Positions 1 to 64,000 of a stretch of 64,000 bases of DNA are shown in pieces. The position numbers were made by a program, and so were the translations under genes. Origin of the DNA: an uncultured Pseudomonadota bacterium (GTDB taxonomy: Bacteria > Pseudomonadota > Alphaproteobacteria > Rs-D84); contig CASFOK010000001.1 in NCBI GenBank assembly GCA_949296475.1, positions 84,535 through 148,534 of the forward strand. The letters are read 5' to 3'. Position 1 is the stretch's first letter. Each line of letters starts with the position of its first letter. Under the pieces are notes generated by a model. That model was not told the origin of the DNA. It worked only from the letters and a program-made list of their open reading frames with translations, and ran no database searches.

Positions 1-2
1 CA

Positions 3-62
3 GATGTGGACAGAACTTCAAAAGCAACCAAACAAAAAAATAAAAAGAAAACAACAAAGTAA
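3..62 (+). CDS. C-terminal end of a gene that starts before the window
   Basis: The frame beginning at base 3 is open from the window edge and ends at TAA 60-62. It gives a very Lys-rich tail (DVDRTSKATKQKNKKKTTK). A good terminator follows directly at 67-89, which supports a real gene end here. Too little is visible to name the product. A second frame also closes nearby, at 41-43, so the reading frame is not certain. Confidence 0.35.
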   Translation, partial: DVDRTSKATKQKNKKKTTK

Positions 63-66
63 AAAG

Positions 67-89
67 TCGGGCAAACACCCGATTTTTTT
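67..89 (+). terminator. Rho-independent terminator
   Basis: A 5-bp stem (TCGGG 67-71 / CCCGA 78-82) is followed by a run of seven T. It closes the gene that ends at about base 62. Confidence 0.7.
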
Positions 90-102
90 GTGTTATATTG
101 CC

Positions 103-130
103 TTGACTATTGTTTTATAAGTTATATTAT
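103..130 (+). promoter_or_regulatory. Promoter of the 166-696 gene
   Basis: TTGACT (103-108) and TATTAT (125-130) are 16 bp apart. The start codon is 36 bases further on, after the ribosome site AGGGG. Confidence 0.45.
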
Positions 131-165
131 TGCACTTATGTTTTATTGGTCAAGGGGTATAAATT

Positions 166-696
166 ATGACAAAACAAGATAAAATTAAATACAAAATGAC
201 GACAAATTATTCTGATATAAGAAGAGGTCGTTTATGTAGTCTGGTCATGTTCATCGTTTGGTCTGTAGGGTTGGCGATTCTAAACGGTACTAAATTTGAT
301 GACGAACAAAACAAAGAATCAGATACGAACGAACCGGTTAAACAGGGCGTATATACAACAGGGTTGGTAAACTACACCAATAATTATGATATAAATGTTT
401 ATAATCAGAATTTGAAAGGTTTATTTAAAAACTCCAATAATGATTATAACCGTATTTCTAATTTGTTCGTTATAAAGCCAGAATCTGCAAATATGACTGT
501 GCCTGGTATAGAATTAATGAAAAACAAACAAAATAACGTCCAATCGTCACAAGAAAAAGACATGCGGCAAGCATTACAATATCTTATGAAGAAAGAAAAC
601 GTTGCTACAGATTTGGTTGGTATACAAAATATTGACCTGCGTAATATGTTGTTAAATATGTTAAAAATTAATAAATCAAAAATGTATGGCAATTAA
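166..696 (+). CDS. Small membrane-anchored protein of unknown function
   Basis: This 176-residue protein is not recognised. It has a basic N-terminus, one hydrophobic segment at about residues 27-41 (LVMFIVWSVGLAILN) and a polar, Asn-rich remainder. This fits a bitopic inner-membrane protein with the C-terminal part outside the cytoplasm. The ATG at 166 has AGGGG upstream at a good distance. The gene stands alone between two terminators, with its own likely promoter. It lies just outside the left junction of the integrated element, so it is probably chromosomal rather than cargo. Confidence 0.6.
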   Translation: MTKQDKIKYKMTTNYSDIRRGRLCSLVMFIVWSVGLAILNGTKFDDEQNKESDTNEPVKQGVYTTGLVNYTNNYDINVYNQNLKGLFKNSNNDYNRISNLFVIKPESANMTVPGIELMKNKQNNVQSSQEKDMRQALQYLMKKENVATDLVGIQNIDLRNMLLNMLKINKSKMYGN

Positions 697-704
697 GAAC
701 AGAA

Positions 705-727
705 AAACGCCAAAATCGGCGTTTTTT
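705..727. terminator. Bidirectional terminator
   Basis: The stem AAACGCC (705-711) / GGCGTTT (718-724) is followed by T-run on the + strand and flanked by A-run on the other side. It can end the 166-696 gene and also the leftward tRNA-Thr transcript whose 3' half lies at 737-781. Confidence 0.75.
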
Positions 728-736
728 TTGTTAACC

Positions 737-781
737 TGGTGCCAGTTGTCGGACTTGAACCAACGACCCTCTGATTACAAA
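737..781 (-). pseudogene. 3' half of the original tRNA-Thr gene
   Basis: Read on the minus strand this is the anticodon loop with TGT, 3' anticodon stem (TCAGA), variable loop, T arm, 3' acceptor strand (AACTGGC), discriminator A and encoded CCA. The 5' half is missing here. The matching 5' half lies at 11449-11489. Joined at the shared 10-bp core, the two halves form a tRNA with perfect acceptor (GCCAGTT/AACTGGC) and anticodon (TCTGA/TCAGA) stems. It was therefore split by insertion of the element. Confidence 0.85.
772..781. other. Left attachment core (attL side)
   Basis: TGATTACAAA is the crossover core. To its left the sequence is tRNA-Thr; to its right (CATTGACATTGG) it no longer matches a tRNA. 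Confidence 0.75.
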
Positions 782-988
782 CATTGACATTGGCTCAATT
801 TGGTGCCTTGATTAATCCCTGTTTTGTCGCGTTTTTATGCGTTATTTCCGTCATTTTTTGATGTGTTCTGTCCATTTCTGGGACATTTTTTACAATACTT
901 TGCAATAAATTTATACATAATTTGTGTGTATGGATTTTGTATCCAAACAGTCAGAATTCCGAGCATTTTTATATGTTGATTTTAGACA

Positions 989-1009
989 ACTGGACCAAAT
1001 TTGGACCAT
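989..1009 (+). repeat. Element-end repeat, left copy
   Basis: This 21-bp site contains TGGACCA twice as a direct repeat with AAT between. Its exact reverse complement is at 11315-11335 near the other end of the element. Placement suggests integrase or excisionase arm sites (inference). Confidence 0.6.
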
Positions 1010-1093
1010 TTTCAATATTGTAAAAGAGTATCATATTGATTTTATTGTGTTTTTTATATACCGTCCCACAGATTGTGAATCTGTTGTATGTTT

Positions 1094-1122
1094 TTGACAT
1101 TTGCTGTAAGTTGTTGTATTAT
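1094..1122 (+). promoter_or_regulatory. Integrase promoter
   Basis: TTGACA (1094-1099) and TATTAT (1117-1122) have a 17-bp spacer. The integrase ATG follows 23 bases later. The stretch 782-1093 before it holds no gene that I can support. Confidence 0.7.
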
Positions 1123-1145
1123 CTCTGAAAAATAGGATTCAATAG

Positions 1146-2210
1146 ATGGCAACTTTTGAAAAACGCAGGACAAAAGACGGTTTCAAGTATCGGGCGCGTG
1201 TTCGGGTAGAGGGCAACCTTATCCGCACAGCCACATTTTCCAGTAAAACATTGGCGCGTGAATGGGCAATTAAAACAGAAAACGAATTGCGTGACCAAAA
1301 GCATATCCCCGATTTGACTGCATATAATCGCACTGTCGGCGAATTGTTTGACGAATATGAAACGCATTTGGCAGAATGTGAATTGCGGTCTGCGCGTAAT
1401 ATAAAGTTTCAACTGGAAGAATGGCGTAAATTTATTGAGGGTGTAAAACTGCATTCATTGACATCCGCCATTATAACACACGCATTAAACCAAATTGCAA
1501 AAATAAAGTATGGTGGTCGGACCAAAAGTCCTGCAACATTAAATCGGTATCTGGCGGCACTCAGTTGCGCGTTATCCTATGGCGTTAAATCATTGGGGTG
1601 GATTGATATTAATCCGGTGTCGCGTGTTGAACACAAACGCGAAAACAGGGGGCGTGTTCGTTATTTAAGTGATATTGAACGCGAACGGTTGCTGGATGCA
1701 GCCAAAGAATCGCGTAATAAATCGCTTTACACAATTATTATTTTGGCAATTTCAACAGGTGCGCGGCGTATGGAACTGTTATCACTAAAATGGTCTGATA
1801 TTAACTTGGACACAGGTTGGGCAGTGTTGGAACATACAAAAAACGGTGAAATGCGTGGGGTGCCTATAACGGGGCCTGCGCTGGGGTTAATGCGTAATTT
1901 GTATAACAACCGCAAATCAGATGTTTGGGTGTTTCCAAATGAAAACAATTCTGGTCCATGCGACATAAAACGCAGTTGGAACACTGCGGTCAAGCGGGCA
2001 GGATTGTCAGATTTTCGTTTTCATGATTTGCGGCATACTTGTGCCAGTTATTTGGCGATGAATGGCGCAACGCCCAATGAAATCGCGGCGGTATTGGGGC
2101 ATAAAACATTGTCTATGGTGCGGCGATATGCACACCTGTCCGATGCACATAAAAGCAGTGTCGTCGCCAGCATGAACGCAAAAATATTCGGGGGTAAAAT
2201 AAAGGATTAA
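1146..2210 (+). CDS. int: Tyrosine-type integrase of the element
   Basis: This 354-residue site-specific recombinase would cut and join DNA at the attachment cores through a 3'-phosphotyrosine. The N-terminal half (about 1-165) is the arm- and core-binding region. The catalytic domain shows Arg207 (STGARRMEL), His293 and Arg296 (FHDLRH), His319 (LGHK) and Tyr328 (RRYAHL), the full R-H-R-H-Y set. It is full length for the family. The gene sits at the left end, reads inward and has a strong promoter. The shared core lies in the tRNA anticodon loop, a site class used by a subset of tyrosine integrases. Only 2 bases separate it from the next gene. Confidence 0.95.
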   Translation: MATFEKRRTKDGFKYRARVRVEGNLIRTATFSSKTLAREWAIKTENELRDQKHIPDLTAYNRTVGELFDEYETHLAECELRSARNIKFQLEEWRKFIEGVKLHSLTSAIITHALNQIAKIKYGGRTKSPATLNRYLAALSCALSYGVKSLGWIDINPVSRVEHKRENRGRVRYLSDIERERLLDAAKESRNKSLYTIIILAISTGARRMELLSLKWSDINLDTGWAVLEHTKNGEMRGVPITGPALGLMRNLYNNRKSDVWVFPNENNSGPCDIKRSWNTAVKRAGLSDFRFHDLRHTCASYLAMNGATPNEIAAVLGHKTLSMVRRYAHLSDAHKSSVVASMNAKIFGGKIKD

Positions 2211-2212
2211 TC

Positions 2213-2911
2213 ATGGAGCGCAGAAAAATAACAATTAAAAACTATTCAGATATTATCAAGTATTTTCCGGTGGTTTCCGGTGTTGGAATAAATGAAATTG
2301 TGATGACGGCTTATCGTATAATATTTCCGACAAATCCAATAACGAGTCCGTATTTGATATCTTTAACATGGGACCAACGCGATACAATACAAAATCATAT
2401 TGATAATATTTTTAACCTTATTGAAAATACACCAATTTTACCGAACGATGACATCAATAAACTGTCATTAAAAAATATGGAAGTCGCGGATTTGCCGACC
2501 AGGATTCAAATGGCGATTTTAACAATATTGACTGAAAGAGATTCAGCGCTGACGGGAAAGTATGGGCGTATTATTCCCGGAAAATTTGGAAAGAAAAAAG
2601 AAACAAATTTGGACAAAATGCGTAAAAAAGCGGCATCTGTTCGACAAAATGTTATTTATCCTGCACCACCACAGGAAATATTAACCCAGCGCAGACGTTG
2701 GTTTAACAATCGATATGAGGGCACCCCAGAAGTTTTTTATGCCGCGGCCATTTTTTATATTCTTGACTATATGTACATAAATCCAGATATTGATCAGGAG
2801 ACCGTGGGGGTGTTGATGGGGGCGATAGTGCAATTGAACAATTTAATGACAGAAAATACCACAAAAATAAAGGCGGCAAAAGCGTCCATAAAATCCCGCA
2901 AAAGAAATTAA
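2213..2911 (+). CDS. Hypothetical protein co-transcribed with integrase
   Basis: This 232-residue protein is not recognised. It has no signal peptide or clear membrane segment. It is mixed alpha/beta with a basic, Lys-rich middle (about 125-140, GKFGKKKETN) and a basic C-terminal tail ending KSRKRN. The ATG is 2 bases after the integrase stop, so the two genes are almost certainly one transcript. A role in integration, excision or element maintenance is possible from position alone. A palindromic terminator at 3009-3040 follows. Confidence 0.6.
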   Translation: MERRKITIKNYSDIIKYFPVVSGVGINEIVMTAYRIIFPTNPITSPYLISLTWDQRDTIQNHIDNIFNLIENTPILPNDDINKLSLKNMEVADLPTRIQMAILTILTERDSALTGKYGRIIPGKFGKKKETNLDKMRKKAASVRQNVIYPAPPQEILTQRRRWFNNRYEGTPEVFYAAAIFYILDYMYINPDIDQETVGVLMGAIVQLNNLMTENTTKIKAAKASIKSRKRN

Positions 2912-3008
2912 AATTATAAAAAAAATCGCAACAAACTGATTCGGGCATATGTGATTTTAAAAAATAAAAACACGCCTTGTATCCCACACTCACATTGGGT
3001 TTTAGCAA

Positions 3009-3040
3009 AAATGCAAGCAATTGCTTGCATTTGTTTTTTT
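3009..3040 (+). terminator. Palindromic terminator after the int operon
   Basis: A perfect 24-bp palindrome (AAATGCAAGCAA, 3009-3020, and its complement 3021-3032) is followed by G and seven T. Confidence 0.75.
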
Positions 3041-3115
3041 ATGTATTTCACCGCATATTCCTTAACAGATAACCGCACGGTGCGGAAATCAAAATTAAAA
3101 TATAGGAGTTTTCAA

Positions 3116-3355
3116 ATGGATATAAATATTCATGAAACCCCACGGTACTTAACCGTGCCGCAATTCGCGAAAAAGCACCCTGCGTTCCCAGTCGGGTCGC
3201 TGCGGGATTTAATCTTTCACGCCCCGTTTAACGGGCTGAACGATATGGAAGTTATCCATCGGGTCGGTGCAAAGATTTTGATTGATGAAATCAAGTTCTT
3301 TGAATGGGTCGCAACCAATCCCAGTTCAACCGGTAGAATCAAAGGAGGTAAATAA
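3116..3355 (+). CDS. Small excisionase/AlpA-like DNA-binding protein
   Basis: This 79-residue protein reads as a winged-helix or MerR-like fold of the excisionase type. YLTVPQFAKKHPAFPVGSLR resembles the helix-turn-helix opening (tyrosine-leucine start, then a recognition helix), and KILIDEIKFFEWV resembles the C-terminal strand and helix of such proteins. The ATG at 3116 follows TAGGAG; a longer in-frame extension would run through the terminator and is unlikely. The stop overlaps the next start as TAATG. In elements like this the protein usually directs excision or represses the integrase; here that is inference from size and position. Confidence 0.55.
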   Translation: MDINIHETPRYLTVPQFAKKHPAFPVGSLRDLIFHAPFNGLNDMEVIHRVGAKILIDEIKFFEWVATNPSSTGRIKGGK

Positions 3356-4791
3356 TGGTAGAGCAAAAAGAAAAGGGAACTGTGGCGGCGGCATCCACTA
3401 ATTCCCCAAATGTTCAAGGTTATTTTAACCGTCCTGAAACTAAAAATCAACCAGATTCCGGCACACCCATGCTGGATGCCTGGGATGAGCCCGTGAACGG
3501 GCTGGAATTGGTCCAGAAATTGCGTGCTCTATACGAACGATATTTGGTTTTGCCGGATGGGGCATCAATTGTTTTGCCGTTCTGGGCGTTGCATACATAT
3601 GCTGTTAATGCATTTGATTATTCGCCACGTCTGTGTATTAAATCTGCGGCCCCACAATGTGGTAAAACACAACTGTTGCAATTGTTGGAATTGACCACAT
3701 ATAGTCCTGTAAATATATCCAGCATAACCGCGTCCGGAATATTTCGCACTATCGCGGCTTGGCATCCAACGCTGTTAATTGATGAGGCGGATACCTATAT
3801 TAACGGAAATAATGAAATCCGTGGAATTGTGAATGCAGGATATAAGCGTGGCGGCAAAGTATTGCGTACCATTGCAACTAAAAATGATTATGCCACCAAG
3901 ACATTTGATTGTTATGGTGCAATGGCAATTGCAGGCATTGGAAATCGGGATGCAACAATAATGGATCGCAGTATCACCATTGTTATGCGGCGTGCTGGTC
4001 CGCATGACAGATGCGTTGAAAAGTTGCGCGAGCGTCTGGTAAAGCCACAGACCACACAATTACAAAGCATGTGTATGCGGTATATGATGAACAATGTTAA
4101 TGCGATATCCGAAATATTCCCAGATGTGCCAAATTTTCTGAATGGTCGCAAGGCAGATATTTGGGAACCTTTATTCGCAATCGCGCACCATATATCGCCC
4201 GATTTGGTATCTGAATTAGCAGATGCTGCGGCGCGTTTATGTCCCATGTCGGATGATGTTGAAACCCGACCGATTCAATTATTGGCGGATATTAGTCAGG
4301 TTTTTGAAAACACGGGTGCAGATTTCTTGGCAACAGATGAATTGTTAAGGCACTTGTACCAATTTGAAACCCGTCCATGGGCAGATAAAGAATATGGGAA
4401 AACTGTGTTAACCAGTATAACCTTGGCTGGTATGCTGCGGGATTTTGATATCAGACCCCAACAGATCCGCATCGGCAACAAAATAAAACGCGGATATGCA
4501 CGCGCGGCATTTACAGATGCCTTTGAACGCTATGTACCCCAAATTGTATGTGACCCCGTGACAACACAGGACGCGTCTAGCGTGGCGTGTAACGGGGTCA
4601 CGGATTCAGCAGATGATGCATCCGAAACCGCACCAGTGCAAACCAATAATCCTGATACGCAGGATGCCAAAGGCAACAATGACGACACACCTGATGTCGC
4701 CTTTAAACGGGCAGAACAATTTTTTGCCGAAAATAGTGTGACGGAACTATCAGACGATGACATTTCGGATTTGCCGGATATTCCATATTGA
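3355..4791 (+). CDS. DUF3631-type P-loop ATPase of mobile elements
   Basis: This 478-residue protein has a Walker A-like loop at residues 97-105 (SAAPQCGKT), a Walker B at about 140-146 (LLIDEAD), and a sensor-like segment at about 185-195. It resembles the DUF3631 domain found in phage and plasmid proteins, often next to primase modules and thought to be helicase-like. The C-terminal 90 residues are acidic and low in complexity. No primase domain is visible. It is translationally coupled to the upstream DNA-binding protein (TAATG). A likely role is replication or maintenance of the excised element. A 10-bp inverted repeat (4550-4559 / 4592-4601) lies inside the gene at the domain-tail boundary. 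Confidence 0.65.
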   Translation: MVEQKEKGTVAAASTNSPNVQGYFNRPETKNQPDSGTPMLDAWDEPVNGLELVQKLRALYERYLVLPDGASIVLPFWALHTYAVNAFDYSPRLCIKSAAPQCGKTQLLQLLELTTYSPVNISSITASGIFRTIAAWHPTLLIDEADTYINGNNEIRGIVNAGYKRGGKVLRTIATKNDYATKTFDCYGAMAIAGIGNRDATIMDRSITIVMRRAGPHDRCVEKLRERLVKPQTTQLQSMCMRYMMNNVNAISEIFPDVPNFLNGRKADIWEPLFAIAHHISPDLVSELADAAARLCPMSDDVETRPIQLLADISQVFENTGADFLATDELLRHLYQFETRPWADKEYGKTVLTSITLAGMLRDFDIRPQQIRIGNKIKRGYARAAFTDAFERYVPQIVCDPVTTQDASSVACNGVTDSADDASETAPVQTNNPDTQDAKGNNDDTPDVAFKRAEQFFAENSVTELSDDDISDLPDIPY

Positions 4792-5242
4792 TTTTTGTAT
4801 TGGTCGGCTGTGCCAGTTATCCGGTGCAGCCGATGTTTTGGCATTATCCCCCACCCATATTTGTCCGCCTGATCCCAACACCTGTATATATTGTGATATA
4901 AACCACCACGTGACGGGCGTATATTAAACATATACCCCCCCACCCGTATCCTCGGGCATTTGATTTTTGGAAAATTTGGTGTAAAATGTATGTTGAATTC
5001 AATGGGAATTGGATTCGGGGCCGTCATAAGCCTAGTTTTTATCCGGTGCAGTTTGCATCGTTTCCGTATAGGTGCGGATTGCACCGTTATTATGCCCTGA
5101 CTGTTATGGTCGGGGGGCTGTTGTTATAAAACAGGTGCGCAACCAAAAGCAACAGGAATCCAGTGATAAAAACTGATTTTATGAACTCCCCGACCGCCAT
5201 TATCCCGTTGGCGGTTTTTTGTTTGCAAAAACGGGGGTAATG
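4792..5242. other. Non-coding stretch with several hairpins between ATPase gene and mod
   Basis: About 450 bases without a supportable gene. It holds a 7-bp inverted repeat TCGGCTG (4804-4810) / CAGCCGA (4827-4833) and a second one CGGTGCA (5044-5050) / TGCACCG (5080-5086). GGTGCA-type words recur. It ends with a terminator just before mod. An origin or operator region for the element is possible but not shown. Confidence 0.4.
5193..5220 (+). terminator. Terminator or attenuator immediately upstream of mod
   Basis: The stem ACCGCC (5193-5198) / GGCGGT (5210-5215) is followed by six T and lies only 22 bases before the mod start. It either ends the upstream transcript or attenuates entry into the R-M operon. 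Confidence 0.6.
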
Positions 5243-7168
5243 ATGCCGAAGTCATTGATAGACATGTTGCCGGAAATCGTGGCACAGGGTAAAAAAGAAG
5301 TGGAACGTATTTTGGCACGTGCGCAGTCAGATAATAAAATGATGCTGCAAACGAATGAATATGTTTTGCCGGCACGTGATGAAAGCGGTTTGTTTCGCGG
5401 TGAAATTCGTGCATGTTGCCCACCGGATAACACGAATTCATGCGATACAGACGGTTGGTTTAACCGTTTAATTCATGGTGATAACCTGTTTGCAATGCAG
5501 GCATTGTTAAGCGGTGACCCTGCCACTGGATTGCCAAGTATGCGTGGCAAAATTGATTTAATCTATATTGACCCGCCATTTGATTCCAAGGCAGATTACA
5601 GAACAAAAATAAACTTGCCAAATGGTGACATTGAACAAAAACCAACGGTGTTGGAGCAGTTTGCGTATTCCGATACATGGGCGGATGGCACGGTATCATA
5701 TTTGAAAATGCTGTATCCACGCCTGTGTTTAATGCGTGAATTATTGTCCGACCAAGGTTCAATTTATGTGCATTGCGATTGGCACGCCGGCCATTATGTA
5801 AAAGTAATAATGGATGATATTTTTGGTAAGAATAATTTTGTGAATGAGATTGTTTGGTCGTACAGGAGTGGGGGCGCCTCACGAAATGGGGCATTACCAA
5901 GAAAACATGACACAATTCTATTTTATTGCAAACAAACAGCTTCTTTTTCGTTAAACAGTCAAATTGAACGTCAATACTTAGAAAAACCTTTTATGGGGTC
6001 AAAACAAGATGAAAAAGGCAGGTATTATGTGGATACTATATTAAGAGACGTGTTTGAAGGTGCTCCATGGATAGTTAAAGACACTGGCATTGAACAATAT
6101 AATATGCGTCCAGTATTAAATTTATCATCAGAACGCGTTGGGTATGCAACACAAAAACCAGAGGGGTTGGCACAAATGCTTATAGAAATAGCATCCAATG
6201 AAAACTCCATTGTGGCGGATTTCTTTGGCGGCTCGGGTACCACGGCGGCGGTGGCGGAAAAATTGGGGCGGCGATGGATAACATCCGACATTGGCAAACC
6301 ATCTGTTATGATTATGCGCAAACGGTTGATTGATATTCCCGATTGCAAACCATTCCTGTACCATTCCATTGGTGATTATTCGCGCGAGGCATTTTTATCC
6401 GACCGGCAATACAAACGTGTGTCCGATTTGGCACGTGTGGTAATGCGTTTATACGGTGCATTGCCATTTGATAATGCCGATGCACCAACGAATGTTGGTT
6501 ATATGCGGGACACCAGAACACTGGTAATTGTTGACAGTCCAAACAAGATAACAAATGCCGGCACGATAAAGCGTGCAATGGAACTGCGTGAATCTTTTAT
6601 GGGGGGGTGGAAAAAGGTTATTGTTTTGGGGTGGAATTTTTCATTTGATATTGGCGATAAATTATCAAAATTACCCAAAAATGAAATAGAAGTTTTGGTT
6701 ATTCCACCAGATTTGCTGGATATGCTGCGCAAAAAGGATTATCGCGATTGGGTAAATAATCAAAAAATACGTTTTACATCGCTGCAATATTTGACTTTGA
6801 AACAGCCACGTGTTTTATCAGCCAACCAAGATGGCAAAGAAAAACTGGTTATCGAATTGGATAATTATGTTTTACTGTCACCAGATTGTTTGCCATTGGA
6901 TGACGACAGTAAAGCAGTGGTTCAAAATATTATGGCAGAAAAGCCATTGGATTTAATTGAATATTGGTCAATTGATCCGGATTATGACGGGCATACATTT
7001 CGCAGTGTATGGCAAGATTATCGTGAAAACACCGCCAACGACAGCGATGAATTGCGTGTGACACATTCCGCCGAATTGATTGTGGATAAGGTTCCCGGCA
7101 AACGCACAATTTGCGTCAAGGCGGTTGATGTGTTCGGCTTTGAATCCCAAGCAATTATAGAGGTGTAG
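5243..7168 (+). CDS. mod: Type III restriction-modification DNA methyltransferase (Mod)
   Basis: This 641-residue enzyme would transfer a methyl group from S-adenosylmethionine to adenine within a short asymmetric site, and gives the R-M complex its specificity. Motif IV appears as DPPF at about residues 110-113 (LIYIDPPF), where DPPY is usual. Motif I follows later as FFGGSGTT at about 327-334. This IV-before-I order is the beta class used by Type III Mod. The segment between them should hold the target-recognition domain. ATGs at 5240 and 5243 are both possible; GGGGGT spacing favours 5243. The gene starts the operon mod, 7174-7791, res. Confidence 0.92.
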
Positions 7169-7173
7169 GTATT

Positions 7174-7791
7174 ATGTGTGAAATTATTACACCTGATAAT
7201 ATAAATATTGTTTGTAATGTATCAATGGCGTTTTTTACTGGGGTGGCCGCATATGTGGCATTTAAATGGAAATCCTCAACATTAACCAAAGCAAAAATGG
7301 ATGTGGCTGGTGAAGTTTTAGCTGGGGTATTAGAGATAGAAGATTTGTTCAAATTTATTTGTTCGCCAAGTAGAAACAATACAGAGCGAAAAAGTGCATT
7401 AAAATATTATCAGGAACGTGCTTTGCCGATAAATACAAAACGCATTGATATATTAATCCCGTTATTTCGTATGGAACAAAATAAAGATAAATTTAAAATC
7501 TTTTTTAATTTGCGGAACAAGGTTGCGATTTATTGGGGAGAAGAATCTATAAAGTCGTTTGATGCTATTATGAAAATATGTCAACGCATTCAGCAGGCTT
7601 GTGACACATTGTATAACCAAACAGAAAACACGCCCGTACAGCAATGTCAAGAATGCGAACAAATTATTTATGGTTATGAAAACAGTTCGGTAATGATGGA
7701 GTTAAATTATACATTTGAAACTATTCGTAGAAATATGAACGCCGTTCTGGGGAAACGCACAAAATGGCAACAAAAAAGGAAAATAACATGA
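7174..7791 (+). CDS. Unknown membrane-linked protein inserted between mod and res
   Basis: This 205-residue protein is not recognised. Residues about 11-30 form a hydrophobic segment (NIVCNVSMAFFTGVAAYVAF), followed by a helical, mostly polar region with a CQECEQ motif near 159. It begins 5 bases after mod and its TGA overlaps the res ATG (ATGA at 7788), so translation is coupled to res. Type III systems normally consist of mod and res alone. The placement suggests an accessory or regulatory role, for example membrane tethering or control of Res synthesis. This is inference only. Confidence 0.65.
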   Translation: MCEIITPDNINIVCNVSMAFFTGVAAYVAFKWKSSTLTKAKMDVAGEVLAGVLEIEDLFKFICSPSRNNTERKSALKYYQERALPINTKRIDILIPLFRMEQNKDKFKIFFNLRNKVAIYWGEESIKSFDAIMKICQRIQQACDTLYNQTENTPVQQCQECEQIIYGYENSSVMMELNYTFETIRRNMNAVLGKRTKWQQKRKIT

Positions 7792-10727
7792 TTGGCACAC
7801 GTGATATTCCATTAAAATTTGCGGCTGAATTATCGTCCATTGTGAACGCAGAATGGGAATCTGGGCGGTTTTTGAACGCGGTATCACCGATAACGGCGGA
7901 TTTGTTGCGATATTGGTTTGAACCTGTGTTTTGTGATGTTCGTGAAAGAAATTTTCATGACGGACAACGCCAGGCAATTTTGAACACAATATATGTTCAT
8001 GAAGTTCTGAAATCAAAATCTGTATCCGATATGTATTCGGCAATCGGACAAATTGTCGCAACACCATTTGTTGATAACGATTTTTTAGGGATAACGTGTG
8101 CCGATAAATATAATCTGGCCAAATATTGTATAAAAATGGCGACCGGCACCGGAAAAACATGGGTGTTGAATGCATTGATGGTGTGGCAATATTTGAACTC
8201 AAAATATATGCCGACAACTGCGGATGTCAAATATACTAAAAATTTTTTATTGGTTGCGCCTGGGTTAATTGTATATGAACGCTTGTTGGATGCCTTTTTG
8301 GGCAAAGAAACAGAACCTGGGGTCAGAAATTTTGAAACATCGGATTTAAAAAAGAATGAAGATTTATTCCTGCCCGAAAAATATCGTCAGGACATTTATT
8401 CTTTTGTACAAAATTCCGTGGCAGATAAATCAGAAATCGGACATAAAACAACTGGCGATGGTTTGATTGCGATAACCAATTGGCATGCGTTGGTTGATTC
8501 AGATGATGAAAATGAAGATAATGAAGATGATTTACATATAAACGGGGTTGATTTATCGGACACAAAAAATATTGTGAATGATTTATTGCCATTGACACCA
8601 GGGGTTTCGGCGGGTAATTCATTAGATGCATTGGATGACAGATTTTTACGTGGTGGAATACTTGAATATTTATCTGGATTGCCCGATTTATGTGTATTCA
8701 ATGATGAAGCGCACCATATTCATGAAAACAAAACCTATGGTGTAATACACGAAGTTGAATGGCAGAAATCTTTAAACGTTCTATCAAATGCATTAAAAAG
8801 TAATTTTATACAGATTGATTTCTCGGCAACGCCATACGATACCAGCGGCAGCAAGAAAAATAAGGTAAAACATTATTTTCCGCATATTGTTGTTAATTTT
8901 GAATTATCTGTTGCCATGCGTACAGGGCTTGTTAAAACATTTGTTTTGGATGAACGCAAAGAAATCGCCAGTTTGGCAAATGCAGATATAGAATTTCGTT
9001 CTGTGCGCAACAGCAGCAATAAAGTAATTGGCCTGTCTGATGGCCAGCGATTGATGCTGCGAGCTGGATTGTCGCGATTAAAAATTTTAGAAGAAGATTT
9101 TGTAAAACATGATCCAACAAAACATCCAAAAATGATGGTTATATGTGAAGATACAAATGTATCACCATTTGTATGTGAGTTTCTACAATCCGAAGGTTTG
9201 GCACCCGATGATATTATGCAAATAGATTCAAATAAAAAGGGTGAATTAAAAACGGCTGATTGGAACGCATTAAAGCAACGTTTGTTCAATCTGGACAGCC
9301 AAATACAACCCAAGGTTGTAGTCAGCGTTCTTATGTTGCGTGAGGGATTTGATGTAAACAATATTTGCGTAATTGTTCCGTTGCGTTCTACCCAGGAACC
9401 CATCTTGTTGGAACAGGTTTTGGGACGAGGTCTGCGTTTAATGTGGCGTGGCCGTGATTATGATGCTATTAAAGCGGACAACAGACATAATATATATGAC
9501 CTGAAACGAGAACCGTTAAATTATCTTGATACTTTATTTGTCGTGGAACATCCTGCATTTAAAGATTTTTATGAAGATTTGGATAAAACTTTGGTTGTTT
9601 CTGAAACAAAAGACAGACCAACCGATGCCAGTTCTGTTGGGGATATGATAACTGTGGGATTAAAAAATAATTATGCAGATTATGACATGTTTTGGCCACA
9701 AATTATCAAGGAACGCGAAGAAACTCTCAATGGTTCGATCATTTCTGTGGATAATATGCAGCCTTTGTCTGGGTGGCGTCTGGAACAATTAAAGAAAATG
9801 GTGCCACACGATAATGCAGAACGCTTTGTCGGCACAGAAATGCAAGTAAAAACCCAGTTTGGCGAATACAAGGTTCGCGGCGATTTATTTAATGCAAAAT
9901 CATATAATGAATATTTGCAAAAAATGCTGCGGGCGATTACATCTAATTTTGCAAAAGTTGCATCAAACGGACACAGAACAGAAATGCCACTGATGCAAAT
10001 AGACCAAAATTTGTTGATATCTGCAATAGACAAATTTGTTCGTACGAAATTATTCGGTCAACCTTTTGATCCATTACAGGATGGAAATTGGCGTGTATTA
10101 TTATTATCAAATACAGAAATAATAAAACACACAATGACAGAATTATCAAAGGCAATATATGAAATGCATAATAATATTGATGTGCATGATGCCATTATTG
10201 AAAAACGTTATTTTTCCGAAATTAAACAATTAATTGGGCGCGAAAATTATGCGTTGGATATAAAGAAATCTATATATGAAAAAACTTTTTATCCATCAAA
10301 CAAAGGCGGATTGGAACATGATTTCTTGCTGGCCTGTGATGCAGATGCCCAGGTTGAACGAATTATAAAAATTAACGAAAACAAGCATTTGTTTGCAAGA
10401 TTCAGATATTTACGTTCTGATGGAATGTTGGCCACGTATTATCCAGATTTTATATTGAAAATTGGAAATAATATTTATGTTGTTGAAACCAAAGGCAACA
10501 ACATGGCACAAAATCCAGATGTAAAAAGTAAAGAAATTGGTGCAATGGACTGGGTATCAAAGATTAATGAATTGACACCAAACAACAGGATGGATTCCAC
10601 ATGGGCATATTCTTTGTTAACTGATGAAATGTTTTATAATTGGCGCGAAAAAAATGCTGGTATAAAAGAAATATTAGATTTTTGCCGATTGACACGTGGG
10701 CGTGCCACGGGGGCATTGTTTGAATGA
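7788..10727 (+). CDS. res: Type III restriction enzyme (Res), helicase-nuclease
   Basis: This 979-residue protein is the ATP-dependent endonuclease partner of Mod. Motifs seen are Walker A ATGTGKT at about 119-124, DEAH at about 306-309, SATPYD (motif III), and motif VI-like LEQVLGRGLRL. A C-terminal PD-(D/E)XK nuclease core is visible as YYPDF then VVETKG, at about residues 885-905. The length is typical for Res. The ATG at 7788 overlaps the preceding stop and has AAGGA upstream; an earlier ATG at 7764 has a weaker site. The gene appears intact, so the system should be functional. Confidence 0.93.
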   Translation: MIGTRDIPLKFAAELSSIVNAEWESGRFLNAVSPITADLLRYWFEPVFCDVRERNFHDGQRQAILNTIYVHEVLKSKSVSDMYSAIGQIVATPFVDNDFLGITCADKYNLAKYCIKMATGTGKTWVLNALMVWQYLNSKYMPTTADVKYTKNFLLVAPGLIVYERLLDAFLGKETEPGVRNFETSDLKKNEDLFLPEKYRQDIYSFVQNSVADKSEIGHKTTGDGLIAITNWHALVDSDDENEDNEDDLHINGVDLSDTKNIVNDLLPLTPGVSAGNSLDALDDRFLRGGILEYLSGLPDLCVFNDEAHHIHENKTYGVIHEVEWQKSLNVLSNALKSNFIQIDFSATPYDTSGSKKNKVKHYFPHIVVNFELSVAMRTGLVKTFVLDERKEIASLANADIEFRSVRNSSNKVIGLSDGQRLMLRAGLSRLKILEEDFVKHDPTKHPKMMVICEDTNVSPFVCEFLQSEGLAPDDIMQIDSNKKGELKTADWNALKQRLFNLDSQIQPKVVVSVLMLREGFDVNNICVIVPLRSTQEPILLEQVLGRGLRLMWRGRDYDAIKADNRHNIYDLKREPLNYLDTLFVVEHPAFKDFYEDLDKTLVVSETKDRPTDASSVGDMITVGLKNNYADYDMFWPQIIKEREETLNGSIISVDNMQPLSGWRLEQLKKMVPHDNAERFVGTEMQVKTQFGEYKVRGDLFNAKSYNEYLQKMLRAITSNFAKVASNGHRTEMPLMQIDQNLLISAIDKFVRTKLFGQPFDPLQDGNWRVLLLSNTEIIKHTMTELSKAIYEMHNNIDVHDAIIEKRYFSEIKQLIGRENYALDIKKSIYEKTFYPSNKGGLEHDFLLACDADAQVERIIKINENKHLFARFRYLRSDGMLATYYPDFILKIGNNIYVVETKGNNMAQNPDVKSKEIGAMDWVSKINELTPNNRMDSTWAYSLLTDEMFYNWREKNAGIKEILDFCRLTRGRATGALFE

Positions 10728-11060
10728 TTGCATTATAATTTTTTTCGACCAGTTTATAAATTACGACAAATGGCCGACAACGCGTTTTTGCTGTTTTATG
10801 GTATGACGGTGGCATAAAATCATTTTTGTTTGACGTCGGCCGCGACAATGCGACTGTCGCGGTCATTGTTATTTGCCCCATCGTATCCAATTTACCCGTG
10901 ACAGTGTGACAGGTGTGCCGATGGTTAAAAAATCTATGGGGCGTACCCTATACCCCCCCCTATGGTTGTCGTGTTTGATTTGCGGCACCAGTAAAAAGAA
11001 TGCTTTTTTATATGTAAAAATAATCAATTTTTATCGTGGTATTTCCAAAATATGAAAAAT
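10728..11060. other. Non-coding right flank of the R-M operon
   Basis: About 330 bases with no supportable gene. It holds an 8-bp hairpin CCGCGACA (10840-10847) / TGTCGCGG (10855-10862) without a T-run, and a long C-tract near 10954. It could contain element maintenance signals; nothing specific is seen. Confidence 0.35.
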
Positions 11061-11084
11061 AAAAAAATCCGCGAAGCCCGCGGA
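11061..11084 (-). terminator. Terminator of the element's tRNA-Thr
   Basis: The stem TCCGCG (11068-11073) / CGCGGA (11079-11084) is flanked by seven A, which is a T-run on the minus strand, five bases past the tRNA CCA end. Confidence 0.75.
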
Positions 11085-11089
11085 AATCC

Positions 11090-11165
11090 TGGTGCCAGTT
11101 GTCGGATTTGAACCAACGACCTACTGATTACAAATCAGCCGCTCTACCAACTGAGCTAAACTGGC
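11090..11165 (-). tRNA. tRNA-Thr (anticodon TGT), intact copy carried by the element
   Basis: A full cloverleaf is visible on the minus strand: acceptor GCCAGTT/AACTGGC, D arm, anticodon stem GCTGA/TCAGT around TTTGTAA, a T arm with GGTTCAAATCC, discriminator A and encoded CCA. It lies inside the element, 284 bases from the right core, and differs at several positions from the split chromosomal copy. It would restore tRNA-Thr(TGT) function lost through the insertion. Confidence 0.92.
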
Positions 11166-11232
11166 GATGCCCAAATTATACCTATTCTGGGTTGTAAATC
11201 AAGTATAATTTTTAAACATAAAATATTTTTTA

Positions 11233-11252
11233 TTGGACCAAAAATGGACCAC
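11233..11252 (+). repeat. Element-end repeat, degenerate copy
   Basis: TTGGACC and TGGACCA are separated by AAAA, a variant of the 21-bp repeat found at both ends of the element. Confidence 0.5.
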
Positions 11253-11314
11253 AAAAAAATTTTTTATTTGATGTTCGTAATGCAATTTTTAACGGGCTGT
11301 TTAGGGTGTAATTT

Positions 11315-11335
11315 ATGGTCCAAATTTGGTCCAGT
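11315..11335 (-). repeat. Element-end repeat, right copy (inverted)
   Basis: This is the exact reverse complement of 989-1009. The pair is placed about 210 bp from the left core and about 115 bp from the right core. Confidence 0.6.
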
Positions 11336-11448
11336 GATTTCAAAAAACTGCCATATTTTGCAAAAATGTTGTAATGATTAGGGTAATAAAAAATCGCAGA
11401 AAACTGCGAAAAATTGTTGTGCATTGCCGTGCATAATAGCCGTACCGA

Positions 11449-11458
11449 TGATTACAAA
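11449..11458. other. Right attachment core (attR side)
   Basis: TGATTACAAA again; to its right the sequence becomes the 5' half of tRNA-Thr, to its left (GCCGTACCGA) it is element sequence. Confidence 0.75.
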
Positions 11459-11489
11459 TCAGATGCTCTACCAGCTGAGCTAAACTGGC
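11449..11489 (-). pseudogene. 5' half of the original tRNA-Thr gene
   Basis: On the minus strand this is the 5' acceptor strand GCCAGTT, D arm with AGCTGGTAGAGC, 5' anticodon stem TCTGA and the loop with TGT. It stops matching a tRNA directly after the core. Its anticodon stem pairs perfectly with the TCAGA of the fragment at 737-781, but only poorly with the bases now beside it. Confidence 0.85.
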
Positions 11490-11577
11490 AATGTGCTTTA
11501 CTATACATTGTAAAAATTGTAATTTCAAGCCCAAATTTTATAAAATGCTTGCTTTTGTAAAATAAGTGTTAAAAATT

Positions 11578-12828
11578 ATGTGTATGAAAAAAATACCAGA
11601 ACTTTTGGCGCCAGCTGGTACGTTGGACGCTTTTAAAACAGCCATACTTTATGGCGCAGATGCTATTTATGCGGGATTGCCCGGATTTTCTATGCGCGCG
11701 CGCGCAAAAATTACAACCGAAGAAGTTAAACAAGGTATAGAACTTGCGCATGCTGCAGGAAAGAAGGTATACCTTGCTTTTAATCTTTTTGCGCATGACA
11801 GAGATTTCATCAATATGCCGCGCGTCAGTGAAATCATTAATTATCTAAAGCCTGATGCGTTGATTATATCTGATCCAGGTGTTTTAATGTGGGTTCGTGA
11901 AAATCATCCTGATATGCCGATACATATTTCTACGCAGACAAATATTTGTTCTGCTGCCGGGGTGAAGTTTTGGCAGAAGGCGGGCGCAAAATTGTGCGTG
12001 CTTGCGCGCGAGGTTTCGCACGAAGAATTTAAAAGCATACGCAAACAGTGCCCAGACATAGGTTTGGAAATCTTTATACATGGCGCAATGTGCATGAGTT
12101 ATTCTGGACGTTGTTTGTTATCTAATTTTATTACGGGGCGTCCTGCAAATCGTGGGGCATGTGCGCAATTGTGTCGCTGGAAGTATGATGTTATCTTGCG
12201 TGAACGCGAATCTGGCGTTGAAATGCCTTTGGAAGAAGACGAACGCGGGGCATATATTATGAACTCAAAAGATTTATGCTTGATGCCGCGGTTGCGTGAA
12301 GTCTTGGAATCACAGCCTGATTCGTTAAAGATAGAAGGCAGAAATCGCAGTGAATATTATGTGGGCAGCGTTGTTCATGCTTATCGTGCCGCAATAGACG
12401 CTTATGCGCGCGACCCAGAAAATTTTGATTCGGCACCATTTATGAAAAATTTAGAAAAGTTAGAAACGCGCGGTTATACAACGGCATTTTTTGACGGCGT
12501 TCTTGGGGCAGATGCGCATAATTATGAAACAACGCGCTCTACGTCCGAGTTCCATGCGGCAGGTGTTATAACCAGTGTAGATGATAAAAGTATAATTTTG
12601 GAACTGCGTAACGAAATAAAGCAGGGCGATGAAATAAACTTTATATTGCCTGGTATTATGGATAAGTGTTCCGTCGTTTTACCGAAGATAATCAATGCAA
12701 AGAACGGTGAAGTGTTGCACAAAATGTCTGCCGGACAAAAGAATAGTTTAATTATTCCGCGCGATTGGTTGGGCGATAAATATCAAGACAAGTTTGTGCC
12801 ATATGTTTTGGCATATAAACATAAATAA
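11578..12828 (+). CDS. trhP: U32 family peptidase, TrhP/YegQ-like
   Basis: This 416-residue protein matches the U32 'collagenase-like' family: it opens with PELLAPAGTLDAFKTAI and contains the family signature EIFIHGAMCMSYSGRCLLSNF followed by RGACAQLC with its conserved cysteines. YegQ/TrhP members act with prephenate-dependent chemistry in 5-hydroxyuridine formation at tRNA position 34 in E. coli and B. subtilis, and bind an iron-sulfur cluster. It is slightly shorter than E. coli YegQ. Two starts (11578, 11584) are possible and neither has a strong ribosome site. A terminator follows, so it is a single-gene unit. Confidence 0.82.
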   Translation: MCMKKIPELLAPAGTLDAFKTAILYGADAIYAGLPGFSMRARAKITTEEVKQGIELAHAAGKKVYLAFNLFAHDRDFINMPRVSEIINYLKPDALIISDPGVLMWVRENHPDMPIHISTQTNICSAAGVKFWQKAGAKLCVLAREVSHEEFKSIRKQCPDIGLEIFIHGAMCMSYSGRCLLSNFITGRPANRGACAQLCRWKYDVILRERESGVEMPLEEDERGAYIMNSKDLCLMPRLREVLESQPDSLKIEGRNRSEYYVGSVVHAYRAAIDAYARDPENFDSAPFMKNLEKLETRGYTTAFFDGVLGADAHNYETTRSTSEFHAAGVITSVDDKSIILELRNEIKQGDEINFILPGIMDKCSVVLPKIINAKNGEVLHKMSAGQKNSLIIPRDWLGDKYQDKFVPYVLAYKHK

Positions 12829-12830
12829 TC

Positions 12831-12859
12831 AAGGGCTGAGAACAGCCCTTGGTTTTTTT
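12831..12859 (+). terminator. Terminator of the U32 peptidase gene
   Basis: The stem AAGGGCTG (12831-12838) / CAGCCCTT (12843-12850) is followed by GG and seven T. Confidence 0.8.
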
Positions 12860-13400
12860 ATTTTGTGTTTATTTTTTGCATTGTAGCAAACAGAATTTTT
12901 AAATTCTGTGACGCGCCTGCAAATTTGTTAGATATTTGTTTTGGTTTTTGAATGTCTTTGTTTTGTTTAGCATATTGTTTAATCATGCCTTTTAAAGTTT
13001 CCAGTGCTTTATTTACATCGTTAATGACATACTGTTTCCATGTATCCATATCTTCTGTTGTGTGCTGCAGTGTTTGGTCTTTGTTTTTGTTGGTCATCAT
13101 AATTTTAGACCAACGAAGATTATGAGAAAAAGATAGTTGTTGCATATACGACACAGCAGGATTTAATTTGTCTTGGGCGGAAATAAACGTTTTCACTTGT
13201 TCAAGCGCTTTGTACCATGCTTGTCCCAAGGTGCCACTACGCATCCAATGTGAAAGGGTAAGGGCATAAAATAATTGAAAATACGCCTGCGATATTTTTT
13301 CCTTGTCGGCATTAGATATCATGTCTTCTTGGTGTGTATCGTTATTTTTGGCGGTTATTAATTCCATTACTTTTTCGTAATCTGCGTAATTATTACTCAT
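12858..13400 (-). CDS. Hypothetical soluble protein
   Basis: This 180-residue protein is not recognised. It is polar, rich in Lys, Asn and Gln, predicted mostly helical, and has no signal peptide or membrane segment. The aromatic stretch YFQLFYALTLSHWMRSGTLG (about 40-59) is its most distinctive part. The ATG follows AAAGGGTT. The gene converges on the U32 peptidase gene, and the two share the terminator zone. Confidence 0.5.
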   Translation of the reverse strand: MSNNYADYEKVMELITAKNNDTHQEDMISNADKEKISQAYFQLFYALTLSHWMRSGTLGQAWYKALEQVKTFISAQDKLNPAVSYMQQLSFSHNLRWSKIMMTNKNKDQTLQHTTEDMDTWKQYVINDVNKALETLKGMIKQYAKQNKDIQKPKQISNKFAGASQNLKILFATMQKINTK

Positions 13401-13628
13401 GTTTTTAACCCTTTGTCTTTTACCACTACTTATATAAGGTTGTAAAATACTTTTTCAAGTTTTTTGTCAAAAGTAAATTTGTTTTGACTTTATTCTTAAT
13501 ATATAGCACCCTTGTGAGGTTCGTATCAAAAAAACGCACTGTTGCCAATAATGGGTGGTGTGGGTACGGACCCCGGTCTTGCCAATAATGGGGGCTGTGG
13601 AATTTCATCAAACATAAGGAGTTAAATG
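13401..13628. other. Leader region of the barrel protein gene
   Basis: Divergent intergenic region of 228 bases. It contains the direct repeat TTGCCAATAATGGG at 13542-13555 and 13579-13592, separated by 23 bases, ahead of the AGGAG site of the barrel protein gene. The repeat could be an operator or an RNA element. Confidence 0.45.
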
Positions 13629-14645
13629 ATGAAAAAAACTTTGAAGATGGCGGTTGCAGCGTCTGCTTTGACAATGCCTGCAATGGCTGGAAACTTAGAA
13701 AATCCGTTATATTTACCAACAGCTGGTGAATTTTACTCAAAAACGGGTGCGGGCGTTATGTACAAGGTTACAGATGATACGCACGCAAATGAACTGAAAA
13801 AGCATGCAGGGGCGACAGAATTCCCTATTTGGCGTGTACAGGAAGATTTGGGTATCGGTATTACGGATAGATTGGCTGTTCGTGGTGCTTTTGCATATAC
13901 CCAGGCGGACGATATTGACCGCAAGGGCTTGAATCATGGCCGTGCAGGTTTGATTTATCGTGCGTTAGAATTTAATGACGGAACGGTATTTGACGTTTAT
14001 GCCGACGCTCACTTGGGTGGTATAAACAAAATGCGTGGTGCATATATACCGGTATCCTTAACAGAAGGATATTTCCAATACGATAACTATTCCAACGGTC
14101 GTTGGGGTGCGGATGTTGGTTTGCGCTTTGGTAAAACATGGTCAAAACTGACGACAAGCGCGTTTGTAGAAGTTTTGAAAACTTTTGGCAGCAGCAATAA
14201 CTTTATTGATGTTACGGCTGTTACAATTCCTATGACTCCTATGCCATTATCTACGATAGGTATTCCAGATGAAATTTCTGTTAACCTGAAATCTACGACA
14301 GAAATCAATGCTGGGTTGAATGCTTTCTATCAATTAGATGACAGATGGTCTTTTGGTGGTGGCGTTAAATATAATCATCATGCAGATAATGGTGTTAAGA
14401 GCATGGCGACAGAAATCGCCGATCCTGCTGGCAAGGCTTTTGCAAAGCAGTTCTTGGCAAAATTATCTGATATGAACGACGGTTTTGATGAATATATTGT
14501 ATCGTTGTCTGTTGCGAACCAGTTGACAGATATGATGCAGGTTGCGTTGTATGGTGAATACACATTTGATACTGCGCATGATAACTCTCAGAACGGTTCG
14601 GACGTAAAGGCCGAAGTCGGCGTTCGTTTGAACTTGGCGTTCTAA
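13629..14645 (+). CDS. Outer-membrane beta-barrel protein
   Basis: This 338-residue protein has a clear signal peptide (MKKTLKMAVAASALTMPAMA, cleavage about residue 20). The remainder is made of alternating amphipathic strands rich in Gly and aromatic residues, and it ends in RLNLAF; a C-terminal Phe is the usual barrel-assembly signal. Family membership beyond porin-like cannot be given. ATGs at 13626 and 13629 are adjacent; AGGAG spacing favours the second. It is preceded by a leader with two copies of a 14-bp repeat and followed by its own terminator, so it is probably monocistronic. Confidence 0.75.
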   Translation: MKKTLKMAVAASALTMPAMAGNLENPLYLPTAGEFYSKTGAGVMYKVTDDTHANELKKHAGATEFPIWRVQEDLGIGITDRLAVRGAFAYTQADDIDRKGLNHGRAGLIYRALEFNDGTVFDVYADAHLGGINKMRGAYIPVSLTEGYFQYDNYSNGRWGADVGLRFGKTWSKLTTSAFVEVLKTFGSSNNFIDVTAVTIPMTPMPLSTIGIPDEISVNLKSTTEINAGLNAFYQLDDRWSFGGGVKYNHHADNGVKSMATEIADPAGKAFAKQFLAKLSDMNDGFDEYIVSLSVANQLTDMMQVALYGEYTFDTAHDNSQNGSDVKAEVGVRLNLAF

Positions 14646-14672
14646 AACAAAAAAATAACATATATTGGACAC

Positions 14673-14704
14673 AAATCCCATCTGTTTACAGGTGGGATTT
14701 TTTA
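14673..14704 (+). terminator. Terminator of the barrel protein gene
   Basis: The stem AAATCCCA (14673-14680) / TGGGATTT (14693-14700), extended by CTG/CAG inside, is followed by a T-run. Confidence 0.8.
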
Positions 14705-14750
14705 TTTCTATATTTTCATGTACTAAATGCTTTTTTATTAGTCGTTTTTA

Positions 14751-14759
14751 TGATATAAT
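14751..14759 (+). promoter_or_regulatory. Extended -10 promoter
   Basis: TGA followed by a perfect TATAAT (14754-14759) lies 25 bases before the ATG at 14785. The -35 region is A/T-rich with no strong match, as is usual for extended -10 promoters. Confidence 0.55.
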
Positions 14760-14784
14760 AAATGAAAAGGAAAATGGAAAGGAT

Positions 14785-15858
14785 ATGAAAAAAGTCAGCG
14801 TTTTCGCCGGTTTGGTCGGTTTTTTGCTGGGTGTTGTTGGTGATGCCGATGCGGCATATCCCGTTTATTCGGGGTATCAAGGTACAAACGCACAGGGGCA
14901 GGTGGTATATCTGCCAACGACAAGCGGAACTGTCATCACCTCTAATGGTGCGGTTGCCGCGAATCCTACAAGGGTTACAGGTTCTTTGCCACGCGTCGGT
15001 TCAAACGCGACAAACGCGGGCAGGCAGTACTATCAGCCCACAGATTATGACAGGTTGGCAGACAGCGGGTTGTATGTTGGTTTGTCTATTGGTTATTCTG
15101 CCAGTGTAAGCGGTACGATGTTGGCCGACTATATGAATGAAGAAGACGCAGGATATGTTCCCGGTGCTTTTAAAGAGGCTGACTTTAACACGGATACAGT
15201 ATTGCCTTTGCAGGTATCTGTCGGTGCGGCTATAAATAACGATATACGTGTAGACTTTTCTTATTTGCGTTATTCGGGTATCAGTTATCCCAGTGTAGTA
15301 CAGTCTTCGGACGGCATAGGCGGTTTTGTAGAGTCAGAGGTTGATGGTGGTGCGATTACTTTGAATACCACTATGTTGAACTTGTACTATAATATTGATT
15401 CTTATACGGGCTACTTGGCAGGTGGTATGTTAAGACCGTATGTTGGCGTTGGCGTTGGTATATCTTTGAATACGATATCTGACTATGTAATTTACGATGA
15501 TACCTTTTATTCAGAACGTGACCCGTCGGCGGCATTGGCGGGGCAATTGACAGGCGTTTCGGATGTTTATGCGTATCATAACGGCGGTACAACCGAACAG
15601 TTGGCTTTTATGTTTGAAGGTGGTTTGACGACTGACTTGGACGGCGGTATAAAGATGGATTTCTTTGTCAGATATGCAAATCTTGGAAAAATACAGAATT
15701 CTGGCAGCATCATCGTTTCGCAGACGGAATGGTTGGGTGACGGCGCAGGTCAAGAATATCCTGCCCCTTATGACAGTGTATTCCACTATACAAACTGGTA
15801 TGAAAGTGGTCGGTTAAACATGGTTGACCTGGGCGTAAGATTGCGTCTGCAATTCTAG
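14785..15858 (+). CDS. Surface beta-barrel protein of the OMP beta-barrel superfamily
   Basis: This 357-residue exported protein starts with the signal peptide MKKVSVFAGLVGFLLGVVGDADA (cleavage about 23). A Tyr-, Gly- and Gln-rich linker of about 80 residues follows, then a barrel that begins near LADSGLYVGLSIGYS and ends in VRLRLQF. The glycine-rich strand PYVGVGVGISLN is typical of small eight-strand barrels of the OmpA/P44-like type. The ATG at 14785 follows GGAAAGGA; an upstream extension would start before the promoter and is rejected. The role is probably a surface antigen or small-channel protein; the exact family is not determined. Confidence 0.75.
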   Translation: MKKVSVFAGLVGFLLGVVGDADAAYPVYSGYQGTNAQGQVVYLPTTSGTVITSNGAVAANPTRVTGSLPRVGSNATNAGRQYYQPTDYDRLADSGLYVGLSIGYSASVSGTMLADYMNEEDAGYVPGAFKEADFNTDTVLPLQVSVGAAINNDIRVDFSYLRYSGISYPSVVQSSDGIGGFVESEVDGGAITLNTTMLNLYYNIDSYTGYLAGGMLRPYVGVGVGISLNTISDYVIYDDTFYSERDPSAALAGQLTGVSDVYAYHNGGTTEQLAFMFEGGLTTDLDGGIKMDFFVRYANLGKIQNSGSIIVSQTEWLGDGAGQEYPAPYDSVFHYTNWYESGRLNMVDLGVRLRLQF

Positions 15859-15920
15859 TATTTGGTTGGCGTATATCGTTGTTTTCTTATCGCCAGTTGT
15901 TATAAGATACGGAAAAAGTT

Positions 15921-17609
15921 ATGAAAACGACAAGAAATTTTATAGGATATTATTTACTTGTAACCGCGACGTGTGTGACGCCTTGGTCGGCGATGGCGGG
16001 AATTCGCGTCGGCAATTCCAGCCGTAGTTATGCCGAGGCGTATAATCAAGTTAATATGATGCAACAACCTGCTTATAATCAAACGGTACCGGTTGTTACA
16101 ACGCCGTCTACGGACACAGAAAATAACCTGCCGGTCAGGGTTGCTGATGCTGAATTGGCAGAACAAGTCATAAGCGGGGATGTTAATTCCGCTGTTAATA
16201 CTTCGCAACTGGAATCGTGTGCGATGATATATCCAAATGGTGAATTTGCATGGGACAGACCGACGGTTGGACGTGGAACGGGCGGTGCAAATACTTGTGT
16301 TGCGGTGGTTGAAATGCGCGGTTATCAGATGGGAACAAACGGTTCAGATGTGGTATTGGCACGTGCTAATCTGGCGGCAGGTGACTCTGTTAAGTGCAAC
16401 ATATCGGACTTTCCTTATGCGTCATATCTGTCGGCTGTTGAAAATGTAGTTTTTCCTGCAGATAACGAACCAACCAGGGAAGACGTTGTCAAGGTTATGA
16501 ACGAAGAACAAAAACAAAACGCGGTTTTGAAAATAGCGGCGGGGGCGATTTTGGGTGGTTTGGGCGGTAATATAACAGGCTCAAACGATCCCGGTAACGA
16601 CAGTTTGTTGGGTACAGACAAAGGTAAAATGCAAAACACATTGGTTGGTGCTTTGGGTGGTGCGGCGTTAATGGCTGGTAACGCTTATTCTGGCAAGGTT
16701 GCAGGTGATGTAATTTTATCAACTGGTGTAAACGCTTTTGCGGGCGGTATCATCGGTAATATAATGTCTACAGGCGACCCTGTTTTACGTATAGAAGATT
16801 GTGTGTTGAACGGCCGAAAAACGCGATGCTTGTGGGGTGCGTTGGTCTCTGTTGAGCCTGTGGAGAGTAAAAATATTTATTATAACACAGATACGCAAAA
16901 AACATATGTATGCGACAGTGATAATAAAAACTGTGAAGCAATGGAACTTGTCGGCGTTAAATACGATAATAAAAATATAGAGGATATTGAAGAAGGGGAT
17001 TTTACCACGATTATAAACACAACAGACAATCGGTGTATGTTGGTAAAAGTAGGAAACCAAACTGCCGAGACAATGAAATGTGGTACAGATATACAAAGTC
17101 CAAATAATCTTATACAAACAGACAAGGGGATGTTTATAAAAGTTACAGCGCTGGGCAAGGTTGGAAATGAACAAATTGCTGCTGTTGTGCCGGATGTTCG
17201 TGATGGTGCGTTTGGGATGAAGAAAAAAGATTGGGAAGATTGGAAAAAATCTCGTGGTGGTATAGTTGTTTATGGCAGAAGTTCCAACGGTCAACCATAT
17301 GAGCTGGAAGAAGGCAAGGCATCAGGCGCGTTAGATAAATTTTTCCCTATGACTGTTGATGCAGGTGACGGTTCCTTGATAGATTTTGGTAACAAGGCAA
17401 GGTTAAAAACGACTTTGATTGGTGCAGGTACCGGTGGCGCAATGGGTGCGTTTGTCGGCTATCAGGGGGCGCAATCTGATATAGAAAATCGTTGGGTTTC
17501 GGCCGTGCGTGAATACAAAGATTCTTTGCAAAAGTTTTATTGTGTAACAGGTAATAGGTTCTTGGGGTATTATAATGATACGATTACGATACCAAATATG
17601 ACAGAATAA
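15921..17609 (+). CDS. Exported protein with glycine-rich membrane-like core
   Basis: This 562-residue protein has a signal peptide (about residues 1-26, ending WSAMA). A central Gly/Ala-rich region, about 205-290, contains repeated glycine-zipper-like stretches (AAGAILGGLGGNI, ALGGAALMAG, AGGIIGNIM), and a similar one (GAGTGGAMGAFVG) lies near 500. Between them lies a polar domain with several cysteines. Glycine zippers of this kind occur in lipid-inserting or oligomeric envelope proteins. The specific function is unknown. It follows the barrel gene by 62 bases and may share its transcript; a terminator follows. Confidence 0.6.
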   Translation: MKTTRNFIGYYLLVTATCVTPWSAMAGIRVGNSSRSYAEAYNQVNMMQQPAYNQTVPVVTTPSTDTENNLPVRVADAELAEQVISGDVNSAVNTSQLESCAMIYPNGEFAWDRPTVGRGTGGANTCVAVVEMRGYQMGTNGSDVVLARANLAAGDSVKCNISDFPYASYLSAVENVVFPADNEPTREDVVKVMNEEQKQNAVLKIAAGAILGGLGGNITGSNDPGNDSLLGTDKGKMQNTLVGALGGAALMAGNAYSGKVAGDVILSTGVNAFAGGIIGNIMSTGDPVLRIEDCVLNGRKTRCLWGALVSVEPVESKNIYYNTDTQKTYVCDSDNKNCEAMELVGVKYDNKNIEDIEEGDFTTIINTTDNRCMLVKVGNQTAETMKCGTDIQSPNNLIQTDKGMFIKVTALGKVGNEQIAAVVPDVRDGAFGMKKKDWEDWKKSRGGIVVYGRSSNGQPYELEEGKASGALDKFFPMTVDAGDGSLIDFGNKARLKTTLIGAGTGGAMGAFVGYQGAQSDIENRWVSAVREYKDSLQKFYCVTGNRFLGYYNDTITIPNMTE

Positions 17610-17610
17610 A

Positions 17611-17636
17611 AAAAACGCCCGTTTGGGCGTTTTTTT
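17611..17636. terminator. Bidirectional terminator
   Basis: The stem AAACGCCC (17613-17620) / GGGCGTTT (17625-17632) has A-run on one side and T-run on the other. It serves both this gene and the convergent glyS. Confidence 0.8.
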
Positions 17637-18996
17637 ATTGCTGAACTATATTTAATACCCGCTTTGCGACATCGGATATTGCAATTCTCTCTTGTTCCAT
17701 GGTGTCACGGTGACGCAACGTCACAGTGCCGTCTTCTTGGGTTTGGTGGTCAACTGTTATGCAAACAGGTGTACCGATTTCATCGTGACGGCGATAATTC
17801 TTACCAATGTTACCGGAATTTTCCAGTTCTATACGTCCGATGTGTAACTTGCGCAGTTCGTTTTCAATGTTGTTTGCAATTTCTACCAGTTCTGGTACAT
17901 TTCTTGCCAGCGGTATAACGGCTGCCTTGACCGGTGCAAGCCACGGTTTTAACTTCAAGACAACGCGACTTTTTCCGTCTGGCAGTGTTTCTTCGGTATA
18001 TGCTTCTAACATGACGGCCAGCATAGCGCGATTAACGCCCATGGCTGTTTCTATTACATAAGGCACAAAGTTTTCACCAGTTTGTGGGTCGCTGTAAGAC
18101 AATTTTACAGTACTGTCTTTGTTTTCAATTACTTTGGCTTGGATGTTTAATTCATCTTGTGCTTTTGTGTGCGATCCTAAGTCAAAGTCTTGTCTGTTAT
18201 GTATTCCTTCTACTTCGTCAAAACCGTCAGGAAATTCGTATTCTATATCGCCGGCGGCCTTGGCATAGTGTGCCAACTTCTCGTGCGGGGTAAAACGCAG
18301 TTTTTCTGCTGGAATCCCCAGCGAGTTTATCCACCAAGCCCTGCGAATTTCTTTCCACATTTCAAAATATTTTTCGTCTTCGTCTGGTCTGACGAAATAT
18401 TGCATTTCTGCTTGTTCAAATTCGCGCATACGGAAAACGAAGCCACGCGGTGAAATTTCGTTTCTGAACGCCTTACCAATTTGGGCAATACCAAATGGTA
18501 ATTTATGGGGCTTTGCGTCCAATACGTTTTTGAAATTTACATAAGTCGTTGTGGCTGTTTCAGGACGCAAATAGGCATTAATCGCACCGTCCGCCGTTGC
18601 GCCAATAGACAATCCCATCATCAGTTGATATGCGCGCGGCGCCGTTAAGTCAGTGCTGCCACAGTTGTCACATTTAGTTTGGTCTTTCATTTTGTCTTGG
18701 CGCATACGTGTGCCACATTTTTTGCATTCAACCAGTGGGTCTGAAAAATTACTTTCGTGGCCAGAATATTTCCATAATAATTTATTACTTATCAAAGCCG
18801 CATCCAGCCCTTCTATGTCGTTGCGCGAATACACCATCGCGTCCCACCAAGCGTTACGTATATTTTTCATTAATTCAACGCCGTACGGGCCATAATCATA
18901 AGCACCGCCCAGTCCGCCATAAATTTCCGAACCTGTGAAGATGAAACCGCGTCTTTTACACAAAGCGACAATATCGTTAATTGTTTTTGCTGGCAT
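17635..18996 (-). CDS. glyS: Glycyl-tRNA synthetase, single-chain (alpha2) type
   Basis: This 453-residue class II aminoacyl-tRNA synthetase charges tRNA-Gly. The opening GGLGGAYDYGPYG, a zinc-type CxxC...CxxC insert (KKCGTRMRQD ... CDNCGS), motif 2 with FRNEISPRGFVFRMREFEQAEMQ-like sequence, and a C-terminal anticodon-binding domain all match the alpha2 form. The usual RPETAQGIF motif reads RPETATTTY here. Most Proteobacteria instead use the alpha2-beta2 GlyQ/GlyS enzyme, so this is unusual for the apparent lineage. The ATG at 18996 has AGGGG upstream; a longer frame to 19026 does not. Flanked by terminators, it is a single-gene unit. Confidence 0.9.
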   Translation of the reverse strand: MPAKTINDIVALCKRRGFIFTGSEIYGGLGGAYDYGPYGVELMKNIRNAWWDAMVYSRNDIEGLDAALISNKLLWKYSGHESNFSDPLVECKKCGTRMRQDKMKDQTKCDNCGSTDLTAPRAYQLMMGLSIGATADGAINAYLRPETATTTYVNFKNVLDAKPHKLPFGIAQIGKAFRNEISPRGFVFRMREFEQAEMQYFVRPDEDEKYFEMWKEIRRAWWINSLGIPAEKLRFTPHEKLAHYAKAAGDIEYEFPDGFDEVEGIHNRQDFDLGSHTKAQDELNIQAKVIENKDSTVKLSYSDPQTGENFVPYVIETAMGVNRAMLAVMLEAYTEETLPDGKSRVVLKLKPWLAPVKAAVIPLARNVPELVEIANNIENELRKLHIGRIELENSGNIGKNYRRHDEIGTPVCITVDHQTQEDGTVTLRHRDTMEQERIAISDVAKRVLNIVQQ

Positions 18997-19064
18997 TTTT
19001 CTACCCCTAAATGTTACAGGATACATATTATACAGATTTTAGTTTTTTGCAATAAATAAAGCGA

Positions 19065-19096
19065 TAAAAAAAGAACGGGTACAAAGTCCCGTTCTT
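19065..19096 (-). terminator. Terminator of the ferredoxin gene
   Basis: The 9-bp stem AAGAACGGG (19071-19079) / CCCGTTCTT (19088-19096) has an A-run on its left, which is the T-run of the minus strand. Confidence 0.75.
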
Positions 19097-19112
19097 TTTT
19101 GTTTGTTTTCTG

Positions 19113-19295
19113 TTATTTTGCTTCTGGTGCGATTGCTGTCACAGGGCATACCGCAGCACAAGTTCCGCAAGACATACATTTTGCAGGGTCAATCACGCAT
19201 TTACCGTCTGCACCTGTTGAAATCGCCATAACTGGACATGCGCCCATACAAGTATGACAACCGATACATTTTGCAGGGTCTATTTTATAAGCCAT
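19113..19295 (-). CDS. 2[4Fe-4S] bacterial-type ferredoxin
   Basis: This 60-residue electron carrier has two clusters of CxxCxxCxxxCP (CIGCHTCMGACP and CMSCGTCAAVCP), the classical clostridial-type pattern for two [4Fe-4S] clusters at low potential. It has no extension. GGAG precedes the ATG. It lies 16 bases after the Bax-inhibitor family gene on the same strand and could be co-transcribed with it. Such ferredoxins often serve anaerobic oxidoreductases and radical enzymes, which fits the class III ribonucleotide reductase elsewhere in the window. Confidence 0.93.
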   Translation of the reverse strand: MAYKIDPAKCIGCHTCMGACPVMAISTGADGKCVIDPAKCMSCGTCAAVCPVTAIAPEAK

Positions 19296-19311
19296 TTTTT
19301 TCTCCGTTGTT

Positions 19312-20061
19312 TTAATTTCTGTTAAATAAGCTCAGCAGATATTGGAACATCGCGATAAACGATATGTACAAGTGCAATGCACCTAATACGGCCAATTGAT
19401 TTCTTTGGTGGTCGTCTGCTGTAACCGCATATGCACGTTTTAAGTTTTGCATATCATAGGCTGTGAACAGCGCAAATACTAATACGCCGATAAAGCATAC
19501 TATTGTCCCAAATGTACCGCCCAAAATGCCCGGCCAGATGAAAGATGCCAATCCAACTAATATTAAACCTATCATGCCCATCATCAAGAATATGCCCAAG
19601 AAAGATAGGTCTTTGACTGTCTTGTATCCAAACAACGCCATGCAGGCAAACATAACCGCAGCCAATATAAATGCAAATAATATAGACGCAGGATTAACTG
19701 TTAGTACGGCAACCAATAACGGTGTCATCACGACGCCCATTAAAACGGAATACAGTGCTAATAATAAAGCGCCTGTTGCGGGCTTGAAACTGAAAGCACG
19801 AACTTGCGCCCATATGGATAAGGCCAATCCGCCAAACAGCAAGATGTAATAAAGCGCCGTAAAGTTACCTGTGTGCAGGTTTATCAAGTAGATAAACCAT
19901 CCGCCCCAAATTGTCAGGTACGAAGCAACTGCCGTCAAAGCAACCGCCCCGAACATCAAAGCAAATATTCGCTTCAGGTAAAGTTCAATTCCGCTGCGCG
20001 CAGTTTTATTTTGCTGTGGCATATCTGTTTTTGTTTTTAGTGCAACGTTTTTTATTGCCAT
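19312..20061 (-). CDS. Bax inhibitor-1/YccA family membrane protein
   Basis: This 249-residue inner-membrane protein has about seven hydrophobic segments. After a short basic N-terminus it carries the family pattern (RIFALMFGAVALTAVASYL, FMMGMIGLILVGLASF, and the C-terminal FTAYDMQNLKRAY, close to the usual YDTQ signature). In other bacteria the family includes YccA, a modulator of FtsH, and YetJ, a pH-sensitive calcium leak. The substrate here is unknown. The ATG follows AAGGAG. It is divergent from the 20145 gene, with 83 bases between the starts. Confidence 0.88.
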   Translation of the reverse strand: MAIKNVALKTKTDMPQQNKTARSGIELYLKRIFALMFGAVALTAVASYLTIWGGWFIYLINLHTGNFTALYYILLFGGLALSIWAQVRAFSFKPATGALLLALYSVLMGVVMTPLLVAVLTVNPASILFAFILAAVMFACMALFGYKTVKDLSFLGIFLMMGMIGLILVGLASFIWPGILGGTFGTIVCFIGVLVFALFTAYDMQNLKRAYAVTADDHQRNQLAVLGALHLYISFIAMFQYLLSLFNRN

Positions 20062-20144
20062 TTAATTCTCCTTGTTAAACATATAAATATATAATACAAT
20101 GTAGTAAGCATTTCAAGATAAATAAAAATACAAGGGGGTTACAT

Positions 20145-20381
20145 ATGTCTAATATGACAAGAAGTCAACGCGTTAAAGAAATCGGCAAAAAAGCAGATTG
20201 CAAAGAAGATTTTTCAAAACAAGAACTTAAAGTGTACTTGACCGACCAATTGAAAAAAGCCGAGGCGTCTTTAAAAGATTTGATGGAAAATCAACCGCAA
20301 AACGCACAAACGAAAAAATCAATTGCTAAACTTAATGAAATCATATTAAACTTCAAAGATGCTGTCAAGCGGTATAGATAG
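20145..20381 (+). CDS. Small helical protein upstream of lgt
   Basis: This 78-residue protein is basic and predicted almost wholly helical, with heptad-like spacing around LTDQLKKAEASLKDLMENQ. It has no signal or membrane segment and is not recognised. A strong AAGGGGG ribosome site precedes the ATG. The gene ends 3 bases before lgt, so the two are co-transcribed; this does not by itself show a functional link. Confidence 0.6.
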   Translation: MSNMTRSQRVKEIGKKADCKEDFSKQELKVYLTDQLKKAEASLKDLMENQPQNAQTKKSIAKLNEIILNFKDAVKRYR

Positions 20382-20384
20382 TCT

Positions 20385-21191
20385 ATGGCCATAGTTATAA
20401 ATCCCATTTCCCCGGTGGCGTTTACTGTATTTGGTTTGGATATCAGATGGTATGCGCTGGCGTATATTTTGGCTTTTGTGATTGGTTATTTTGCGATAAA
20501 GCGATTTACAATGAACAAAAGCCATGATTTTGTATTAACAAAGAAGCAACTTGATGATTTATTAACTGCGATTGTTCTGGGGGTTATAATTGGCGGTCGC
20601 TTGGGGTATGTTGTTTTTTATAACTTGTCTTTTTTCATATCTCATCCATTAGAGATATTTGCCGTTTGGCATGGTGGGATGAGTTTTCATGGTGGTTTAC
20701 TGGGGGTTATTGTCGCAACTATTTTATTTGCGCGTAAAGAAAGGCTTGATCCGTTAAAGATATTGGATAGGTTGGCGGTTATTGCTCCGATAGGTTTGTT
20801 CTTTGGCAGGATTGCGAATTTTATAAATATGGAGGTTATGGGGCGTCCAACAGATGTTCCGTGGGCAGTGGTTTTTGCGGGACATGGTGAGGTACCGCGT
20901 CATCCTAGCCCTTTGTACGAAGCCACGGCCGAGGGTATAGTATTATTTATAATAATGTATTGTTTATATAAGTATACACGGTTGCGCAAGTATCCTGGGG
21001 CCTTGGGTGGTATGATGGGCATGCTTTACGCGGTATTCAGGGTATTGTGCGAGCAATTCCGGGCACCCGACATACAGATAGGTTTTTTAACAAGTTGGGG
21101 TTTAACGATGGGGCAATTATTATCTGGGATAATGTTTTTATTTGGTTTGGGATTGTTTGTATATTCTGTAAAAAGTGGGTTAAAGGAATAA
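20385..21191 (+). CDS. lgt: Prolipoprotein diacylglyceryl transferase
   Basis: This 268-residue inner-membrane enzyme moves a diacylglyceryl group from phosphatidylglycerol to the lipobox cysteine of prolipoproteins, the first step of lipoprotein maturation. About seven hydrophobic segments are visible. The conserved WHGGMSFHGGLLG segment and the signature GRIANFINMEVMGRPTDVPW contain the catalytic and substrate-binding His, Arg and Asn residues. The length is normal. LptE in this window carries a lipobox and is a likely substrate. Confidence 0.95.
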   Translation: MAIVINPISPVAFTVFGLDIRWYALAYILAFVIGYFAIKRFTMNKSHDFVLTKKQLDDLLTAIVLGVIIGGRLGYVVFYNLSFFISHPLEIFAVWHGGMSFHGGLLGVIVATILFARKERLDPLKILDRLAVIAPIGLFFGRIANFINMEVMGRPTDVPWAVVFAGHGEVPRHPSPLYEATAEGIVLFIIMYCLYKYTRLRKYPGALGGMMGMLYAVFRVLCEQFRAPDIQIGFLTSWGLTMGQLLSGIMFLFGLGLFVYSVKSGLKE

Positions 21192-21196
21192 AATTC

Positions 21197-21225
21197 TTGA
21201 TAAATGTCCGATAATAGTTTATAGT
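21197..21225 (+). promoter_or_regulatory. Promoter for the tRNA-Ser transcript
   Basis: TTGATA (21197-21202) and TATAGT (21220-21225) have a 17-bp spacer. Transcription would run through both copies of the 62-bp repeat into tRNA-Ser. Confidence 0.55.
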
Positions 21226-21260
21226 GCAACGCAGTTTGTGTTTGGTTGCGAAATCCCAAG

Positions 21261-21322
21261 GCGAACAAAACCGTAGGTTGAAAGACCGTCGGTAAAAGAG
21301 TTTAGGATGGGTGGCAGAGCGG
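21261..21322 (+). repeat. 62-bp direct repeat, copy 1, ending in a truncated tRNA-Ser 5' end
   Basis: This matches 21416-21477 with a single difference. Its last 18 bases (GGATGGGTGGCAGAGCGG) are the first 18 of tRNA-Ser. The similarity continues weakly to about 21340 (GGCGGTCTTG), then is lost. Confidence 0.8.
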
Positions 21323-21415
21323 GGCAATAGCGGCGGTCTTGCATACGAGTCAGCGAGACGAGCGAAGCGAAGTCAAGCGCGAACGAGTGGTGAGCAGCGC
21401 CGTCAGGTGCGACGA

Positions 21416-21477
21416 GCGAACAAAACCGTAGGTTGAAAGGCCGTCGGTAAAAGAGTTTAGGATGGGTGGCAGAGCGG
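21416..21477 (+). repeat. 62-bp direct repeat, copy 2, leading into intact tRNA-Ser
   Basis: This is the second copy, 155 bases downstream of the first; it forms the 5' leader and start of the functional tRNA. Confidence 0.8.
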
Positions 21478-21549
21478 TCGAATGCGGCGGTCTTGAAAAC
21501 CGTTGTGGGGGCAACTCCACCGGGGGTTCGAATCCCTCCCCATCCGCCA
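21460..21549 (+). tRNA. tRNA-Ser (anticodon TGA)
   Basis: A complete class II tRNA of 90 bases: acceptor GGATGGG/CCCATCC, anticodon loop CTTGAAA, long variable arm (TGTGGGGGCAACTCCACC), T arm GGGGGTTCGAATCCCTCC, discriminator G and encoded CCA. A terminator follows within 12 bases. Confidence 0.95.
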
Positions 21550-21560
21550 GGAATATGACG

Positions 21561-21593
21561 CATCCCGTGGCAACCCCACGGGATGTTCTTTTT
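21561..21593 (+). terminator. Terminator of tRNA-Ser
   Basis: The 10-bp stem CATCCCGTGG (21561-21570) / CCACGGGATG (21576-21585) is followed by TTCTTTTT. Confidence 0.8.
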
Positions 21594-21753
21594 CGCCCCG
21601 TTTCCGGCGATTTTTATACACGACATTACCAGTGTATATCATTAGTTTGCTCCAATTCGCCCATATTTATGATATTTATATATCTTGCCCAAAAATGCGA
21701 TGCCAGTTTTCATTGATTTTTGTAGATTTTATAATAATTTGTTTTAATATGAA

Positions 21754-21972
21754 ATGGATAAAAAAGCAGGAATTAAGTGACACAAGACAACAAAACGTAA
21801 TGTTCCGCCTTATTCTGTATTTGATGCTTTTAAAGGGGCTTTGGCAGATGAAATATATGCAGAATACGGGCCTGATTTGGCAAATGTTCCTGCTGACAGG
21901 TGTCCCGAGATAAATTTTTTCGCAGTATGGTGATTTGCTACGTCTTTAAAAAAACTCTGGAATAAAAACTAA
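21754..21972 (+). pseudogene. Degenerate coding fragment with in-frame stops
   Basis: One frame from ATG 21754 reads MDKKAGIK, then TGA (21778), then a coding-like stretch of about 50 codons that includes VFDAFKGALADEIYAEYG. It meets a second TGA at 21931 and TAA at 21970. Composition and codon use of the middle part look protein-like, but TGA is a normal stop elsewhere in the window. I read it as a decayed gene remnant near the tRNA. Family unknown. The rest of 21594-22162 holds nothing that I can support. Confidence 0.25.
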
Positions 21973-22162
21973 AGGTTTAACTTTAATTGATAGCTTTCTG
22001 GTTATATGGCATTATGCAGTCTATAGAAAAATCAAAAAACACGAATAAGAAATTTTGATTGAGTGGCACTTGTGGAATATATAGGAGTATTGCATTTCTG
22101 ATAAGATCTAATAAATAAAGCATAGTTTAAAAAACGTCCTATCGGGGGATTCGTGCTGCGTT

Positions 22163-22585
22163 TTACAAAGCACTACTAACTTTTGCAGACCTAGAAAAAC
22201 GCTTCTTTGCTACAGTTTTTATTTGTGTTGGCATGCTTGAATTTTTTTGACTATGTGTTTTTAATGAAATAGAAACATTATCTCTTTTTGCTGATTTAGA
22301 TTTGTTGGTTTCTTTTTTATCAAAAAGAGCCCATATAATTGCGGCAATAACAAGTATTGTTATTGGCAAAATAGTACTCATATTGTAAATAATATTCTTA
22401 TGCTTGCTATCTTTTGAATACGCAATAAATACAGGTATACAAGAAAAAAATAATTGAATAAAAAATCCTAATATAAAATATTTCCAATATTCCTGAGGGT
22501 AAAAAGCACCACCTGCTATAGTGGTTCCCCCTAAAAAACCCGCCCAAATTAAACGCGCAAAAGGAAATTTTTTGTTTTCTTTCAT
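22163..22585 (-). CDS. Small integral membrane protein
   Basis: This 140-residue protein has about three hydrophobic segments (LIWAGFLGGTTIAGGAF, YFILGFFIQLFFSCIPVFIAY, ILPITILVIAAIIWALF) followed by a Lys/Ser-rich tail that ends in RSAKVSSAL. It is not recognised. The ATG at 22585 follows AAGGATTT; a longer frame has no ribosome site. It is divergent from the FtsK-ankyrin gene at the left edge of the accessory island. Membrane proteins are common partners in defence loci, but no functional link is shown. Confidence 0.55.
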   Translation of the reverse strand: MKENKKFPFARLIWAGFLGGTTIAGGAFYPQEYWKYFILGFFIQLFFSCIPVFIAYSKDSKHKNIIYNMSTILPITILVIAAIIWALFDKKETNKSKSAKRDNVSISLKTHSQKNSSMPTQIKTVAKKRFSRSAKVSSAL

Positions 22586-22750
22586 TTTAAATCCTTGTAT
22601 CTTTATGCAAGAGTTATTATTCTGTATCGCACGCATATACGCAACATATTTTTGATTATTATAAATTTGTGCTTCTTTTTTTATAAATACGACCGTATTT
22701 GTCGTATTTATATTTTAACCTTACGCACAAGAATACAAAAGGTGGGCAAT

Positions 22751-24172
22751 ATGGACGAACTGAACAATCAAATAGAGCAATTTATAGCAGATGTCGCAAA
22801 GCATAATATAAAAGCCAAAAAAATTACACATACAACAGGACCGCTGGTTATAACTTACAGGTTTGAACTGACAGATGGTTATACCCCAGAACAATTCTCA
22901 AAAGATATAGAAAAGATAGAGCCCAAAGCGCGTGTTATTCCAATTGAGAATACTAATTATGTTGATGTTGAAGTTCCAAGTATTTATCGTCAAATGGTAT
23001 GGCTGAAAGATTTGCTAAAATCTCCGGAGTTCAAAAAGTCGCCATATAAAAGTCCTGTTGTTCTTGGGGTGGATACAGCGGGTAAACCTGTTTGTTATGA
23101 TTTTGATAATATGCCAGGTTTGTTGATAGCAGGTAGCACTGGATGTGGTAAAACACAGTTGATTTATTCAATAGCACTATCGTTGATGAAAACGCATAAC
23201 CACGAAGAATGCAAGTTTATGATATTTGATACCAAAGGTGCTGATTTCTATGATTTTGATTGGAGTTCTCATATCCTAATTCCTGTTAAAACAAGTGCAG
23301 AACGTATAACAGGCTTGCGTGGAATTGAGCGAGACGTCCTAGAGCGTTACCAATTATTAATAGAAAACAAGCAGGATGAATTAAAAGACTATTGTCGATT
23401 GGTTGTGATTATTGATGAATACAGCGAATTATTAAAAGTGCATGGAAAAGAATTTGAAAATTTTATAACCAGAATTTTATCAAAAGCACAGGGAACAAAA
23501 GCCCATATCGTTATGGGAACACGTTTATCTGCCAAAGAAAAGGTGATTGATACTTTCAAAGAAGCGTTCCCGTGTAAGGCTTATTTCAATATGGAACCTG
23601 AACAAGCGCCCAAAAAACTGATAGAATGTGGTGATATGTTGTTTATAGATAGGGATAAGCAACCCGTACGTATACATACGCCATTTATATTTGAAACGGA
23701 TTTGAAATCTTGCTTTCTAAAGAAGGGTGCGAAAGCCGCAACAAAGAAATTATTAGAAATGGCATTTCATTGTGAAATACCCCTGCACGTTATAAAGGAT
23801 TTAATAGACAGTGGTGCCGATGTAAACGCAAAATTGGAGTGGGGAGCACCTTTATTACATTGGTTTAGAGATCCACATATTATTCAGGCTTTGATAGATG
23901 CTGGTGCAGATGTAGATATTCGGGATGACCATAAAGTAACACCATTGATGGAAAATTCAGATATTGAATGTATAAAAGTATTATTAAAAAATGGCGCAAA
24001 TGTGCACGTGGTTGATGATATGGGGCATGATGCATTGTGGTATCATTCACATGAACCAGAAATACAGATGCTGTTATTAGAACATGGTGCAAAATTATCA
24101 AAAGAGTCATATTTATATAAAATCGTAACGAATAAAAAATTAAGAAAAAAGATAAAAGGAGCTGTACAATAG
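22751..24172 (+). CDS. Soluble FtsK/SpoIIIE-like ATPase fused to ankyrin repeats
   Basis: This 473-residue protein has a short N-terminal FtsK-type domain (1-115; LGVDTAGKPVCYDF resembles the segment before the FtsK motor). A RecA-like motor follows, with Walker A GSTGCGKT (128-135) and Walker B VVIIDEY (218-224). From about 345 there are about four ankyrin repeats (LIDSGADVNAK, LIDAGADVDIRD, LLKNGANVHVVDD, LLLEHGAK). There are no membrane segments and no gamma domain, so this is not chromosomal FtsK. The SR.IL.E.GAE segment after the motor, kept in the second FtsK-like protein at 30851, is missing here. It is first in a same-strand gene run and a likely DNA motor with a protein-binding scaffold. 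Confidence 0.8.
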   Translation: MDELNNQIEQFIADVAKHNIKAKKITHTTGPLVITYRFELTDGYTPEQFSKDIEKIEPKARVIPIENTNYVDVEVPSIYRQMVWLKDLLKSPEFKKSPYKSPVVLGVDTAGKPVCYDFDNMPGLLIAGSTGCGKTQLIYSIALSLMKTHNHEECKFMIFDTKGADFYDFDWSSHILIPVKTSAERITGLRGIERDVLERYQLLIENKQDELKDYCRLVVIIDEYSELLKVHGKEFENFITRILSKAQGTKAHIVMGTRLSAKEKVIDTFKEAFPCKAYFNMEPEQAPKKLIECGDMLFIDRDKQPVRIHTPFIFETDLKSCFLKKGAKAATKKLLEMAFHCEIPLHVIKDLIDSGADVNAKLEWGAPLLHWFRDPHIIQALIDAGADVDIRDDHKVTPLMENSDIECIKVLLKNGANVHVVDDMGHDALWYHSHEPEIQMLLLEHGAKLSKESYLYKIVTNKKLRKKIKGAVQ

Positions 24173-24232
24173 GTTAAAGTAATTGACCTTGGTAATTTAT
24201 ATGGGGTAGAGTGTATAAAAAAGGGAAGGACA

Positions 24233-25210
24233 ATGCGTGATAACTATAATCGGCTATACGAATTATATGATTTTGTAAATATGCTGCATAGTGCCAAGTT
24301 GGTTGGTATATCTTTTGATGATATTATGGGAACCTTTGGTTGGACACGTAAAACAACGGAACGCATGTTAAATGTTGTTGAAACAATATTTGGCGCATCG
24401 CTTCGTCGTGAATATATGGATGACGGCAGTCGCCGAAAACTGTATCGCTTGGTGTTGCCAGATTTTTCAAAATTACCACCCGATTTTATCAGTCAATCAG
24501 ATATAGTTGCTCTAAATACGGCTGCGAAGCTTATCAAAAATAATAAAGATGTTTCACAAAACTTGAAATCCATTACGACCAAACTTGAAAATATAAATGC
24601 GCGCGTTGCCAGTAATGCGGCCGATTTAACGGCTGTTACCGGGGCGGTGGCGGTATCGGGACCATATTTGACAGTTGATAAAGAAATATTATCAGAATTA
24701 CAACGTGCCATCCAAGAGTGCCATCAGGTTGAAATAGAATATAATGGGAAACGGGCGATAACTTGCCCATTGGGTTTTTTGTATGGAATTCGTAACAATT
24801 ACTTGGTTGCTGCAAATCAAAAATACATAAATAATCCGATAAAATACATTTTATCAGATATAAAGTCGGTGAAAATTACAGATAAAACTTTTGATGCGGA
24901 TTGTTTTGATATAAACAAATATGCGGCACGCTCTTTTGGTGTTTATACAGATACCAGGGATGGTTATGATGTTGAATGGTTGGTAAAAAAAGAAGCTGCC
25001 AAAGATGCCAAAAAATACGTGTTTCATCCCGGTCAGAAAATAACGGAAAATTCAGATGGAACTTTAACCATCCGTTTTCATACGGATGGATTGCGTGAAA
25101 TGGCGTGGCATTTATTTACTTGGGGTGGAATGATAAAACCAATCAAGCCATCAGAGTTGATATCAGAGTACAAAAACTGCATTCGTCTGGCATCAGAGTC
25201 TTTGGAATAA
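24233..25210 (+). CDS. WYL-domain transcription regulator
   Basis: This 325-residue protein has an N-terminal winged helix (about 1-75), a linker, a WYL-type domain (about 155-235, with CPLGFLYGIRNNYLVAAN, where the WYL triad reads NYL) and a C-terminal WCX-like extension. WYL regulators bind nucleic acid or nucleotide ligands and control many defence loci and DNA-damage responses. It lies 60 bases after the FtsK-ankyrin gene and 19 before the next gene, with a strong AAGGGAAGGA site. It probably regulates the cluster; whether it activates or represses is not visible. Confidence 0.85.
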   Translation: MRDNYNRLYELYDFVNMLHSAKLVGISFDDIMGTFGWTRKTTERMLNVVETIFGASLRREYMDDGSRRKLYRLVLPDFSKLPPDFISQSDIVALNTAAKLIKNNKDVSQNLKSITTKLENINARVASNAADLTAVTGAVAVSGPYLTVDKEILSELQRAIQECHQVEIEYNGKRAITCPLGFLYGIRNNYLVAANQKYINNPIKYILSDIKSVKITDKTFDADCFDINKYAARSFGVYTDTRDGYDVEWLVKKEAAKDAKKYVFHPGQKITENSDGTLTIRFHTDGLREMAWHLFTWGGMIKPIKPSELISEYKNCIRLASESLE

Positions 25211-25229
25211 AGAAAAAATAGGATTAACA

Positions 25230-26231
25230 ATGAATATAAAAAACGGAAGTAAAACTGCAATGTTCTTTGATTTGCTGGGGGTAAAGGAAACTTCTTTGTG
25301 CAAAGCATTTGCATTTACCCTGGCAAAAGAACCAACCGCATTTGGTGCGGTTATGTACAATGTGTTTGGCATAAAATATGCCAATTGGCAACATGATAAG
25401 TCAGAAATAAATTTAGAAACAAAACATAAAACTATCGGGCGTACAGATATAGAAATAAAATTTCCTAATTATCATATTATTATAGAAGTAAAGGTGGGCA
25501 AAAATTCGGTTGGTAAAGAACAGAACGAAAAATACAAAGATTGTTTTGATCTTGGTGCAACTAATAAAATATTATGCTTTATAACAGAAGGTTTATCACC
25601 AAATCGCAATTTAAAATTAAAAGATATTAACGTAATATATCGTTCTTGGACAGATATTGTTGAAGTATTAGGACGTATAGCAAAAAAGCCAGAGGGGCTT
25701 ATTAAAGAATTTTTATACTATTATGAAGGAGCGTACAAAATGCAACATATAAAAGAAGTTTTAGTTCAAGATTTGGGATTAAAATCAGAAATAGAAAGAT
25801 TTGAAAATAATCATGTTTATAAATGCAAACCACAGGTTGGGACACCGCTTTATTTCGCGCCATATTTTACAAAAAGTGCTGAAGGAAGTAGAAAAGACGG
25901 TATTTATTGTTTTGCAGAAGTTTGTGGTGTCGTTACAGGAAAAGCAAATGAAATACCAGAAGATTTATTAAAAGTATTTGCTAAAAAATACAGTGAGTCT
26001 AAACAAGAGCAAGAAGATATAATCCAAAAATGGAAAAAAGGTCTGAAGGGTTGCGATGATTCAGAAGAAAATAGTTATTATTTTTTAGGTGAGTTTGTAA
26101 ACTTTAATAAGCCATTTAGAAAAGACGGAGGAAATAAAACTGGACGTGGTAAAGGCTGGATTGCGGCCATGATTTCTAGAAATATATGTATACCGTTTAA
26201 AGAGTTTATTCGCAGAATGGACGTTAGATAG
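25230..26231 (+). CDS. PD-(D/E)XK nuclease-like protein
   Basis: This 333-residue protein carries a PD-(D/E)XK-type core: Asp73 in GRTDIEIKF, then the IIIEVKV strand with Glu86-Val-Lys88. A helical stretch follows at about 92-105, as in the fold. The N-terminal region (about 1-60) is helical. The C-terminal half (about 190-333) is a separate unrecognised domain with YFAPYFTKSAEG and YYFLGEFVNFNKPF. The fold occurs in restriction enzymes and in phage- or transposon-directed nucleases. It sits between the WYL regulator and the nuclease-ankyrin gene. Activity is inferred from the motif only. Confidence 0.72.
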   Translation: MNIKNGSKTAMFFDLLGVKETSLCKAFAFTLAKEPTAFGAVMYNVFGIKYANWQHDKSEINLETKHKTIGRTDIEIKFPNYHIIIEVKVGKNSVGKEQNEKYKDCFDLGATNKILCFITEGLSPNRNLKLKDINVIYRSWTDIVEVLGRIAKKPEGLIKEFLYYYEGAYKMQHIKEVLVQDLGLKSEIERFENNHVYKCKPQVGTPLYFAPYFTKSAEGSRKDGIYCFAEVCGVVTGKANEIPEDLLKVFAKKYSESKQEQEDIIQKWKKGLKGCDDSEENSYYFLGEFVNFNKPFRKDGGNKTGRGKGWIAAMISRNICIPFKEFIRRMDVR

Positions 26232-26288
26232 TCAAGCTTTTTGTTGAAGCTTTTTATCTTACAAAACGTATTATATGGAGAAAAAGAA

Positions 26289-28013
26289 ATGGAGAAAAGA
26301 AATACAGGATTACGCGCACTTTCAAGTAAATTTTTTGATGAATTTAAGCAGGAAAATGGGAAGTATAGGCAGCTGATAGAAGCCTTGCACTTATTACCAC
26401 AGTTCATGTTTTGTCTGCGAAAAGATAGGGTTATTATTTATTATAAATGTGATAAAGTATTAACAATCAGCGAAAAAGGGGAAATGCAACTAACGTTATC
26501 ACGAGTCAAAAAAGATTCTGTATTAGGTAATTTATTTAATAACGCCCTAGAAAATGCAGGACAAACAGTATCGTTGGATCAGATAGATAAAACTTTTAAT
26601 ACAAAAGATAAATCAGAATGGTCAAAACTTTTGTTGTCAATGTCTGCTTATATTGATGAATATAACGCAGGGAAAGAAGGTGTAGAAAAAGAAATTCAGC
26701 AAAGAATTGTTTTGGAAAATAATTTACTGGGAAAGGCAGAAACCACGGATTATTACATTTTTGATACAGAGTATACTGCAAAGACAAACCAAAAAGATAT
26801 TGTAAATAACGGAAAATTTGATGCCGTAGCCGTACACTACTCTACAAGTTGTGATTCGCCACAATTAGCATTTATAGAAGTAAAAGCAGGGAATAATGCG
26901 GTTTCCGATAAGAAAACTGACAAGGTCAAAACGTCTGGGGTTTATGACCACTGGTTTGATATTATAAAATTCAACAACTTTTCGGACGACTTTTTCTCTG
27001 ATAAATTTACAATGGTTCAACAGTTAAAGGATTTAGGCTTTTTGAAATTTGATAACAAAACAAAATCTTGTTTTGATAAATGCAGTAATAACAAAATTCA
27101 AATGGTTTTCATTTTATCTAATTATGAGCAATCTGGTCAGGAATTGATAAAGGAACTGGAAGATATTGAAAAGGCTCAAAATGGTAATTTTAGAAAAAAT
27201 AAATTTTCTGAAAAAGAGTTGGAAGAATTTAAAAAACGCGCCAAGCATATAGATTTAAGGTTTGCTACTTCGTCTTTTATGGGGTATGGCCTATATGATG
27301 AATGTATGCTGACTTTAAGTGAGTTTAAAAATCTATTAAAAAATAAAGAGCAAAAGAGTGTAAAAAACGATTTGAAAGCATTTATTGAAGCGCAAGATGT
27401 GGATGCCGTAAAAGCATATCTTAAAAATACGCCAAAGTCTGTTGTAATGGCAAAGGATTCTGATGGTCGTAATGCTTTATATTATGCCATATTTAAACAT
27501 AATCCAGAAATACTTAACACATTGTTTGATTATGGTTTTAATCCGTATGATATAGATGATAAAACAGGTGCAACCGCATTGCATCTGGCTGCTGCCGAAG
27601 CAAATTTTTATTTAGCTTTGTATCTGATAATAAACGCTAAAATGGATGTTAATGTTCTTGATAAAGAGGGGCATAATCCATTATATTATGCATTGATGTT
27701 TTTGAATAAGAGCAGAAATTCAAAGCAATTTTCTATGTGTCTAGAACATTTGGATTTGGCATGGTTGTTGGCTGGCAACGGCTGCAAATTTAAAGATGAT
27801 ATGACGGATTTTTGGGTGGAGTTAGAAGCCTTTGGAAAGTTTTTATTAGGTTGTATCCAGAAAGATATAAGAGAGCTAAAAACAGACAATTCAGAAATGA
27901 AGTTACGCTTTATAACGTTCTTAAAAGATGTTCTGGATTATTGTAATTTGTTCTGGAATGATGTTTGCTATGGGGTTCCAGAAGAGTTAGACCGGATAGA
28001 TACAAAGTCGTAA
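26289..28013 (+). CDS. PD-(D/E)XK nuclease-like protein with ankyrin repeats
   Basis: This 574-residue protein has an N-terminal region of unknown fold (1-145). A PD-(D/E)XK-type core follows, with Asp178 (GKFDAVAV) and Glu197-Val-Lys199 (LAFIEVKAG). A helical stretch then leads to ankyrin-like repeats at about 365-500 (DVDAVKAYLKNTPKSV, DGRNALYYAIFKHNPEIL, TGATALHLAAAEANF, GHNPLYYALMFL). The ankyrin part recalls that of the FtsK-ankyrin protein four genes upstream in the run. The start at 26289 follows GGAG at 8 bases. This may be an effector nuclease positioned through ankyrin contacts (inference). Confidence 0.7.
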   Translation: MEKRNTGLRALSSKFFDEFKQENGKYRQLIEALHLLPQFMFCLRKDRVIIYYKCDKVLTISEKGEMQLTLSRVKKDSVLGNLFNNALENAGQTVSLDQIDKTFNTKDKSEWSKLLLSMSAYIDEYNAGKEGVEKEIQQRIVLENNLLGKAETTDYYIFDTEYTAKTNQKDIVNNGKFDAVAVHYSTSCDSPQLAFIEVKAGNNAVSDKKTDKVKTSGVYDHWFDIIKFNNFSDDFFSDKFTMVQQLKDLGFLKFDNKTKSCFDKCSNNKIQMVFILSNYEQSGQELIKELEDIEKAQNGNFRKNKFSEKELEEFKKRAKHIDLRFATSSFMGYGLYDECMLTLSEFKNLLKNKEQKSVKNDLKAFIEAQDVDAVKAYLKNTPKSVVMAKDSDGRNALYYAIFKHNPEILNTLFDYGFNPYDIDDKTGATALHLAAAEANFYLALYLIINAKMDVNVLDKEGHNPLYYALMFLNKSRNSKQFSMCLEHLDLAWLLAGNGCKFKDDMTDFWVELEAFGKFLLGCIQKDIRELKTDNSEMKLRFITFLKDVLDYCNLFWNDVCYGVPEELDRIDTKS

Positions 28014-28304
28014 AAATACATATTGATGTATATGCGTCCAAATTTGGGGTATATACTATTTATATTAACATCAGATGCAAATCAAATATGTATAATTAAA
28101 AGTTTACTTTTGTTTGTCTATTTGGTATGTATTCTTATAGTGGTTATATGAATAAGGGTGACAACCATCTATGCCACCGAAACGTAATAAGTGGTGCAGC
28201 TTTATCTGCATTGGGGCGCATACAGCCCAAGCTGATTGCCGTATTGCCTCGTCATCAATCATAAAGGGTACGTTAAGCCCCTGCTTTCTTAAAAAGGAGT
28301 TTTT
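28014..28304 (+). other. Long intergenic leader with possible RNA structure
   Basis: These 291 bases split the gene run into two parts. The first 130 are A/T-rich and may hold a promoter. From about 28155 the base composition rises in G/C and pairing is possible: CCAC (28173-28176) / GTGG (28191-28194), GCAG / CTGC near 28197-28211, and longer-range GGGGC (about 28214) with GCCCC near 28278, and AACGTA with TACGTT. It ends in AAAAAGGAG before the ATG at 28305. It may be a structured 5' leader, a cis-acting RNA or a separate ncRNA. Confidence 0.4.
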
Positions 28305-29021
28305 ATGTACAAGAAATACACACGTCAGGAAACACTAGACAAATTAGAGGCAATAAAAAAAGAAGGTAAGGGAGCTTCTTCTGTTTATCAAAAGGGTTTT
28401 ATCAATTGGTTAGGTAAATCCATGGATAAAAGCAATTCAGAATATTATTCAGAAATTATATCAGATTGGTTATTACGTAATATAGATATATTAACTGGTA
28501 ATCATATAAATCAAGTAAACAGGGAGAATTATAAAGAATTTCATCCGGAACTAGATGAAAACACACCTGAAACAAATCGTGAAGAAGACAGAATCGCAAA
28601 AGAAATACATAAAGAAAAGTTTTACAAAGAACTTGGTGAAGTTTTTGATTATCAGGTACCTTTAAAAAATACAAACAAAGATACTGGTGTAGGTAAGATA
28701 GACCTGGTTGCATTCAATAAAAACGAAAACAATGTGTATTTATTGGAGTTAAAAAGGCGGGATAGCAAAGAAACTTTATTGCGCTGTGTTTTGGAAATAT
28801 ATACATATTGGAAGCAACTTAATAAGGATAACTTTAAAAAAAGTTTCGATTTCTTGCCATTAGATGCAAATATAATTCCTGCGGTATTAATTTTTAAAGA
28901 TAGTATACAATATAAGCATTATGAATCAGAACATCCAAAGACAAGAAAACTTATGAAACTCTTGGGAATACAAACATTTGTTGTGAAGCAAGCAAAGTAC
29001 ACAATAGTTAAAGAGGATTAA
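28305..29021 (+). CDS. PD-(D/E)XK nuclease-like protein, third of the cluster
   Basis: This 238-residue protein has a helical N-terminal part (about 1-105) and a compact PD-(D/E)XK-type core with Asp133 (VGKIDLVAF) and Glu148-Leu-Lys150 (VYLLELKR). RDSKETLLRCVLEIYTYW continues as the following helix. It is not fused to another domain. A strong AAAGGAG site precedes it, and it starts the second part of the run, 1 base before the next gene. It may be a nuclease, or a catalytically inert relative used for DNA binding; D, E and K are all present, which favours activity. Confidence 0.7.
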   Translation: MYKKYTRQETLDKLEAIKKEGKGASSVYQKGFINWLGKSMDKSNSEYYSEIISDWLLRNIDILTGNHINQVNRENYKEFHPELDENTPETNREEDRIAKEIHKEKFYKELGEVFDYQVPLKNTNKDTGVGKIDLVAFNKNENNVYLLELKRRDSKETLLRCVLEIYTYWKQLNKDNFKKSFDFLPLDANIIPAVLIFKDSIQYKHYESEHPKTRKLMKLLGIQTFVVKQAKYTIVKED

Positions 29022-29022
29022 T

Positions 29023-29319
29023 ATGCGTACAAATAAAATAATTGTTGATAATATGGGCAACGTTTTTGCGCCTGTCGGTCGTGTTTCTGGCGGGTATGTG
29101 TATGACGACAGGGAAAGAGTTATCGGCAGATATGTTGATGACAGGGTTGAATCTGTAAACAGACATATAATAGGTTTTGCAGCAGGTGGGGCGATTATGA
29201 ATCCCGCAGGAAAGCAAGTCGCAAGATTAAATAATCGTTATGAAATAGAAAGTAGTAAAACATTGCGACCAGGTGAATATGCTGCTGTTTATAATTTTTT
29301 CTTTAAGGAGATAAAGTAA
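29023..29319 (+). CDS. Small hypothetical protein
   Basis: This 98-residue protein is beta-rich and not recognised. It has paired Gly/Asp turns (SGGYVYDDRERVIGRYVDDRV), reminiscent of short WG- or RHS-like strand-turn units, and a small hydrophobic Gly-rich patch (HIIGFAAGGAIMNP). It has no signal peptide. The gene begins 1 base after the nuclease-like gene and ends exactly where the next begins, so it is a co-translated member of the run. Possible adaptor, immunity or antitoxin-like partner; no evidence decides. Confidence 0.55.
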   Translation: MRTNKIIVDNMGNVFAPVGRVSGGYVYDDRERVIGRYVDDRVESVNRHIIGFAAGGAIMNPAGKQVARLNNRYEIESSKTLRPGEYAAVYNFFFKEIK

Positions 29320-29562
29320 ATGGGGCGTAAAGTAAAATTACCAAATGGGGGCACTGTAGAGTGCGAAAGTTATCTTGTCCCAACGGTTCATTGTTGTGCA
29401 ACATGTAGGTTCTGGAATGGATGTCGAATTATAGAAATGAACGGCAGCCATGTATTGGGTGTAGGTTTTGATAAAAGACAAAGTCTTGGGGCGTGTGGTG
29501 CAAAAAACAATGCTAGGGTTCCTGCGCGTTCGTCTTGTCCAAAATGGGTTGGGTTAAGGTAA
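29320..29562 (+). CDS. Small Cys-rich protein, probable metal binder
   Basis: This 80-residue protein has CCATCRFWNGCR (about 27-38), then GACGAKN (about 59-65) and SCPKW (about 73-77). The pattern of five to six cysteines in a short chain suggests a zinc-knuckle or an Fe-S cluster. CxxCxxW-like spacing is common in small nucleic-acid-binding proteins. GGAG lies 11 bases upstream, inside the end of the preceding gene, and start and stop abut (TAAATG). Not recognised as a known family. Confidence 0.55.
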   Translation: MGRKVKLPNGGTVECESYLVPTVHCCATCRFWNGCRIIEMNGSHVLGVGFDKRQSLGACGAKNNARVPARSSCPKWVGLR

Positions 29563-29575
29563 ATCAGGTGTGGAA

Positions 29576-30823
29576 ATGAAAATCTGTATATATCGTGGAA
29601 CAAATGAAATAGGTGGAAATTGTGTAGAAGTTGCAACAGATGTAACTCGTGTTTTATTCGATTTTGGGTTGCCTTTATCTTCGATGGAAGAAGAAGGTAA
29701 AAGTCTAACTGATTATAAAGTAAATTGTTCGGGTATATATGCAGACGAAGAACCTTCTGTAAATGCTATTTTTATAACGCATAATCATCCAGACCATTAC
29801 GGAATGCTTCCTTTAATTAACCCCAAAATTCCTGTATACATGTCAAAAACTTTACATGAAATACTGATAAAAATACAACCTTTATTGCCTGGAAATTTTG
29901 ATATATCGCATTTGGATATTCGTGATGTTGATTCAGGCGAAAGTATAAAAATAGGAGATTTAATTATAACGGTACATCCCGTAGACCATGCACCAGCTGC
30001 GTGTGCTTATGAAATTTCTAACGGGAAGAAAAGAGTATTGTATACGGGGGATATTCGTTTTCATTCAAATCAAAATTGGAAGTCATGGAAATTAGCGGAT
30101 AAGGCAAAGAATCCAGATTGTCTGATTATGGAAGGAACGCGGTTATCGCGTAGCGAAGCAACAGAAAAGTATCCGACCGAAGACGCTGTTTATAAAAAAC
30201 TGATAAATGTCTTACAAGATTCTAAAAAGATTGCGTTTATAAGTATGTCATCACAAAACTTGGACAGATTGGTTTCTGTTATCAAGGCATGTTTAGTTAC
30301 AGAACGAATTTTTGTGATAGATCCATACACTGCGGCTTTGTTAGACATTTTTCACGAACTATCTGCCAAGGTGCCTACTGTTGAAATGTTGCAGCATGTC
30401 AGAATTTATTATGGCGGAAATCCAAGTATGTCATCAAAACTGATTGATAAGGGTATGTTTTATACGCATAAGTCCAAGAAAATAACTATACAAGAAATAG
30501 AAGAAAACCCAGAAAAGTATATTGTTAAGTATAATAGTACGTTGGTAAAAGCGTTATTAAAAAATTGTGTCAAAGACTACGATTTTATTTACTCTATGTG
30601 GCATGGTTATTTAGCAAGAAGTAAAACATGGGACTTGTACAAAGAACATTTAATAGAAGTGCATACATCCGGTCATGCACAAGTATCTGATTTGCAAGAG
30701 TTTGTTAAGAAAATTTCGCCAACAAAAATTATACCAATCCATACAGAATGTAAAACTGATTACGCAGATGTTTTTTCTATACCGATATCGGTTTTAAATG
30801 ATAATGAAATGATAGAAATATAA
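29576..30823 (+). CDS. Metallo-beta-lactamase fold protein, RNase J/beta-CASP-like
   Basis: This 415-residue protein begins with the metallo-beta-lactamase fold. It shows motif 2 HNHPDH (69-74), a later HPVDHAP, YTGDIRFH (motif 4 Asp), and near the C-terminus HTSGHA and IPIHTE. These resemble RNase J and beta-CASP nucleases, where HVSGHA and PVHGE are typical. A beta-CASP-like insertion of about 150 residues lies between. RNase J is normally about 550 residues with a C-terminal domain, absent here. It is likely a dedicated RNA or DNA nuclease of the cluster. A GTG at 29570 is an alternative start. Zinc ligands appear complete. Confidence 0.75.
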   Translation: MKICIYRGTNEIGGNCVEVATDVTRVLFDFGLPLSSMEEEGKSLTDYKVNCSGIYADEEPSVNAIFITHNHPDHYGMLPLINPKIPVYMSKTLHEILIKIQPLLPGNFDISHLDIRDVDSGESIKIGDLIITVHPVDHAPAACAYEISNGKKRVLYTGDIRFHSNQNWKSWKLADKAKNPDCLIMEGTRLSRSEATEKYPTEDAVYKKLINVLQDSKKIAFISMSSQNLDRLVSVIKACLVTERIFVIDPYTAALLDIFHELSAKVPTVEMLQHVRIYYGGNPSMSSKLIDKGMFYTHKSKKITIQEIEENPEKYIVKYNSTLVKALLKNCVKDYDFIYSMWHGYLARSKTWDLYKEHLIEVHTSGHAQVSDLQEFVKKISPTKIIPIHTECKTDYADVFSIPISVLNDNEMIEI

Positions 30824-30850
30824 ATACAAGATAAAAGAAAGGAGTAATCT

Positions 30851-31849
30851 ATGCCACTGACCAAGGAACAACAAATTGTCGCAGATTTTTACGAAACAGC
30901 AGGTGCTGGACTAAGGTGGCATCTGGTAGATATTATAGATGGACCAATGGTACACAATTTTATCTTAAAGCCCGCTCCACAATCAAAAGCAAGAACAATT
31001 ATCAAGACCATATACGACAATAATTATATGTTTTCATACGGAAATCAGCAAATAATAGTGCAGGTTCCAAAAGAAACAAGGCAAATGATATTTTTGGAAA
31101 ATCTGTTGAAATCAAAGGAATTCAAAAATACAGATGCTATACTGCCAATTATTCTGGGCACGGATACCTTTGGAAATATAACGATAAAAGATTTAAGGGA
31201 AATACCGCATGTTCTTGTGGCAGGCCGGACAGGCAGTGGTAAATCAGTGTTTTTGAATTGTGTGCTAAAATCATTAAAGACTGCGATGCCAGCTTCAGAA
31301 TGTAAATTCATAATCATAGACCCCAAGGGTACAGATTATGATATATGGGAATCTGATAAACATTTGGTGTGTCCGATTGTTAAATTGGACGCAAAGTTGG
31401 CTGTTCAGAAACTGCGCGAAGTATCAGAACTTATAAAAGAAAGACACCAAAAACTCCAAGACAGGAAAGTTAAAAATATTGAAGAATATAAGAAAAAAAC
31501 AAAGAACATCGATATGCCTTATGTTGTTGTTGTAATAGATGAGTTTGCCGATTTAATGACTGTCGCCCGCAAAGAAGTTGAATCATGTGTTCAATATATT
31601 GCCCAGAAATCGCGTGCTGTTGGCGTTCATTTGATAATAGGAACTCAGCATTATAACAGCAAAACATTGCCGGGGATAATAAAGGCAATTCTGCCAACAA
31701 GAATTGCGTTTCATACACGCACATCTGCGGAATCAAGACAAATACTGGGTGAACGTGGCGCAGAAAACTTACTGCCCTGTGCGGATATGTTGTTCAGTGA
31801 TGCAGGACGTGCACCAGTTCGCATTCATACGGCATACATAGAATGCTAG
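30851..31849 (+). CDS. Second soluble FtsK/SpoIIIE-like ATPase
   Basis: This 332-residue protein is the bare FtsK motor: an N-terminal FtsK-type domain (1-115), Walker A GRTGSGKS (125-132), Walker B VVVVIDEF (225-232), and the C-terminal FtsK segment SRQILGERGAENLL...DMLF (about 295-316). It lacks membrane segments and the gamma DNA-reading domain. It is closer to canonical FtsK than the ankyrin fusion at 22751 and ends the gene run 27 bases after the metallo-beta-lactamase gene. A hexameric DNA translocase feeding the cluster nucleases is a reasonable model. Its 3' end overlaps a convergent HNH pseudogene by 56 bases. Confidence 0.85.
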   Translation: MPLTKEQQIVADFYETAGAGLRWHLVDIIDGPMVHNFILKPAPQSKARTIIKTIYDNNYMFSYGNQQIIVQVPKETRQMIFLENLLKSKEFKNTDAILPIILGTDTFGNITIKDLREIPHVLVAGRTGSGKSVFLNCVLKSLKTAMPASECKFIIIDPKGTDYDIWESDKHLVCPIVKLDAKLAVQKLREVSELIKERHQKLQDRKVKNIEEYKKKTKNIDMPYVVVVIDEFADLMTVARKEVESCVQYIAQKSRAVGVHLIIGTQHYNSKTLPGIIKAILPTRIAFHTRTSAESRQILGERGAENLLPCADMLFSDAGRAPVRIHTAYIEC

Positions 31850-32411
31850 TTATTGGAAAAGCTGGTGCGTTATTTATCAGCCTGCATAATTTTCCGTTTT
31901 CAATATCAAAGGTATTATTTGGGTGTGTTATTGGATGGTCAGATTTAACAAGCCATACTAAATTCGGAACGCTGTTGTTATTTGCATTATTGTCTTTGTG
32001 ATGAACGACCCAAGTTTCAGCATTCGATTCTTTTCCTAAATAGCTATTCAAAGAATCTTCACTTCTGTGTGGATTTTCCTCTATGTCTTCTGTGGTATAA
32101 ATAAAACACTCGTTTTTGAAAGTTTAGGCAACAATGCGATGAACTTGCAAATGTCTGTTATTTATAACAACTTCCAACAAACAACTGGGGCTCAGTTTTG
32201 TTGGTAAGGCATATTTTGAATATTCTTCAGCTGTCAAATTTCTGCTTGGATTTATGGCTATTCCTGGGGTATGAAGAATCGTTCCACTGATGCCAACATA
32301 AATATCAGGCAGTTTTTCCCTATGCAAAATTGCTCCTCGCCAATGTTCGGTTGTTCCCTTGAACTGAAATTCATTTTGCAAACTTTTAAAAGTATCTGTG
32401 TTTAGTGCCAT
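31794..32411 (-). pseudogene. HNH homing-type endonuclease gene broken by a nonsense codon
   Basis: The first frame (32411 to 32124) ends at TAA right after LQVHRIVA. The same frame then continues without shift as TFKNECFIYTTEDIEEN ... WVVHHKDNNANNNSVPNLVWL to 31794. VHR(I/L)VAxTF followed by HHKDNNxxNNxxxNL is the typical order in NUMOD4/HNH endonucleases, where Gln commonly follows VA; a CAA to TAA change explains the stop. The product may be made as a fragment from the first part, but the HNH core lies after the stop. Convergent overlap with the FtsK-like gene. Confidence 0.75.
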
Positions 32412-32492
32412 ATAAAACCACCTTGGATGTATTTAAAACCTGAACCTTTAAGATTATATTTATAGTCATACTTTTATTCCGAAACATAAGTA

Positions 32493-33803
32493 TCAAGTAT
32501 TCAATAGCCAATCAAGCGCATTTACGACTTTTATGCCATTATACTCATTTCTGAAAGGTGTATCCATTGTTATCAAGAATTTTGGATTATGGTCGTCTAT
32601 TTTATCCAAAGAACGCAATTCTCGTTCAAGTGTATCAGGATTCAAAACTGTTTGTGATACTTGATAATATTCTGTTGTTCCATTTTTTTTGGCAACAAAG
32701 TCTATTTCATAAGTATCCAGTTTCCCAACATATACTTGATAACCGCGACGCACTAATTCCAAATAAACTATATTTTCCAATACATGACCGTCATCACCTT
32801 CATGACCCAATAACATATATCGCAAGCCCATATCTGCAACATAGTATTTAGAGTTTGTTTTTAACAGTTGTTTGCCTTTTATATCGTATCTGTCCGCTTT
32901 ATACATGACAAAAGTATCCAGCAAAGATTCTACATAGCTATCTATTGTTGCAGAATCTATTTTTATTCCGGCATCAGTTTCCAAAGACGTTTTTATTTTA
33001 AGTAAAGACGTTTCGCGTCCTATATTGTCAAACATAAACTTTATTACTCTTTTTAGTCTGGCTACATCTTTGATTTTTTTGCGTTCAACTATGTCTTTCA
33101 GCACGATTGTATCCAATATTCCAGATAGAAACTGACGTACTTGTTCGCTTGCTATTGGTTCGTTATAAGGTATGTTTGTTCGTGCAAACTTTAATAGTTG
33201 CACTGTGTACGGAAAACTGCTGTTGTGCAAGTAGTCTTGAAACATAGAATTTATATTATTGTGTCTTGGGTTTAAAAATTCTTCGTGTGTTGTGGTTGTC
33301 CACATCCCGACTTGGTGTACGTTATATGCCATTACATATTCAGAAAAAGATAAAGGTTGCATATGTATGGTGATATAACGTCCAGAAAGAAGCGTTGCCA
33401 GTTCGCCAGAAAGCATTTTTGAATTAGATCCTGTTATATATATGTCTATATTCTCGCGTAATCTAAGACTGTTTATGGCCTTTTCAAAATGTTCAACATT
33501 TTGTATTTCGTCCAGGAACACATAATTCATTTTATCAGGAACAACATTCTTCAATATGTGATCATGCAGTTTTTTCCAATCTAATAAGTCTGAAAAATTT
33601 GCGTCTTCAAAATTTATCTGTTGTACCTGAGCGTCAGATACCCCATGATTCAAGAATAAGTCTGTTTGAAAAAGTTGAAACAGCGTGGATTTACCACAGC
33701 GCCTTATTCCAGTTATTACTTTTATAACATCTGACTTATCGCGCCAAGCTTCAAGTTGTTTGATATATTGTGGGCGCGGTATCAATGTTTGTATAGCAGA
33801 CAT
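32493..33803 (-). CDS. AAA-family ATPase with DUF4143 domain
   Basis: This 436-residue protein has Walker A ITGIRRCGKSTL (about 29-41), Walker B NYVFLDEIQNV (about 91-101) and the sensor ITGSNSKML. A winged-helix linker follows, then a C-terminal DUF4143 domain with ENIVYLELVRRGYQVYVGK and EIDFVAKK, which resembles a PD-(D/E)XK core (D and K present, degenerate E). The family is very widespread in gut bacteria and archaea and its function is largely unknown; it is a member of the STAND-like/MoxR-related ATPase set. AAAGGAT precedes the ATG. It is a single gene on the minus strand and not clearly linked to the cluster. Confidence 0.88.
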   Translation of the reverse strand: MSAIQTLIPRPQYIKQLEAWRDKSDVIKVITGIRRCGKSTLFQLFQTDLFLNHGVSDAQVQQINFEDANFSDLLDWKKLHDHILKNVVPDKMNYVFLDEIQNVEHFEKAINSLRLRENIDIYITGSNSKMLSGELATLLSGRYITIHMQPLSFSEYVMAYNVHQVGMWTTTTHEEFLNPRHNNINSMFQDYLHNSSFPYTVQLLKFARTNIPYNEPIASEQVRQFLSGILDTIVLKDIVERKKIKDVARLKRVIKFMFDNIGRETSLLKIKTSLETDAGIKIDSATIDSYVESLLDTFVMYKADRYDIKGKQLLKTNSKYYVADMGLRYMLLGHEGDDGHVLENIVYLELVRRGYQVYVGKLDTYEIDFVAKKNGTTEYYQVSQTVLNPDTLERELRSLDKIDDHNPKFLITMDTPFRNEYNGIKVVNALDWLLNT

Positions 33804-33922
33804 ATGTAATCCTTTTTTTGGATTATGGTCAAAAAAAAATCATTTTTCAAGAAGTTTTTATAGTTGTATTCCAAAAAAATTATAAAACTGCAAATTTTTT
33901 AGAATACAGACTGAAAAAAGTT

Positions 33923-34192
33923 TTATCTACCGCTTCGGCCGTATACTATTTTGAAGTTCCAACGCTTTTTGTCGCGAATTGAAAAGTGTGGCTTGTCAGA
34001 ATCTATAATCAGGACCTTTTTACCAATCCAAATACGAAAATAGCGTGCTTGGATGTGATTTATTTTAACTTTTTTGTTTGTCCTGCTTTCAGTGCCATCT
34101 GTATATTCTATTTCGCTGCTTTGCCCAAGTCCGTATTTGTTGTTATCAAAGTCCAGACCATATTCGTTAAATATTTTTTTAATTTCAGCCAT
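33923..34192 (-). CDS. Small hypothetical protein
   Basis: This 89-residue basic protein (MAEIKKIFNEYGLDF...) is not recognised. It is beta-rich in its second half (ARYFRIWIGKKVLIIDSDKP) and ends in GRSGR. The ATG at 34192 has AAGGA eight bases upstream. Short nucleic-acid-binding proteins look similar, but no motif decides. Confidence 0.5.
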   Translation of the reverse strand: MAEIKKIFNEYGLDFDNNKYGLGQSSEIEYTDGTESRTNKKVKINHIQARYFRIWIGKKVLIIDSDKPHFSIRDKKRWNFKIVYGRSGR

Positions 34193-34645
34193 AGCTAGTT
34201 CCTTAGTTATATATAAACTATCATAGACATACCACAATGTCAAAGTTGGGTAAGGTTGGAGCGCCTTGGTTTGTTTCTGATGGGGCGAGAAATGAAATAA
34301 AATTCCCTGTTATTTGCAGATAATATTCATGATAGACCCAAAAACTTCCCTGTTATTTTTGTAGGGAATTTTTGTGCGGAGCAGGGTAAAAATCCCGAAA
34401 ATCTGCGGGCGTGTTCTAGTCTGGGTTGTGTAAAAAATGCCAAAAAATGCCATTTTTTGCAAAAATTCCCTGTTTTTCCCTGTTTTTAACCCTTTCGTTC
34501 GTATTGTCAGGCGCAGGTTTTTCATAAGCCAAAGGTAAAAGGTTTCTTGCGCCGTTGGAATATTGAAAAAACACGAAAATCTCGTGTGTATGGTATTTTA
34601 TGCGTTTTTTCTATGATTTTTTATTGCGTTGTATTGATTCTTTGA
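34193..34645. other. Gene-free stretch with TTCCCTGTT repeats
   Basis: About 450 bases without a convincing gene. TTCCCTGTT or close variants recur at about 34301, 34347, 34466 and 34478. The stretch also contains the left copy of the roughly 90-bp repeat. Such runs often mark sites of past site-specific integration. Confidence 0.4.
34461..34554 (+). repeat. Direct repeat, left of the Tet(M)-like gene
   Basis: AAAAATTCCCTGTTTTT (34461-34477) is followed after a variable stretch by a 45-bp core (34510-34554) that opens GGCGCAGG and closes TTGCGCCG. The core recurs at 36920-36964 with one mismatch. Its ends are complementary (GGCGCA/TGCGCC). Confidence 0.75.
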
Positions 34646-34675
34646 TTGACGAAAATATATGAACAACACTATAAT
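34646..34675 (+). promoter_or_regulatory. Promoter of the leader ORF and Tet(M)-like gene
   Basis: TTGACG (34646-34651) and a perfect TATAAT (34670-34675) have an 18-bp spacer. The leader ORF begins 40 bases further on. Confidence 0.6.
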
Positions 34676-34714
34676 TGTAATGATAGGTTAGTTAGTATCC
34701 AAAAGGAGAAATTT

Positions 34715-34819
34715 ATGGGTTCTTTTTTAAGGTTACTTAAATCTAACAAATTGTTGACTTGGAGATCTGTCATCGTTCAAACTAGAACAACTAGAATGAT
34801 TGGTTATGGCTGCTATTAG
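34715..34819 (+). CDS. Leader ORF overlapping the Tet(M)-like start
   Basis: This 34-codon ORF (MGSFLRLLKSNKLLTW...) has the best ribosome site of the region, AAAAGGAG, eight bases before its ATG. Its TAG (34817-34819) lies 11 bases inside the Tet(M)-like gene, in another frame, and that gene has no ribosome site of its own. Ribosomes finishing the leader would therefore be needed to start the main gene. Leader peptides with attenuation are known for tet(M)-type genes; this sequence is not one that I recognise. Confidence 0.5.
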   Translation: MGSFLRLLKSNKLLTWRSVIVQTRTTRMIGYGCY

Positions 34820-36824
34820 TACTATAGGTGTTTTTGCGCACGCAAACGCTGGTAAAACAACTGTTACAGAAGAGCTGTTGTTTCGGGCGGGAAAGGTTAG
34901 TAAAGTTGGTCGTGTAGATTATGGAAACACGACTACGGATAATTTGGCTGTTGAAAGAGAGCGTGGTATAACTGTGCGCTCGTCATATGTTTCTTTCGGC
35001 ATAAAAGATAAAGTAATTCAACTATTAGATACTCCGGGACATATTGATTTTTCTGCCGAGGTAGAAAGGGCTGTTGCCATTTTGGATGGGGCGGTCTTGG
35101 TAGTTTCAGGTGTTGACGGTGTTCAACCGCAAACGGTTGCAATCTGGAAGATGTTGTCGGAACGGAATATTCCGGTTGTTTTGTTTATAAATAAATTAGA
35201 TCGTGCTGGTGCTGATATTGATCGGACTATTGATAGTATACGTGCACATTTATCTAAAAATGTTTTGTTGATGAATACTTATAAAAAAGAAACTAATAAG
35301 ATTATGCCACATAAAACTGATGCGTATGACTTGGTAGAATTATTGTCGTCTGTTGATGATATGGTTTTAGAAAAGTATATCGGCGGAGAACGAATAAAAT
35401 CAGATTTTTTACTTTCACGATTTCAACTGGCAACACAAAAAGGTAATGTTTTTCCTGTTTTTACTGGCAGTGCTTTAAACGGTGTTGGTATTGGGGAATT
35501 GATGGATGGAATTTATAATTTGTTGCCTGAATATAAAAATAATAGTAACGATTTTTCTGGTATTGTTTATTCATCTAAGTATGAAGTTAATAAGTGGTTA
35601 ACGTATGTAAAGGTTCTATCTGGAGAAATGTTTGTCGGATATGAAATGCCGACAGATGATACGGATAATAGATTAAAAATAAAGCAAATATTAAAAACAG
35701 ATGGCGGTGTTATGAAATCTGTGTCAAAGGCCTCTGCTGGAGAGTTAATTGCGTTGCCGTCTGTTTATATTCCTGTTGGAACTATGGTTGGAAAGAATGC
35801 GGGTGACATTGTTAAACTATCATATATCAATCCATTGTTTACCGTTGGTGTAAAAAGCAAGGATATGAAAGCCCTGTCAGATGCGTTGGCTATATTAAAT
35901 AAGGAAGATCCATATTTGAATTGCCGTTACTCTGCTTCTACAAATATGTTTTCAATAGATGTTATGGGCGATTTGCAGGCGGATATAGTTGCCACATTAC
36001 TAAAAAACAGGTTTAATTTAGACGGGATTGTTTTATCAGATTCTTCCATAATTTATAAAGAAACTCCTGTTGGTGTTGGGTTGGGAAAAGCTGGGTACAA
36101 GAAATGTTCAAATGTCGGAATTTCTGTACGACCTTTGAATAAGGGCGAAGGAATCAAATTTGTTTCTAATTTCTCAACAGATTTTTTGTTTGCGAAATAC
36201 CAAAAACAAGTGGAGCGTTTGTTAGTTCAGCGTTATTCAAAAAGTGGGTTGCGTGGTTGGGAATTAACGGATGCAGAAATTGCTATTATTGATGGTAAAT
36301 GTGATAATGCAGGTTCTGAGCCTCTGCATTATAATATTGCAGCTCCGATTGCTTTTATGAGAGCGTTGCAGAATGCCGGCACAAAAATGTTAGAACCTCT
36401 AATGGAATTTGAGCTATCTTGTTCTGCGGACAAATTGTCTGTGGCTATGGCGGAATTAACGAAAAATTATAATACATCAATAGAGACATCAATTAGTGGT
36501 GCAAACTTATACATCAAAGGAACTGCGCCTTTGTCAGTGTCAAAAAATTTTCCGCGTATTTTTGCCAGAGCTTTGGGGGGCGCGTTTTCTTTTGTTCAAA
36601 GAGAGGTCGGATATATAGACGCTTTACCTGATGTACAGTGTACCAGAGATGCAGGTTTTATATCGCCATTGAATGTCGAAAAATTTGTTTCTTCAATGAA
36701 TGGGAACATGATTCTTTTAGATAAGGGCTTAGGTGAACGTGGTGGAAAACCAAAGTTCCCTAGAAGAAATAATTTTATTAAGAAGAGAGAGGCCTTGGCC
36801 CGTAAAAAAACAAATAATAGGTGA
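34806..36824 (+). CDS. Diverged Tet(M)/Tet(O)-like ribosomal protection GTPase
   Basis: This 672-residue translational GTPase shows G1 AHANAGKT (VD of GHVDAGKT replaced), G2 RGIT, G3 DTPGH and G4 NKLD. The EF-G-like domain order continues to an N/Q-rich C-terminal domain IV/V, and a basic tail ends in KKREALARKKTNNR. Ribosomal protection proteins free the ribosome from tetracycline using GTP. It is about 30 residues longer than Tet(M) and clearly diverged, so a housekeeping or other antibiotic-response role is possible. Start at ATG 34806 (TTG at 34800 is the alternative). The gene is bracketed by direct repeats and has a leader ORF. Confidence 0.78.
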   Translation: MAAISTIGVFAHANAGKTTVTEELLFRAGKVSKVGRVDYGNTTTDNLAVERERGITVRSSYVSFGIKDKVIQLLDTPGHIDFSAEVERAVAILDGAVLVVSGVDGVQPQTVAIWKMLSERNIPVVLFINKLDRAGADIDRTIDSIRAHLSKNVLLMNTYKKETNKIMPHKTDAYDLVELLSSVDDMVLEKYIGGERIKSDFLLSRFQLATQKGNVFPVFTGSALNGVGIGELMDGIYNLLPEYKNNSNDFSGIVYSSKYEVNKWLTYVKVLSGEMFVGYEMPTDDTDNRLKIKQILKTDGGVMKSVSKASAGELIALPSVYIPVGTMVGKNAGDIVKLSYINPLFTVGVKSKDMKALSDALAILNKEDPYLNCRYSASTNMFSIDVMGDLQADIVATLLKNRFNLDGIVLSDSSIIYKETPVGVGLGKAGYKKCSNVGISVRPLNKGEGIKFVSNFSTDFLFAKYQKQVERLLVQRYSKSGLRGWELTDAEIAIIDGKCDNAGSEPLHYNIAAPIAFMRALQNAGTKMLEPLMEFELSCSADKLSVAMAELTKNYNTSIETSISGANLYIKGTAPLSVSKNFPRIFARALGGAFSFVQREVGYIDALPDVQCTRDAGFISPLNVEKFVSSMNGNMILLDKGLGERGGKPKFPRRNNFIKKREALARKKTNNR

Positions 36825-36881
36825 AAAAATTGGATAAGCATAAAAAGCTATTTTTAGATGATTTAGAAATTTTATGTTCAC

Positions 36882-36964
36882 AAAAATTCCCTGTTTTTGA
36901 CCGTTTTGGTCGTATGTTGGGCGCAGGTCTTTCATAAGCCAAAGGTAAAAGGTTTCTTGCGCCG
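36882..36964 (+). repeat. Direct repeat, right of the Tet(M)-like gene
   Basis: This is the second copy of the repeat: AAAAATTCCCTGTTTTT at 36882-36898 and the 45-bp core at 36920-36964, with CCA directly after the final G. Confidence 0.75.
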
Positions 36965-36977
36965 CCAGGAATAAACC

Positions 36978-37010
36978 AAACCCCACAAATTTACCGTGGG
37001 GTTTGTTTTT
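36978..37010 (+). terminator. Terminator of the Tet(M)-like unit
   Basis: The 9-bp stem AAACCCCAC (36978-36986) / GTGGGGTTT (36996-37004) is followed by GTTTTT. It overlaps the 3' end of the convergent HExxH gene. Confidence 0.7.
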
Positions 37011-37689
37011 GTGCTGTGTAATCAATCATCATTTTTTTGACTGCTTCGGGTAAATTTTTGCGAATTGTTTCTGGTGTTATATATGCATTGGCAAATGATT
37101 GTTCAAACATTGGTTGTACAGGTTTGTTGAATAAGTCAAAACCGATAATATCAACAATACGTTCTTTCAAATCTTGGGGGACTTTATATTTTTGAATAAT
37201 TTGCTCTTCTATTAAAATATGAACAAATTCATGTGACAAAAGCAAATATATATCATGTGCATTTCTGTTGTCGTTGCTCATACGAAACAATATGGTTGCC
37301 TTTTTCCCTGATAGATAACCAGCCCCACGACCGTATTCGCATTGAATTGTTAGTGTTTCTGGAATTGTTGCGTTCCAGGCGTTTAATAGCGGGTTTATGC
37401 GGGTCTCTATCATTGTTTTAAACAGATGTATTGCCTTATTTATGTCTTGGTCTCTCTTTGTTAAATCAGACAGATTGTATATCTCGTTAATAAAAATATC
37501 CTGATAGTATCTTATTTGTGATTCCGATAAAGTTTCTTGTTGGAACATTTCCTGCATTCTTGGGTCATCTGGTATGAATATCTTGTAAGGAATGTTAAAA
37601 GATTTAAGCTCTGAGTGGTACCTTTTGTACCACTCAAGTATATGGTTCCAAGAATTTTCTGCGTCAAGATGTTTGATTTTTATCAGCAT
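36991..37689 (-). CDS. HExxH-motif protein, possible zinc metallopeptidase
   Basis: This 232-residue protein contains LLLSHEFVHILIEE (about 150-163), a HExxH zinc-binding motif of the gluzincin/metzincin type, preceded by a helical region and the strand TLTIQCEYGRGAGYLSG. No signal peptide is seen, so it would act in the cytoplasm. The downstream third zinc ligand cannot be assigned with certainty (a Glu or His in the 180-215 region). It lies 26 bases after the 37716 gene on the same strand. Not recognised at family level. Confidence 0.6.
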   Translation of the reverse strand: MLIKIKHLDAENSWNHILEWYKRYHSELKSFNIPYKIFIPDDPRMQEMFQQETLSESQIRYYQDIFINEIYNLSDLTKRDQDINKAIHLFKTMIETRINPLLNAWNATIPETLTIQCEYGRGAGYLSGKKATILFRMSNDNRNAHDIYLLLSHEFVHILIEEQIIQKYKVPQDLKERIVDIIGFDLFNKPVQPMFEQSFANAYITPETIRKNLPEAVKKMMIDYTAQKQTPR

Positions 37690-37715
37690 AAAACCACAAT
37701 AATATAAAAAATTAT

Positions 37716-38255
37716 CTATTTTGTATTTTCTGTTATATCATTAATAACTTTTTTTAATGCGTTAACCTTGCGACTGCCAATGCCTGATTTTGTTTTATCT
37801 GCAGCATTATGTATTTCTTTTATGCCTGCTTTCATTTTATTTACTTTGGTTTGGGTCGATTCCAGTTCTTTTTGTAGTTTAGATAATTGCATTTTTTTTA
37901 GTGTGTTACCAACAAGGTCTTTTAATATCATTAGTTCATTATCAGTTACTTTTGAAAGATCAACAAAAGTGGCCGATTTAAATCCTTTATCGGATAGAAT
38001 AAATTGTCCATTTTTTTCTGTTATTTGCATTGTAATAACAGCATCACCATTACCAAGATTTTCTAAATTGTGTTTTAATATGGATTGATATTTAGTATGC
38101 GGATTATGGGTTGCAAATTTTATATATCTTTTTTTTAATGATGGTTTACCTATTTCTGTAAAAGAATCCAGATTTTGTCCGATTGTTAACGTATCACTTT
38201 CATATACAGCATCTGTTAAGCGCATTATTTCAATGACGTTCATAGTATTTAGCAT
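37716..38255 (-). CDS. Hypothetical protein with coiled-coil C-terminus
   Basis: This 179-residue protein has a beta-rich N-terminal part (about 1-100) and a C-terminal coiled coil (about 110-155, LQKELESTQTKVNKMKAGIKEI) with a basic end. It is not recognised. AAGAGG precedes the ATG. It is the first gene of a two-gene unit with the HExxH protein. The pair could be a peptidase and its partner, but there is no further support. Confidence 0.5.
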   Translation of the reverse strand: MLNTMNVIEIMRLTDAVYESDTLTIGQNLDSFTEIGKPSLKKRYIKFATHNPHTKYQSILKHNLENLGNGDAVITMQITEKNGQFILSDKGFKSATFVDLSKVTDNELMILKDLVGNTLKKMQLSKLQKELESTQTKVNKMKAGIKEIHNAADKTKSGIGSRKVNALKKVINDITENTK

Positions 38256-38405
38256 AAGATAACCTCTTCTTTACTTGATTATATTATATTATATCATAAA
38301 AGGGTATAAAAACAAATATTGTACTTGTTGAATGCGGATGCTGAATAAAATAAAGTTGACTATTCTTTATAGATGTTTCACATATTTTTATATATTATCT
38401 CGGTC

Positions 38406-38434
38406 TTTCATAATCCAAAGGTAAAAGATTTTTT
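38406..38434 (+). repeat. Partial third copy of the 45-bp repeat core
   Basis: TTTCATAATCCAAAGGTAAA followed by AGATTTTTT matches the middle of the repeat core at 34510 and 36920, with several changes and without the GGCGCA/TGCGCC ends. Confidence 0.5.
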
Positions 38435-38460
38435 GAAATACCAGAAAAATCCTTATTTTT

Positions 38461-38488
38461 TTGTAAAATTTATGGAATTTGTTATAAT
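38461..38488 (+). promoter_or_regulatory. Promoter of the PcfJ-like repeat protein
   Basis: TTGTAA (38461-38466) and a perfect TATAAT (38483-38488) have a 16-bp spacer, 31 bases before the ATG. Confidence 0.55.
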
Positions 38489-38518
38489 TATCATGAACAT
38501 AATAACAAGGAAAATACT

Positions 38519-40693
38519 ATGCCCATTAATTTGCTGAACGACAAAGAACTTAACGATTATCTTATTGAACTGGTTTGGGGCGAACCTGGCATGCCACAAA
38601 TATTGAATGGTAATTCACAAGAAAATTTAAAAGATGCGAAATATATAGAGCAAAATAAAGATACCATAGTACGTTCTATATTGACCCAATATATGAAGCA
38701 CAGAATAAGGGCATATTTAACAGAAAATGCGAAACAGTCATTTTTAAATCCCGTTTTAATGCGGCCTGGATTGCCAGAATGGGCGGTTAATGCGATAAAC
38801 GGCGGTCAGCCAGTATATGAATTTGAAGCAAGCAAGATGACGACCAAGATGCGTCATAATCTGACGATTATAAGGGATTTTTTATATTCTGTGGCGGCAA
38901 GTTACGTAGACAAGATGGTTATAGCAATAAAAGAAAACGAACAGAAAGGTAAAAAGAAACAACCAAAGGTAAAATTAGAGTATCTGAAAACAAATAATGA
39001 ATATGACACTTTTGACAAGGTGTTGGCAGCGGCTAAAAAGTGGCACAAACATATGGCTGTATTAACGAAGAAGAAAGCCAAAAACGAAAAAATGTATAAA
39101 GATTCGTTATCAGGGACAAAGTTCATCATGGATTTGCCAAATGGTATGAAAGCGTATCTATTAAATACACCGGCTGCATTAGATTACGAAAGTGAATATA
39201 TGGGACATTGTGTGGGAAAAGGGGCGTACGATAAATACGTGTCTGATGGGACGATAAAAATATATTCCATAAGGGACGCTTACGGTGAACCGCATGCAAC
39301 ACTGGAGGTTCGGGATAAAACTGTATACCAGTGTAAAGGCAAGAGTGATAAGGCACCTGTGCAAAGATATATTCCGTCTGTGCAAAGTTTTGTACAGTCA
39401 CAGGGTTTCGACATAAAGCATGATGTACAAAACGTAGGATTAATCAAACAAGACGGCCAATATTATTCCGTATATGATTTGCCCCAAGGTTTTGTTGTAC
39501 GTGGTGATTTAGATTTATCAGGCAAAAATTTAAGGGGTGTGAATTTAAATATCATAGTTACTGGCTGTTTAAATTTATCATATTCAAGTAATCTTCAGTC
39601 TGTGTTGGATTTTAGTAACACGAAAGAAGTTGATTTAAGCGAGTCTGATTTTTTTGGTGTAAAAGCAATCAAAGGTCCAAAAGAAAAAATAGATTGTAGT
39701 TATACAAAACATCTGCCAGCAGTATTAGATTTTAGTAACACGAAAGATGTTAGTTTTTTTGGCGCGGATTTATCTGGGGTCAAAGAAATCAAATGGCCAA
39801 CAGAAAAAGTAAATTTGTGTGTTGCAAAACATCTGCCAGCTGTGTTGGATTTTAGTAACACGAAAGAAGTGGACTTGCGTCATGCCGAATTATCCGGGGT
39901 TAAAGCAATCAAATTTCCAACAGAAAGAGTAGACCTAAGTTATGCAAAACATCTGCCAGCGGCGTTGGATTTTAGTAACACGAAAGAAGTTGATTTATTT
40001 GAAGTTGATTTATTCGGCGTTAAAGCAATCAAATGGCCAAAAGAAAGAGTAAAATTCAGTCATGTAACAAATCTGCCGGCAGTATTAGATGTTAGTAACA
40101 CGAAATATGTTGGATTTTTTGATACGGATTTATCTGGGGTCAAAGAAATCAAATGGCCAACAGAAAAATTAGAATTGCGTAGTGCAAAACATCTGCCGTC
40201 TGTGTTGGATTTTAGTAACACGAAAGAAGTTGAGTTGATTTATGCCGATTTATCCGGTGTCAAAGAAATCAAAGGGCCAACAGAAAAAATAATTTTGTAT
40301 GGCGCGAAAAATCTGCCAGCTGTGTTGGATTTTAGTAACACGAAAGAAGTTGATTTATCTGGGTCGGATTTATCTGGTGTAAAAGAAATCAAGGGGGCAA
40401 CAGAAAAAATAGACTTGCGCGGTGTAAAACTTCTACATACCGTGTTAGATTTTAGTAAAACGAAAGAAGTGGACTTACGTTATGCTGATTTATCTGGTGT
40501 AAAAGAAATCAAATGGCCAATTAATGTTTGTCATATTCTACAAGAAGATGTAAAAAAAATGCCACCGCATATCCAGAAGTCTTATGAATTATGGCGTGCA
40601 AATCAACGTATGAACAAAAAGTTAAAAACAAACAACAATGTAAATAAAATTAAGCAAAATCTTACGCATGGTATGGGTAAGGCTCGGGACTAA
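38519..40693 (+). CDS. PcfJ-like protein with a tandem 40-residue repeat domain
   Basis: This 724-residue protein has a helical N-terminal half with a Lys-rich linker (about 138-150). A PcfJ-like segment follows at about 229-290 (GHCVGKGAYDKY, IYSIRDAYGEPHATLEV, YQCKGKSDKAPV), as in the conjugation-associated PcfJ family. From about residue 362 there are eight repeats of 40 residues, each with LDFSNTKEV, a strand such as DLSGV, and KEIKWPTEK. Regular spacing and DLS/ADL steps suggest a beta-solenoid. The tail is basic. It has no signal peptide. It may be a binding protein whose surface changes by repeat recombination. AAGGAAA precedes the ATG. Confidence 0.65.
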   Translation: MPINLLNDKELNDYLIELVWGEPGMPQILNGNSQENLKDAKYIEQNKDTIVRSILTQYMKHRIRAYLTENAKQSFLNPVLMRPGLPEWAVNAINGGQPVYEFEASKMTTKMRHNLTIIRDFLYSVAASYVDKMVIAIKENEQKGKKKQPKVKLEYLKTNNEYDTFDKVLAAAKKWHKHMAVLTKKKAKNEKMYKDSLSGTKFIMDLPNGMKAYLLNTPAALDYESEYMGHCVGKGAYDKYVSDGTIKIYSIRDAYGEPHATLEVRDKTVYQCKGKSDKAPVQRYIPSVQSFVQSQGFDIKHDVQNVGLIKQDGQYYSVYDLPQGFVVRGDLDLSGKNLRGVNLNIIVTGCLNLSYSSNLQSVLDFSNTKEVDLSESDFFGVKAIKGPKEKIDCSYTKHLPAVLDFSNTKDVSFFGADLSGVKEIKWPTEKVNLCVAKHLPAVLDFSNTKEVDLRHAELSGVKAIKFPTERVDLSYAKHLPAALDFSNTKEVDLFEVDLFGVKAIKWPKERVKFSHVTNLPAVLDVSNTKYVGFFDTDLSGVKEIKWPTEKLELRSAKHLPSVLDFSNTKEVELIYADLSGVKEIKGPTEKIILYGAKNLPAVLDFSNTKEVDLSGSDLSGVKEIKGATEKIDLRGVKLLHTVLDFSKTKEVDLRYADLSGVKEIKWPINVCHILQEDVKKMPPHIQKSYELWRANQRMNKKLKTNNNVNKIKQNLTHGMGKARD
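39601..40560 (+). repeat. Eight in-register 120-bp tandem repeats inside a gene
   Basis: Units start at 39601, 39721, 39841, 39961, 40081, 40201, 40321 and 40441, each exactly 120 bases. TTAGTAACACGAAA is identical in seven of the eight and differs by one base in the last. Conservation at the DNA level indicates recent expansion or ongoing homogenisation. Confidence 0.9.
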
Positions 40694-40988
40694 TTTATGA
40701 TAGATGGGCGGCAGTTAATCGCTCTATGATATGTTAATGTTATTGCAAAAAATCTTTTTAAAAATGCCCTAAAAATTTCCGAGATTTAATTTTTGCGGTT
40801 TAACAAGAGAAGACAAAGACATAGTTGCCTCCATCATTTTATTAAAAATTTGTACATTAATTGTATCGGAACATTTGTATTCTTGCAAGTAGAATCCATG
40901 TTCGGAATAATTTGCATTATTTTGTTGTACAAATTACATTATTTGTGTTATATCATAATAAACGAAGTTGTTAATAAAAGGAATATTG
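40694..40988. other. Gene-free stretch between the two repeat-protein genes
   Basis: About 295 A/T-rich bases with no supportable gene; an open frame here has a composition unlike its neighbours. No clear terminator is seen after the PcfJ-like gene. Confidence 0.3.
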
Positions 40989-42032
40989 ATGTCAAAAGAA
41001 TCGGGGCAGAACTCTGAAATCAATAATCACATTGGTGTAAACAATGTAAATTACAAGATGATGTCTTTGAATAACCCAAGTTTATCAAAATATGTTTGTG
41101 TAGACGGCGCGAATAAACTGGTAAATTTAAAGGAAGAGTCTGAAATACTAGATTTGGGCAATGAAAAAGAAGTTTGTTTCCAAGGGGCAGATTTTTCAAA
41201 TATTAGTAATCTAAAGGGTACGTATTATCGTTTGGATTGTAGTTATGCGGTTAATTTGCATGGCGCGTTAGATTTAAGCGATACAAAAAGGTTTTATTTT
41301 ATAGGGGCTGACCTGTCTAAAATAGATGAAATAAAATGGTCAAAAAATAGTTTCATTATGTATGGCGGGAAAAATTTGAATATCGGTATAGATTTAAGTA
41401 ATACAAAAAGTGCTTGTTTTGTAGGTACCGATTTATCAAAAACAAAGGGTATCAAATGGCCGATTGAATCAGTTTCTTTGTTTGATATGTCTTTGCCAAA
41501 TAAATTAGAATGGGGACGTTTGAAAAGCGTCACTTTAAGGTGGATTGATATGTCCGGTATGGGTATTACAGAATTGCCGGCCGAGAAATTTGAAATGGGG
41601 GCGGTAAAAAATCTGTCTGGAATATTGGACTTAAGCGGAACGAAAAACGCCTTGATTATTGATACGGATTTTTCAAACGTTAGCAAGATAAAAGGTTCGT
41701 CGGAATACTTCTCATTAATTGGGAAAAGCAATTCTGCTGCCGAAAAAAGAAACAGAAATATTTTTAAGAAAAACAAAAAAAGAACGGTTCTGGACCTTGG
41801 TAATACCAAAAAAGCCGTTATTAATAACGCAGACTTGGCACAATTTAGAAAGATAAAATGGCCAAAAGATGAGTGCGTCATAGGTAACGATTGCGTTTGG
41901 TCACCGCGTATGCGCCGTTCTTATAATAAATGGAACAAAAAGCGCCAGCAAAATGAACCTGCAGGAAATTTAAAAACGGCATTAATTATGAAGTATCAGA
42001 CTTTGTGCAACATGATGCTTAAATCTCGCTAG
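40989..42032 (+). CDS. Diverged repeat-domain relative of the PcfJ-like protein
   Basis: This 347-residue protein consists almost only of degenerate 40-residue repeats like those of the preceding gene (LDLSDTKRFYFIGADLSKI, IDLSNTKSACFVGTDLSKT, LDLSGTKNALIIDTDFSNV, each followed by IKW or IKG). The PcfJ-like N-terminal half is missing. A basic linker (KRNRNIFKKNKKRT, about 255-268) lies near the end, and the last 40 residues resemble the tail of the larger protein (PRMRRSYNKW). The ATG at 40989 follows AAAGGA. It probably arose by partial duplication and drift. Function unknown. Confidence 0.65.
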   Translation: MSKESGQNSEINNHIGVNNVNYKMMSLNNPSLSKYVCVDGANKLVNLKEESEILDLGNEKEVCFQGADFSNISNLKGTYYRLDCSYAVNLHGALDLSDTKRFYFIGADLSKIDEIKWSKNSFIMYGGKNLNIGIDLSNTKSACFVGTDLSKTKGIKWPIESVSLFDMSLPNKLEWGRLKSVTLRWIDMSGMGITELPAEKFEMGAVKNLSGILDLSGTKNALIIDTDFSNVSKIKGSSEYFSLIGKSNSAAEKRNRNIFKKNKKRTVLDLGNTKKAVINNADLAQFRKIKWPKDECVIGNDCVWSPRMRRSYNKWNKKRQQNEPAGNLKTALIMKYQTLCNMMLKSR

Positions 42033-42152
42033 GCGTTGTATTGGTTTGTTAATGTTATGTGTACATATCTGTTCCGAGAATTAAGTTTTGTATTCAACCA
42101 TAGGTTGTACAACGGTTTGTAAATATAACTTTTTTCACATAGGAGTTTTTTG

Positions 42153-42845
42153 ATGAATTATGCGGTTGTCTTGGCGGGCGGTATCGGCACACGTTTTAGT
42201 TACACGCAACCGAAACAATTCGTTAGTTTCGCCGGAAGTACGTTGATAGGTCACGTATTACATACTTTTGATAAGTCTATGTATATAAATAAAATAATCA
42301 TAGTCATAGCACCCGAGTGTAAAGATATCTTGGATAACATTTTGCTGAATGAACGCTTTAAAAAAATATACAAGGTTGTGATTGGTGGTAAAAGCCGCCA
42401 AGAAAGTTCGCGTTTGGGTATCGCCGCAATAGATGAACAAAATGCCAACGTTTTTTTTCACGATGTTGCAAGACCCTTGGTTTCACAAAAAATTATTGAA
42501 CGTTGCGCATTGGCCTTGACAAGACACAAAGCGGTTGTTCCTGTCGTGCCCGCAACAGATACGTTGGTACAAACATCCGACAACAAAAGCGTATTATCGG
42601 TGGTTGATAGAAAACATATATATCAAAACCAAACACCACAATGTTTTAGGTTAGACGTAATAAAAAGGGCTTTTGAACTATCTGGTCAAGACGGTGGTTT
42701 TACCGATGAATGCTCTATGATATTAAAACATAAATTGTGTGAAGTGCATATGATACAGGGTGACAGAACGAATATAAAAGTAACGTTCCCCGAAGACATA
42801 TATGTAGCAAACGCGCTATATAATATGAAAGTACGGCAACGTTAA
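42153..42845 (+). CDS. ispD: Cytidylyltransferase of the IspD/TarI family
   Basis: This 230-residue enzyme would couple CTP to a sugar-alcohol or erythritol phosphate. The nucleotide-binding start AVVLAGGIGTRF...PKQF (5-25), the GGKSRQESSRLG loop, FHDVARPL (about 107-114), TPQCF and the closing NIKVTFPEDI all fit the family. IspD makes 4-diphosphocytidyl-methylerythritol in the isoprenoid pathway; TarI makes CDP-ribitol for surface polymers. The motifs do not separate the two cleanly. No ispF is fused or adjacent, which many alphaproteobacterial ispD genes have. The ATG at 42153 follows AGGAG. Confidence 0.75.
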   Translation: MNYAVVLAGGIGTRFSYTQPKQFVSFAGSTLIGHVLHTFDKSMYINKIIIVIAPECKDILDNILLNERFKKIYKVVIGGKSRQESSRLGIAAIDEQNANVFFHDVARPLVSQKIIERCALALTRHKAVVPVVPATDTLVQTSDNKSVLSVVDRKHIYQNQTPQCFRLDVIKRAFELSGQDGGFTDECSMILKHKLCEVHMIQGDRTNIKVTFPEDIYVANALYNMKVRQR

Positions 42846-42876
42846 TCGCGTATAAAAATGCGGGCCTGTATTCATA

Positions 42877-42905
42877 TTGATTTTTTACCTGTTTTATGGT
42901 ATAAT
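42877..42905 (+). promoter_or_regulatory. Promoter upstream of the lysozyme-like gene
   Basis: TTGATT (42877-42882) and a perfect TATAAT (42900-42905) with extended TGG have a 17-bp spacer. The predicted start of transcription is about 42912, directly before two terminator hairpins. Confidence 0.55.
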
Positions 42906-42918
42906 ATAATTTAACACA

Positions 42919-42966
42919 GCGACATCATTGTCGCGTTTTTTTTGCCCTATTTATATAGGGCTTTTT
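42919..42966 (+). terminator. Tandem terminator hairpins
   Basis: The first hairpin is GCGACA (42919-42924) / TGTCGC (42929-42934) followed by eight T. The second is GCCCTAT (42944-42950) / ATAGGGC (42955-42961) followed by five T. They end the ispD transcript but also lie within the first 10-55 bases of any transcript from the promoter at 42877. Confidence 0.75.
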
Positions 42967-42983
42967 ATATGGGATGAATTGCT

Positions 42984-43514
42984 ATGAATGACAACACAAA
43001 TTTTGAAAAAGCGTATCAAAACTTAAAGATAAACGAGGGCGGTTATACCAACGGGCAAAATCAAATTAAAGACGAAGAAACTAACATGGGGATAACTCAA
43101 ACTACATTGAATAGGTATAAACTAAAGTATTCGCGATTTGATATGCCGTGCAGCGTAAAAGACTTGACGCCAAGCCAGGCTCGCGAGATATACAAGACAG
43201 AATACTGGGACAATACGAATATACCAAAAATTAATAATGAAAGGATTCGCAACGCAGTATTTGATATGTATGTTATGGGACCTGTGGGTGCCGGCAAAAG
43301 TATTCAGCGCGCATTAAACATTTACACAGGGGCGCGTTTGTCTGTTGACGGTATTATCGGGGCCAAGACGTTATCTGTATTGAATTCTATACCCTTGCAA
43401 GACACAGATGATTTTATGCAAATTTTAAAACAGCAACGTATAGAAAACTTAAAATCAATGCCAAATTGGCCAACCGCTAAGAACGGTTGGCAAGCACGCA
43501 CCAATCGGTATTAG
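42984..43514 (+). CDS. Lysozyme-like endolysin (GH108 type)
   Basis: This 176-residue protein fits the phage-type N-acetylmuramidase family GH108. The catalytic Glu lies at about residue 18 in LKINEGGYTN, NMGITQTTLNRY follows, and a C-terminal peptidoglycan-binding-like part has MYVMGPVGAGKSIQRALN and LSVDGIIGAKTLSVLN. It would cut the glycan strand of peptidoglycan. No signal peptide is visible, as in holin-dependent endolysins. No holin or other phage gene is next to it, so it is either a phage remnant or a domesticated cell-wall enzyme. Confidence 0.75.
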   Translation: MNDNTNFEKAYQNLKINEGGYTNGQNQIKDEETNMGITQTTLNRYKLKYSRFDMPCSVKDLTPSQAREIYKTEYWDNTNIPKINNERIRNAVFDMYVMGPVGAGKSIQRALNIYTGARLSVDGIIGAKTLSVLNSIPLQDTDDFMQILKQQRIENLKSMPNWPTAKNGWQARTNRY

Positions 43515-43516
43515 GC

Positions 43517-45907
43517 TTATTTTTTCAATACAAAGTTTACCATTTTATTCGGTACAAAGATTGTTTTTATAATATCGCCGGTTATATACTTGGTTACTTT
43601 TGGTTGGGCTTGTGCGATTAAGTCTGCTTCGCTGCTGTTGGCAGGAACGGTCATTTCAGCCCTTCTTTTTCCGTTAACAGATATCACAACGGTAATTTCA
43701 GATGTGACCAATTTACTTTCGTCGCATGCAGGCCAAGGTTCAAAGACCAACATATCTTTGTGACCCATTTTTTCCCACATTTCTTCGGCCAGATGCGGTG
43801 CAAAAGGATTTATAACTTTTATCAATGCTTCGTATGCTTGTTTAGGCATATTATTTGCAAAGTTATTGATGAATTCCATCATTGCACTGATTGCTGTATT
43901 GAATTGCATATTATTAATACGCTCTGTTACCTTTTTAATCAAAGTATTGACCAAGTATTCTTGCTTTTCATCAAGGGCGTCGTCTGTCAAATTATCTGAA
44001 AAAGATTCAACTCGTTTCAAAAAGCGGTCAACGCCGATTAGTGTACTGTCTGACCAGTTGGCGTTTTGACCCCAAGGCGCTAAAAACAATATTGTCATAC
44101 GGCAGGCGTCTGCACCATGTACCTCAACTACATCTGCGCTGGGGACGGTGTTACCCAAAGACTTTGACATTTTTCTGCCGTCTGCGCCCATTATTAACCC
44201 TTGGGTTGTACGTCTTTTATAAGGTTCTACGCCAGGTACCAGTTTCAAGTCAGATAATACCTTGTACCAGAACCTAGAATACAGCAGGTGACGCGTATTG
44301 TGTTCGTTTCCGCCGTTATAGTGGTCAACAGGCATCCATTTATCTAATTGTTCGCGGCTGCAAAATTCTTTATCGTTTTTAGGGTCCAGATATCGCATAT
44401 AATACCAACTGGAACCTGCCCATTGTGGCATGGTGTCTGTTTCACGTTTTGCAGGTGCACCGCATTTTGGGCATGTCGTGTTAATCCAATCTGTTGCACG
44501 TGCCAGCGGTGATTCACCTTCTTCTGTTGGGCGATAGTCTTTGATGTATGGTTGCAAGACGGGTAATTGGTCGTCTGGTACGGGTACCCATCCGCATTTT
44601 TCGCAATATACCAACGGTATGGGTTCGCCCCAATACATTTGTCTTGAAAACGGCCAATCGCGCAATTTATATTGTTTAGAAGGACGAACGATTCCCTTTT
44701 CTTTTCCGACCGCTAGTATCTTTTTTATTGCGTCTTCTTTGTTTAAACCGTTTAAAAATTCTGAATTTATGTGTTCGCCATCGCCCTCGTACGCCTTGTC
44801 GGAGATATCCCCGCCTGCAATGACAGGTACTATATCCAGACCGAACTTTTTCGCAAAGTCGTAATCGCGTTGGTCGTGTGCGGGTACCGCCATAATCGCC
44901 CCCAGACCATAGTCCGCCAACACATAGTCAGATATAAACAGAGGAATTTCTTTGTTTGTAAATGGGTTAACTGCGGTTACGCCATCCAGCCTTATTCCTG
45001 TTTTTTCTTTTGTGTTATCTGTGCGGTCTATTTCAGATTTTGCGCGTGCGCTTTTTATATAATCTGATACGACGTCGGCGTTTTTGATTTTATTTTCCTT
45101 CAACCATTTTGCAACCAGTTCATGTTCCGGTGCAATTACACAAAAAGTAACCCCGAATATAGTGTCTGGTCGCGTGGTATAAACCGGCATTTTATCGTCG
45201 CCAACACAAAAATCTATTTCCGCACCATAAGAACGTCCAATCCAATTTATTTGTTGCGTTTTTATATGTTCTGGATAGTCAACCAAAGATAAATCTTCAA
45301 TCAGTCTATCCGCGTATTTTTTCATTGCCAAGTTCCACTGCAATTTCATTTTTTTCTCAACAGGTCCATGACAACGTTCGCAACAACCGTCTTCCAGTTC
45401 TTCGTTTGTAAGTGTTGTGCGGCAATTAGGACACCAATTCATAGGCATTTGCGATTTGTATGCCAGTCCCATTTTAAAGAACTGGATAAATTGCCATTGT
45501 GTCCATTTGATGAATTCTGGGTCGGATGTCGCCAGCGTTGATTCTGGGTTAAAAGACAGCCCCATTATGCTGATGTCTTTTGCAAAAATTTTAATCAGTT
45601 TTGCAACGGATTCGCTGGGATGCATGCCCCACTTAGTCGCATACTTTTCCGAAGAAATCCCCATGGCATCGTATCCTATGGGAAACAGAACGTCAAAACC
45701 TTGCATGCGGCGAAAGCGCGCCATAACGTCCATACCAGTATAAGGCAACATATGACCAACGTGCAATCCGCTGCCCGATGGGAAAGGAAATTCTATTAGG
45801 TTATAGAACTTTGGTTTTTTACCGTCGTTTTTTGGTACGAAACATTTACTTTCTTGCCATTTTTTTTGCCATTTTTCTTCGCGCATTTTCGTTTGATTTT
45901 CTGACAT
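43517..45907 (-). CDS. leuS: Leucyl-tRNA synthetase
   Basis: This 796-residue class I synthetase charges tRNA-Leu. It has the HIGH signature as HVGHM (in GSGLHVGHMLPYTG), an editing domain inserted after it (TTRPDTIFGVTF, the Thr-rich CP1 region), zinc-type CxxC pairs, KMSKS in GRKMSKSLGNTV, and a C-terminal anticodon-binding domain. Length is slightly short compared with about 860 in E. coli. The start at 45907 (MSENQTKMREEKWQKKW) is the normal family beginning; a longer frame is not supported. Divergent from the 46002 gene. Confidence 0.95.
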   Translation of the reverse strand: MSENQTKMREEKWQKKWQESKCFVPKNDGKKPKFYNLIEFPFPSGSGLHVGHMLPYTGMDVMARFRRMQGFDVLFPIGYDAMGISSEKYATKWGMHPSESVAKLIKIFAKDISIMGLSFNPESTLATSDPEFIKWTQWQFIQFFKMGLAYKSQMPMNWCPNCRTTLTNEELEDGCCERCHGPVEKKMKLQWNLAMKKYADRLIEDLSLVDYPEHIKTQQINWIGRSYGAEIDFCVGDDKMPVYTTRPDTIFGVTFCVIAPEHELVAKWLKENKIKNADVVSDYIKSARAKSEIDRTDNTKEKTGIRLDGVTAVNPFTNKEIPLFISDYVLADYGLGAIMAVPAHDQRDYDFAKKFGLDIVPVIAGGDISDKAYEGDGEHINSEFLNGLNKEDAIKKILAVGKEKGIVRPSKQYKLRDWPFSRQMYWGEPIPLVYCEKCGWVPVPDDQLPVLQPYIKDYRPTEEGESPLARATDWINTTCPKCGAPAKRETDTMPQWAGSSWYYMRYLDPKNDKEFCSREQLDKWMPVDHYNGGNEHNTRHLLYSRFWYKVLSDLKLVPGVEPYKRRTTQGLIMGADGRKMSKSLGNTVPSADVVEVHGADACRMTILFLAPWGQNANWSDSTLIGVDRFLKRVESFSDNLTDDALDEKQEYLVNTLIKKVTERINNMQFNTAISAMMEFINNFANNMPKQAYEALIKVINPFAPHLAEEMWEKMGHKDMLVFEPWPACDESKLVTSEITVVISVNGKRRAEMTVPANSSEADLIAQAQPKVTKYITGDIIKTIFVPNKMVNFVLKK

Positions 45908-46001
45908 GCTTTGATATCCTGTTGTTAGATTTAGTAAAATAATATCAATTATTTTATTTAAAAATTTATAAAAATCAATGATTTTACAAGGGTAAATATA
46001 A

Positions 46002-46214
46002 ATGAAAAAGATGAAACCCGACATGAAAGAACTAAGACGAAAATTAGCAGTTGCATCGCCGTATGTTATAATGGGAATCATTTTTACCTTTTTAATGAAA
46101 GACGGTTTGACCAACACGGATCAGCGTTCAGTTTTACTTGATGCGGTTATGGCGAATACGATTATTGCATTGATTGGAATTGTGTGTATAAAACAAAACA
46201 ATAACAATAGATAA
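46002..46214 (+). CDS. Small membrane protein
   Basis: This 70-residue protein has a basic start and two hydrophobic segments (YVIMGIIFTFLM and ANTIIALIGIVCI) separated by a polar loop, consistent with an inner-membrane hairpin. It is not recognised. An AAGGG site precedes the ATG. It stands between leuS and the barrel protein gene. Confidence 0.5.
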   Translation: MKKMKPDMKELRRKLAVASPYVIMGIIFTFLMKDGLTNTDQRSVLLDAVMANTIIALIGIVCIKQNNNNR

Positions 46215-46290
46215 CAATAACCGTATTATTTCATTTGACATAAGTTTGTAAAAGTAGGATAGTTTTCTTATGTTAACTAAGGAGAAAACT

Positions 46291-46992
46291 ATGAAAAAAA
46301 GTTTAGCAGTATTTACAATTTTAACAATGTCTGCGACGGGTGCTTTTGCGGCGGATATAACGCCGTATGTTGGTTTGGGGTTACTTGTTGACAAGGCCGG
46401 CACATCTGCCAAGCGCGTTGGTTTGGATGTAACGCACACCCCAATTTTTGTTGAAGGGGCCGGCGGTGATATGGATTTTGATGCCGCAATTGCGGGTGAG
46501 TTTACGGCTGGTATAAAATACGGACATTTACGTGGTGAATTTGAATACGCTCTGCGCAGCGCATCCGAAGATGATTATGAATTATTTGAAGGTGATTTAT
46601 CAAAGATAGGTTTTGGTACGCCCGGAACATTGGCAGAAATAGAAACGTCTACGTCTGTAAAGCATAATTCATATATGTTTAATTTGTATTATGATTTTGA
46701 TTTAGAAAATTCTAAGTGGCAACCTTATGTTGGTGCGGGCGTTGGCTTGGGAACTTATAAGCAACATGCGTCGGTGGATTTAGATTTTGAAAATGACTTG
46801 GTGCCAGACATAAATCTGTACGAAGTCAAGAACGACAAAAAAGAATTTGAATGGCAGTTAGCAGTCGGTACAACATATATGTTTACAGAAGACTGGGCCG
46901 CTGATATTGCATATCGCTTTAATTCTTCAACAGTCAGCGATGAATTCGTTTATTCGCACGAGGTAAAGTTAGGATTGCGTTATTCGTTCTAA
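46291..46992 (+). CDS. Outer-membrane beta-barrel protein, porin/opacity type
   Basis: This 233-residue protein has a signal peptide (MKKSLAVFTILTMSATGAFA, cleavage about 20). The mature part reads ADITPYVGLGLLVD and continues as amphipathic strands (GEFTAGIKYGHLRGEFEYAL, WQPYVGAGVGLGTYK). It ends in VKLGLRYSF, the C-terminal aromatic of barrel proteins. Size and pattern fit an eight-strand barrel of the OmpW/Opa type. AAGGAG precedes the ATG at 46291. A hairpin terminator follows. Likely a surface-exposed structural or antigenic protein; transport activity is not shown. Confidence 0.78.
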   Translation: MKKSLAVFTILTMSATGAFAADITPYVGLGLLVDKAGTSAKRVGLDVTHTPIFVEGAGGDMDFDAAIAGEFTAGIKYGHLRGEFEYALRSASEDDYELFEGDLSKIGFGTPGTLAEIETSTSVKHNSYMFNLYYDFDLENSKWQPYVGAGVGLGTYKQHASVDLDFENDLVPDINLYEVKNDKKEFEWQLAVGTTYMFTEDWAADIAYRFNSSTVSDEFVYSHEVKLGLRYSF

Positions 46993-47000
46993 GTAATAAA

Positions 47001-47030
47001 AACAACCGCCGATAAGGCGGTTGTTTTATT
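47001..47030. terminator. Bidirectional hairpin terminator
   Basis: The perfect 10-bp stem AACAACCGCC (47001-47010) / GGCGGTTGTT (47016-47025) separates the convergent barrel gene and nrdG. The T-run is better on the minus strand. Confidence 0.75.
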
Positions 47031-47052
47031 AAAGTAAATATTAAATTGTTTT

Positions 47053-47754
47053 TTATTCGCGCCAAATTACAGATTCAAACGAATTGTTTATTTGGTTGCG
47101 CAAATTTTCATCGTCAAAATATTGATTCCTTTCGTTAATAGTTGTTGTGTGTGTTTCGTCTTCAAAGTGTGGTATATATTTTTGTATGGCGATTTTTTTT
47201 ACACCACGTGTATGCAGGTCATTGGCGATTTCTAACAAATCCAGTTTTGTTATATGACGTGGGTCACATGTTATCCGGACTTCAAAATCTTTACCCGTAT
47301 CCAACCATATGTTTAGGCTTTTTATCATATGGTCGTGTGCGATATTTTGCCCGACCAGTTCGGGATACTTATTTCGCTTTGCCTTGTAATCTAGGCCAAT
47401 CCAGTCAACCGTATCAGATGCACGTTTTAGTGTTTCAGGATAAAAGCCGTTGGTATGTAAACCTATTTTAAATCCCAGGTTTTTTACGCGTTTCATATAT
47501 TCTAATGCGGCATCCCCCTGCATCAATGCTTCGCCGCCTGAAAATACAACTGCTTCTAATTTACCGACCCTTTCTTTCAGCCAGGCAAAGACCTTTTCCG
47601 GCTCGTATTCACCGTCACGAACATCTAATAGATGAGGGTTAGAGCAATATGCGCAACGCAATGGACACCCGACCAGGAATATAACAGCGGCTAATTTTCC
47701 TGGATAGTCTATTGTTGTAAAAGATACTAACCCACCAATCTGAATTTCTTTCAT
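47053..47754 (-). CDS. nrdG: Anaerobic ribonucleotide reductase activating protein
   Basis: This 233-residue radical-SAM enzyme makes the glycyl radical on NrdD. The CxxxCxxC cluster site is seen as CPLRCAYC (about 30-37), followed by SGGEAL, the SAM-binding GGE motif. Length is typical of the larger NrdG/PflA-like activases (E. coli NrdG is shorter, about 154). It follows the glycyl-radical subunit gene by 4 bases and is the last gene of the nrd operon. Confidence 0.9.
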   Translation of the reverse strand: MKEIQIGGLVSFTTIDYPGKLAAVIFLVGCPLRCAYCSNPHLLDVRDGEYEPEKVFAWLKERVGKLEAVVFSGGEALMQGDAALEYMKRVKNLGFKIGLHTNGFYPETLKRASDTVDWIGLDYKAKRNKYPELVGQNIAHDHMIKSLNIWLDTGKDFEVRITCDPRHITKLDLLEIANDLHTRGVKKIAIQKYIPHFEDETHTTTINERNQYFDDENLRNQINNSFESVIWRE

Positions 47755-47758
47755 GTTA

Positions 47759-47941
47759 TTAAGCCGCCTTTTTCATCAAATCAGAATGTCTTTGACCTGT
47801 TGACAAGCAATTAGATTCTTTAAATGTTTTTCTTTCACAGAATTCAGAATATTTCCCAATGTTAAAGTTTGATACAGGTCTGATGAACCCCATTGAACGT
47901 GAAAATCTTTCGCAAGGTGTTCTTTGTGTTGTTTGTTCCAT
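47759..47941 (-). CDS. nrdD: Separate glycyl-radical domain of class III ribonucleotide reductase
   Basis: This 60-residue protein holds the C-terminal glycyl-radical region usually joined to NrdD: CERFSRSMGFIRPVSNFN with the likely radical Gly18, then GKYSEFCERKTF. In single-chain NrdD of the same type the region reads R-x-x-GYxRPVxxWN. It is translated on its own from a strong AAGGGAGGAAT site, 33 bases after the NrdD stop. The catalytic subunit lacks this part, so both are needed for an active enzyme. It resembles the use of GrcA as a separate radical domain for pyruvate formate-lyase. Confidence 0.8.
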   Translation of the reverse strand: MEQTTQRTPCERFSRSMGFIRPVSNFNIGKYSEFCERKTFKESNCLSTGQRHSDLMKKAA

Positions 47942-47973
47942 TTTATTCCTCCCTTAAATTAAATGTTTATTGG

Positions 47974-50004
47974 TTATTTGTTATTCTGATTTGCTGCAAT
48001 TTCTGCGTCGCATTTCGGACAAAATTCATAGTTACCTGCCAGATATCCATGCTTTGGACATATAGAAAATGTCGGCGTCAAAGTCATATAAGGAATCTTG
48101 TAGTTTTCAAATATTGTACGAATGATTTTTTCTGCTGCTTCGCCACTGGATACCGGTTCCCCAAGGTATAGGTGGAACATCGTTCCGCCGGTATATTTAC
48201 GTTGCAGTTCTTCTTGGTGTTCCAACGCTACGAACGGGTCGTCTGTAAAGTTAACAGGCAACTGCGTGGAATTTGTATAATATGGGGCTTCTTTTGTGCC
48301 GGCCGTTATTATGTCTGGGAAGTTCTTTACGTCGGTTTTTGCAAAGCGATAAGAACAACCTTCGGCTGGTGTAGCCTCTAAATTATACAGGTTCCCAGTT
48401 TGTTCCTGGAAGTTTGCCAGGTGTTCGCGTATGAAATCCATAATGTCCAAGACAAGTTTCTTACCAAATGGCGTGGCAATGTTTTCTTTGTCGTTTGTAA
48501 AGTTTCTGACCATTTCATTTGCGCCGTTTACGCCGATGGTAGAAAAGTGGTGGTCCCAATTTCCTAAGTAACGACGTGTGAATGGATATAAACCGCGCTC
48601 CATATTCTTTGTAATGATGCGACGTTTAATTTCCAAAGAATCGCGCGCCAATTCTAGTAATCTTTTAAGTTCTGCAAACAAACCGTCACGGTCGCCCTTG
48701 TGCGTGTACCCAAGACGAGACAAGTTTATCGTAACAACGCCAATTGAACCGGTTTTTTCGGCAGAACCGAATAAACCGCCACCGCGCTTTAATAATTCGC
48801 GTACGTCCAGGCGCAGTCTGCAACACATAGAACGAACGTCGGTCGGGTTCAAGTCAGAATTTAAGAAATTCTGGAAATTTGGAATCCCATATTTTGCCGC
48901 CAAGTTAAATAACGGCTTTACATTCGGATGGTCCCATGGGAAATCGTTAGTAATGTTATACGTCGGAATCGGGAAAGTAAATGGACGACCTTGGGCGTCA
49001 CCTTCGGTCATAACCTCTATAAACGCTTGGTTTATCATGTCCATTTCTTTCTGCAGGTCCCCATAAGTAAAGTTTACTTGTTCGCCACCGATAAACGGAC
49101 GTTGCGATTTCAAATCTTCCGGACATGTCCAGTCAAACGTAAAGTTTATAAACGGCGTTTGTGTTCCCCAACGACATGGTACAGCACAGTTGAATATAAG
49201 AGTCTGCATAGAATTTTTAACGTCTTCATAAGACAAGTTATCAATTCTGACATACGGTGCCAGATAAGTATCAATGGATGAAAATGCCTGTGCGCCAGCA
49301 AATTCGTTTTGCAACGTCCCCAAGAAATTCACCATATGAGAAATCGCCGTCGCCATATGTTTCGCGGGCGAGCATTGTAAAAATCCAGGTACACCGTTAA
49401 AGCCTTCGTACAATAATTCGCGTAATGACCAACCGGCACAATAACCCGTCAACCAACCTAAATCATGAATATGAATAGACGCGTTTTTGTGGGCGTCTGA
49501 TACTTCTTTTGGATACAGATTCAGCCAATATTCCGCAGTAACGCGTTCGCTGGTACGTAAAATAAGACCGCCGACGGAATAGCCGATGTTTGCGTTTTCT
49601 TTTATGCGCCAATTAGAACCGCCAACATAACCTTCTATGATTTCAACGGCGTCAACGTAAGAATCGCGAATTTCGCTGCGCTTTTGACGGTATATTATAT
49701 ATGCCTCGGCGGTTTTGTACGCCCTGGAATCCATAAGGGTTTCAACCACAATGTCTTGGATATTTTCTACGTTTGGCGTTTTGCCAAGATATCTGACGTC
49801 CAGTTTGTCTAATACGATTTGTGTAACGTTAACAATTTGTTCGTCGTAAATTTCTTTTGTTACGGCAACAGCCTTTTTGATTGCGTCAAAAATCTTTTTT
49901 GCGTCAAAAGGAACCGTTTCCCCAGAACGCTTTTGAACGGCAGCAATCTTGCTGCTAAGTGTTGGAATAATCTGTATTTTATTGTCATCAGATACCATAG
50001 GCAT
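47974..50004 (-). CDS. nrdD: Class III anaerobic ribonucleoside-triphosphate reductase, catalytic subunit
   Basis: This 676-residue enzyme reduces ribonucleotides to deoxyribonucleotides without oxygen. It has an N-terminal ATP-cone domain (about 20-110, KRSGETVPFDAKKIFDAIKKAV). The barrel follows with HIHDLGW and CxxCxxxxR-like segments, and at the end is a zinc site with SICPKHGYLAG...FCPKCDAE. The chain stops there, without the glycyl-radical loop, which is encoded separately just downstream. The start at 50004 follows CGGAG. Two NrdR-like boxes lie upstream. The operon is nrdD, radical domain, nrdG. Confidence 0.92.
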   Translation of the reverse strand: MPMVSDDNKIQIIPTLSSKIAAVQKRSGETVPFDAKKIFDAIKKAVAVTKEIYDEQIVNVTQIVLDKLDVRYLGKTPNVENIQDIVVETLMDSRAYKTAEAYIIYRQKRSEIRDSYVDAVEIIEGYVGGSNWRIKENANIGYSVGGLILRTSERVTAEYWLNLYPKEVSDAHKNASIHIHDLGWLTGYCAGWSLRELLYEGFNGVPGFLQCSPAKHMATAISHMVNFLGTLQNEFAGAQAFSSIDTYLAPYVRIDNLSYEDVKNSMQTLIFNCAVPCRWGTQTPFINFTFDWTCPEDLKSQRPFIGGEQVNFTYGDLQKEMDMINQAFIEVMTEGDAQGRPFTFPIPTYNITNDFPWDHPNVKPLFNLAAKYGIPNFQNFLNSDLNPTDVRSMCCRLRLDVRELLKRGGGLFGSAEKTGSIGVVTINLSRLGYTHKGDRDGLFAELKRLLELARDSLEIKRRIITKNMERGLYPFTRRYLGNWDHHFSTIGVNGANEMVRNFTNDKENIATPFGKKLVLDIMDFIREHLANFQEQTGNLYNLEATPAEGCSYRFAKTDVKNFPDIITAGTKEAPYYTNSTQLPVNFTDDPFVALEHQEELQRKYTGGTMFHLYLGEPVSSGEAAEKIIRTIFENYKIPYMTLTPTFSICPKHGYLAGNYEFCPKCDAEIAANQNNK

Positions 50005-50028
50005 TTTATAACTCCGATTCTTTGAAAA

Positions 50029-50044
50029 AAACAATATGTAGTAG
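50029..50044. promoter_or_regulatory. NrdR-like box, proximal
   Basis: AAACAATATGTAGTAG resembles the NrdR consensus ACACWATATATWGTGT in its centre. It lies 25 bases upstream of the nrdD start and 33 bp from the second box. Confidence 0.6.
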
Positions 50045-50061
50045 TTATTTTGTGGATTTTA

Positions 50062-50077
50062 TTACAATATATAGTAT
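50062..50077. promoter_or_regulatory. NrdR-like box, distal
   Basis: TTACAATATATAGTAT matches 13 of 16 positions of the NrdR consensus. Paired boxes about three helical turns apart are the known arrangement for NrdR repression of nrd operons. Confidence 0.65.
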
Positions 50078-50084
50078 AGGTATA

Positions 50085-50350
50085 AAAGTATCAATTTATA
50101 AAAATGAAATTTTTTATAATTTTTCGCTTTACTTTTTAAAATGGCGCATTTCCAACGCATAGGAAGATATGCGATTCATTGAATGTTTTCACAAAACCAT
50201 TTTTTGTGTCAAAAAAATTGCTTTTTTATCGTGTTATATGATTCGGTTTTTATAAAAAAACACAAAATATGGTACAAAATAACGAATCTGAATCAATATA
50301 TTGACAGAAAGATACTTTGTATGCTGTGGTCTAGAATTTTGTTAAATAGG
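50085..50350. other. A/T-rich intergenic stretch
   Basis: About 265 bases between the divergent nrd operon and the acyl-CoA ligase gene. Many A and T runs; no gene or terminator that I can support. Confidence 0.3.
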
Positions 50351-50380
50351 TTGTTTTTCCTGTAAAAAACGTTGTATAAT
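50351..50380 (+). promoter_or_regulatory. Promoter of the acyl-CoA ligase gene
   Basis: TTGTTT (50351-50356) and a perfect TATAAT (50375-50380) have an 18-bp spacer. The start of transcription would be near 50387, which rules out a frame opening at 50385 as the translation start. Confidence 0.55.
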
Positions 50381-50432
50381 TAGGTTGCGTTTAGCAAAAA
50401 ATGGTTCAAACAAACAAAAGAGTATTATTAAA

Positions 50433-52025
50433 ATGATGAAAAATATATATGACATGTTACAAGATGTCTGTAAAAAAAATAAAAATAGGGTGTTTTTTGT
50501 CAGACAGAACGAGACGTATGCTGATTTGTTAAATGGTGTGAAGCAACGTGCAGTTTTATTGGCAAAAAAGTTCAAAATAAAAAAGGGTGATACAGTCGCT
50601 ATTTTATCTGGTAATACCCCTGAATTTATCAAATCTTATTTCGCGATAACGTCACAGGGGGCGCGTGTTTTGATGTTGGACACCGGTCTGTCACAGACGG
50701 AACATTTAAACATGATGAAACGTACAAACTGCAAATTGGTTTTGGCACAAAAGAATTATTTCATTGATGGTGGACCGAAAATGTATGACATTGAAACGCC
50801 GGACGAAACAGATGCTAACGATTTCGTACAGGCGGATGTAACGCGCGAAGATATTGCGATGTTGTCGTTTACGTCTGGGTCTACGGGAAATCCAAAGGTC
50901 GTTGGGTTAACGCATGATAATATTTTGTCTTTGGGGCAGGGGGCTTTATTTTACAAGCCTGTTATTTTGCCTGGGTATATTTTTTATGGCTTTTTACCTT
51001 TATACCATATTTATGGCGTGGTGATAAATATAGTCGCCCCGCTGGTGCTTGAAAGTAAATTATTATTACAACCCATATTAAATCCGCGCGAATTCATAAA
51101 TGACTTTAAAAAGTACAAGCCAGAAGTCATTCCCGCGGTTCCACGTATCTGGGAAGCGTTTTATAAAAAAATCGTACAAACGGCAAAAGAAAAGCATGTT
51201 TATATGATTATGCGCATAGTTTTGGCGTTGCGCGGTTTCTTGCGCGTTGTCGGAATGGGGTGGTTGGTCAGAAAGGTAACAAAACCTATCCACGAACAGT
51301 TCGGTGGAAATACGAAGGTCTTGGTATCCGCGGGTGCGACGTTGAAACCATCTATCAGGAAGTTTTTTGAAAGTCTGGGGTTTGTTGTTGGGGATTGCTA
51401 TGGTTTAACAGAAACGACGGGTCCTGCAAACTTTAACTTTGCTTTTCGTATGCCCGACGGGTCAATGCATTATGCGGGGCCTTTGCCGGGTAATGAAATA
51501 GAAATTCATAATCCAGATAAGCACGGCATTGGCGAAATCTGGGTCCGCGGTAACTTGGTCATGCCGGGATACGTTGATAACGAAGATGCAAATGCTGCCG
51601 CCTTTGAAAATGGTTGGTTCAAGACCGGCGACATGGGTAAATTGGATAAATACGGTCGTTTGGTGGTAAAAGGCAGAAAAAAGCAAGTTATCGTTTTGGA
51701 CAGCGGTAAAAATGTATACCCAGATGAATTGGAAGATTTATACCTGCAAAACGAAGATATTTTGGCAGCGGCCGTGTTTGAATATGTTATCAAGGGCAAA
51801 ACAGTTCCTTTTGCCGTGTTTCAGGTGAAACCGGGAACAACGGTTACAAAAGTTGCGATGATGTTAAAAGCGTCAAACCTGAAAATCGCACCGTATAAGT
51901 GGGTTAAACACTTTGCCATAACCGAAGAAGAATTACCGCAAACTTCGGCCAAGAAGATAAAGCATTTCGCAGTTCGTGAAATGCTGGATAGGGGCGAATT
52001 TGTTCAGCATAATCAAAACGAATAA
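50433..52025 (+). CDS. AMP-forming acyl-CoA synthetase (long-chain fatty acid ligase type)
   Basis: This 530-residue adenylate-forming enzyme activates a carboxylic acid with ATP and usually passes it to coenzyme A. Motifs: SFTSGSTGNPKVVGLTH (the P-loop-like A3), YGLTETTGP (A5), GWFKTGDMGKLDKYGRL (A7) and KGRKKQVIVLDSGKNVYPDELE (A8), with the catalytic Lys near the C-terminus in TSAKKIKHF. The N-terminal domain binds the acid. FadD-like long-chain substrate is likely, but an acyl-ACP or lipid-scavenging role is possible. ATGs at 50433 and 50436 are adjacent; the ribosome site is weak. Confidence 0.85.
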   Translation: MMKNIYDMLQDVCKKNKNRVFFVRQNETYADLLNGVKQRAVLLAKKFKIKKGDTVAILSGNTPEFIKSYFAITSQGARVLMLDTGLSQTEHLNMMKRTNCKLVLAQKNYFIDGGPKMYDIETPDETDANDFVQADVTREDIAMLSFTSGSTGNPKVVGLTHDNILSLGQGALFYKPVILPGYIFYGFLPLYHIYGVVINIVAPLVLESKLLLQPILNPREFINDFKKYKPEVIPAVPRIWEAFYKKIVQTAKEKHVYMIMRIVLALRGFLRVVGMGWLVRKVTKPIHEQFGGNTKVLVSAGATLKPSIRKFFESLGFVVGDCYGLTETTGPANFNFAFRMPDGSMHYAGPLPGNEIEIHNPDKHGIGEIWVRGNLVMPGYVDNEDANAAAFENGWFKTGDMGKLDKYGRLVVKGRKKQVIVLDSGKNVYPDELEDLYLQNEDILAAAVFEYVIKGKTVPFAVFQVKPGTTVTKVAMMLKASNLKIAPYKWVKHFAITEEELPQTSAKKIKHFAVREMLDRGEFVQHNQNE

Positions 52026-52088
52026 CATTTGTATATGAAATGTATATCGCAATCTGGGAATACCCATATTGCTTTTTATATTTATTTG

Positions 52089-52116
52089 TTGACAAATATT
52101 ATAACAGTGTTACACT
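52089..52116 (+). promoter_or_regulatory. Promoter of the coiled-coil protein gene
   Basis: TTGACA (52089-52094) and TACACT (52111-52116) have a 16-bp spacer, 22 bases before the ATG. Confidence 0.55.
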
Positions 52117-52137
52117 ATTGAAGTAAGAGGGCTGTTT

Positions 52138-52629
52138 ATGAATAAAACGCAAGAGATGTTTTTTTTATTACGTAGCGTCATAGATTACAAAATACCCGAA
52201 TTCAAGGGAATGTTTGTCACGAATCATGATGTTGATAAAAAAATATCTGATTTAAACGAAGATATTTCTGTGTTATTACGGTATATAGAACTTAATCGTT
52301 ATGATAGTAACGATGTAAAAGAAACCCGCGCGGAAATTGAAGACATACAAAGGCATATATCAAATTTGAATGAAGCCAAGGCATTTTACATAACATATAA
52401 CGCTGTTGTGCGTGGTTGGGACATAGATATATTGCGTGAAAAATATAACGTACTGTCTAAACAACTGGCTGTGTTGCAGCGAAACGTAAATTTATCAGAG
52501 AAAAACATGTTATTTAGTAAATATGATGGTCAAGTAACAAAAAGTATGACTGTGTATAAAAACAAGTGTAAAAAAATTTCAGCGCAAATGGCAAAGATTA
52601 TGAAACAGATAAAAGCATTGGAAAAATAG
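52138..52629 (+). CDS. Hypothetical helical/coiled-coil protein
   Basis: This 163-residue protein is not recognised. It is predicted almost entirely helical, with coiled-coil stretches at about 25-80 and 100-160 (VDKKISDLNEDISVLLRYIE; LSKQLAVLQRNVNLSEKN) and a basic C-terminus. No signal peptide. AGAGGG precedes the ATG and the gene has its own promoter. A GC-rich hairpin follows. A structural or scaffolding role is possible from its shape alone. Confidence 0.5.
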   Translation: MNKTQEMFFLLRSVIDYKIPEFKGMFVTNHDVDKKISDLNEDISVLLRYIELNRYDSNDVKETRAEIEDIQRHISNLNEAKAFYITYNAVVRGWDIDILREKYNVLSKQLAVLQRNVNLSEKNMLFSKYDGQVTKSMTVYKNKCKKISAQMAKIMKQIKALEK

Positions 52630-52632
52630 AAA

Positions 52633-52655
52633 AGGTGCGCTGCGGCGCACCTTGT
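52633..52655. terminator. GC-rich hairpin between convergent genes
   Basis: AGGTGCGC / GCGCACCT with loop TGCG. The T-run is better on the minus strand (TTTTCTATTTTT), so it mainly ends the 53893-52655 gene. Confidence 0.65.
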
Positions 52656-53893
52656 TATTTACATACGGCTATGTAGGGTGGAAAAGACTTTTCTGTATCT
52701 ATTTCTTTATCCCCACAATCTAGGCAATTAAATCTTCGGTTTTGCGAATGGGATTTATCCAATACAAGTCTTTTCCCGCGAATTTCGCTGACGTTTGCGG
52801 CGTATGAATAACTTGGAAAACCGAAATAAAACGCACGTGATGTGCCAGTACATTCGTTTGGGTTACCCGGATAGCATTTAGATGAATTTACTTTTGAAGG
52901 GTCGGGTACGCAAACAGAAACGCAGGTTTCAGGGTCTGTCAGCATTATTTCACAGTCCGTACAAGACGAAGACGGTATACGTACAGTAGAACCCAATGCG
53001 CCATAAATAGCACCCTGGGTTATGGTGTCGCATTTTTTTACGGTATCGGTATCCGACGGATTCGCAACGCATTCCCATTCAAGTGTGGTATAATTTAATT
53101 TTGCAACCATATTATTTGGACATACTTTTTCTGGGAAAGGGTTAACGCATTCCCATATATTATCTACGATTACGGCTGTTTGTTGTGAGGCGCAAAGTGG
53201 TTTTTTTGTTTCGTCCGGAACGCATTCTAGTAATTCAGAATCCCATATCATATCGCCGCCGCAGTCTGTTTTTGTGTTATATCCTATGCACTGCCAGCGA
53301 CCAAAGCGATATGTTTTTACAGTACCCGTTGGACATAATATATCCGATTGTACCGGGGCGGCGAATTCTGTTTCTGTGTCAGGAATTTCATATTGCGTCA
53401 GATATACCAGTTGCCCGTTTTCTAGTTCCATTTCTTTTATGATTGTGTCGGGAACAGTTCGGGCATGGCTTTGACCGCCAGACATAATTTTACCGTCCAA
53501 GAATATCCCAAACGTACCGGTGTCCGGGAAATAAGTTTCTAATATTTCCAACATATCATTATAATTACTGTCGTCTATTTTATTTGTTGCTGTGATTAAG
53601 TAACTATAATCGGGTTTTTTATTTCGTACGATTTCACAGTTTGTTTTCCTTAGATTAGAATTCAAGCAGATAAATTCACTTTTTATATTATTTTGTTCAG
53701 TGCATACATCGGTAAAAGTTGTGCCGCGAATTTTTGCGTTGTGTTCTGCGGCGGCGCATTCAGCAACAGAACGTAAATCAGCACGTGTAATTGCATATTC
53801 TGTTTCTTGTTCTGTGACGCGTTGACTGGGGCTGCTTATCATGTAAAAACCAACCATAAATATAGCAACTAAAATCATAATAAAAATATTCAT
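52655..53893 (-). CDS. Cysteine-rich, membrane-anchored exported protein
   Basis: This 412-residue protein has an N-terminal hydrophobic anchor (MNIFIMILVAIFMVGFYMI) without a clear cleavage site, a mixed domain to about 185, and a Cys-rich C-terminal half. That half has about 22 cysteines in short repeated loops (DILCPTGTVKTYRFGRWQC, CVPDETKKPLC, DIMLTDPETC-like), several with a W-x-C ending. This suggests a periplasmic, disulfide-bonded repeat structure. It recalls pilus- or secretion-associated surface proteins, but no family is recognised. The ATG at 53893 follows GGGGAG. It is divergent from lptE, with 72 bases between. Confidence 0.6.
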   Translation of the reverse strand: MNIFIMILVAIFMVGFYMISSPSQRVTEQETEYAITRADLRSVAECAAAEHNAKIRGTTFTDVCTEQNNIKSEFICLNSNLRKTNCEIVRNKKPDYSYLITATNKIDDSNYNDMLEILETYFPDTGTFGIFLDGKIMSGGQSHARTVPDTIIKEMELENGQLVYLTQYEIPDTETEFAAPVQSDILCPTGTVKTYRFGRWQCIGYNTKTDCGGDMIWDSELLECVPDETKKPLCASQQTAVIVDNIWECVNPFPEKVCPNNMVAKLNYTTLEWECVANPSDTDTVKKCDTITQGAIYGALGSTVRIPSSSCTDCEIMLTDPETCVSVCVPDPSKVNSSKCYPGNPNECTGTSRAFYFGFPSYSYAANVSEIRGKRLVLDKSHSQNRRFNCLDCGDKEIDTEKSFPPYIAVCK

Positions 53894-53965
53894 TATTCTC
53901 CCCTTGCGATTTATTAAAAGTCTAGGTAATATAAGGATAAAATGCAATAGGAAAACGGTTATAAA

Positions 53966-54445
53966 ATGAAAAAAACTTTTTTGCTTTTAGTCTTGTTGTT
54001 GTCTGCATGTGGGTTCAGACCCATGTTTTCCGGTCAAGACACAGATATTTATGTCAAACCAATCAGCGGCATAAACGGCATAGACCTTAGAAATAATTTA
54101 AACGCTCAATTTGGCGGTCAAAGGGACAGTTCTGCGAAGTATACATTGACCGTTAATTTGCATTCGCCGGTCACGCAATACAAGGCGTTGGAAATAACGG
54201 GCGATGCGACTTGGCAAGAAATAATGTTAACCGCCGACTATGTATTAAGTGCGGACGGTAAGGAAATTGCACGTGGTACAGAATCTGCGTCAGAGTCTTA
54301 TACGTTTGTACGCTATTTAGTTGCGGCGAATGCGTCTTATAATAATGCGGTGCAAAATACTATCAAGGTATTGTCCGATAAAATAAGTTCACGTACAATT
54401 GCGGAAACATATCGTTATGAAAACGCGGAAAGCGACAAAAAATGA
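53966..54445 (+). CDS. lptE: LPS-assembly lipoprotein LptE
   Basis: This 159-residue outer-membrane lipoprotein supports LptD in placing lipopolysaccharide on the cell surface. The lipobox LSAC follows a signal of about 14 residues (MKKTFLLLVLLLSACGFRP; CGFRPM is a hallmark of LptE). The remainder fits the small alpha/beta fold, including the conserved helix TFVRYLVAANASYNNAVQ. The gene overlaps holA as ATGA, an arrangement that is common for lptE-holA in Proteobacteria. Lgt in this window would acylate it. Confidence 0.9.
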   Translation: MKKTFLLLVLLLSACGFRPMFSGQDTDIYVKPISGINGIDLRNNLNAQFGGQRDSSAKYTLTVNLHSPVTQYKALEITGDATWQEIMLTADYVLSADGKEIARGTESASESYTFVRYLVAANASYNNAVQNTIKVLSDKISSRTIAETYRYENAESDKK

Positions 54446-55431
54446 AATGGAAAGAATCGGATTTTAATGCAGGTATAGAAAAAACAAAGGCGGTCTTGAT
54501 ATATGGGCCAGACGCCGGTCAGGTTGATGAATTTTGCGACAAGGCAATAGAAAAACTGGACATAGAAAAAGACAATTTATTTGCCGTGGACTCAGACGAA
54601 TTGCGCGACAAGCAAGACGCTTTGTTTGCAGAAAGTTGCAGTCCTTCTATGTTCGGTGGTCGCAAGATGGTATTAATTTCCAATGCCGGTGACAGCGATG
54701 CCAAAAATATTGCAGATTTGGTTAATCATAACGGGTTATGCGCAACTGTTATTGTGACTGCCGGTGATTTAAGGGCAGGCGGCGGTTTACGGTCTTTGTT
54801 TGAGGGCTCAGATTCTTTGGCAGCGTTGGCATGTTACACAGACGATGCGCGTTCGCTGGCAAATCTGATTAGAAAAGAACTGTCGGCCGCAACGGGAATT
54901 TTGCAAATTACGCCGGATGCGATGGCGTATATGACGTCGCACTTAGGTGGGGATCGCGGTATTACGCGCGGTTTCCTGACAAAGATAGCCTTGTATGTTG
55001 ACGATAAGAAAATTGTAGAATTAGAAGATGTAGAAAAGTGTTTGCCTGATACGGGTGCCGCTGATACGGATGACTTTTTGTATTCATTAACTGCGGGTCA
55101 TATTCAGCAAACTATGATGGCTTTGGATAGATTATTGTATGATAACGCTGAACCTAATATGTTGGTCAGAATGTTGGATTCGCACTTTAAGAAATTATTA
55201 ACCGCTGTTGTTGACGGTCAATTACCGCGTTTATTTTGGAAAGTGGCTGACAAGTTTAATCAGGCAATGAAAATATGGCCGGAATCGGAAATCGTTGCTG
55301 TGTTAGTGCGTTTAAACGAATTGGAAAAACAGTTGCGCACTACTGGTATGCCATCTGAAATATTATTGCGTGATTTTGCTTTGAAACTGGCCGTCAGGGC
55401 CGCAAAATTGTCTGTAAAAAGAAGGAAATAA
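54442..55431 (+). CDS. holA: DNA polymerase III delta subunit
   Basis: This 329-residue protein is the clamp-loader wrench that opens the beta clamp. It has the N-terminal degenerate AAA domain (VLIYGPDAGQVDEFCDKA; the P-loop is not functional, as normal for delta), SPSMFGGRKMVLI, the clamp-binding region of the family, and a C-terminal helical collar domain. The start overlaps the lptE stop and it lies one base before map. Length normal. Confidence 0.9.
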   Translation: MKWKESDFNAGIEKTKAVLIYGPDAGQVDEFCDKAIEKLDIEKDNLFAVDSDELRDKQDALFAESCSPSMFGGRKMVLISNAGDSDAKNIADLVNHNGLCATVIVTAGDLRAGGGLRSLFEGSDSLAALACYTDDARSLANLIRKELSAATGILQITPDAMAYMTSHLGGDRGITRGFLTKIALYVDDKKIVELEDVEKCLPDTGAADTDDFLYSLTAGHIQQTMMALDRLLYDNAEPNMLVRMLDSHFKKLLTAVVDGQLPRLFWKVADKFNQAMKIWPESEIVAVLVRLNELEKQLRTTGMPSEILLRDFALKLAVRAAKLSVKRRK

Positions 55432-55432
55432 A

Positions 55433-56194
55433 ATGCTTGCCTCTGTTTATGCACCGAAAGATTTTAAAAGGTTGCGCGTTGTTGGCGATTTGGTTGCCAG
55501 ATGTTTTGATTATATAACGCCCTATGTCAAGGCAGGTATATCAACCGGTGAGATTGATAGAATGGTTGCCGCTTTTTTGAAAGAAAACGGTGCCAGGTCG
55601 TCTGATTTAGGTTATCAGGGGTACCCTAAAAATATATGCACTTCGGTTAACGACGTTATTGTTCATGGGATTCCCAGCGATGACGTAATCTTAAAAGACG
55701 GCGATATTGTAAATATTGACTTAACAGCAGAATACAAGGGTTTTCATGGCGATGCATCACGTATGTTTATGATAGGTAATGTTACACCGAAAGCGCGCGA
55801 GTTAGTACAAACTTGCCAAGACGCATTAAATGCGGCGATTTCTATTTGCGGTCCTGGCGTTCCGCTGTCAGAAATTGGTAAAACCATAGAAGAGGTTGTA
55901 TTGCCGCATGGTTTTTCTATATCTCGTGATTTTGTTGGACACGGAATCGGTAAAGTAATGCATGATGAACCACAGATTTACCATTTTTACGATAAACGTT
56001 TTGATAAGATAAAAATGGTGCCAGGATTAGTCTTTACAATAGAACCTATGATAAATACCGGCAGACCAGAATGTAAAATAGACGCTGACGGTTGGACGGC
56101 GCGCACTGTTGACGGTGGTCTGTCTGCGCAGTGGGAACATACTTTGGGTATAACGGAAGATGGCGTTATAATTTTCACTGAAAAGATGTTATGA
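55433..56194 (+). CDS. map: Methionine aminopeptidase, type I
   Basis: This 253-residue metalloenzyme removes N-terminal methionine. The metal ligands of the pita-bread fold are visible: Asp in VNIDLTAEYKGFHGDASRMF (DxT...D), His in FVGHGIGKVMHDEP, Glu in FTIEPM, and Glu in SAQWEHTLGIT. It lacks an N-terminal SH3-type or zinc extension. One base separates it from holA, and the next gene starts 18 bases later, so lptE, holA, map and radC form one unit. Confidence 0.95.
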   Translation: MLASVYAPKDFKRLRVVGDLVARCFDYITPYVKAGISTGEIDRMVAAFLKENGARSSDLGYQGYPKNICTSVNDVIVHGIPSDDVILKDGDIVNIDLTAEYKGFHGDASRMFMIGNVTPKARELVQTCQDALNAAISICGPGVPLSEIGKTIEEVVLPHGFSISRDFVGHGIGKVMHDEPQIYHFYDKRFDKIKMVPGLVFTIEPMINTGRPECKIDADGWTARTVDGGLSAQWEHTLGITEDGVIIFTEKML

Positions 56195-56212
56195 AACTAA
56201 CAGGAAAAGACC

Positions 56213-56893
56213 GTGAGTGCAGAAGATGTAAATTTTCACTTGGGACACAGAGAAAGGTTACGTCAAAAGTTCTTGGATAACAAGTTAACTGATTATGAAC
56301 AGTTAGAATTGTTACTTGGGTTTGTGATTCCCCGGCGCGATGTCAGACCGCTGGCGCGCGGTTTGATTGCAAAGTTTGGTGGCATATACCCTGTTTTGAC
56401 TGCGCCGATAGAGAACTTGATTGAATACAAGGGTATCGGTAAAAACACGGCGATTTTTATAAAATTGGTGCATCAAATTATGCTGTCTGGTTACAAAACG
56501 TGTTTAGAAACTGGCACGGTTTTTCATAATGAAAAGATATTATCTAATTATATCTTGTTATTATTATCTGGTAAGCCCACAGAAGAATTGCATGTGTTAT
56601 ATTTGGATGTTAATAGACGGTTGTTAGCCGATGATTTACATAGTTCTGGTACGATAAATTACGCGGTGGTATACCCGCGTGAAATTGTAAAGCGTGCGTT
56701 GGCATTAAGCGCGAAGTATGTAATTTTGTTACATAATCATCCGACGCCTAATACATCTTTTTCAAGTGACGATGTGCAAATCACAACAGAATTACAGGAA
56801 TTATTAAAACCGCTGGGCATAGAAATCCACGACCATTACGTTGTTTCTGGTGGCATTGTATATTCCGCCCGTAATTTATTTCTGCTAAAATAA
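56213..56893 (+). CDS. radC: RadC family JAB-domain protein
   Basis: This 226-residue protein has an N-terminal helix-hairpin-helix-type part (LIEYKGIGKNTAIFIKL) and a C-terminal RadC/JAB metal-binding domain with the catalytic Glu in PTEELHVLYLD and HNHPTPNTSFSSDD. The usual HNHPSGDPxPSxxD lacks its SGD here, but both His and the last Asp are kept. GTG 56213 is used with AGGAAAAG upstream. RadC proteins are linked to replication and mobile DNA, although the biochemical role is not settled. End of the lptE operon; converges with 57517-56885. Confidence 0.85.
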   Translation: MSAEDVNFHLGHRERLRQKFLDNKLTDYEQLELLLGFVIPRRDVRPLARGLIAKFGGIYPVLTAPIENLIEYKGIGKNTAIFIKLVHQIMLSGYKTCLETGTVFHNEKILSNYILLLLSGKPTEELHVLYLDVNRRLLADDLHSSGTINYAVVYPREIVKRALALSAKYVILLHNHPTPNTSFSSDDVQITTELQELLKPLGIEIHDHYVVSGGIVYSARNLFLLK

Positions 56894-57517
56894 TTCTGCC
56901 ACGTTACAAATTTCTTTTAATTTTTTTGAATCTATGGGGTGTAAGTTGTTGCCTGTCAATGCATATGTGGTTTGTATGGCCATGGTAGGAGTTGTCCAAG
57001 AATCTTGCCAATCCCTTGATATTTTTTTTACGCGAAAGTCCGGGGTAAATATAAATTGCAGTTTTTGTAAAGAGCAGTCCGCGCCTTCTATGGTTTTAAA
57101 GTCATCAGGTGTGATATCAACAAAAACGCCGTTTTGATTCAGTTCTATTTTATATGTATAATAATAATGCGCCGTCCCATTTTCATATTTTGTTTTTGTT
57201 ATTCTGTCGTTACGGCCGTCGCCGTTTATATCTTGATCAAAAATTTCTTTTTCTGCGACGCCTTCGCCGATTTCATTTAATTCATAAGTTTCGGAAAAGT
57301 TCGGGTTTATTAGTCCGTCATTAAATTCGCCTGTGTCAATGTCATAAGGTTGTGTCTTATCTATTTTTATTTCTGGGGATTGTACGCCAACCGAGCCCGA
57401 GAATTTCGGTGTTGGCCCCCCCGCCAATATGTAAATTAACACGCCAATGATAACCAACATTATTATTAATAAAATAGTTACTGTGGCAGAACCTTTTTCA
57501 TTTTCATAGTTTTGCAT
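56885..57517 (-). CDS. Membrane-anchored protein with EF-hand-like loop
   Basis: This 210-residue protein has a short cytoplasmic start, one membrane segment (ATVTILLIIMLVIIGVLIYILAGG, about 11-34) and an exported domain. A calcium-type loop DQDINGDGRNDRI (about 85-97) resembles EF-hand/dockerin loops. The N-terminal KGSATVT before the hydrophobic stretch recalls pseudopilin or TadE-like anchors, but the prepilin signature is not convincing. The ATG at 57517 follows AGGGG. Last gene of the 59600-56885 operon. Confidence 0.55.
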   Translation of the reverse strand: MQNYENEKGSATVTILLIIMLVIIGVLIYILAGGPTPKFSGSVGVQSPEIKIDKTQPYDIDTGEFNDGLINPNFSETYELNEIGEGVAEKEIFDQDINGDGRNDRITKTKYENGTAHYYYTYKIELNQNGVFVDITPDDFKTIEGADCSLQKLQFIFTPDFRVKKISRDWQDSWTTPTMAIQTTYALTGNNLHPIDSKKLKEICNVAELF

Positions 57518-57528
57518 TATTTTAACCC

Positions 57529-58539
57529 CTAGTTGTTTAGTGTTTTTCCAACGCGCCATCCTTCTATTTGTTCTATGGCACGTGCCACCCGGGCGAGTTC
57601 CTCATCGTTTAAATCTTTTAGTTGCCTATCAATTTGTAGCCCGGTCATATTTTTAATTCTTTGACGGTATTTTTGCACGTCGTTTCCGTCAGATGATGGG
57701 GCGTATTTACTGATTGCGTTTGCTATGCTAAGGTTTCTATAACTTTCAGTACGTAATAGTGACTGCATTGCGCGTCTGCCGGTTTCTTCGTCTGGAAAGA
57801 CGGCAAATCCACCTGCTTGCCCGATTGCGCCCTTTCCTTTTGCAAAATCATAGTATTTTAAATTGCCGGGGTTATTGTTTCGCCATGCTCTTGTGCCGCC
57901 CGTTTTACGGTATGTGCTGCCATCTTTTTTTGTATAAACTACGTCGTTTTTATCGCCCTTTGCTTTTGTGGCGGTATCTGCATTGCTTGCGGTACTTGGT
58001 TTATTAACAGGGGTATCTGAAACAGTAGCGTTTATTTGTTGTGGAACATCGGGAACCGTTATGGGCGCTTGGGAATAAGGGATTTCATGTGGCAGGCGCG
58101 TGTCAGCATTTTCTGGGACGCCGGAATCATAAATGTCAATTATTTCATCGTTTCTTTTACTAAGTTCTAATTTTTTGGCGTCCAACAGTCTGTTTACTTC
58201 TGATATTGGGACTTCTATTGTTCTGCAACCGCGTGCGAATAAATCGTCACCCCATATTATGTTTACTATTGGACCGACGGCGGACAGAGCGCCAAATATG
58301 ATTATAAGATTGCGCAGATTGGTAAAAATGTCGTTTTTTACGCCACGAATCATTGATATAGCCCAGCCAAATAGTAACATTCCAGTTATACAAATAATGG
58401 CTATCCATGCATAGTCAATAAAAGTTTCAAATCCACGTAATATACACGAAGGGTCTTCTAGGTATAGCGTACTTTCATCCACGTTAAGTACGCGGAATCC
58501 AGAATTTGTTAACAATCTAATAATATTATCTGTATTCAT
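57529..58539 (-). CDS. Membrane protein with phage-type muramidase-like domain
   Basis: This 336-residue protein has two membrane segments (about 43-62 WIAIICITGMLLFGWAI and 73-93 LRNLIIIFGALSAVGPIVNI). A Pro/Ala/Thr-rich linker follows at about 135-200, then a C-terminal domain beginning RAWRNNNPGNLKYYDF and continuing GGFAVFPDEETGRRAM and ISKYAPSSDGNDVQKY. This pattern matches the structural protein P5/lytic-like domain found in phage tails and conjugation-associated muramidases. It probably opens peptidoglycan locally for an envelope machine. It lies between two anchored proteins in one operon; the start codon has only a weak ribosome site. Confidence 0.65.
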   Translation of the reverse strand: MNTDNIIRLLTNSGFRVLNVDESTLYLEDPSCILRGFETFIDYAWIAIICITGMLLFGWAISMIRGVKNDIFTNLRNLIIIFGALSAVGPIVNIIWGDDLFARGCRTIEVPISEVNRLLDAKKLELSKRNDEIIDIYDSGVPENADTRLPHEIPYSQAPITVPDVPQQINATVSDTPVNKPSTASNADTATKAKGDKNDVVYTKKDGSTYRKTGGTRAWRNNNPGNLKYYDFAKGKGAIGQAGGFAVFPDEETGRRAMQSLLRTESYRNLSIANAISKYAPSSDGNDVQKYRQRIKNMTGLQIDRQLKDLNDEELARVARAIEQIEGWRVGKTLNN

Positions 58540-58556
58540 TAAATTTCATATTTTAC

Positions 58557-59600
58557 CTATTTTTTAGACGCGGCATTCGTAAAAAAGCCTGGCATAGCAA
58601 AATCATCGTCGTTCGCTGCGATACCCGCCCAGCCGAATAGGTCGCCCATTAAACCGCTGTCTTCGCGTTTAGCCTTTTTAAAAGGTAAAATATTTTTTAA
58701 CTTGCCAATTTTACTATGATTTTCGGTTTTAGTGTTGGTTGTTATTTTATCTTCGTTTTCCGCGAATTCTGTTGCCAATTGCTCTAACGTAGCGTCAGAA
58801 TCTGATTGTTCCGATTTTGTATCTTCTTCTGGCACAAAATCTAGGTCATCATTTATGGCTGCGGTGTCGTGTTCTTCTGTTACATCTTCGCGCAGTGGCG
58901 TCATGCTTTCCAGCAGTTGTTCCAAGGTTTTTTCAATTGGCTCGCTGGGGGCATCGTCTGTCAGCATGTCTTCTATGTCTGCTGTTTGTTCTTGCACCGG
59001 TTCTGCTTCGTCGGTGGTAATAGAAACTTCCAGTTCTTCGGTTTGAATATCAATGTCTGCGGTGACAGATTCTGATACGTTGTCTGTGTTTTTCGTATTT
59101 TCTTTTATGTTTTGAATATTTTGTTTAGGTGTATCTTGATTATCTTGGGTTGTCTCGTTTGTTTTAGTAGACAAGACAGACAAAATTGGGATTACTGTTT
59201 TTTCTTGTTCTGCGTTGTCAGCGTTATTTTTAATATCTGGGGCGTCGGATTTGATTTCTGGTTCGGTTATTTTTGTATCTTTTGTTGTTTTTTTCTTTAC
59301 AATTTTTTTAGTTTTTACTGCTTGGATTTTTTCATCTGCCTGTATTGTGTCGGCTTTGTCGGCAGTTTTTGTTATTTTGCTGTTAATGTCAGTATTGTTA
59401 TTTATTTTTGCATCTGCAACAGTTTCTGTCACGGAATCAGAGTTTTGTTTCCCCAGCGCATCGTCTTTATCAACAGGTACGCCGAACAGCACGGTTTGTG
59501 AATCCAGTCCCAAGGTATCACGTACCTCGTTAAAAGCGGCGCGAATATCAGCAATATCAAAGACTTCATTACCAGAAATATATACGATTTTAGTTTTCAT
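58557..59600 (-). CDS. Acidic low-complexity protein of unknown function
   Basis: This 347-residue protein has a short folded N-terminus (about 1-45, KTKIVYISGNEVFDIADIRAAF), then about 240 residues that are rich in Asp, Glu, Thr and Lys and likely disordered. A basic helix follows (KIGKLKNILPFKKAKRED), and a short conserved-looking end GDLFGWAGIAANDDDFAMPGFF. No signal peptide. Disordered acidic linkers with terminal docking motifs occur in division or polarity scaffolds, but nothing here proves that. The ATG at 59600 is favoured by GGGGG spacing; ATG 59606 and 59609 are possible. First gene of the operon that continues to 56885; divergent from the zapA pair. Confidence 0.5.
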   Translation of the reverse strand: MKTKIVYISGNEVFDIADIRAAFNEVRDTLGLDSQTVLFGVPVDKDDALGKQNSDSVTETVADAKINNNTDINSKITKTADKADTIQADEKIQAVKTKKIVKKKTTKDTKITEPEIKSDAPDIKNNADNAEQEKTVIPILSVLSTKTNETTQDNQDTPKQNIQNIKENTKNTDNVSESVTADIDIQTEELEVSITTDEAEPVQEQTADIEDMLTDDAPSEPIEKTLEQLLESMTPLREDVTEEHDTAAINDDLDFVPEEDTKSEQSDSDATLEQLATEFAENEDKITTNTKTENHSKIGKLKNILPFKKAKREDSGLMGDLFGWAGIAANDDDFAMPGFFTNAASKK

Positions 59601-59682
59601 AGACATCATCCCCCAATAAGACGAAAATATTATATCACATTTTAGTGTTGAACGCATATAAAAAATGTCTTAAACTGTAAAT

Positions 59683-59892
59683 ATGTCAGATATAAAACAA
59701 CAAATATTTCAAGAATTGAATGCGCTGGAAGAATCTGCATCTCGTTTACGTGCGACGGCGGTTAACGCGGGCAAGCAAACGGATTTAGAGGTGGCGATTT
59801 TAACCGAACAGGTCAAGACTTTGCGGGACAAGAACGCCAAAGCGTATGAAATGGTAAATGAATCAATATCAATATTAAAGAAGTTAAAATGA
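59683..59892 (+). CDS. Short coiled-coil protein paired with ZapA
   Basis: This 69-residue protein is one continuous coiled coil (IFQELNALEESASRLRATAV ... VKTLRDKNAKAYEMVNESI). Small coiled-coil genes of the DUF4164 type often precede zapA in Alphaproteobacteria and may be functional counterparts of ZapB, which bridges the Z ring and the nucleoid. Its stop overlaps the zapA start (ATGA). No ribosome site stands out before ATG 59683. Confidence 0.65.
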   Translation: MSDIKQQIFQELNALEESASRLRATAVNAGKQTDLEVAILTEQVKTLRDKNAKAYEMVNESISILKKLK

Positions 59893-60164
59893 GTGTGGTT
59901 TCAATACCTATTGTTAATAAAAATTACCCCATGGGCTGTGAAGACGGTCAAGAATCGCGGTTGATTGAGTTGGGAAAAATGGTGGACTTACGCGCGCGTG
60001 AGATTTTGGATAAAATCGGTCCTTTGCCTGAAAACGCGTTATTGGCGACTTTATGTATAGTGCTTGCTGATGAGGTAAACAACAAGGCGACCCCGACCGT
60101 AACCGAGGCTGATTTAAAAGAAATTTTGGCTCGTATTCGTGAAATAAAAAACAAGATGAATTAA
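59889..60164 (+). CDS. zapA: Cell division protein ZapA
   Basis: This 91-residue protein promotes FtsZ bundling at the division site. It has the family pattern: a beta-rich start (VSIPIVNKNYPMGCEDGQE), then helix SRLIELGKMVDLRAREILDKIG, the short link with ALLATLCIVLADEV, and a short second helix. Length matches the usual 90-110. It is translationally coupled to the upstream coiled-coil gene, and a terminator follows directly. Confidence 0.85.
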   Translation: MSVVSIPIVNKNYPMGCEDGQESRLIELGKMVDLRAREILDKIGPLPENALLATLCIVLADEVNNKATPTVTEADLKEILARIREIKNKMN

Positions 60165-60191
60165 AAAAACGCCAAAAACGGCGTTTTTTTA
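60164..60191. terminator. Bidirectional terminator
   Basis: AAACGCC / GGCGTTT around a short A-rich loop, with A-run before and T-run after. It closes zapA and the convergent gene. Confidence 0.8.
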
Positions 60192-61322
60192 AATTGTTCG
60201 TTGCATCATGTTTTGATACATCTGTGGCACGTACGCAAAAGACCTTTTTTCTGGTCTGATTGGCACTGTAGATTCTTGAGTTTTGAAGTACTTTTCGTGT
60301 GCCAGTTTCAGCAGTATTCCGCGTGATGCTTTTTGCAACTTGGTTGTTTTGTTTACGTTGCCGTCTGATATAAAGTGGATTAAGCCGTTGTTATCCATTG
60401 ACTTAATAGATTCCCATTCTTTTGCATATAATATGCTGGTAATTTTCTTTGTATCTGCGGCAAATACCAATGATGTATCCCATGTCTTGAACAAGTCGCC
60501 GATTGTTTCGCGGTTATGACCAGTATATATGTATTTACCGTTTTGGTCTGGTATGAAGCGACCGTTTTCTACTCTACCGCGTCCCAAGAACATGATCATA
60601 TGGAATTGGCTTCTGCTGCCGCGACGACGCGGTACGACAAGCATTGCCCCAGGTTCCAGTGATTCAACCGAGAAGTTCTTTTTTGCGAATTCTTTTTCTA
60701 ATTTCGCGCGCACTTCGTCGGAAGTTTTGCTTGTTACGTGATTTCTTGTCAAGTAACCTTGTAATGCGACTTGGTATAAAGAATCAGACTGGTACATTTT
60801 ACCTTCGTGCAAACAGCCTTCAAATTCCGGGGAATTATATTTCTGGCGCATTTGTGCCTTGAAGTTGGCGCAAGAGCGTCCGCCGTCTTTTGGTATGATT
60901 GTCAGTGTGTCGCCCAGTTCTTGCAGCGCGCGTGATAAGTGTGTATATTGTCCATACACGCAGTGCATTCCAACCGGTGCGCCGGGCAGTTCGCGACGGA
61001 CCGCGTTACGATACCCTGATTTGCCGACCAACGGCCCCAGTTTTTGCTGTGAAGCGACCATATTTTCAACATATTTATCGCGCAATTCGGACGCTTTGGC
61101 GTCAAAGAAGTTTTTTTCCATTTGCTCCATTGAAAATTCTGCGTCTGCGAAAGGCGAAAAAGTAGCGTCTGCCAAGGTTTTTGCGTTATTTACGGGCAAA
61201 TTAGTTTTATATTTATTAAAAGGAATTGGCCCATCAAACGCTTCTGTCTGGCCTTCGGATAAATTATAAGACAATAACATGCCAGCGCTTAGCAGGTAGG
61301 GATAGAGAAATTTTGCCTTCAT
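60189..61322 (-). CDS. Exported protein, possible papain-like/CHAP-type hydrolase
   Basis: This 377-residue protein begins MKAKFLYPYLLSAGMLLSYN, a signal-like start. The middle has MHCVYGQYTHLSRALQELG (Cys about 119), GGRSCANF, PGAMLVVPRRRGSRSQFHMIMFLGRGRV (His about 242), and YTGHNRE. A Cys followed by a His in a PGDLL...HVxIFLG-like context resembles NlpC/P60 or CHAP amidase cores, which cut peptidoglycan or act as peptidases. The match is loose and the third residue is not clear. AAAGGAG precedes the ATG. A promoter and a roughly 190-base structured leader lie upstream. Confidence 0.5.
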   Translation of the reverse strand: MKAKFLYPYLLSAGMLLSYNLSEGQTEAFDGPIPFNKYKTNLPVNNAKTLADATFSPFADAEFSMEQMEKNFFDAKASELRDKYVENMVASQQKLGPLVGKSGYRNAVRRELPGAPVGMHCVYGQYTHLSRALQELGDTLTIIPKDGGRSCANFKAQMRQKYNSPEFEGCLHEGKMYQSDSLYQVALQGYLTRNHVTSKTSDEVRAKLEKEFAKKNFSVESLEPGAMLVVPRRRGSRSQFHMIMFLGRGRVENGRFIPDQNGKYIYTGHNRETIGDLFKTWDTSLVFAADTKKITSILYAKEWESIKSMDNNGLIHFISDGNVNKTTKLQKASRGILLKLAHEKYFKTQESTVPIRPEKRSFAYVPQMYQNMMQRTI

Positions 61323-61518
61323 TTTTTACTCCTTTGCAATCAAATAGACGGACCAACAGCTTATACTGGCTGTGGAAGTCTGTGTTTTTAGTTCGTTTTT
61401 TGATTGGTTCATCGCTATTAAGAAGAACTAGCGGTGTACATTCAGACGTTTTTTACAAAACGCCCCGACTTACCATTTTTTTCGGCAGCCCGCCCTGAAA
61501 CAGGGAACCAAAGTTTGT
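61323..61518 (-). ncRNA. Structured leader or small RNA upstream of the 61322 gene
   Basis: Transcribed leftwards from the promoter at 61525-61554. Visible hairpins on the minus strand are CCCT GTTTC AGGG near 61492-61504, CGCTA...TAGCG near 61414-61434, and ACAGC...GCTGT near 61350-61370, with further pairing GTCTG/CAGAC between arms. It is G/C-richer than the flanks. It either forms the 5' untranslated region of the exported protein or is a small RNA of its own; being near zapA, a 6S-type RNA was considered, but I cannot show the diagnostic bubble. The rest of 61555-61653 is T-rich. Confidence 0.4.
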
Positions 61519-61524
61519 ATATAC

Positions 61525-61554
61525 AATATATAGGCTTATAACTGATTTTGTCAA
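61525..61554 (-). promoter_or_regulatory. Strong promoter on the minus strand
   Basis: On the minus strand, TTGACA (complement of 61549-61554) and TATATT (complement of 61525-61530) have an 18-bp spacer. Start of transcription about 61518. Confidence 0.6.
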
Positions 61555-61653
61555 GAGGAAAAAGTGATTTTTTTTGTTTTTTTATTTTTATTGTGTTTTT
61601 AGGCGTTTTTTCTGTTGTTATTTTTTTGCAAATGTTATAAATTTTGCTGTGTT

Positions 61654-63885
61654 ATGAGCAAAGAAATTATAGAAAGAATAGATTCACAGCAATTATCAGA
61701 CGCTTTGTCAGAGCGGTACTTATCATACGCGGTCAGCACGATTGTGTCGCGTGCTTTGCCGGACGTCCGTGACGGTTTAAAGCCGGTACATCGTCGCATT
61801 TTGTATTCAATGTTGCGTCAAAAGTTATCGCCATCGGCCGCTTTTCGCAAGTGTGCGACGGTTGTTGGTGATGTGCTGGGTCATTATCATCCGCATGGGG
61901 ACTCTTCTGTGTACGACGCGATGGTTCGTCTTGCGCAGGACTTTTCTGTTCGTTATCCGTTGATTGACGGTCAGGGGAATTTTGGAAACATTGACGGCGA
62001 TCCCCAGGCGGCATACCGTTACACAGAATCCAAGATGACGGACGCTGCCATGCTGATAATGGAAGGCATTGACGAAGACAGCGTTGACATGATGCCGAAC
62101 TTTGACGGTACCACGGTGGAACCGACGGTGATGCCAGGGGCGTTTCCTAATTTACTGGCGAACGGCGGTATGGGGATTGCTGTTGGTATGGCGACTAACA
62201 TTCCGACGCATAACGTGGCAGAGGTATGTGATGCCTTATCATTGGTTGTTGATAATCCGGATGCAACCACGCAGCAGATTATGAAGAAGATGGTTGGGCC
62301 TGACTTTCCTACGGGTGGCGTTTTAATTGATTCTTTTGACACGATTGTCAAGAACTATGATACCGGTCGCGGTGCGTTCAGAATTCGCGCCAAATGGCAG
62401 GTAGAGAAGTTGGACCGCGGGGCAGAGCAGGTTGTTATAACCGAAATACCATACGGCATAATAAAATCAAAGTTAGTAGAACAAATTGCGAACTTGATTG
62501 ACGCCAAGAAATTACCGCTGGTTGACGACATTTCCGACGAATCAACGACGGACGTTCGTATTGTTATAACGCCGAAAAGTCGCAACGTACCTGCCGACAA
62601 GATGATGGCGCATTTATTTGCGATGACGGACTTGGAATACAGGTTCAATATGAATTTTAACGTCATTGATTCCAAGGGGGCGCCGCGCGTCATGGGTATT
62701 GGTGACGTATTACGTGAATTTATTGCGCATCAAAAGAATGTATTGGTTCGTCGCACGAATTGGCGTCTGGGCAACATTTCGCGCCGGCTAGAGATATTGG
62801 GCGGTTTATTAATAGTCTATTTAAATCTTGACCGCGTGATAGAGATAATTCGTAACGAAGACGACCCAAAGGCCGTTTTAATTGCGGAATTTAACTTAAC
62901 CGAAATTCAGGTAGAGGCGATTTTAAACACTCGTCTGCGTTCTTTGCGCAAGTTGGAAGAGATGGAAATTCGTCGTGAAGACGCTGCCTTGCTGGCAGAG
63001 CAGAAAAAACTGCAGGACTTGTTGGCCAGTCCCGACATGCAGAACGAGCAATTAAAGGCTTGGTTTGCGGACATAAAGAAGCGTTATGACAAAAAGACTG
63101 CGCTGGGGCGTCGTCGTACGCAATGGTTGCCCCAGACAGAAGAGGTTGTCGTAAACGCCGAAGAATTCATAGAGAAAGAGCCGTTAACCGTAATCATTTC
63201 TACGATGGGTTGGATACGCGCTGCCAAGGGGCATTTGGATTTGAACAACTTGGATTTGAAGTTCAAAGAAGGGGACGAAATGCAGTTCGCGTTTCATGCG
63301 ATGTCTACGGACAAGATAAATTTATTTGCCAGTGGCGGCAAGATGTTTACTTTGTCTGCGAATGATTTACCTTCTGCCCGTGGGTTTGGCGAATCGGTGC
63401 GTATGATGGCGGACATCGGTGCAGATGAAAATATTGTCAGTGCGTTTGTATTGGATACCGGCGCAAAATATTTATTGGTCGGCAGACATGGTACGGGCTT
63501 TATAGTCAGCGGTGAAAATTGCTTGGCTCAGACGCGTACCGGCAAACAAGTAATGAATACTGACGCGCGAAATCCTGCAATTATGTGCGTTCGTGTATCT
63601 GGTGACACGGTTGCGATGTCAGGTTCAAACGACAAGTTACTGATATTCTCTGCGGCGGAAATTCCAGAAATGACGCGCGGCAAAGGGGTAATATTACAGA
63701 AGTATAACGCTGACAGAACGTATGTATTGGATGTAATGTTCTTTAATAATGCCGACGGTTTTGGTTGGACCACTGGGCGCGGAACGACTAAATTAGATGA
63801 TTGGCAGCCCTGGGTCGGCAAAAGGGCGTCCCAAGGTCGGACGATACCGGTCGGTTTTCCACGCAGTGGCAAGTTTGGAAAATAA
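61654..63885 (+). CDS. parC: DNA topoisomerase IV subunit A
   Basis: This 743-residue type II topoisomerase subunit decatenates sister chromosomes with ParE. Catalytic Tyr lies in [10 protein letters not shown] (about residue 124). The quinolone-determining stretch reads [15 protein letters not shown] with Ser kept after HGD, that is, the sensitive-type residue. The C-terminal domain is short and blade-like, without the GyrA box QRRGGRG, so ParC is preferred over GyrA. The ATG at 61654 (MSKEII) is the normal start; a longer frame passes through T-rich leader. A terminator follows at 63914. Confidence 0.9.
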
Positions 63886-63913
63886 CAAAATGTCTGTAAA
63901 ACGTAAGAATAAA

Positions 63914-63940
63914 AAATCCACCGTTTGTGTGGATTTTTTT
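63914..63940 (+). terminator. Terminator of parC
   Basis: The stem AAATCCAC (63914-63921) / GTGGATTT (63929-63936) ends in a T-run. Confidence 0.75.
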
Positions 63941-64000
63941 ATTGCATGGACGGGGAATTTTTTTCTAGAATCAAATCAAGGTTATAAAAATATCATATGG

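Follow-up and report, generated by a model that had tools for sequence, protein, structure and literature searches.

The locus raises the question of what becomes of a host whose tRNA-Thr(TGT) gene has been broken in two within its anticodon loop by an integrated island, with an intact tRNA-Thr(TGT) gene lying inside that same island. The window, the whole 64,000-nucleotide stretch of DNA that was analyzed, comes from an uncultured alphaproteobacterium, and the island in it measures 10,677 bp when one copy of the core is counted. Very probably it is a break-and-replace island: its integrase splits the host's single tRNA-Thr(TGT) gene, the carried copy substitutes for it, the arrangement recurs in relatives, and the payload is a type III system. 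The first-pass annotation placed both halves, the core and the internal tRNA correctly to the base. The features at the junctions are the following.

737 to 781, minus strand: 3' half of the host tRNA-Thr(TGT), tRNA positions 32-76, 100% identical to the intact gene of relatives
772 to 781, no strand: core TGATTACAAA at the integrase-proximal junction, the exact overlap of the flank alignments against the empty site
782 to 11458, no strand: the island, missing at the empty site L083
11449 to 11458, no strand: core TGATTACAAA at the cargo-tRNA-side junction, the exact overlap of the flank alignments
11449 to 11489, minus strand: 5' half of the host tRNA-Thr(TGT), positions 1-41, 100% identical to the intact gene of relatives
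11500 to 11528, minus strand: retained promoter-like site of the host tRNA, TTGAAA-17-TATAGT, with the -10 region also at the empty site L083
11566 to 12828, plus strand: peptidase U32 gene (Pfam, 9.4e-83), the conserved neighbor marking the tRNA-Thr(TGT) site

The closest relative, G175, has an empty site (L083) at which the two flanks meet at the core within an intact tRNA gene. Alignment to it covers 5.3 kb of the left flank (93.6% identity) and 2.0 kb of the right flank (89.8%), and precisely the 10-bp core is common to both alignments. The 3' half includes one copy of the core and forms the chromosomal side of the integrase-proximal junction, and its flank is collinear with this empty site. 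When joined, the halves give a 76-nt tRNA that matches, at 76/76 positions, the unbroken gene which five relatives (L083 to L087) have at this locus, with exactly the TCTGA/TCAGA stems that the first-pass annotation had predicted for an unbroken tRNA-Thr at empty sites. Chance resemblance of the halves to a tRNA is ruled out by this identity in five relatives together with synteny; indeed, the U32 peptidase gene adjoins tRNA-Thr(TGT) in most relatives of the genus. The relatives were compared as one genome per species, several of them fragmented metagenome assemblies. The target gene is not rebuilt as in a tRNA-restoring genomic island, and a half gene stands at both junctions. ARAGORN and Rfam found no tRNA at either island junction, their sole match in the region being the internal tRNA, which lies just inside the P' arm of the island with its own putative signals.

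11068 to 11084, minus strand: intrinsic terminator of the cargo tRNA, a stem of 7 pairs and then a run of T
11090 to 11165, minus strand: intact cargo tRNA-Thr(TGT) (ARAGORN; Rfam RF00005, 75.2 bits)
11175 to 11202, minus strand: promoter-like site of the cargo tRNA, TTGATT-16-TATAAT, 10/12 matches in a consensus scan, its -10 box ending 10 nt ahead of the tRNA
11394 to 11409, minus strand: island-encoded terminator directly past the broken 5' half, a stem of 6 pairs and then a run of T

Among the 43 tRNA genes that the genome contains, each located and assigned to a type, the TGT anticodon occurs in the internal copy only; the first-pass annotation had proposed a search for a second tRNA-Thr(TGT) elsewhere in the genome, and none was found among the 43. 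Genes for Thr-CGT and Thr-GGT tRNAs were located elsewhere in the genome.

These features suggest how the island could have become established. Its tyrosine integrase would carry out recombination between a short core in attP and the anticodon loop of the only tRNA-Thr(TGT) gene that the host had. In this exchange the 7 bp of the loop presumably form the overlap, and the anticodon stem would provide the inverted core-binding arms. The gene is left as two useless halves because attP has only 10 bp in common with it. The island would persist in the host because it has on board a whole tRNA-Thr(TGT) with its own promoter and terminator, and this cargo tRNA, the sole copy in the genome, would now read ACA codons. 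The terminator beyond the 5' half would halt the orphaned half-transcript started from the old host promoter. That the island is hard to lose, an idea raised in the first-pass annotation, does not obviously follow, because precise excision should fuse two perfect halves and so recreate a working host gene. The island would become irreplaceable only if the halves decayed or if it were lost imprecisely.

To see how general the arrangement is, we surveyed the order, where 201 genomes yielded 20 integrases of the family. A tRNA gene is broken and a whole tRNA carried in 9/20 of these islands, at least 7/20 of the integrases go with classical restoration, and the remaining 4/20 were assigned to neither mode. 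Besides the window, the break-and-replace cases in the order are G172 (Thr-TGT), G099, G026, G145 and G023 (Thr-CGT), G178 and G234 (Ser-GCT), and G045 (Met-CAT). Three further cases lie outside it: L216 (Thr-TGT), L178 from Comamonas (Thr-CGT) and L148 (Ser-TGA). In five of the 12 (G023, G178, G234, L178 and L148), the tRNA halves are on separate contigs because the metagenome assemblies of the relatives are fragmented. Targets of the integrase family include at least five isoacceptors, and the cargo isoacceptor is that of the broken gene in 12/12 break-and-replace islands. The first-pass proposal that a full copy compensates for the broken gene is thus supported, since the cargo is the only tRNA-Thr(TGT) of the genome and the isoacceptors match in every case. 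The AU test rejects the hypothesis that replacement arose only once (P = 0.0019), and at least five changes are required on a tree that is unrooted and gives no direction to the switches. Of the two modes, restoration is the more common in this family. Same-isoacceptor break-and-replace recurs within it and alternates with classical restoration. In the viral contig collection, integrases were only ∼40% identical over their full length, and break-and-replace was seen in 0 of 26 examined.

The cargo tRNA might instead serve codon supply or resistance to anticodon nucleases, with complementation of the broken gene being incidental. Such roles have been proposed for phage-borne tRNAs (discussed in PMC10865867). 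However, this explanation is very improbable given the uniform isoacceptor match, which includes co-switching between close relatives: the G172 and G145 integrases are 81% identical, their targets are TGT and CGT, and the cargo matches each. Moreover, the carried tRNA is the sole intact copy found in the present genome and in the six break-and-replace relatives searched (G172, G099, G026, G145, G178 and G045). A TGT tRNA may partly stand in for a lost Thr-CGT tRNA, whereas Ser-GCT and Thr-TGT have no such stand-in.

A classical restoring insertion, in which the internal tRNA would be the host gene, the element would end at 11090 and the outer fragments would be unrelated scars, is more improbable still. 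Restoration is, as noted, the more frequent mode in the family, and G032, whose integrase is the closest sister to that of the window (74%), entered the same gene and restored it. We considered G032 as a break-and-replace case and rejected this; the region upstream of its tRNA resembles the host promoters of relatives, and G032 is therefore a restoring island. For the window, the empty site already refutes an insertion ending at 11090. The positions at which the flanks meet are 781 and 11449 instead, and the nearest relatives have the joined gene base for base; the internal tRNA, whose corresponding stem reads GCTGA/TCAGT, differs from that gene at 6 positions located on both sides of the core. 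The first-pass annotation had named the internal tRNA at empty sites as the observation that would overturn its reading, and the closest empty site has the joined version. That the two intact halves, with the host promoter persisting, still yield a working tRNA, for instance through an intron-like mechanism or trans-splicing, is scarcely credible, given that Rfam identified no intron family or other RNA element there, a terminator lies within ∼40 bp past the 5' half, the insert is an integrase-bearing 10.7-kb island, and bacteria are not known to have a tRNA splicing endonuclease.

The break-and-replace island has the following genes.

1146 to 2210, plus strand: tyrosine integrase, 354 aa (Pfam Phage_integrase, 1.3e-33; PHROG integrase, 2e-70)
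2213 to 2911, plus strand: ORF of 232 aa with no Pfam, PHROG or PADLOC match
2951 to 3355, plus strand: small ORF conserved next to the integrase (tblastn matches at 18/19 related integrase loci of the order), without family match, possibly DNA-binding or excisionase-like
3355 to 4791, plus strand: DUF3631 protein (Pfam PF12307, 3.8e-36), putatively helicase/primase-like
5219 to 7168, plus strand: type III restriction-modification methyltransferase, Mod (PADLOC MTase_III, 1.8e-81, nearly the full model)
7174 to 7791, plus strand: ORF of 205 aa between mod and res with no Pfam, PHROG or PADLOC family match
7764 to 10727, plus strand: type III restriction enzyme, Res (Pfam ResIII, 1.1e-12; PADLOC REase_III, 6e-20)

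By these matches the payload is predicted to be a type III restriction-modification system, with Mod and Res adjacent. Pfam, PHROG and PADLOC yielded no virion protein families in the island except a stray 20-bit "head closure" match inside Res; with no virion genes, and with the best-ranked phage integrases 31% identical, the island does not classify as a temperate phage. It shares size, an integrase, a helicase/primase-like gene and a defense payload with phage satellites (P4/PICI), which combine an integrase, a regulator and a primase with helper-dependent packaging; no packaging or capsid-interference gene was recognized in the island.

The principle itself is not unprecedented, having been proven previously, though only in some phages. 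tRNA-dependent lysogeny, in which stable integration requires the carried tRNA, was shown experimentally in mycobacteriophages Fionnbharth, cluster L and Gaia (PMC10865867). The island resembles those phages in its tyrosine integrase and in a core of ∼10 bp at the anticodon loop of a host tRNA gene that exists in a single copy. In both, neither attL nor attR reconstructs the gene, and the element brings a tRNA of the same isotype (PMC10865867). In contrast to the mycobacteriophages, the present element is an island of 10.7 kb that lacks virion genes and resides in an alphaproteobacterium. Identity of its integrase to the best-ranked phage records is only 31%, its cargo tRNA adjoins the attachment arm, and the isoacceptors targeted by its integrase family number at least five. 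Sinorhizobium meliloti prophages similar to phage vB_MloP_Lo5R7ANS inactivate tRNA-Leu(UAG) and bring a tRNA of the same kind (PMC11476347), so that there, too, an alphaproteobacterial element breaks a tRNA gene and supplies a like tRNA; that case differs in comprising prophages in two strains and one isoacceptor, without systematic comparison to restoring relatives (PMC11476347). Classical restoring islands of the Islander type (PMC4383910) likewise use a tyrosine integrase and target a tRNA gene, and the window's integrase family includes many such islands. Their attP brings along the displaced half, so that the gene is rebuilt, whereas the present island leaves it broken.

What is new here is the occurrence in non-phage, defense-type islands, the repeated switching, and the co-switching of target and cargo. 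The principle is extended to islands with defense genes, including one at Thr-CGT in a named strain, Comamonas suwonensis EJ-4, and a route is shown for moving an essential single-copy tRNA gene onto a mobile element. We consider it likely that islands of one integrase family repeatedly alternate between rebuilding their target and breaking and substituting it, the cargo following the target isoacceptor, and that non-phage defense islands thereby take an essential host gene into custody, turning a host allele into a transferable one. The authors of the mycobacteriophage study regarded the evolutionary relation of tRNA-replacing to tRNA-restoring integration as unclear, and its spread beyond actinobacteriophages as in need of study (PMC10865867). 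The first question becomes directly testable because both modes coexist in one integrase family, and even in two sister islands that entered the same tRNA gene. For annotators, half tRNA genes and an "extra" tRNA flag the island ends and a survival device; island finders based on restoration are expected to miss such islands.

The attachment region also contains putative integrase arm sites.

991 to 1008, no strand: arm-like 18-bp repeat TGGACCAAATTTGGACCA, P arm
11234 to 11251, no strand: arm-like repeat, P' arm, in a segment homologous in the sister island G032
11316 to 11333, no strand: second copy of the P' arm repeat, likewise in a segment homologous in G032

Within the window, the repeat pattern occurs only at 991, 11234 and 11316, against 0.47 matches expected by chance. 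An altered anticodon stem of the cargo as a shield from the island's own integrase fails as a general rule because the G172 cargo is identical to its target. Contig C42 of G161 was considered as an excised circle and rejected; it has an attP-like junction, yet its ends do not overlap. For the present island, the circular junction predicted after excision reads GCCGTACCGA-TGATTACAAA-CATTGACATT.

The host tRNA-Thr(TGT) gene is split in its anticodon loop by an island of 10,677 bp, and the two halves share the 10-bp core TGATTACAAA, corresponding to tRNA positions 32 to 41. The coordinates assigned to the halves and to the internal tRNA in the first-pass annotation were exact:

11489-11449, minus strand: host tRNA-Thr(TGT) 5' half, tRNA positions 1-41
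781-737, minus strand: host tRNA-Thr(TGT) 3' half, tRNA positions 32-76
11165-11090, minus strand: intact cargo tRNA-Thr(TGT), near one island end

ARAGORN and Rfam reported no tRNA in the region besides the internal one. The window occupies positions 84535-148534 of contig 1 in a source genome of 882 kb that is 97.7% complete. The closest relative, G175, was chosen by the neighboring U32 peptidase gene (95% protein identity); it aligns to the left flank over 5.3 kb (93.6%) and to the right flank over 2.0 kb (89.8%), and the stretch common to both alignments is precisely the 10-base core. As had been predicted for relatives with an empty site, G175 and four more carry one uninterrupted tRNA gene identical to the joined halves (76/76 bases). 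The cargo tRNA differs from that gene at 6 bases.

The nearest match to the cargo tRNA, 2 differences away, is the tRNA-Thr(TGT) of L088, a different species in the same genus, which suggests that the cargo was acquired by capture from within that genus. The first-pass annotation had asked whether the genome holds another tRNA-Thr(TGT); among its 43 tRNA genes, found with a tRNA model and all typed, there is none besides the cargo gene, while Thr(CGT) and Thr(GGT) are present. Under standard decoding rules ACA is read only by a UGU anticodon, and we infer that this sole Thr(TGT) gene is essential. Native tRNA-Thr(TGT) genes of the genus (L033-L063) fall into two types by anticodon stem, TCTGA/TCAGA or GCTGA/TCAGT. 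Their spacer to the U32 gene differs among species, at about 0.1 to 3 kb, suggesting repeated insertions beside this tRNA.

The island encodes a tyrosine integrase and, adjoining it, a small ORF that related islands keep as well. Its further products are a DUF3631 protein and the two components of a type III restriction-modification system. No virion genes were recognized in it, and its integrase shares 31% identity with the top-ranked ones from phages. Within the 64-kb window, the 18-bp motif TGGNCCAAANNTGGNCCA occurs only at 991, 11234, and 11316, in both terminal arms (chance expectation, 0.47 matches), and these copies are probably integrase arm sites. A promoter-like TTGATT-16-TATAAT ends 10 nt upstream of the cargo tRNA, and a terminator lies downstream. 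With the host promoter still in place and a second terminator just after the broken 5' half, transcription of that half would begin but soon terminate.

A search of 201 genomes of the order gave a full-family integrase relative at E below 1e-40 in 20, and intact and half tRNAs were mapped around each. The gene is left broken and replaced at Thr-TGT in the window's genome (G000) and G172, at Thr-CGT in G099, G026, G145, and G023, at Ser-GCT in G178 and G234, and at Met-CAT in G045, from another family of the order; in three of these the distal half lies on a second contig, identified together with the cargo tRNA (G023 and G234) or on its own (G178). It is restored, with a displaced half present, in G032 (Thr-TGT), G139 and G019 (Asn), G033 and G134 (Gln), G087 (Arg), and G035 (Ser-TGA). 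G066, G161, G044, and G223 were placed in neither class, mostly because of contig ends. In named genomes, an intact tRNA adjoins the integrase in most relatives, the restoring type, and break-and-replace was found in L216 (a complete alphaproteobacterium, Thr-TGT), L178 (Comamonas suwonensis, Thr-CGT), and L148 (Ser-TGA). L216 and L148 have their cargo on the integrase side, so break-and-replace came about by more than one route.

The cargo isoacceptor is that of the broken gene in 12/12 break-and-replace cases, which are not all independent since the G099 and G026 islands are near-identical. The G172 and G145 integrases are 81% identical, and their targets are TGT and CGT, respectively, with the cargo differing to match each. 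Cargo and broken gene are identical in sequence in G172; in G000, G099, G145, G045, and L216, the five other islands compared, 2 to 11 bases separate them. No other intact copy of the broken isoacceptor was found in G172, G099, G026, G145, G178, or G045.

Payloads elsewhere include an AAA_13/ABC-type ATPase (G172), a Bro-N protein (G145), a SocA/Panacea antitoxin-like protein (G099), and a type I methylase-specificity fusion with a GmrSD-like nuclease (G045). No virion proteins occurred among the tested proteins of the other break-and-replace islands. These islands are defense or regulation type, not recognizable phages. In the G172 Thr-TGT island, a 710-amino-acid protein with a Pfam AAA_13 match (L064:9260-11389) lies beside the cargo tRNA; the AAA_13 family includes the anticodon nuclease PrrC.

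The integrase nearest to the window's (74%) is that of G032, whose island entered the same gene in the same orientation but has the 3' half as part of its attachment site. Two comparisons show this: sequence upstream of the intact tRNA in G032 resembles the host promoters found in relatives, and the window's P' arm, the island end beside the cargo tRNA, has its counterpart in the segment lying 76-192 bp downstream. A quick tree covering 89 integrases requires no fewer than five changes between replacement and restoration, and a single clade of all replacers is rejected (AU p=0.0019). For five of the replacers in it (L065, L104, L107, L148, and L178), the two halves come from separate contigs. 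Being unrooted, the tree gives these changes no direction.

tRNA-dependent lysogeny has been shown genetically in mycobacteriophages, with a 10-bp core, no reconstruction, and a same-isotype tRNA needed for lysogeny (PMC10865867), and the mechanism of the window's island matches it. A prophage case is reported in Sinorhizobium meliloti (PMC11476347). The island works like both, although the tests made here do not mark it as a phage; the literature compared was open-licence only, and a nonphage case may have been reported earlier. Break-and-replace islands are well supported as a variant of a known strategy, not a categorically new one, and have real value for an open evolutionary question. The expectation that the element would be hard to lose gains no support here: both halves are still perfect, so the host gene should be regenerated when the island excises precisely. 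Only decay of the halves or failure of the integrase would make the dependence irreversible, and there is no sign of either here.

Further tRNA fragments were seen. In distant relatives L206 and L212, a Thr(CGT) 3' half lies on the integrase side about 10 kb from an intact Thr(CGT), with the order reversed as in G032. At L176:9626-9884, beside an integrase, a 5' fragment of tRNA-Gln(CTG) 56 nt long precedes the intact gene by ∼130 bp and matches it in every base. Isolated tRNA-Thr(TGT)-like 3' halves, with no integrase of the window's family assigned, occur at G099:C11:121977-122021, G018:C2:14604-14648, and G003:C1:98-142, possibly scars or ends of other elements. Genome G161 has two separate broken 5' halves of tRNA-Asn(GTT), within L348:5541-5991 (contig C44) and at L349:2058-2098 (contig C68). 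One of them has an intact tRNA-Asn, inverted, 338 bp away and is followed by terminator-like sequence, as in the window; this is probably a further break-and-replace island, for Asn. On G161 contig C42 (L103, ∼6325), an attP-like junction has its integrase-side tRNA-Asn 3' half preceded by non-tRNA sequence, not a 5' half, and may represent an excised or tandem form.
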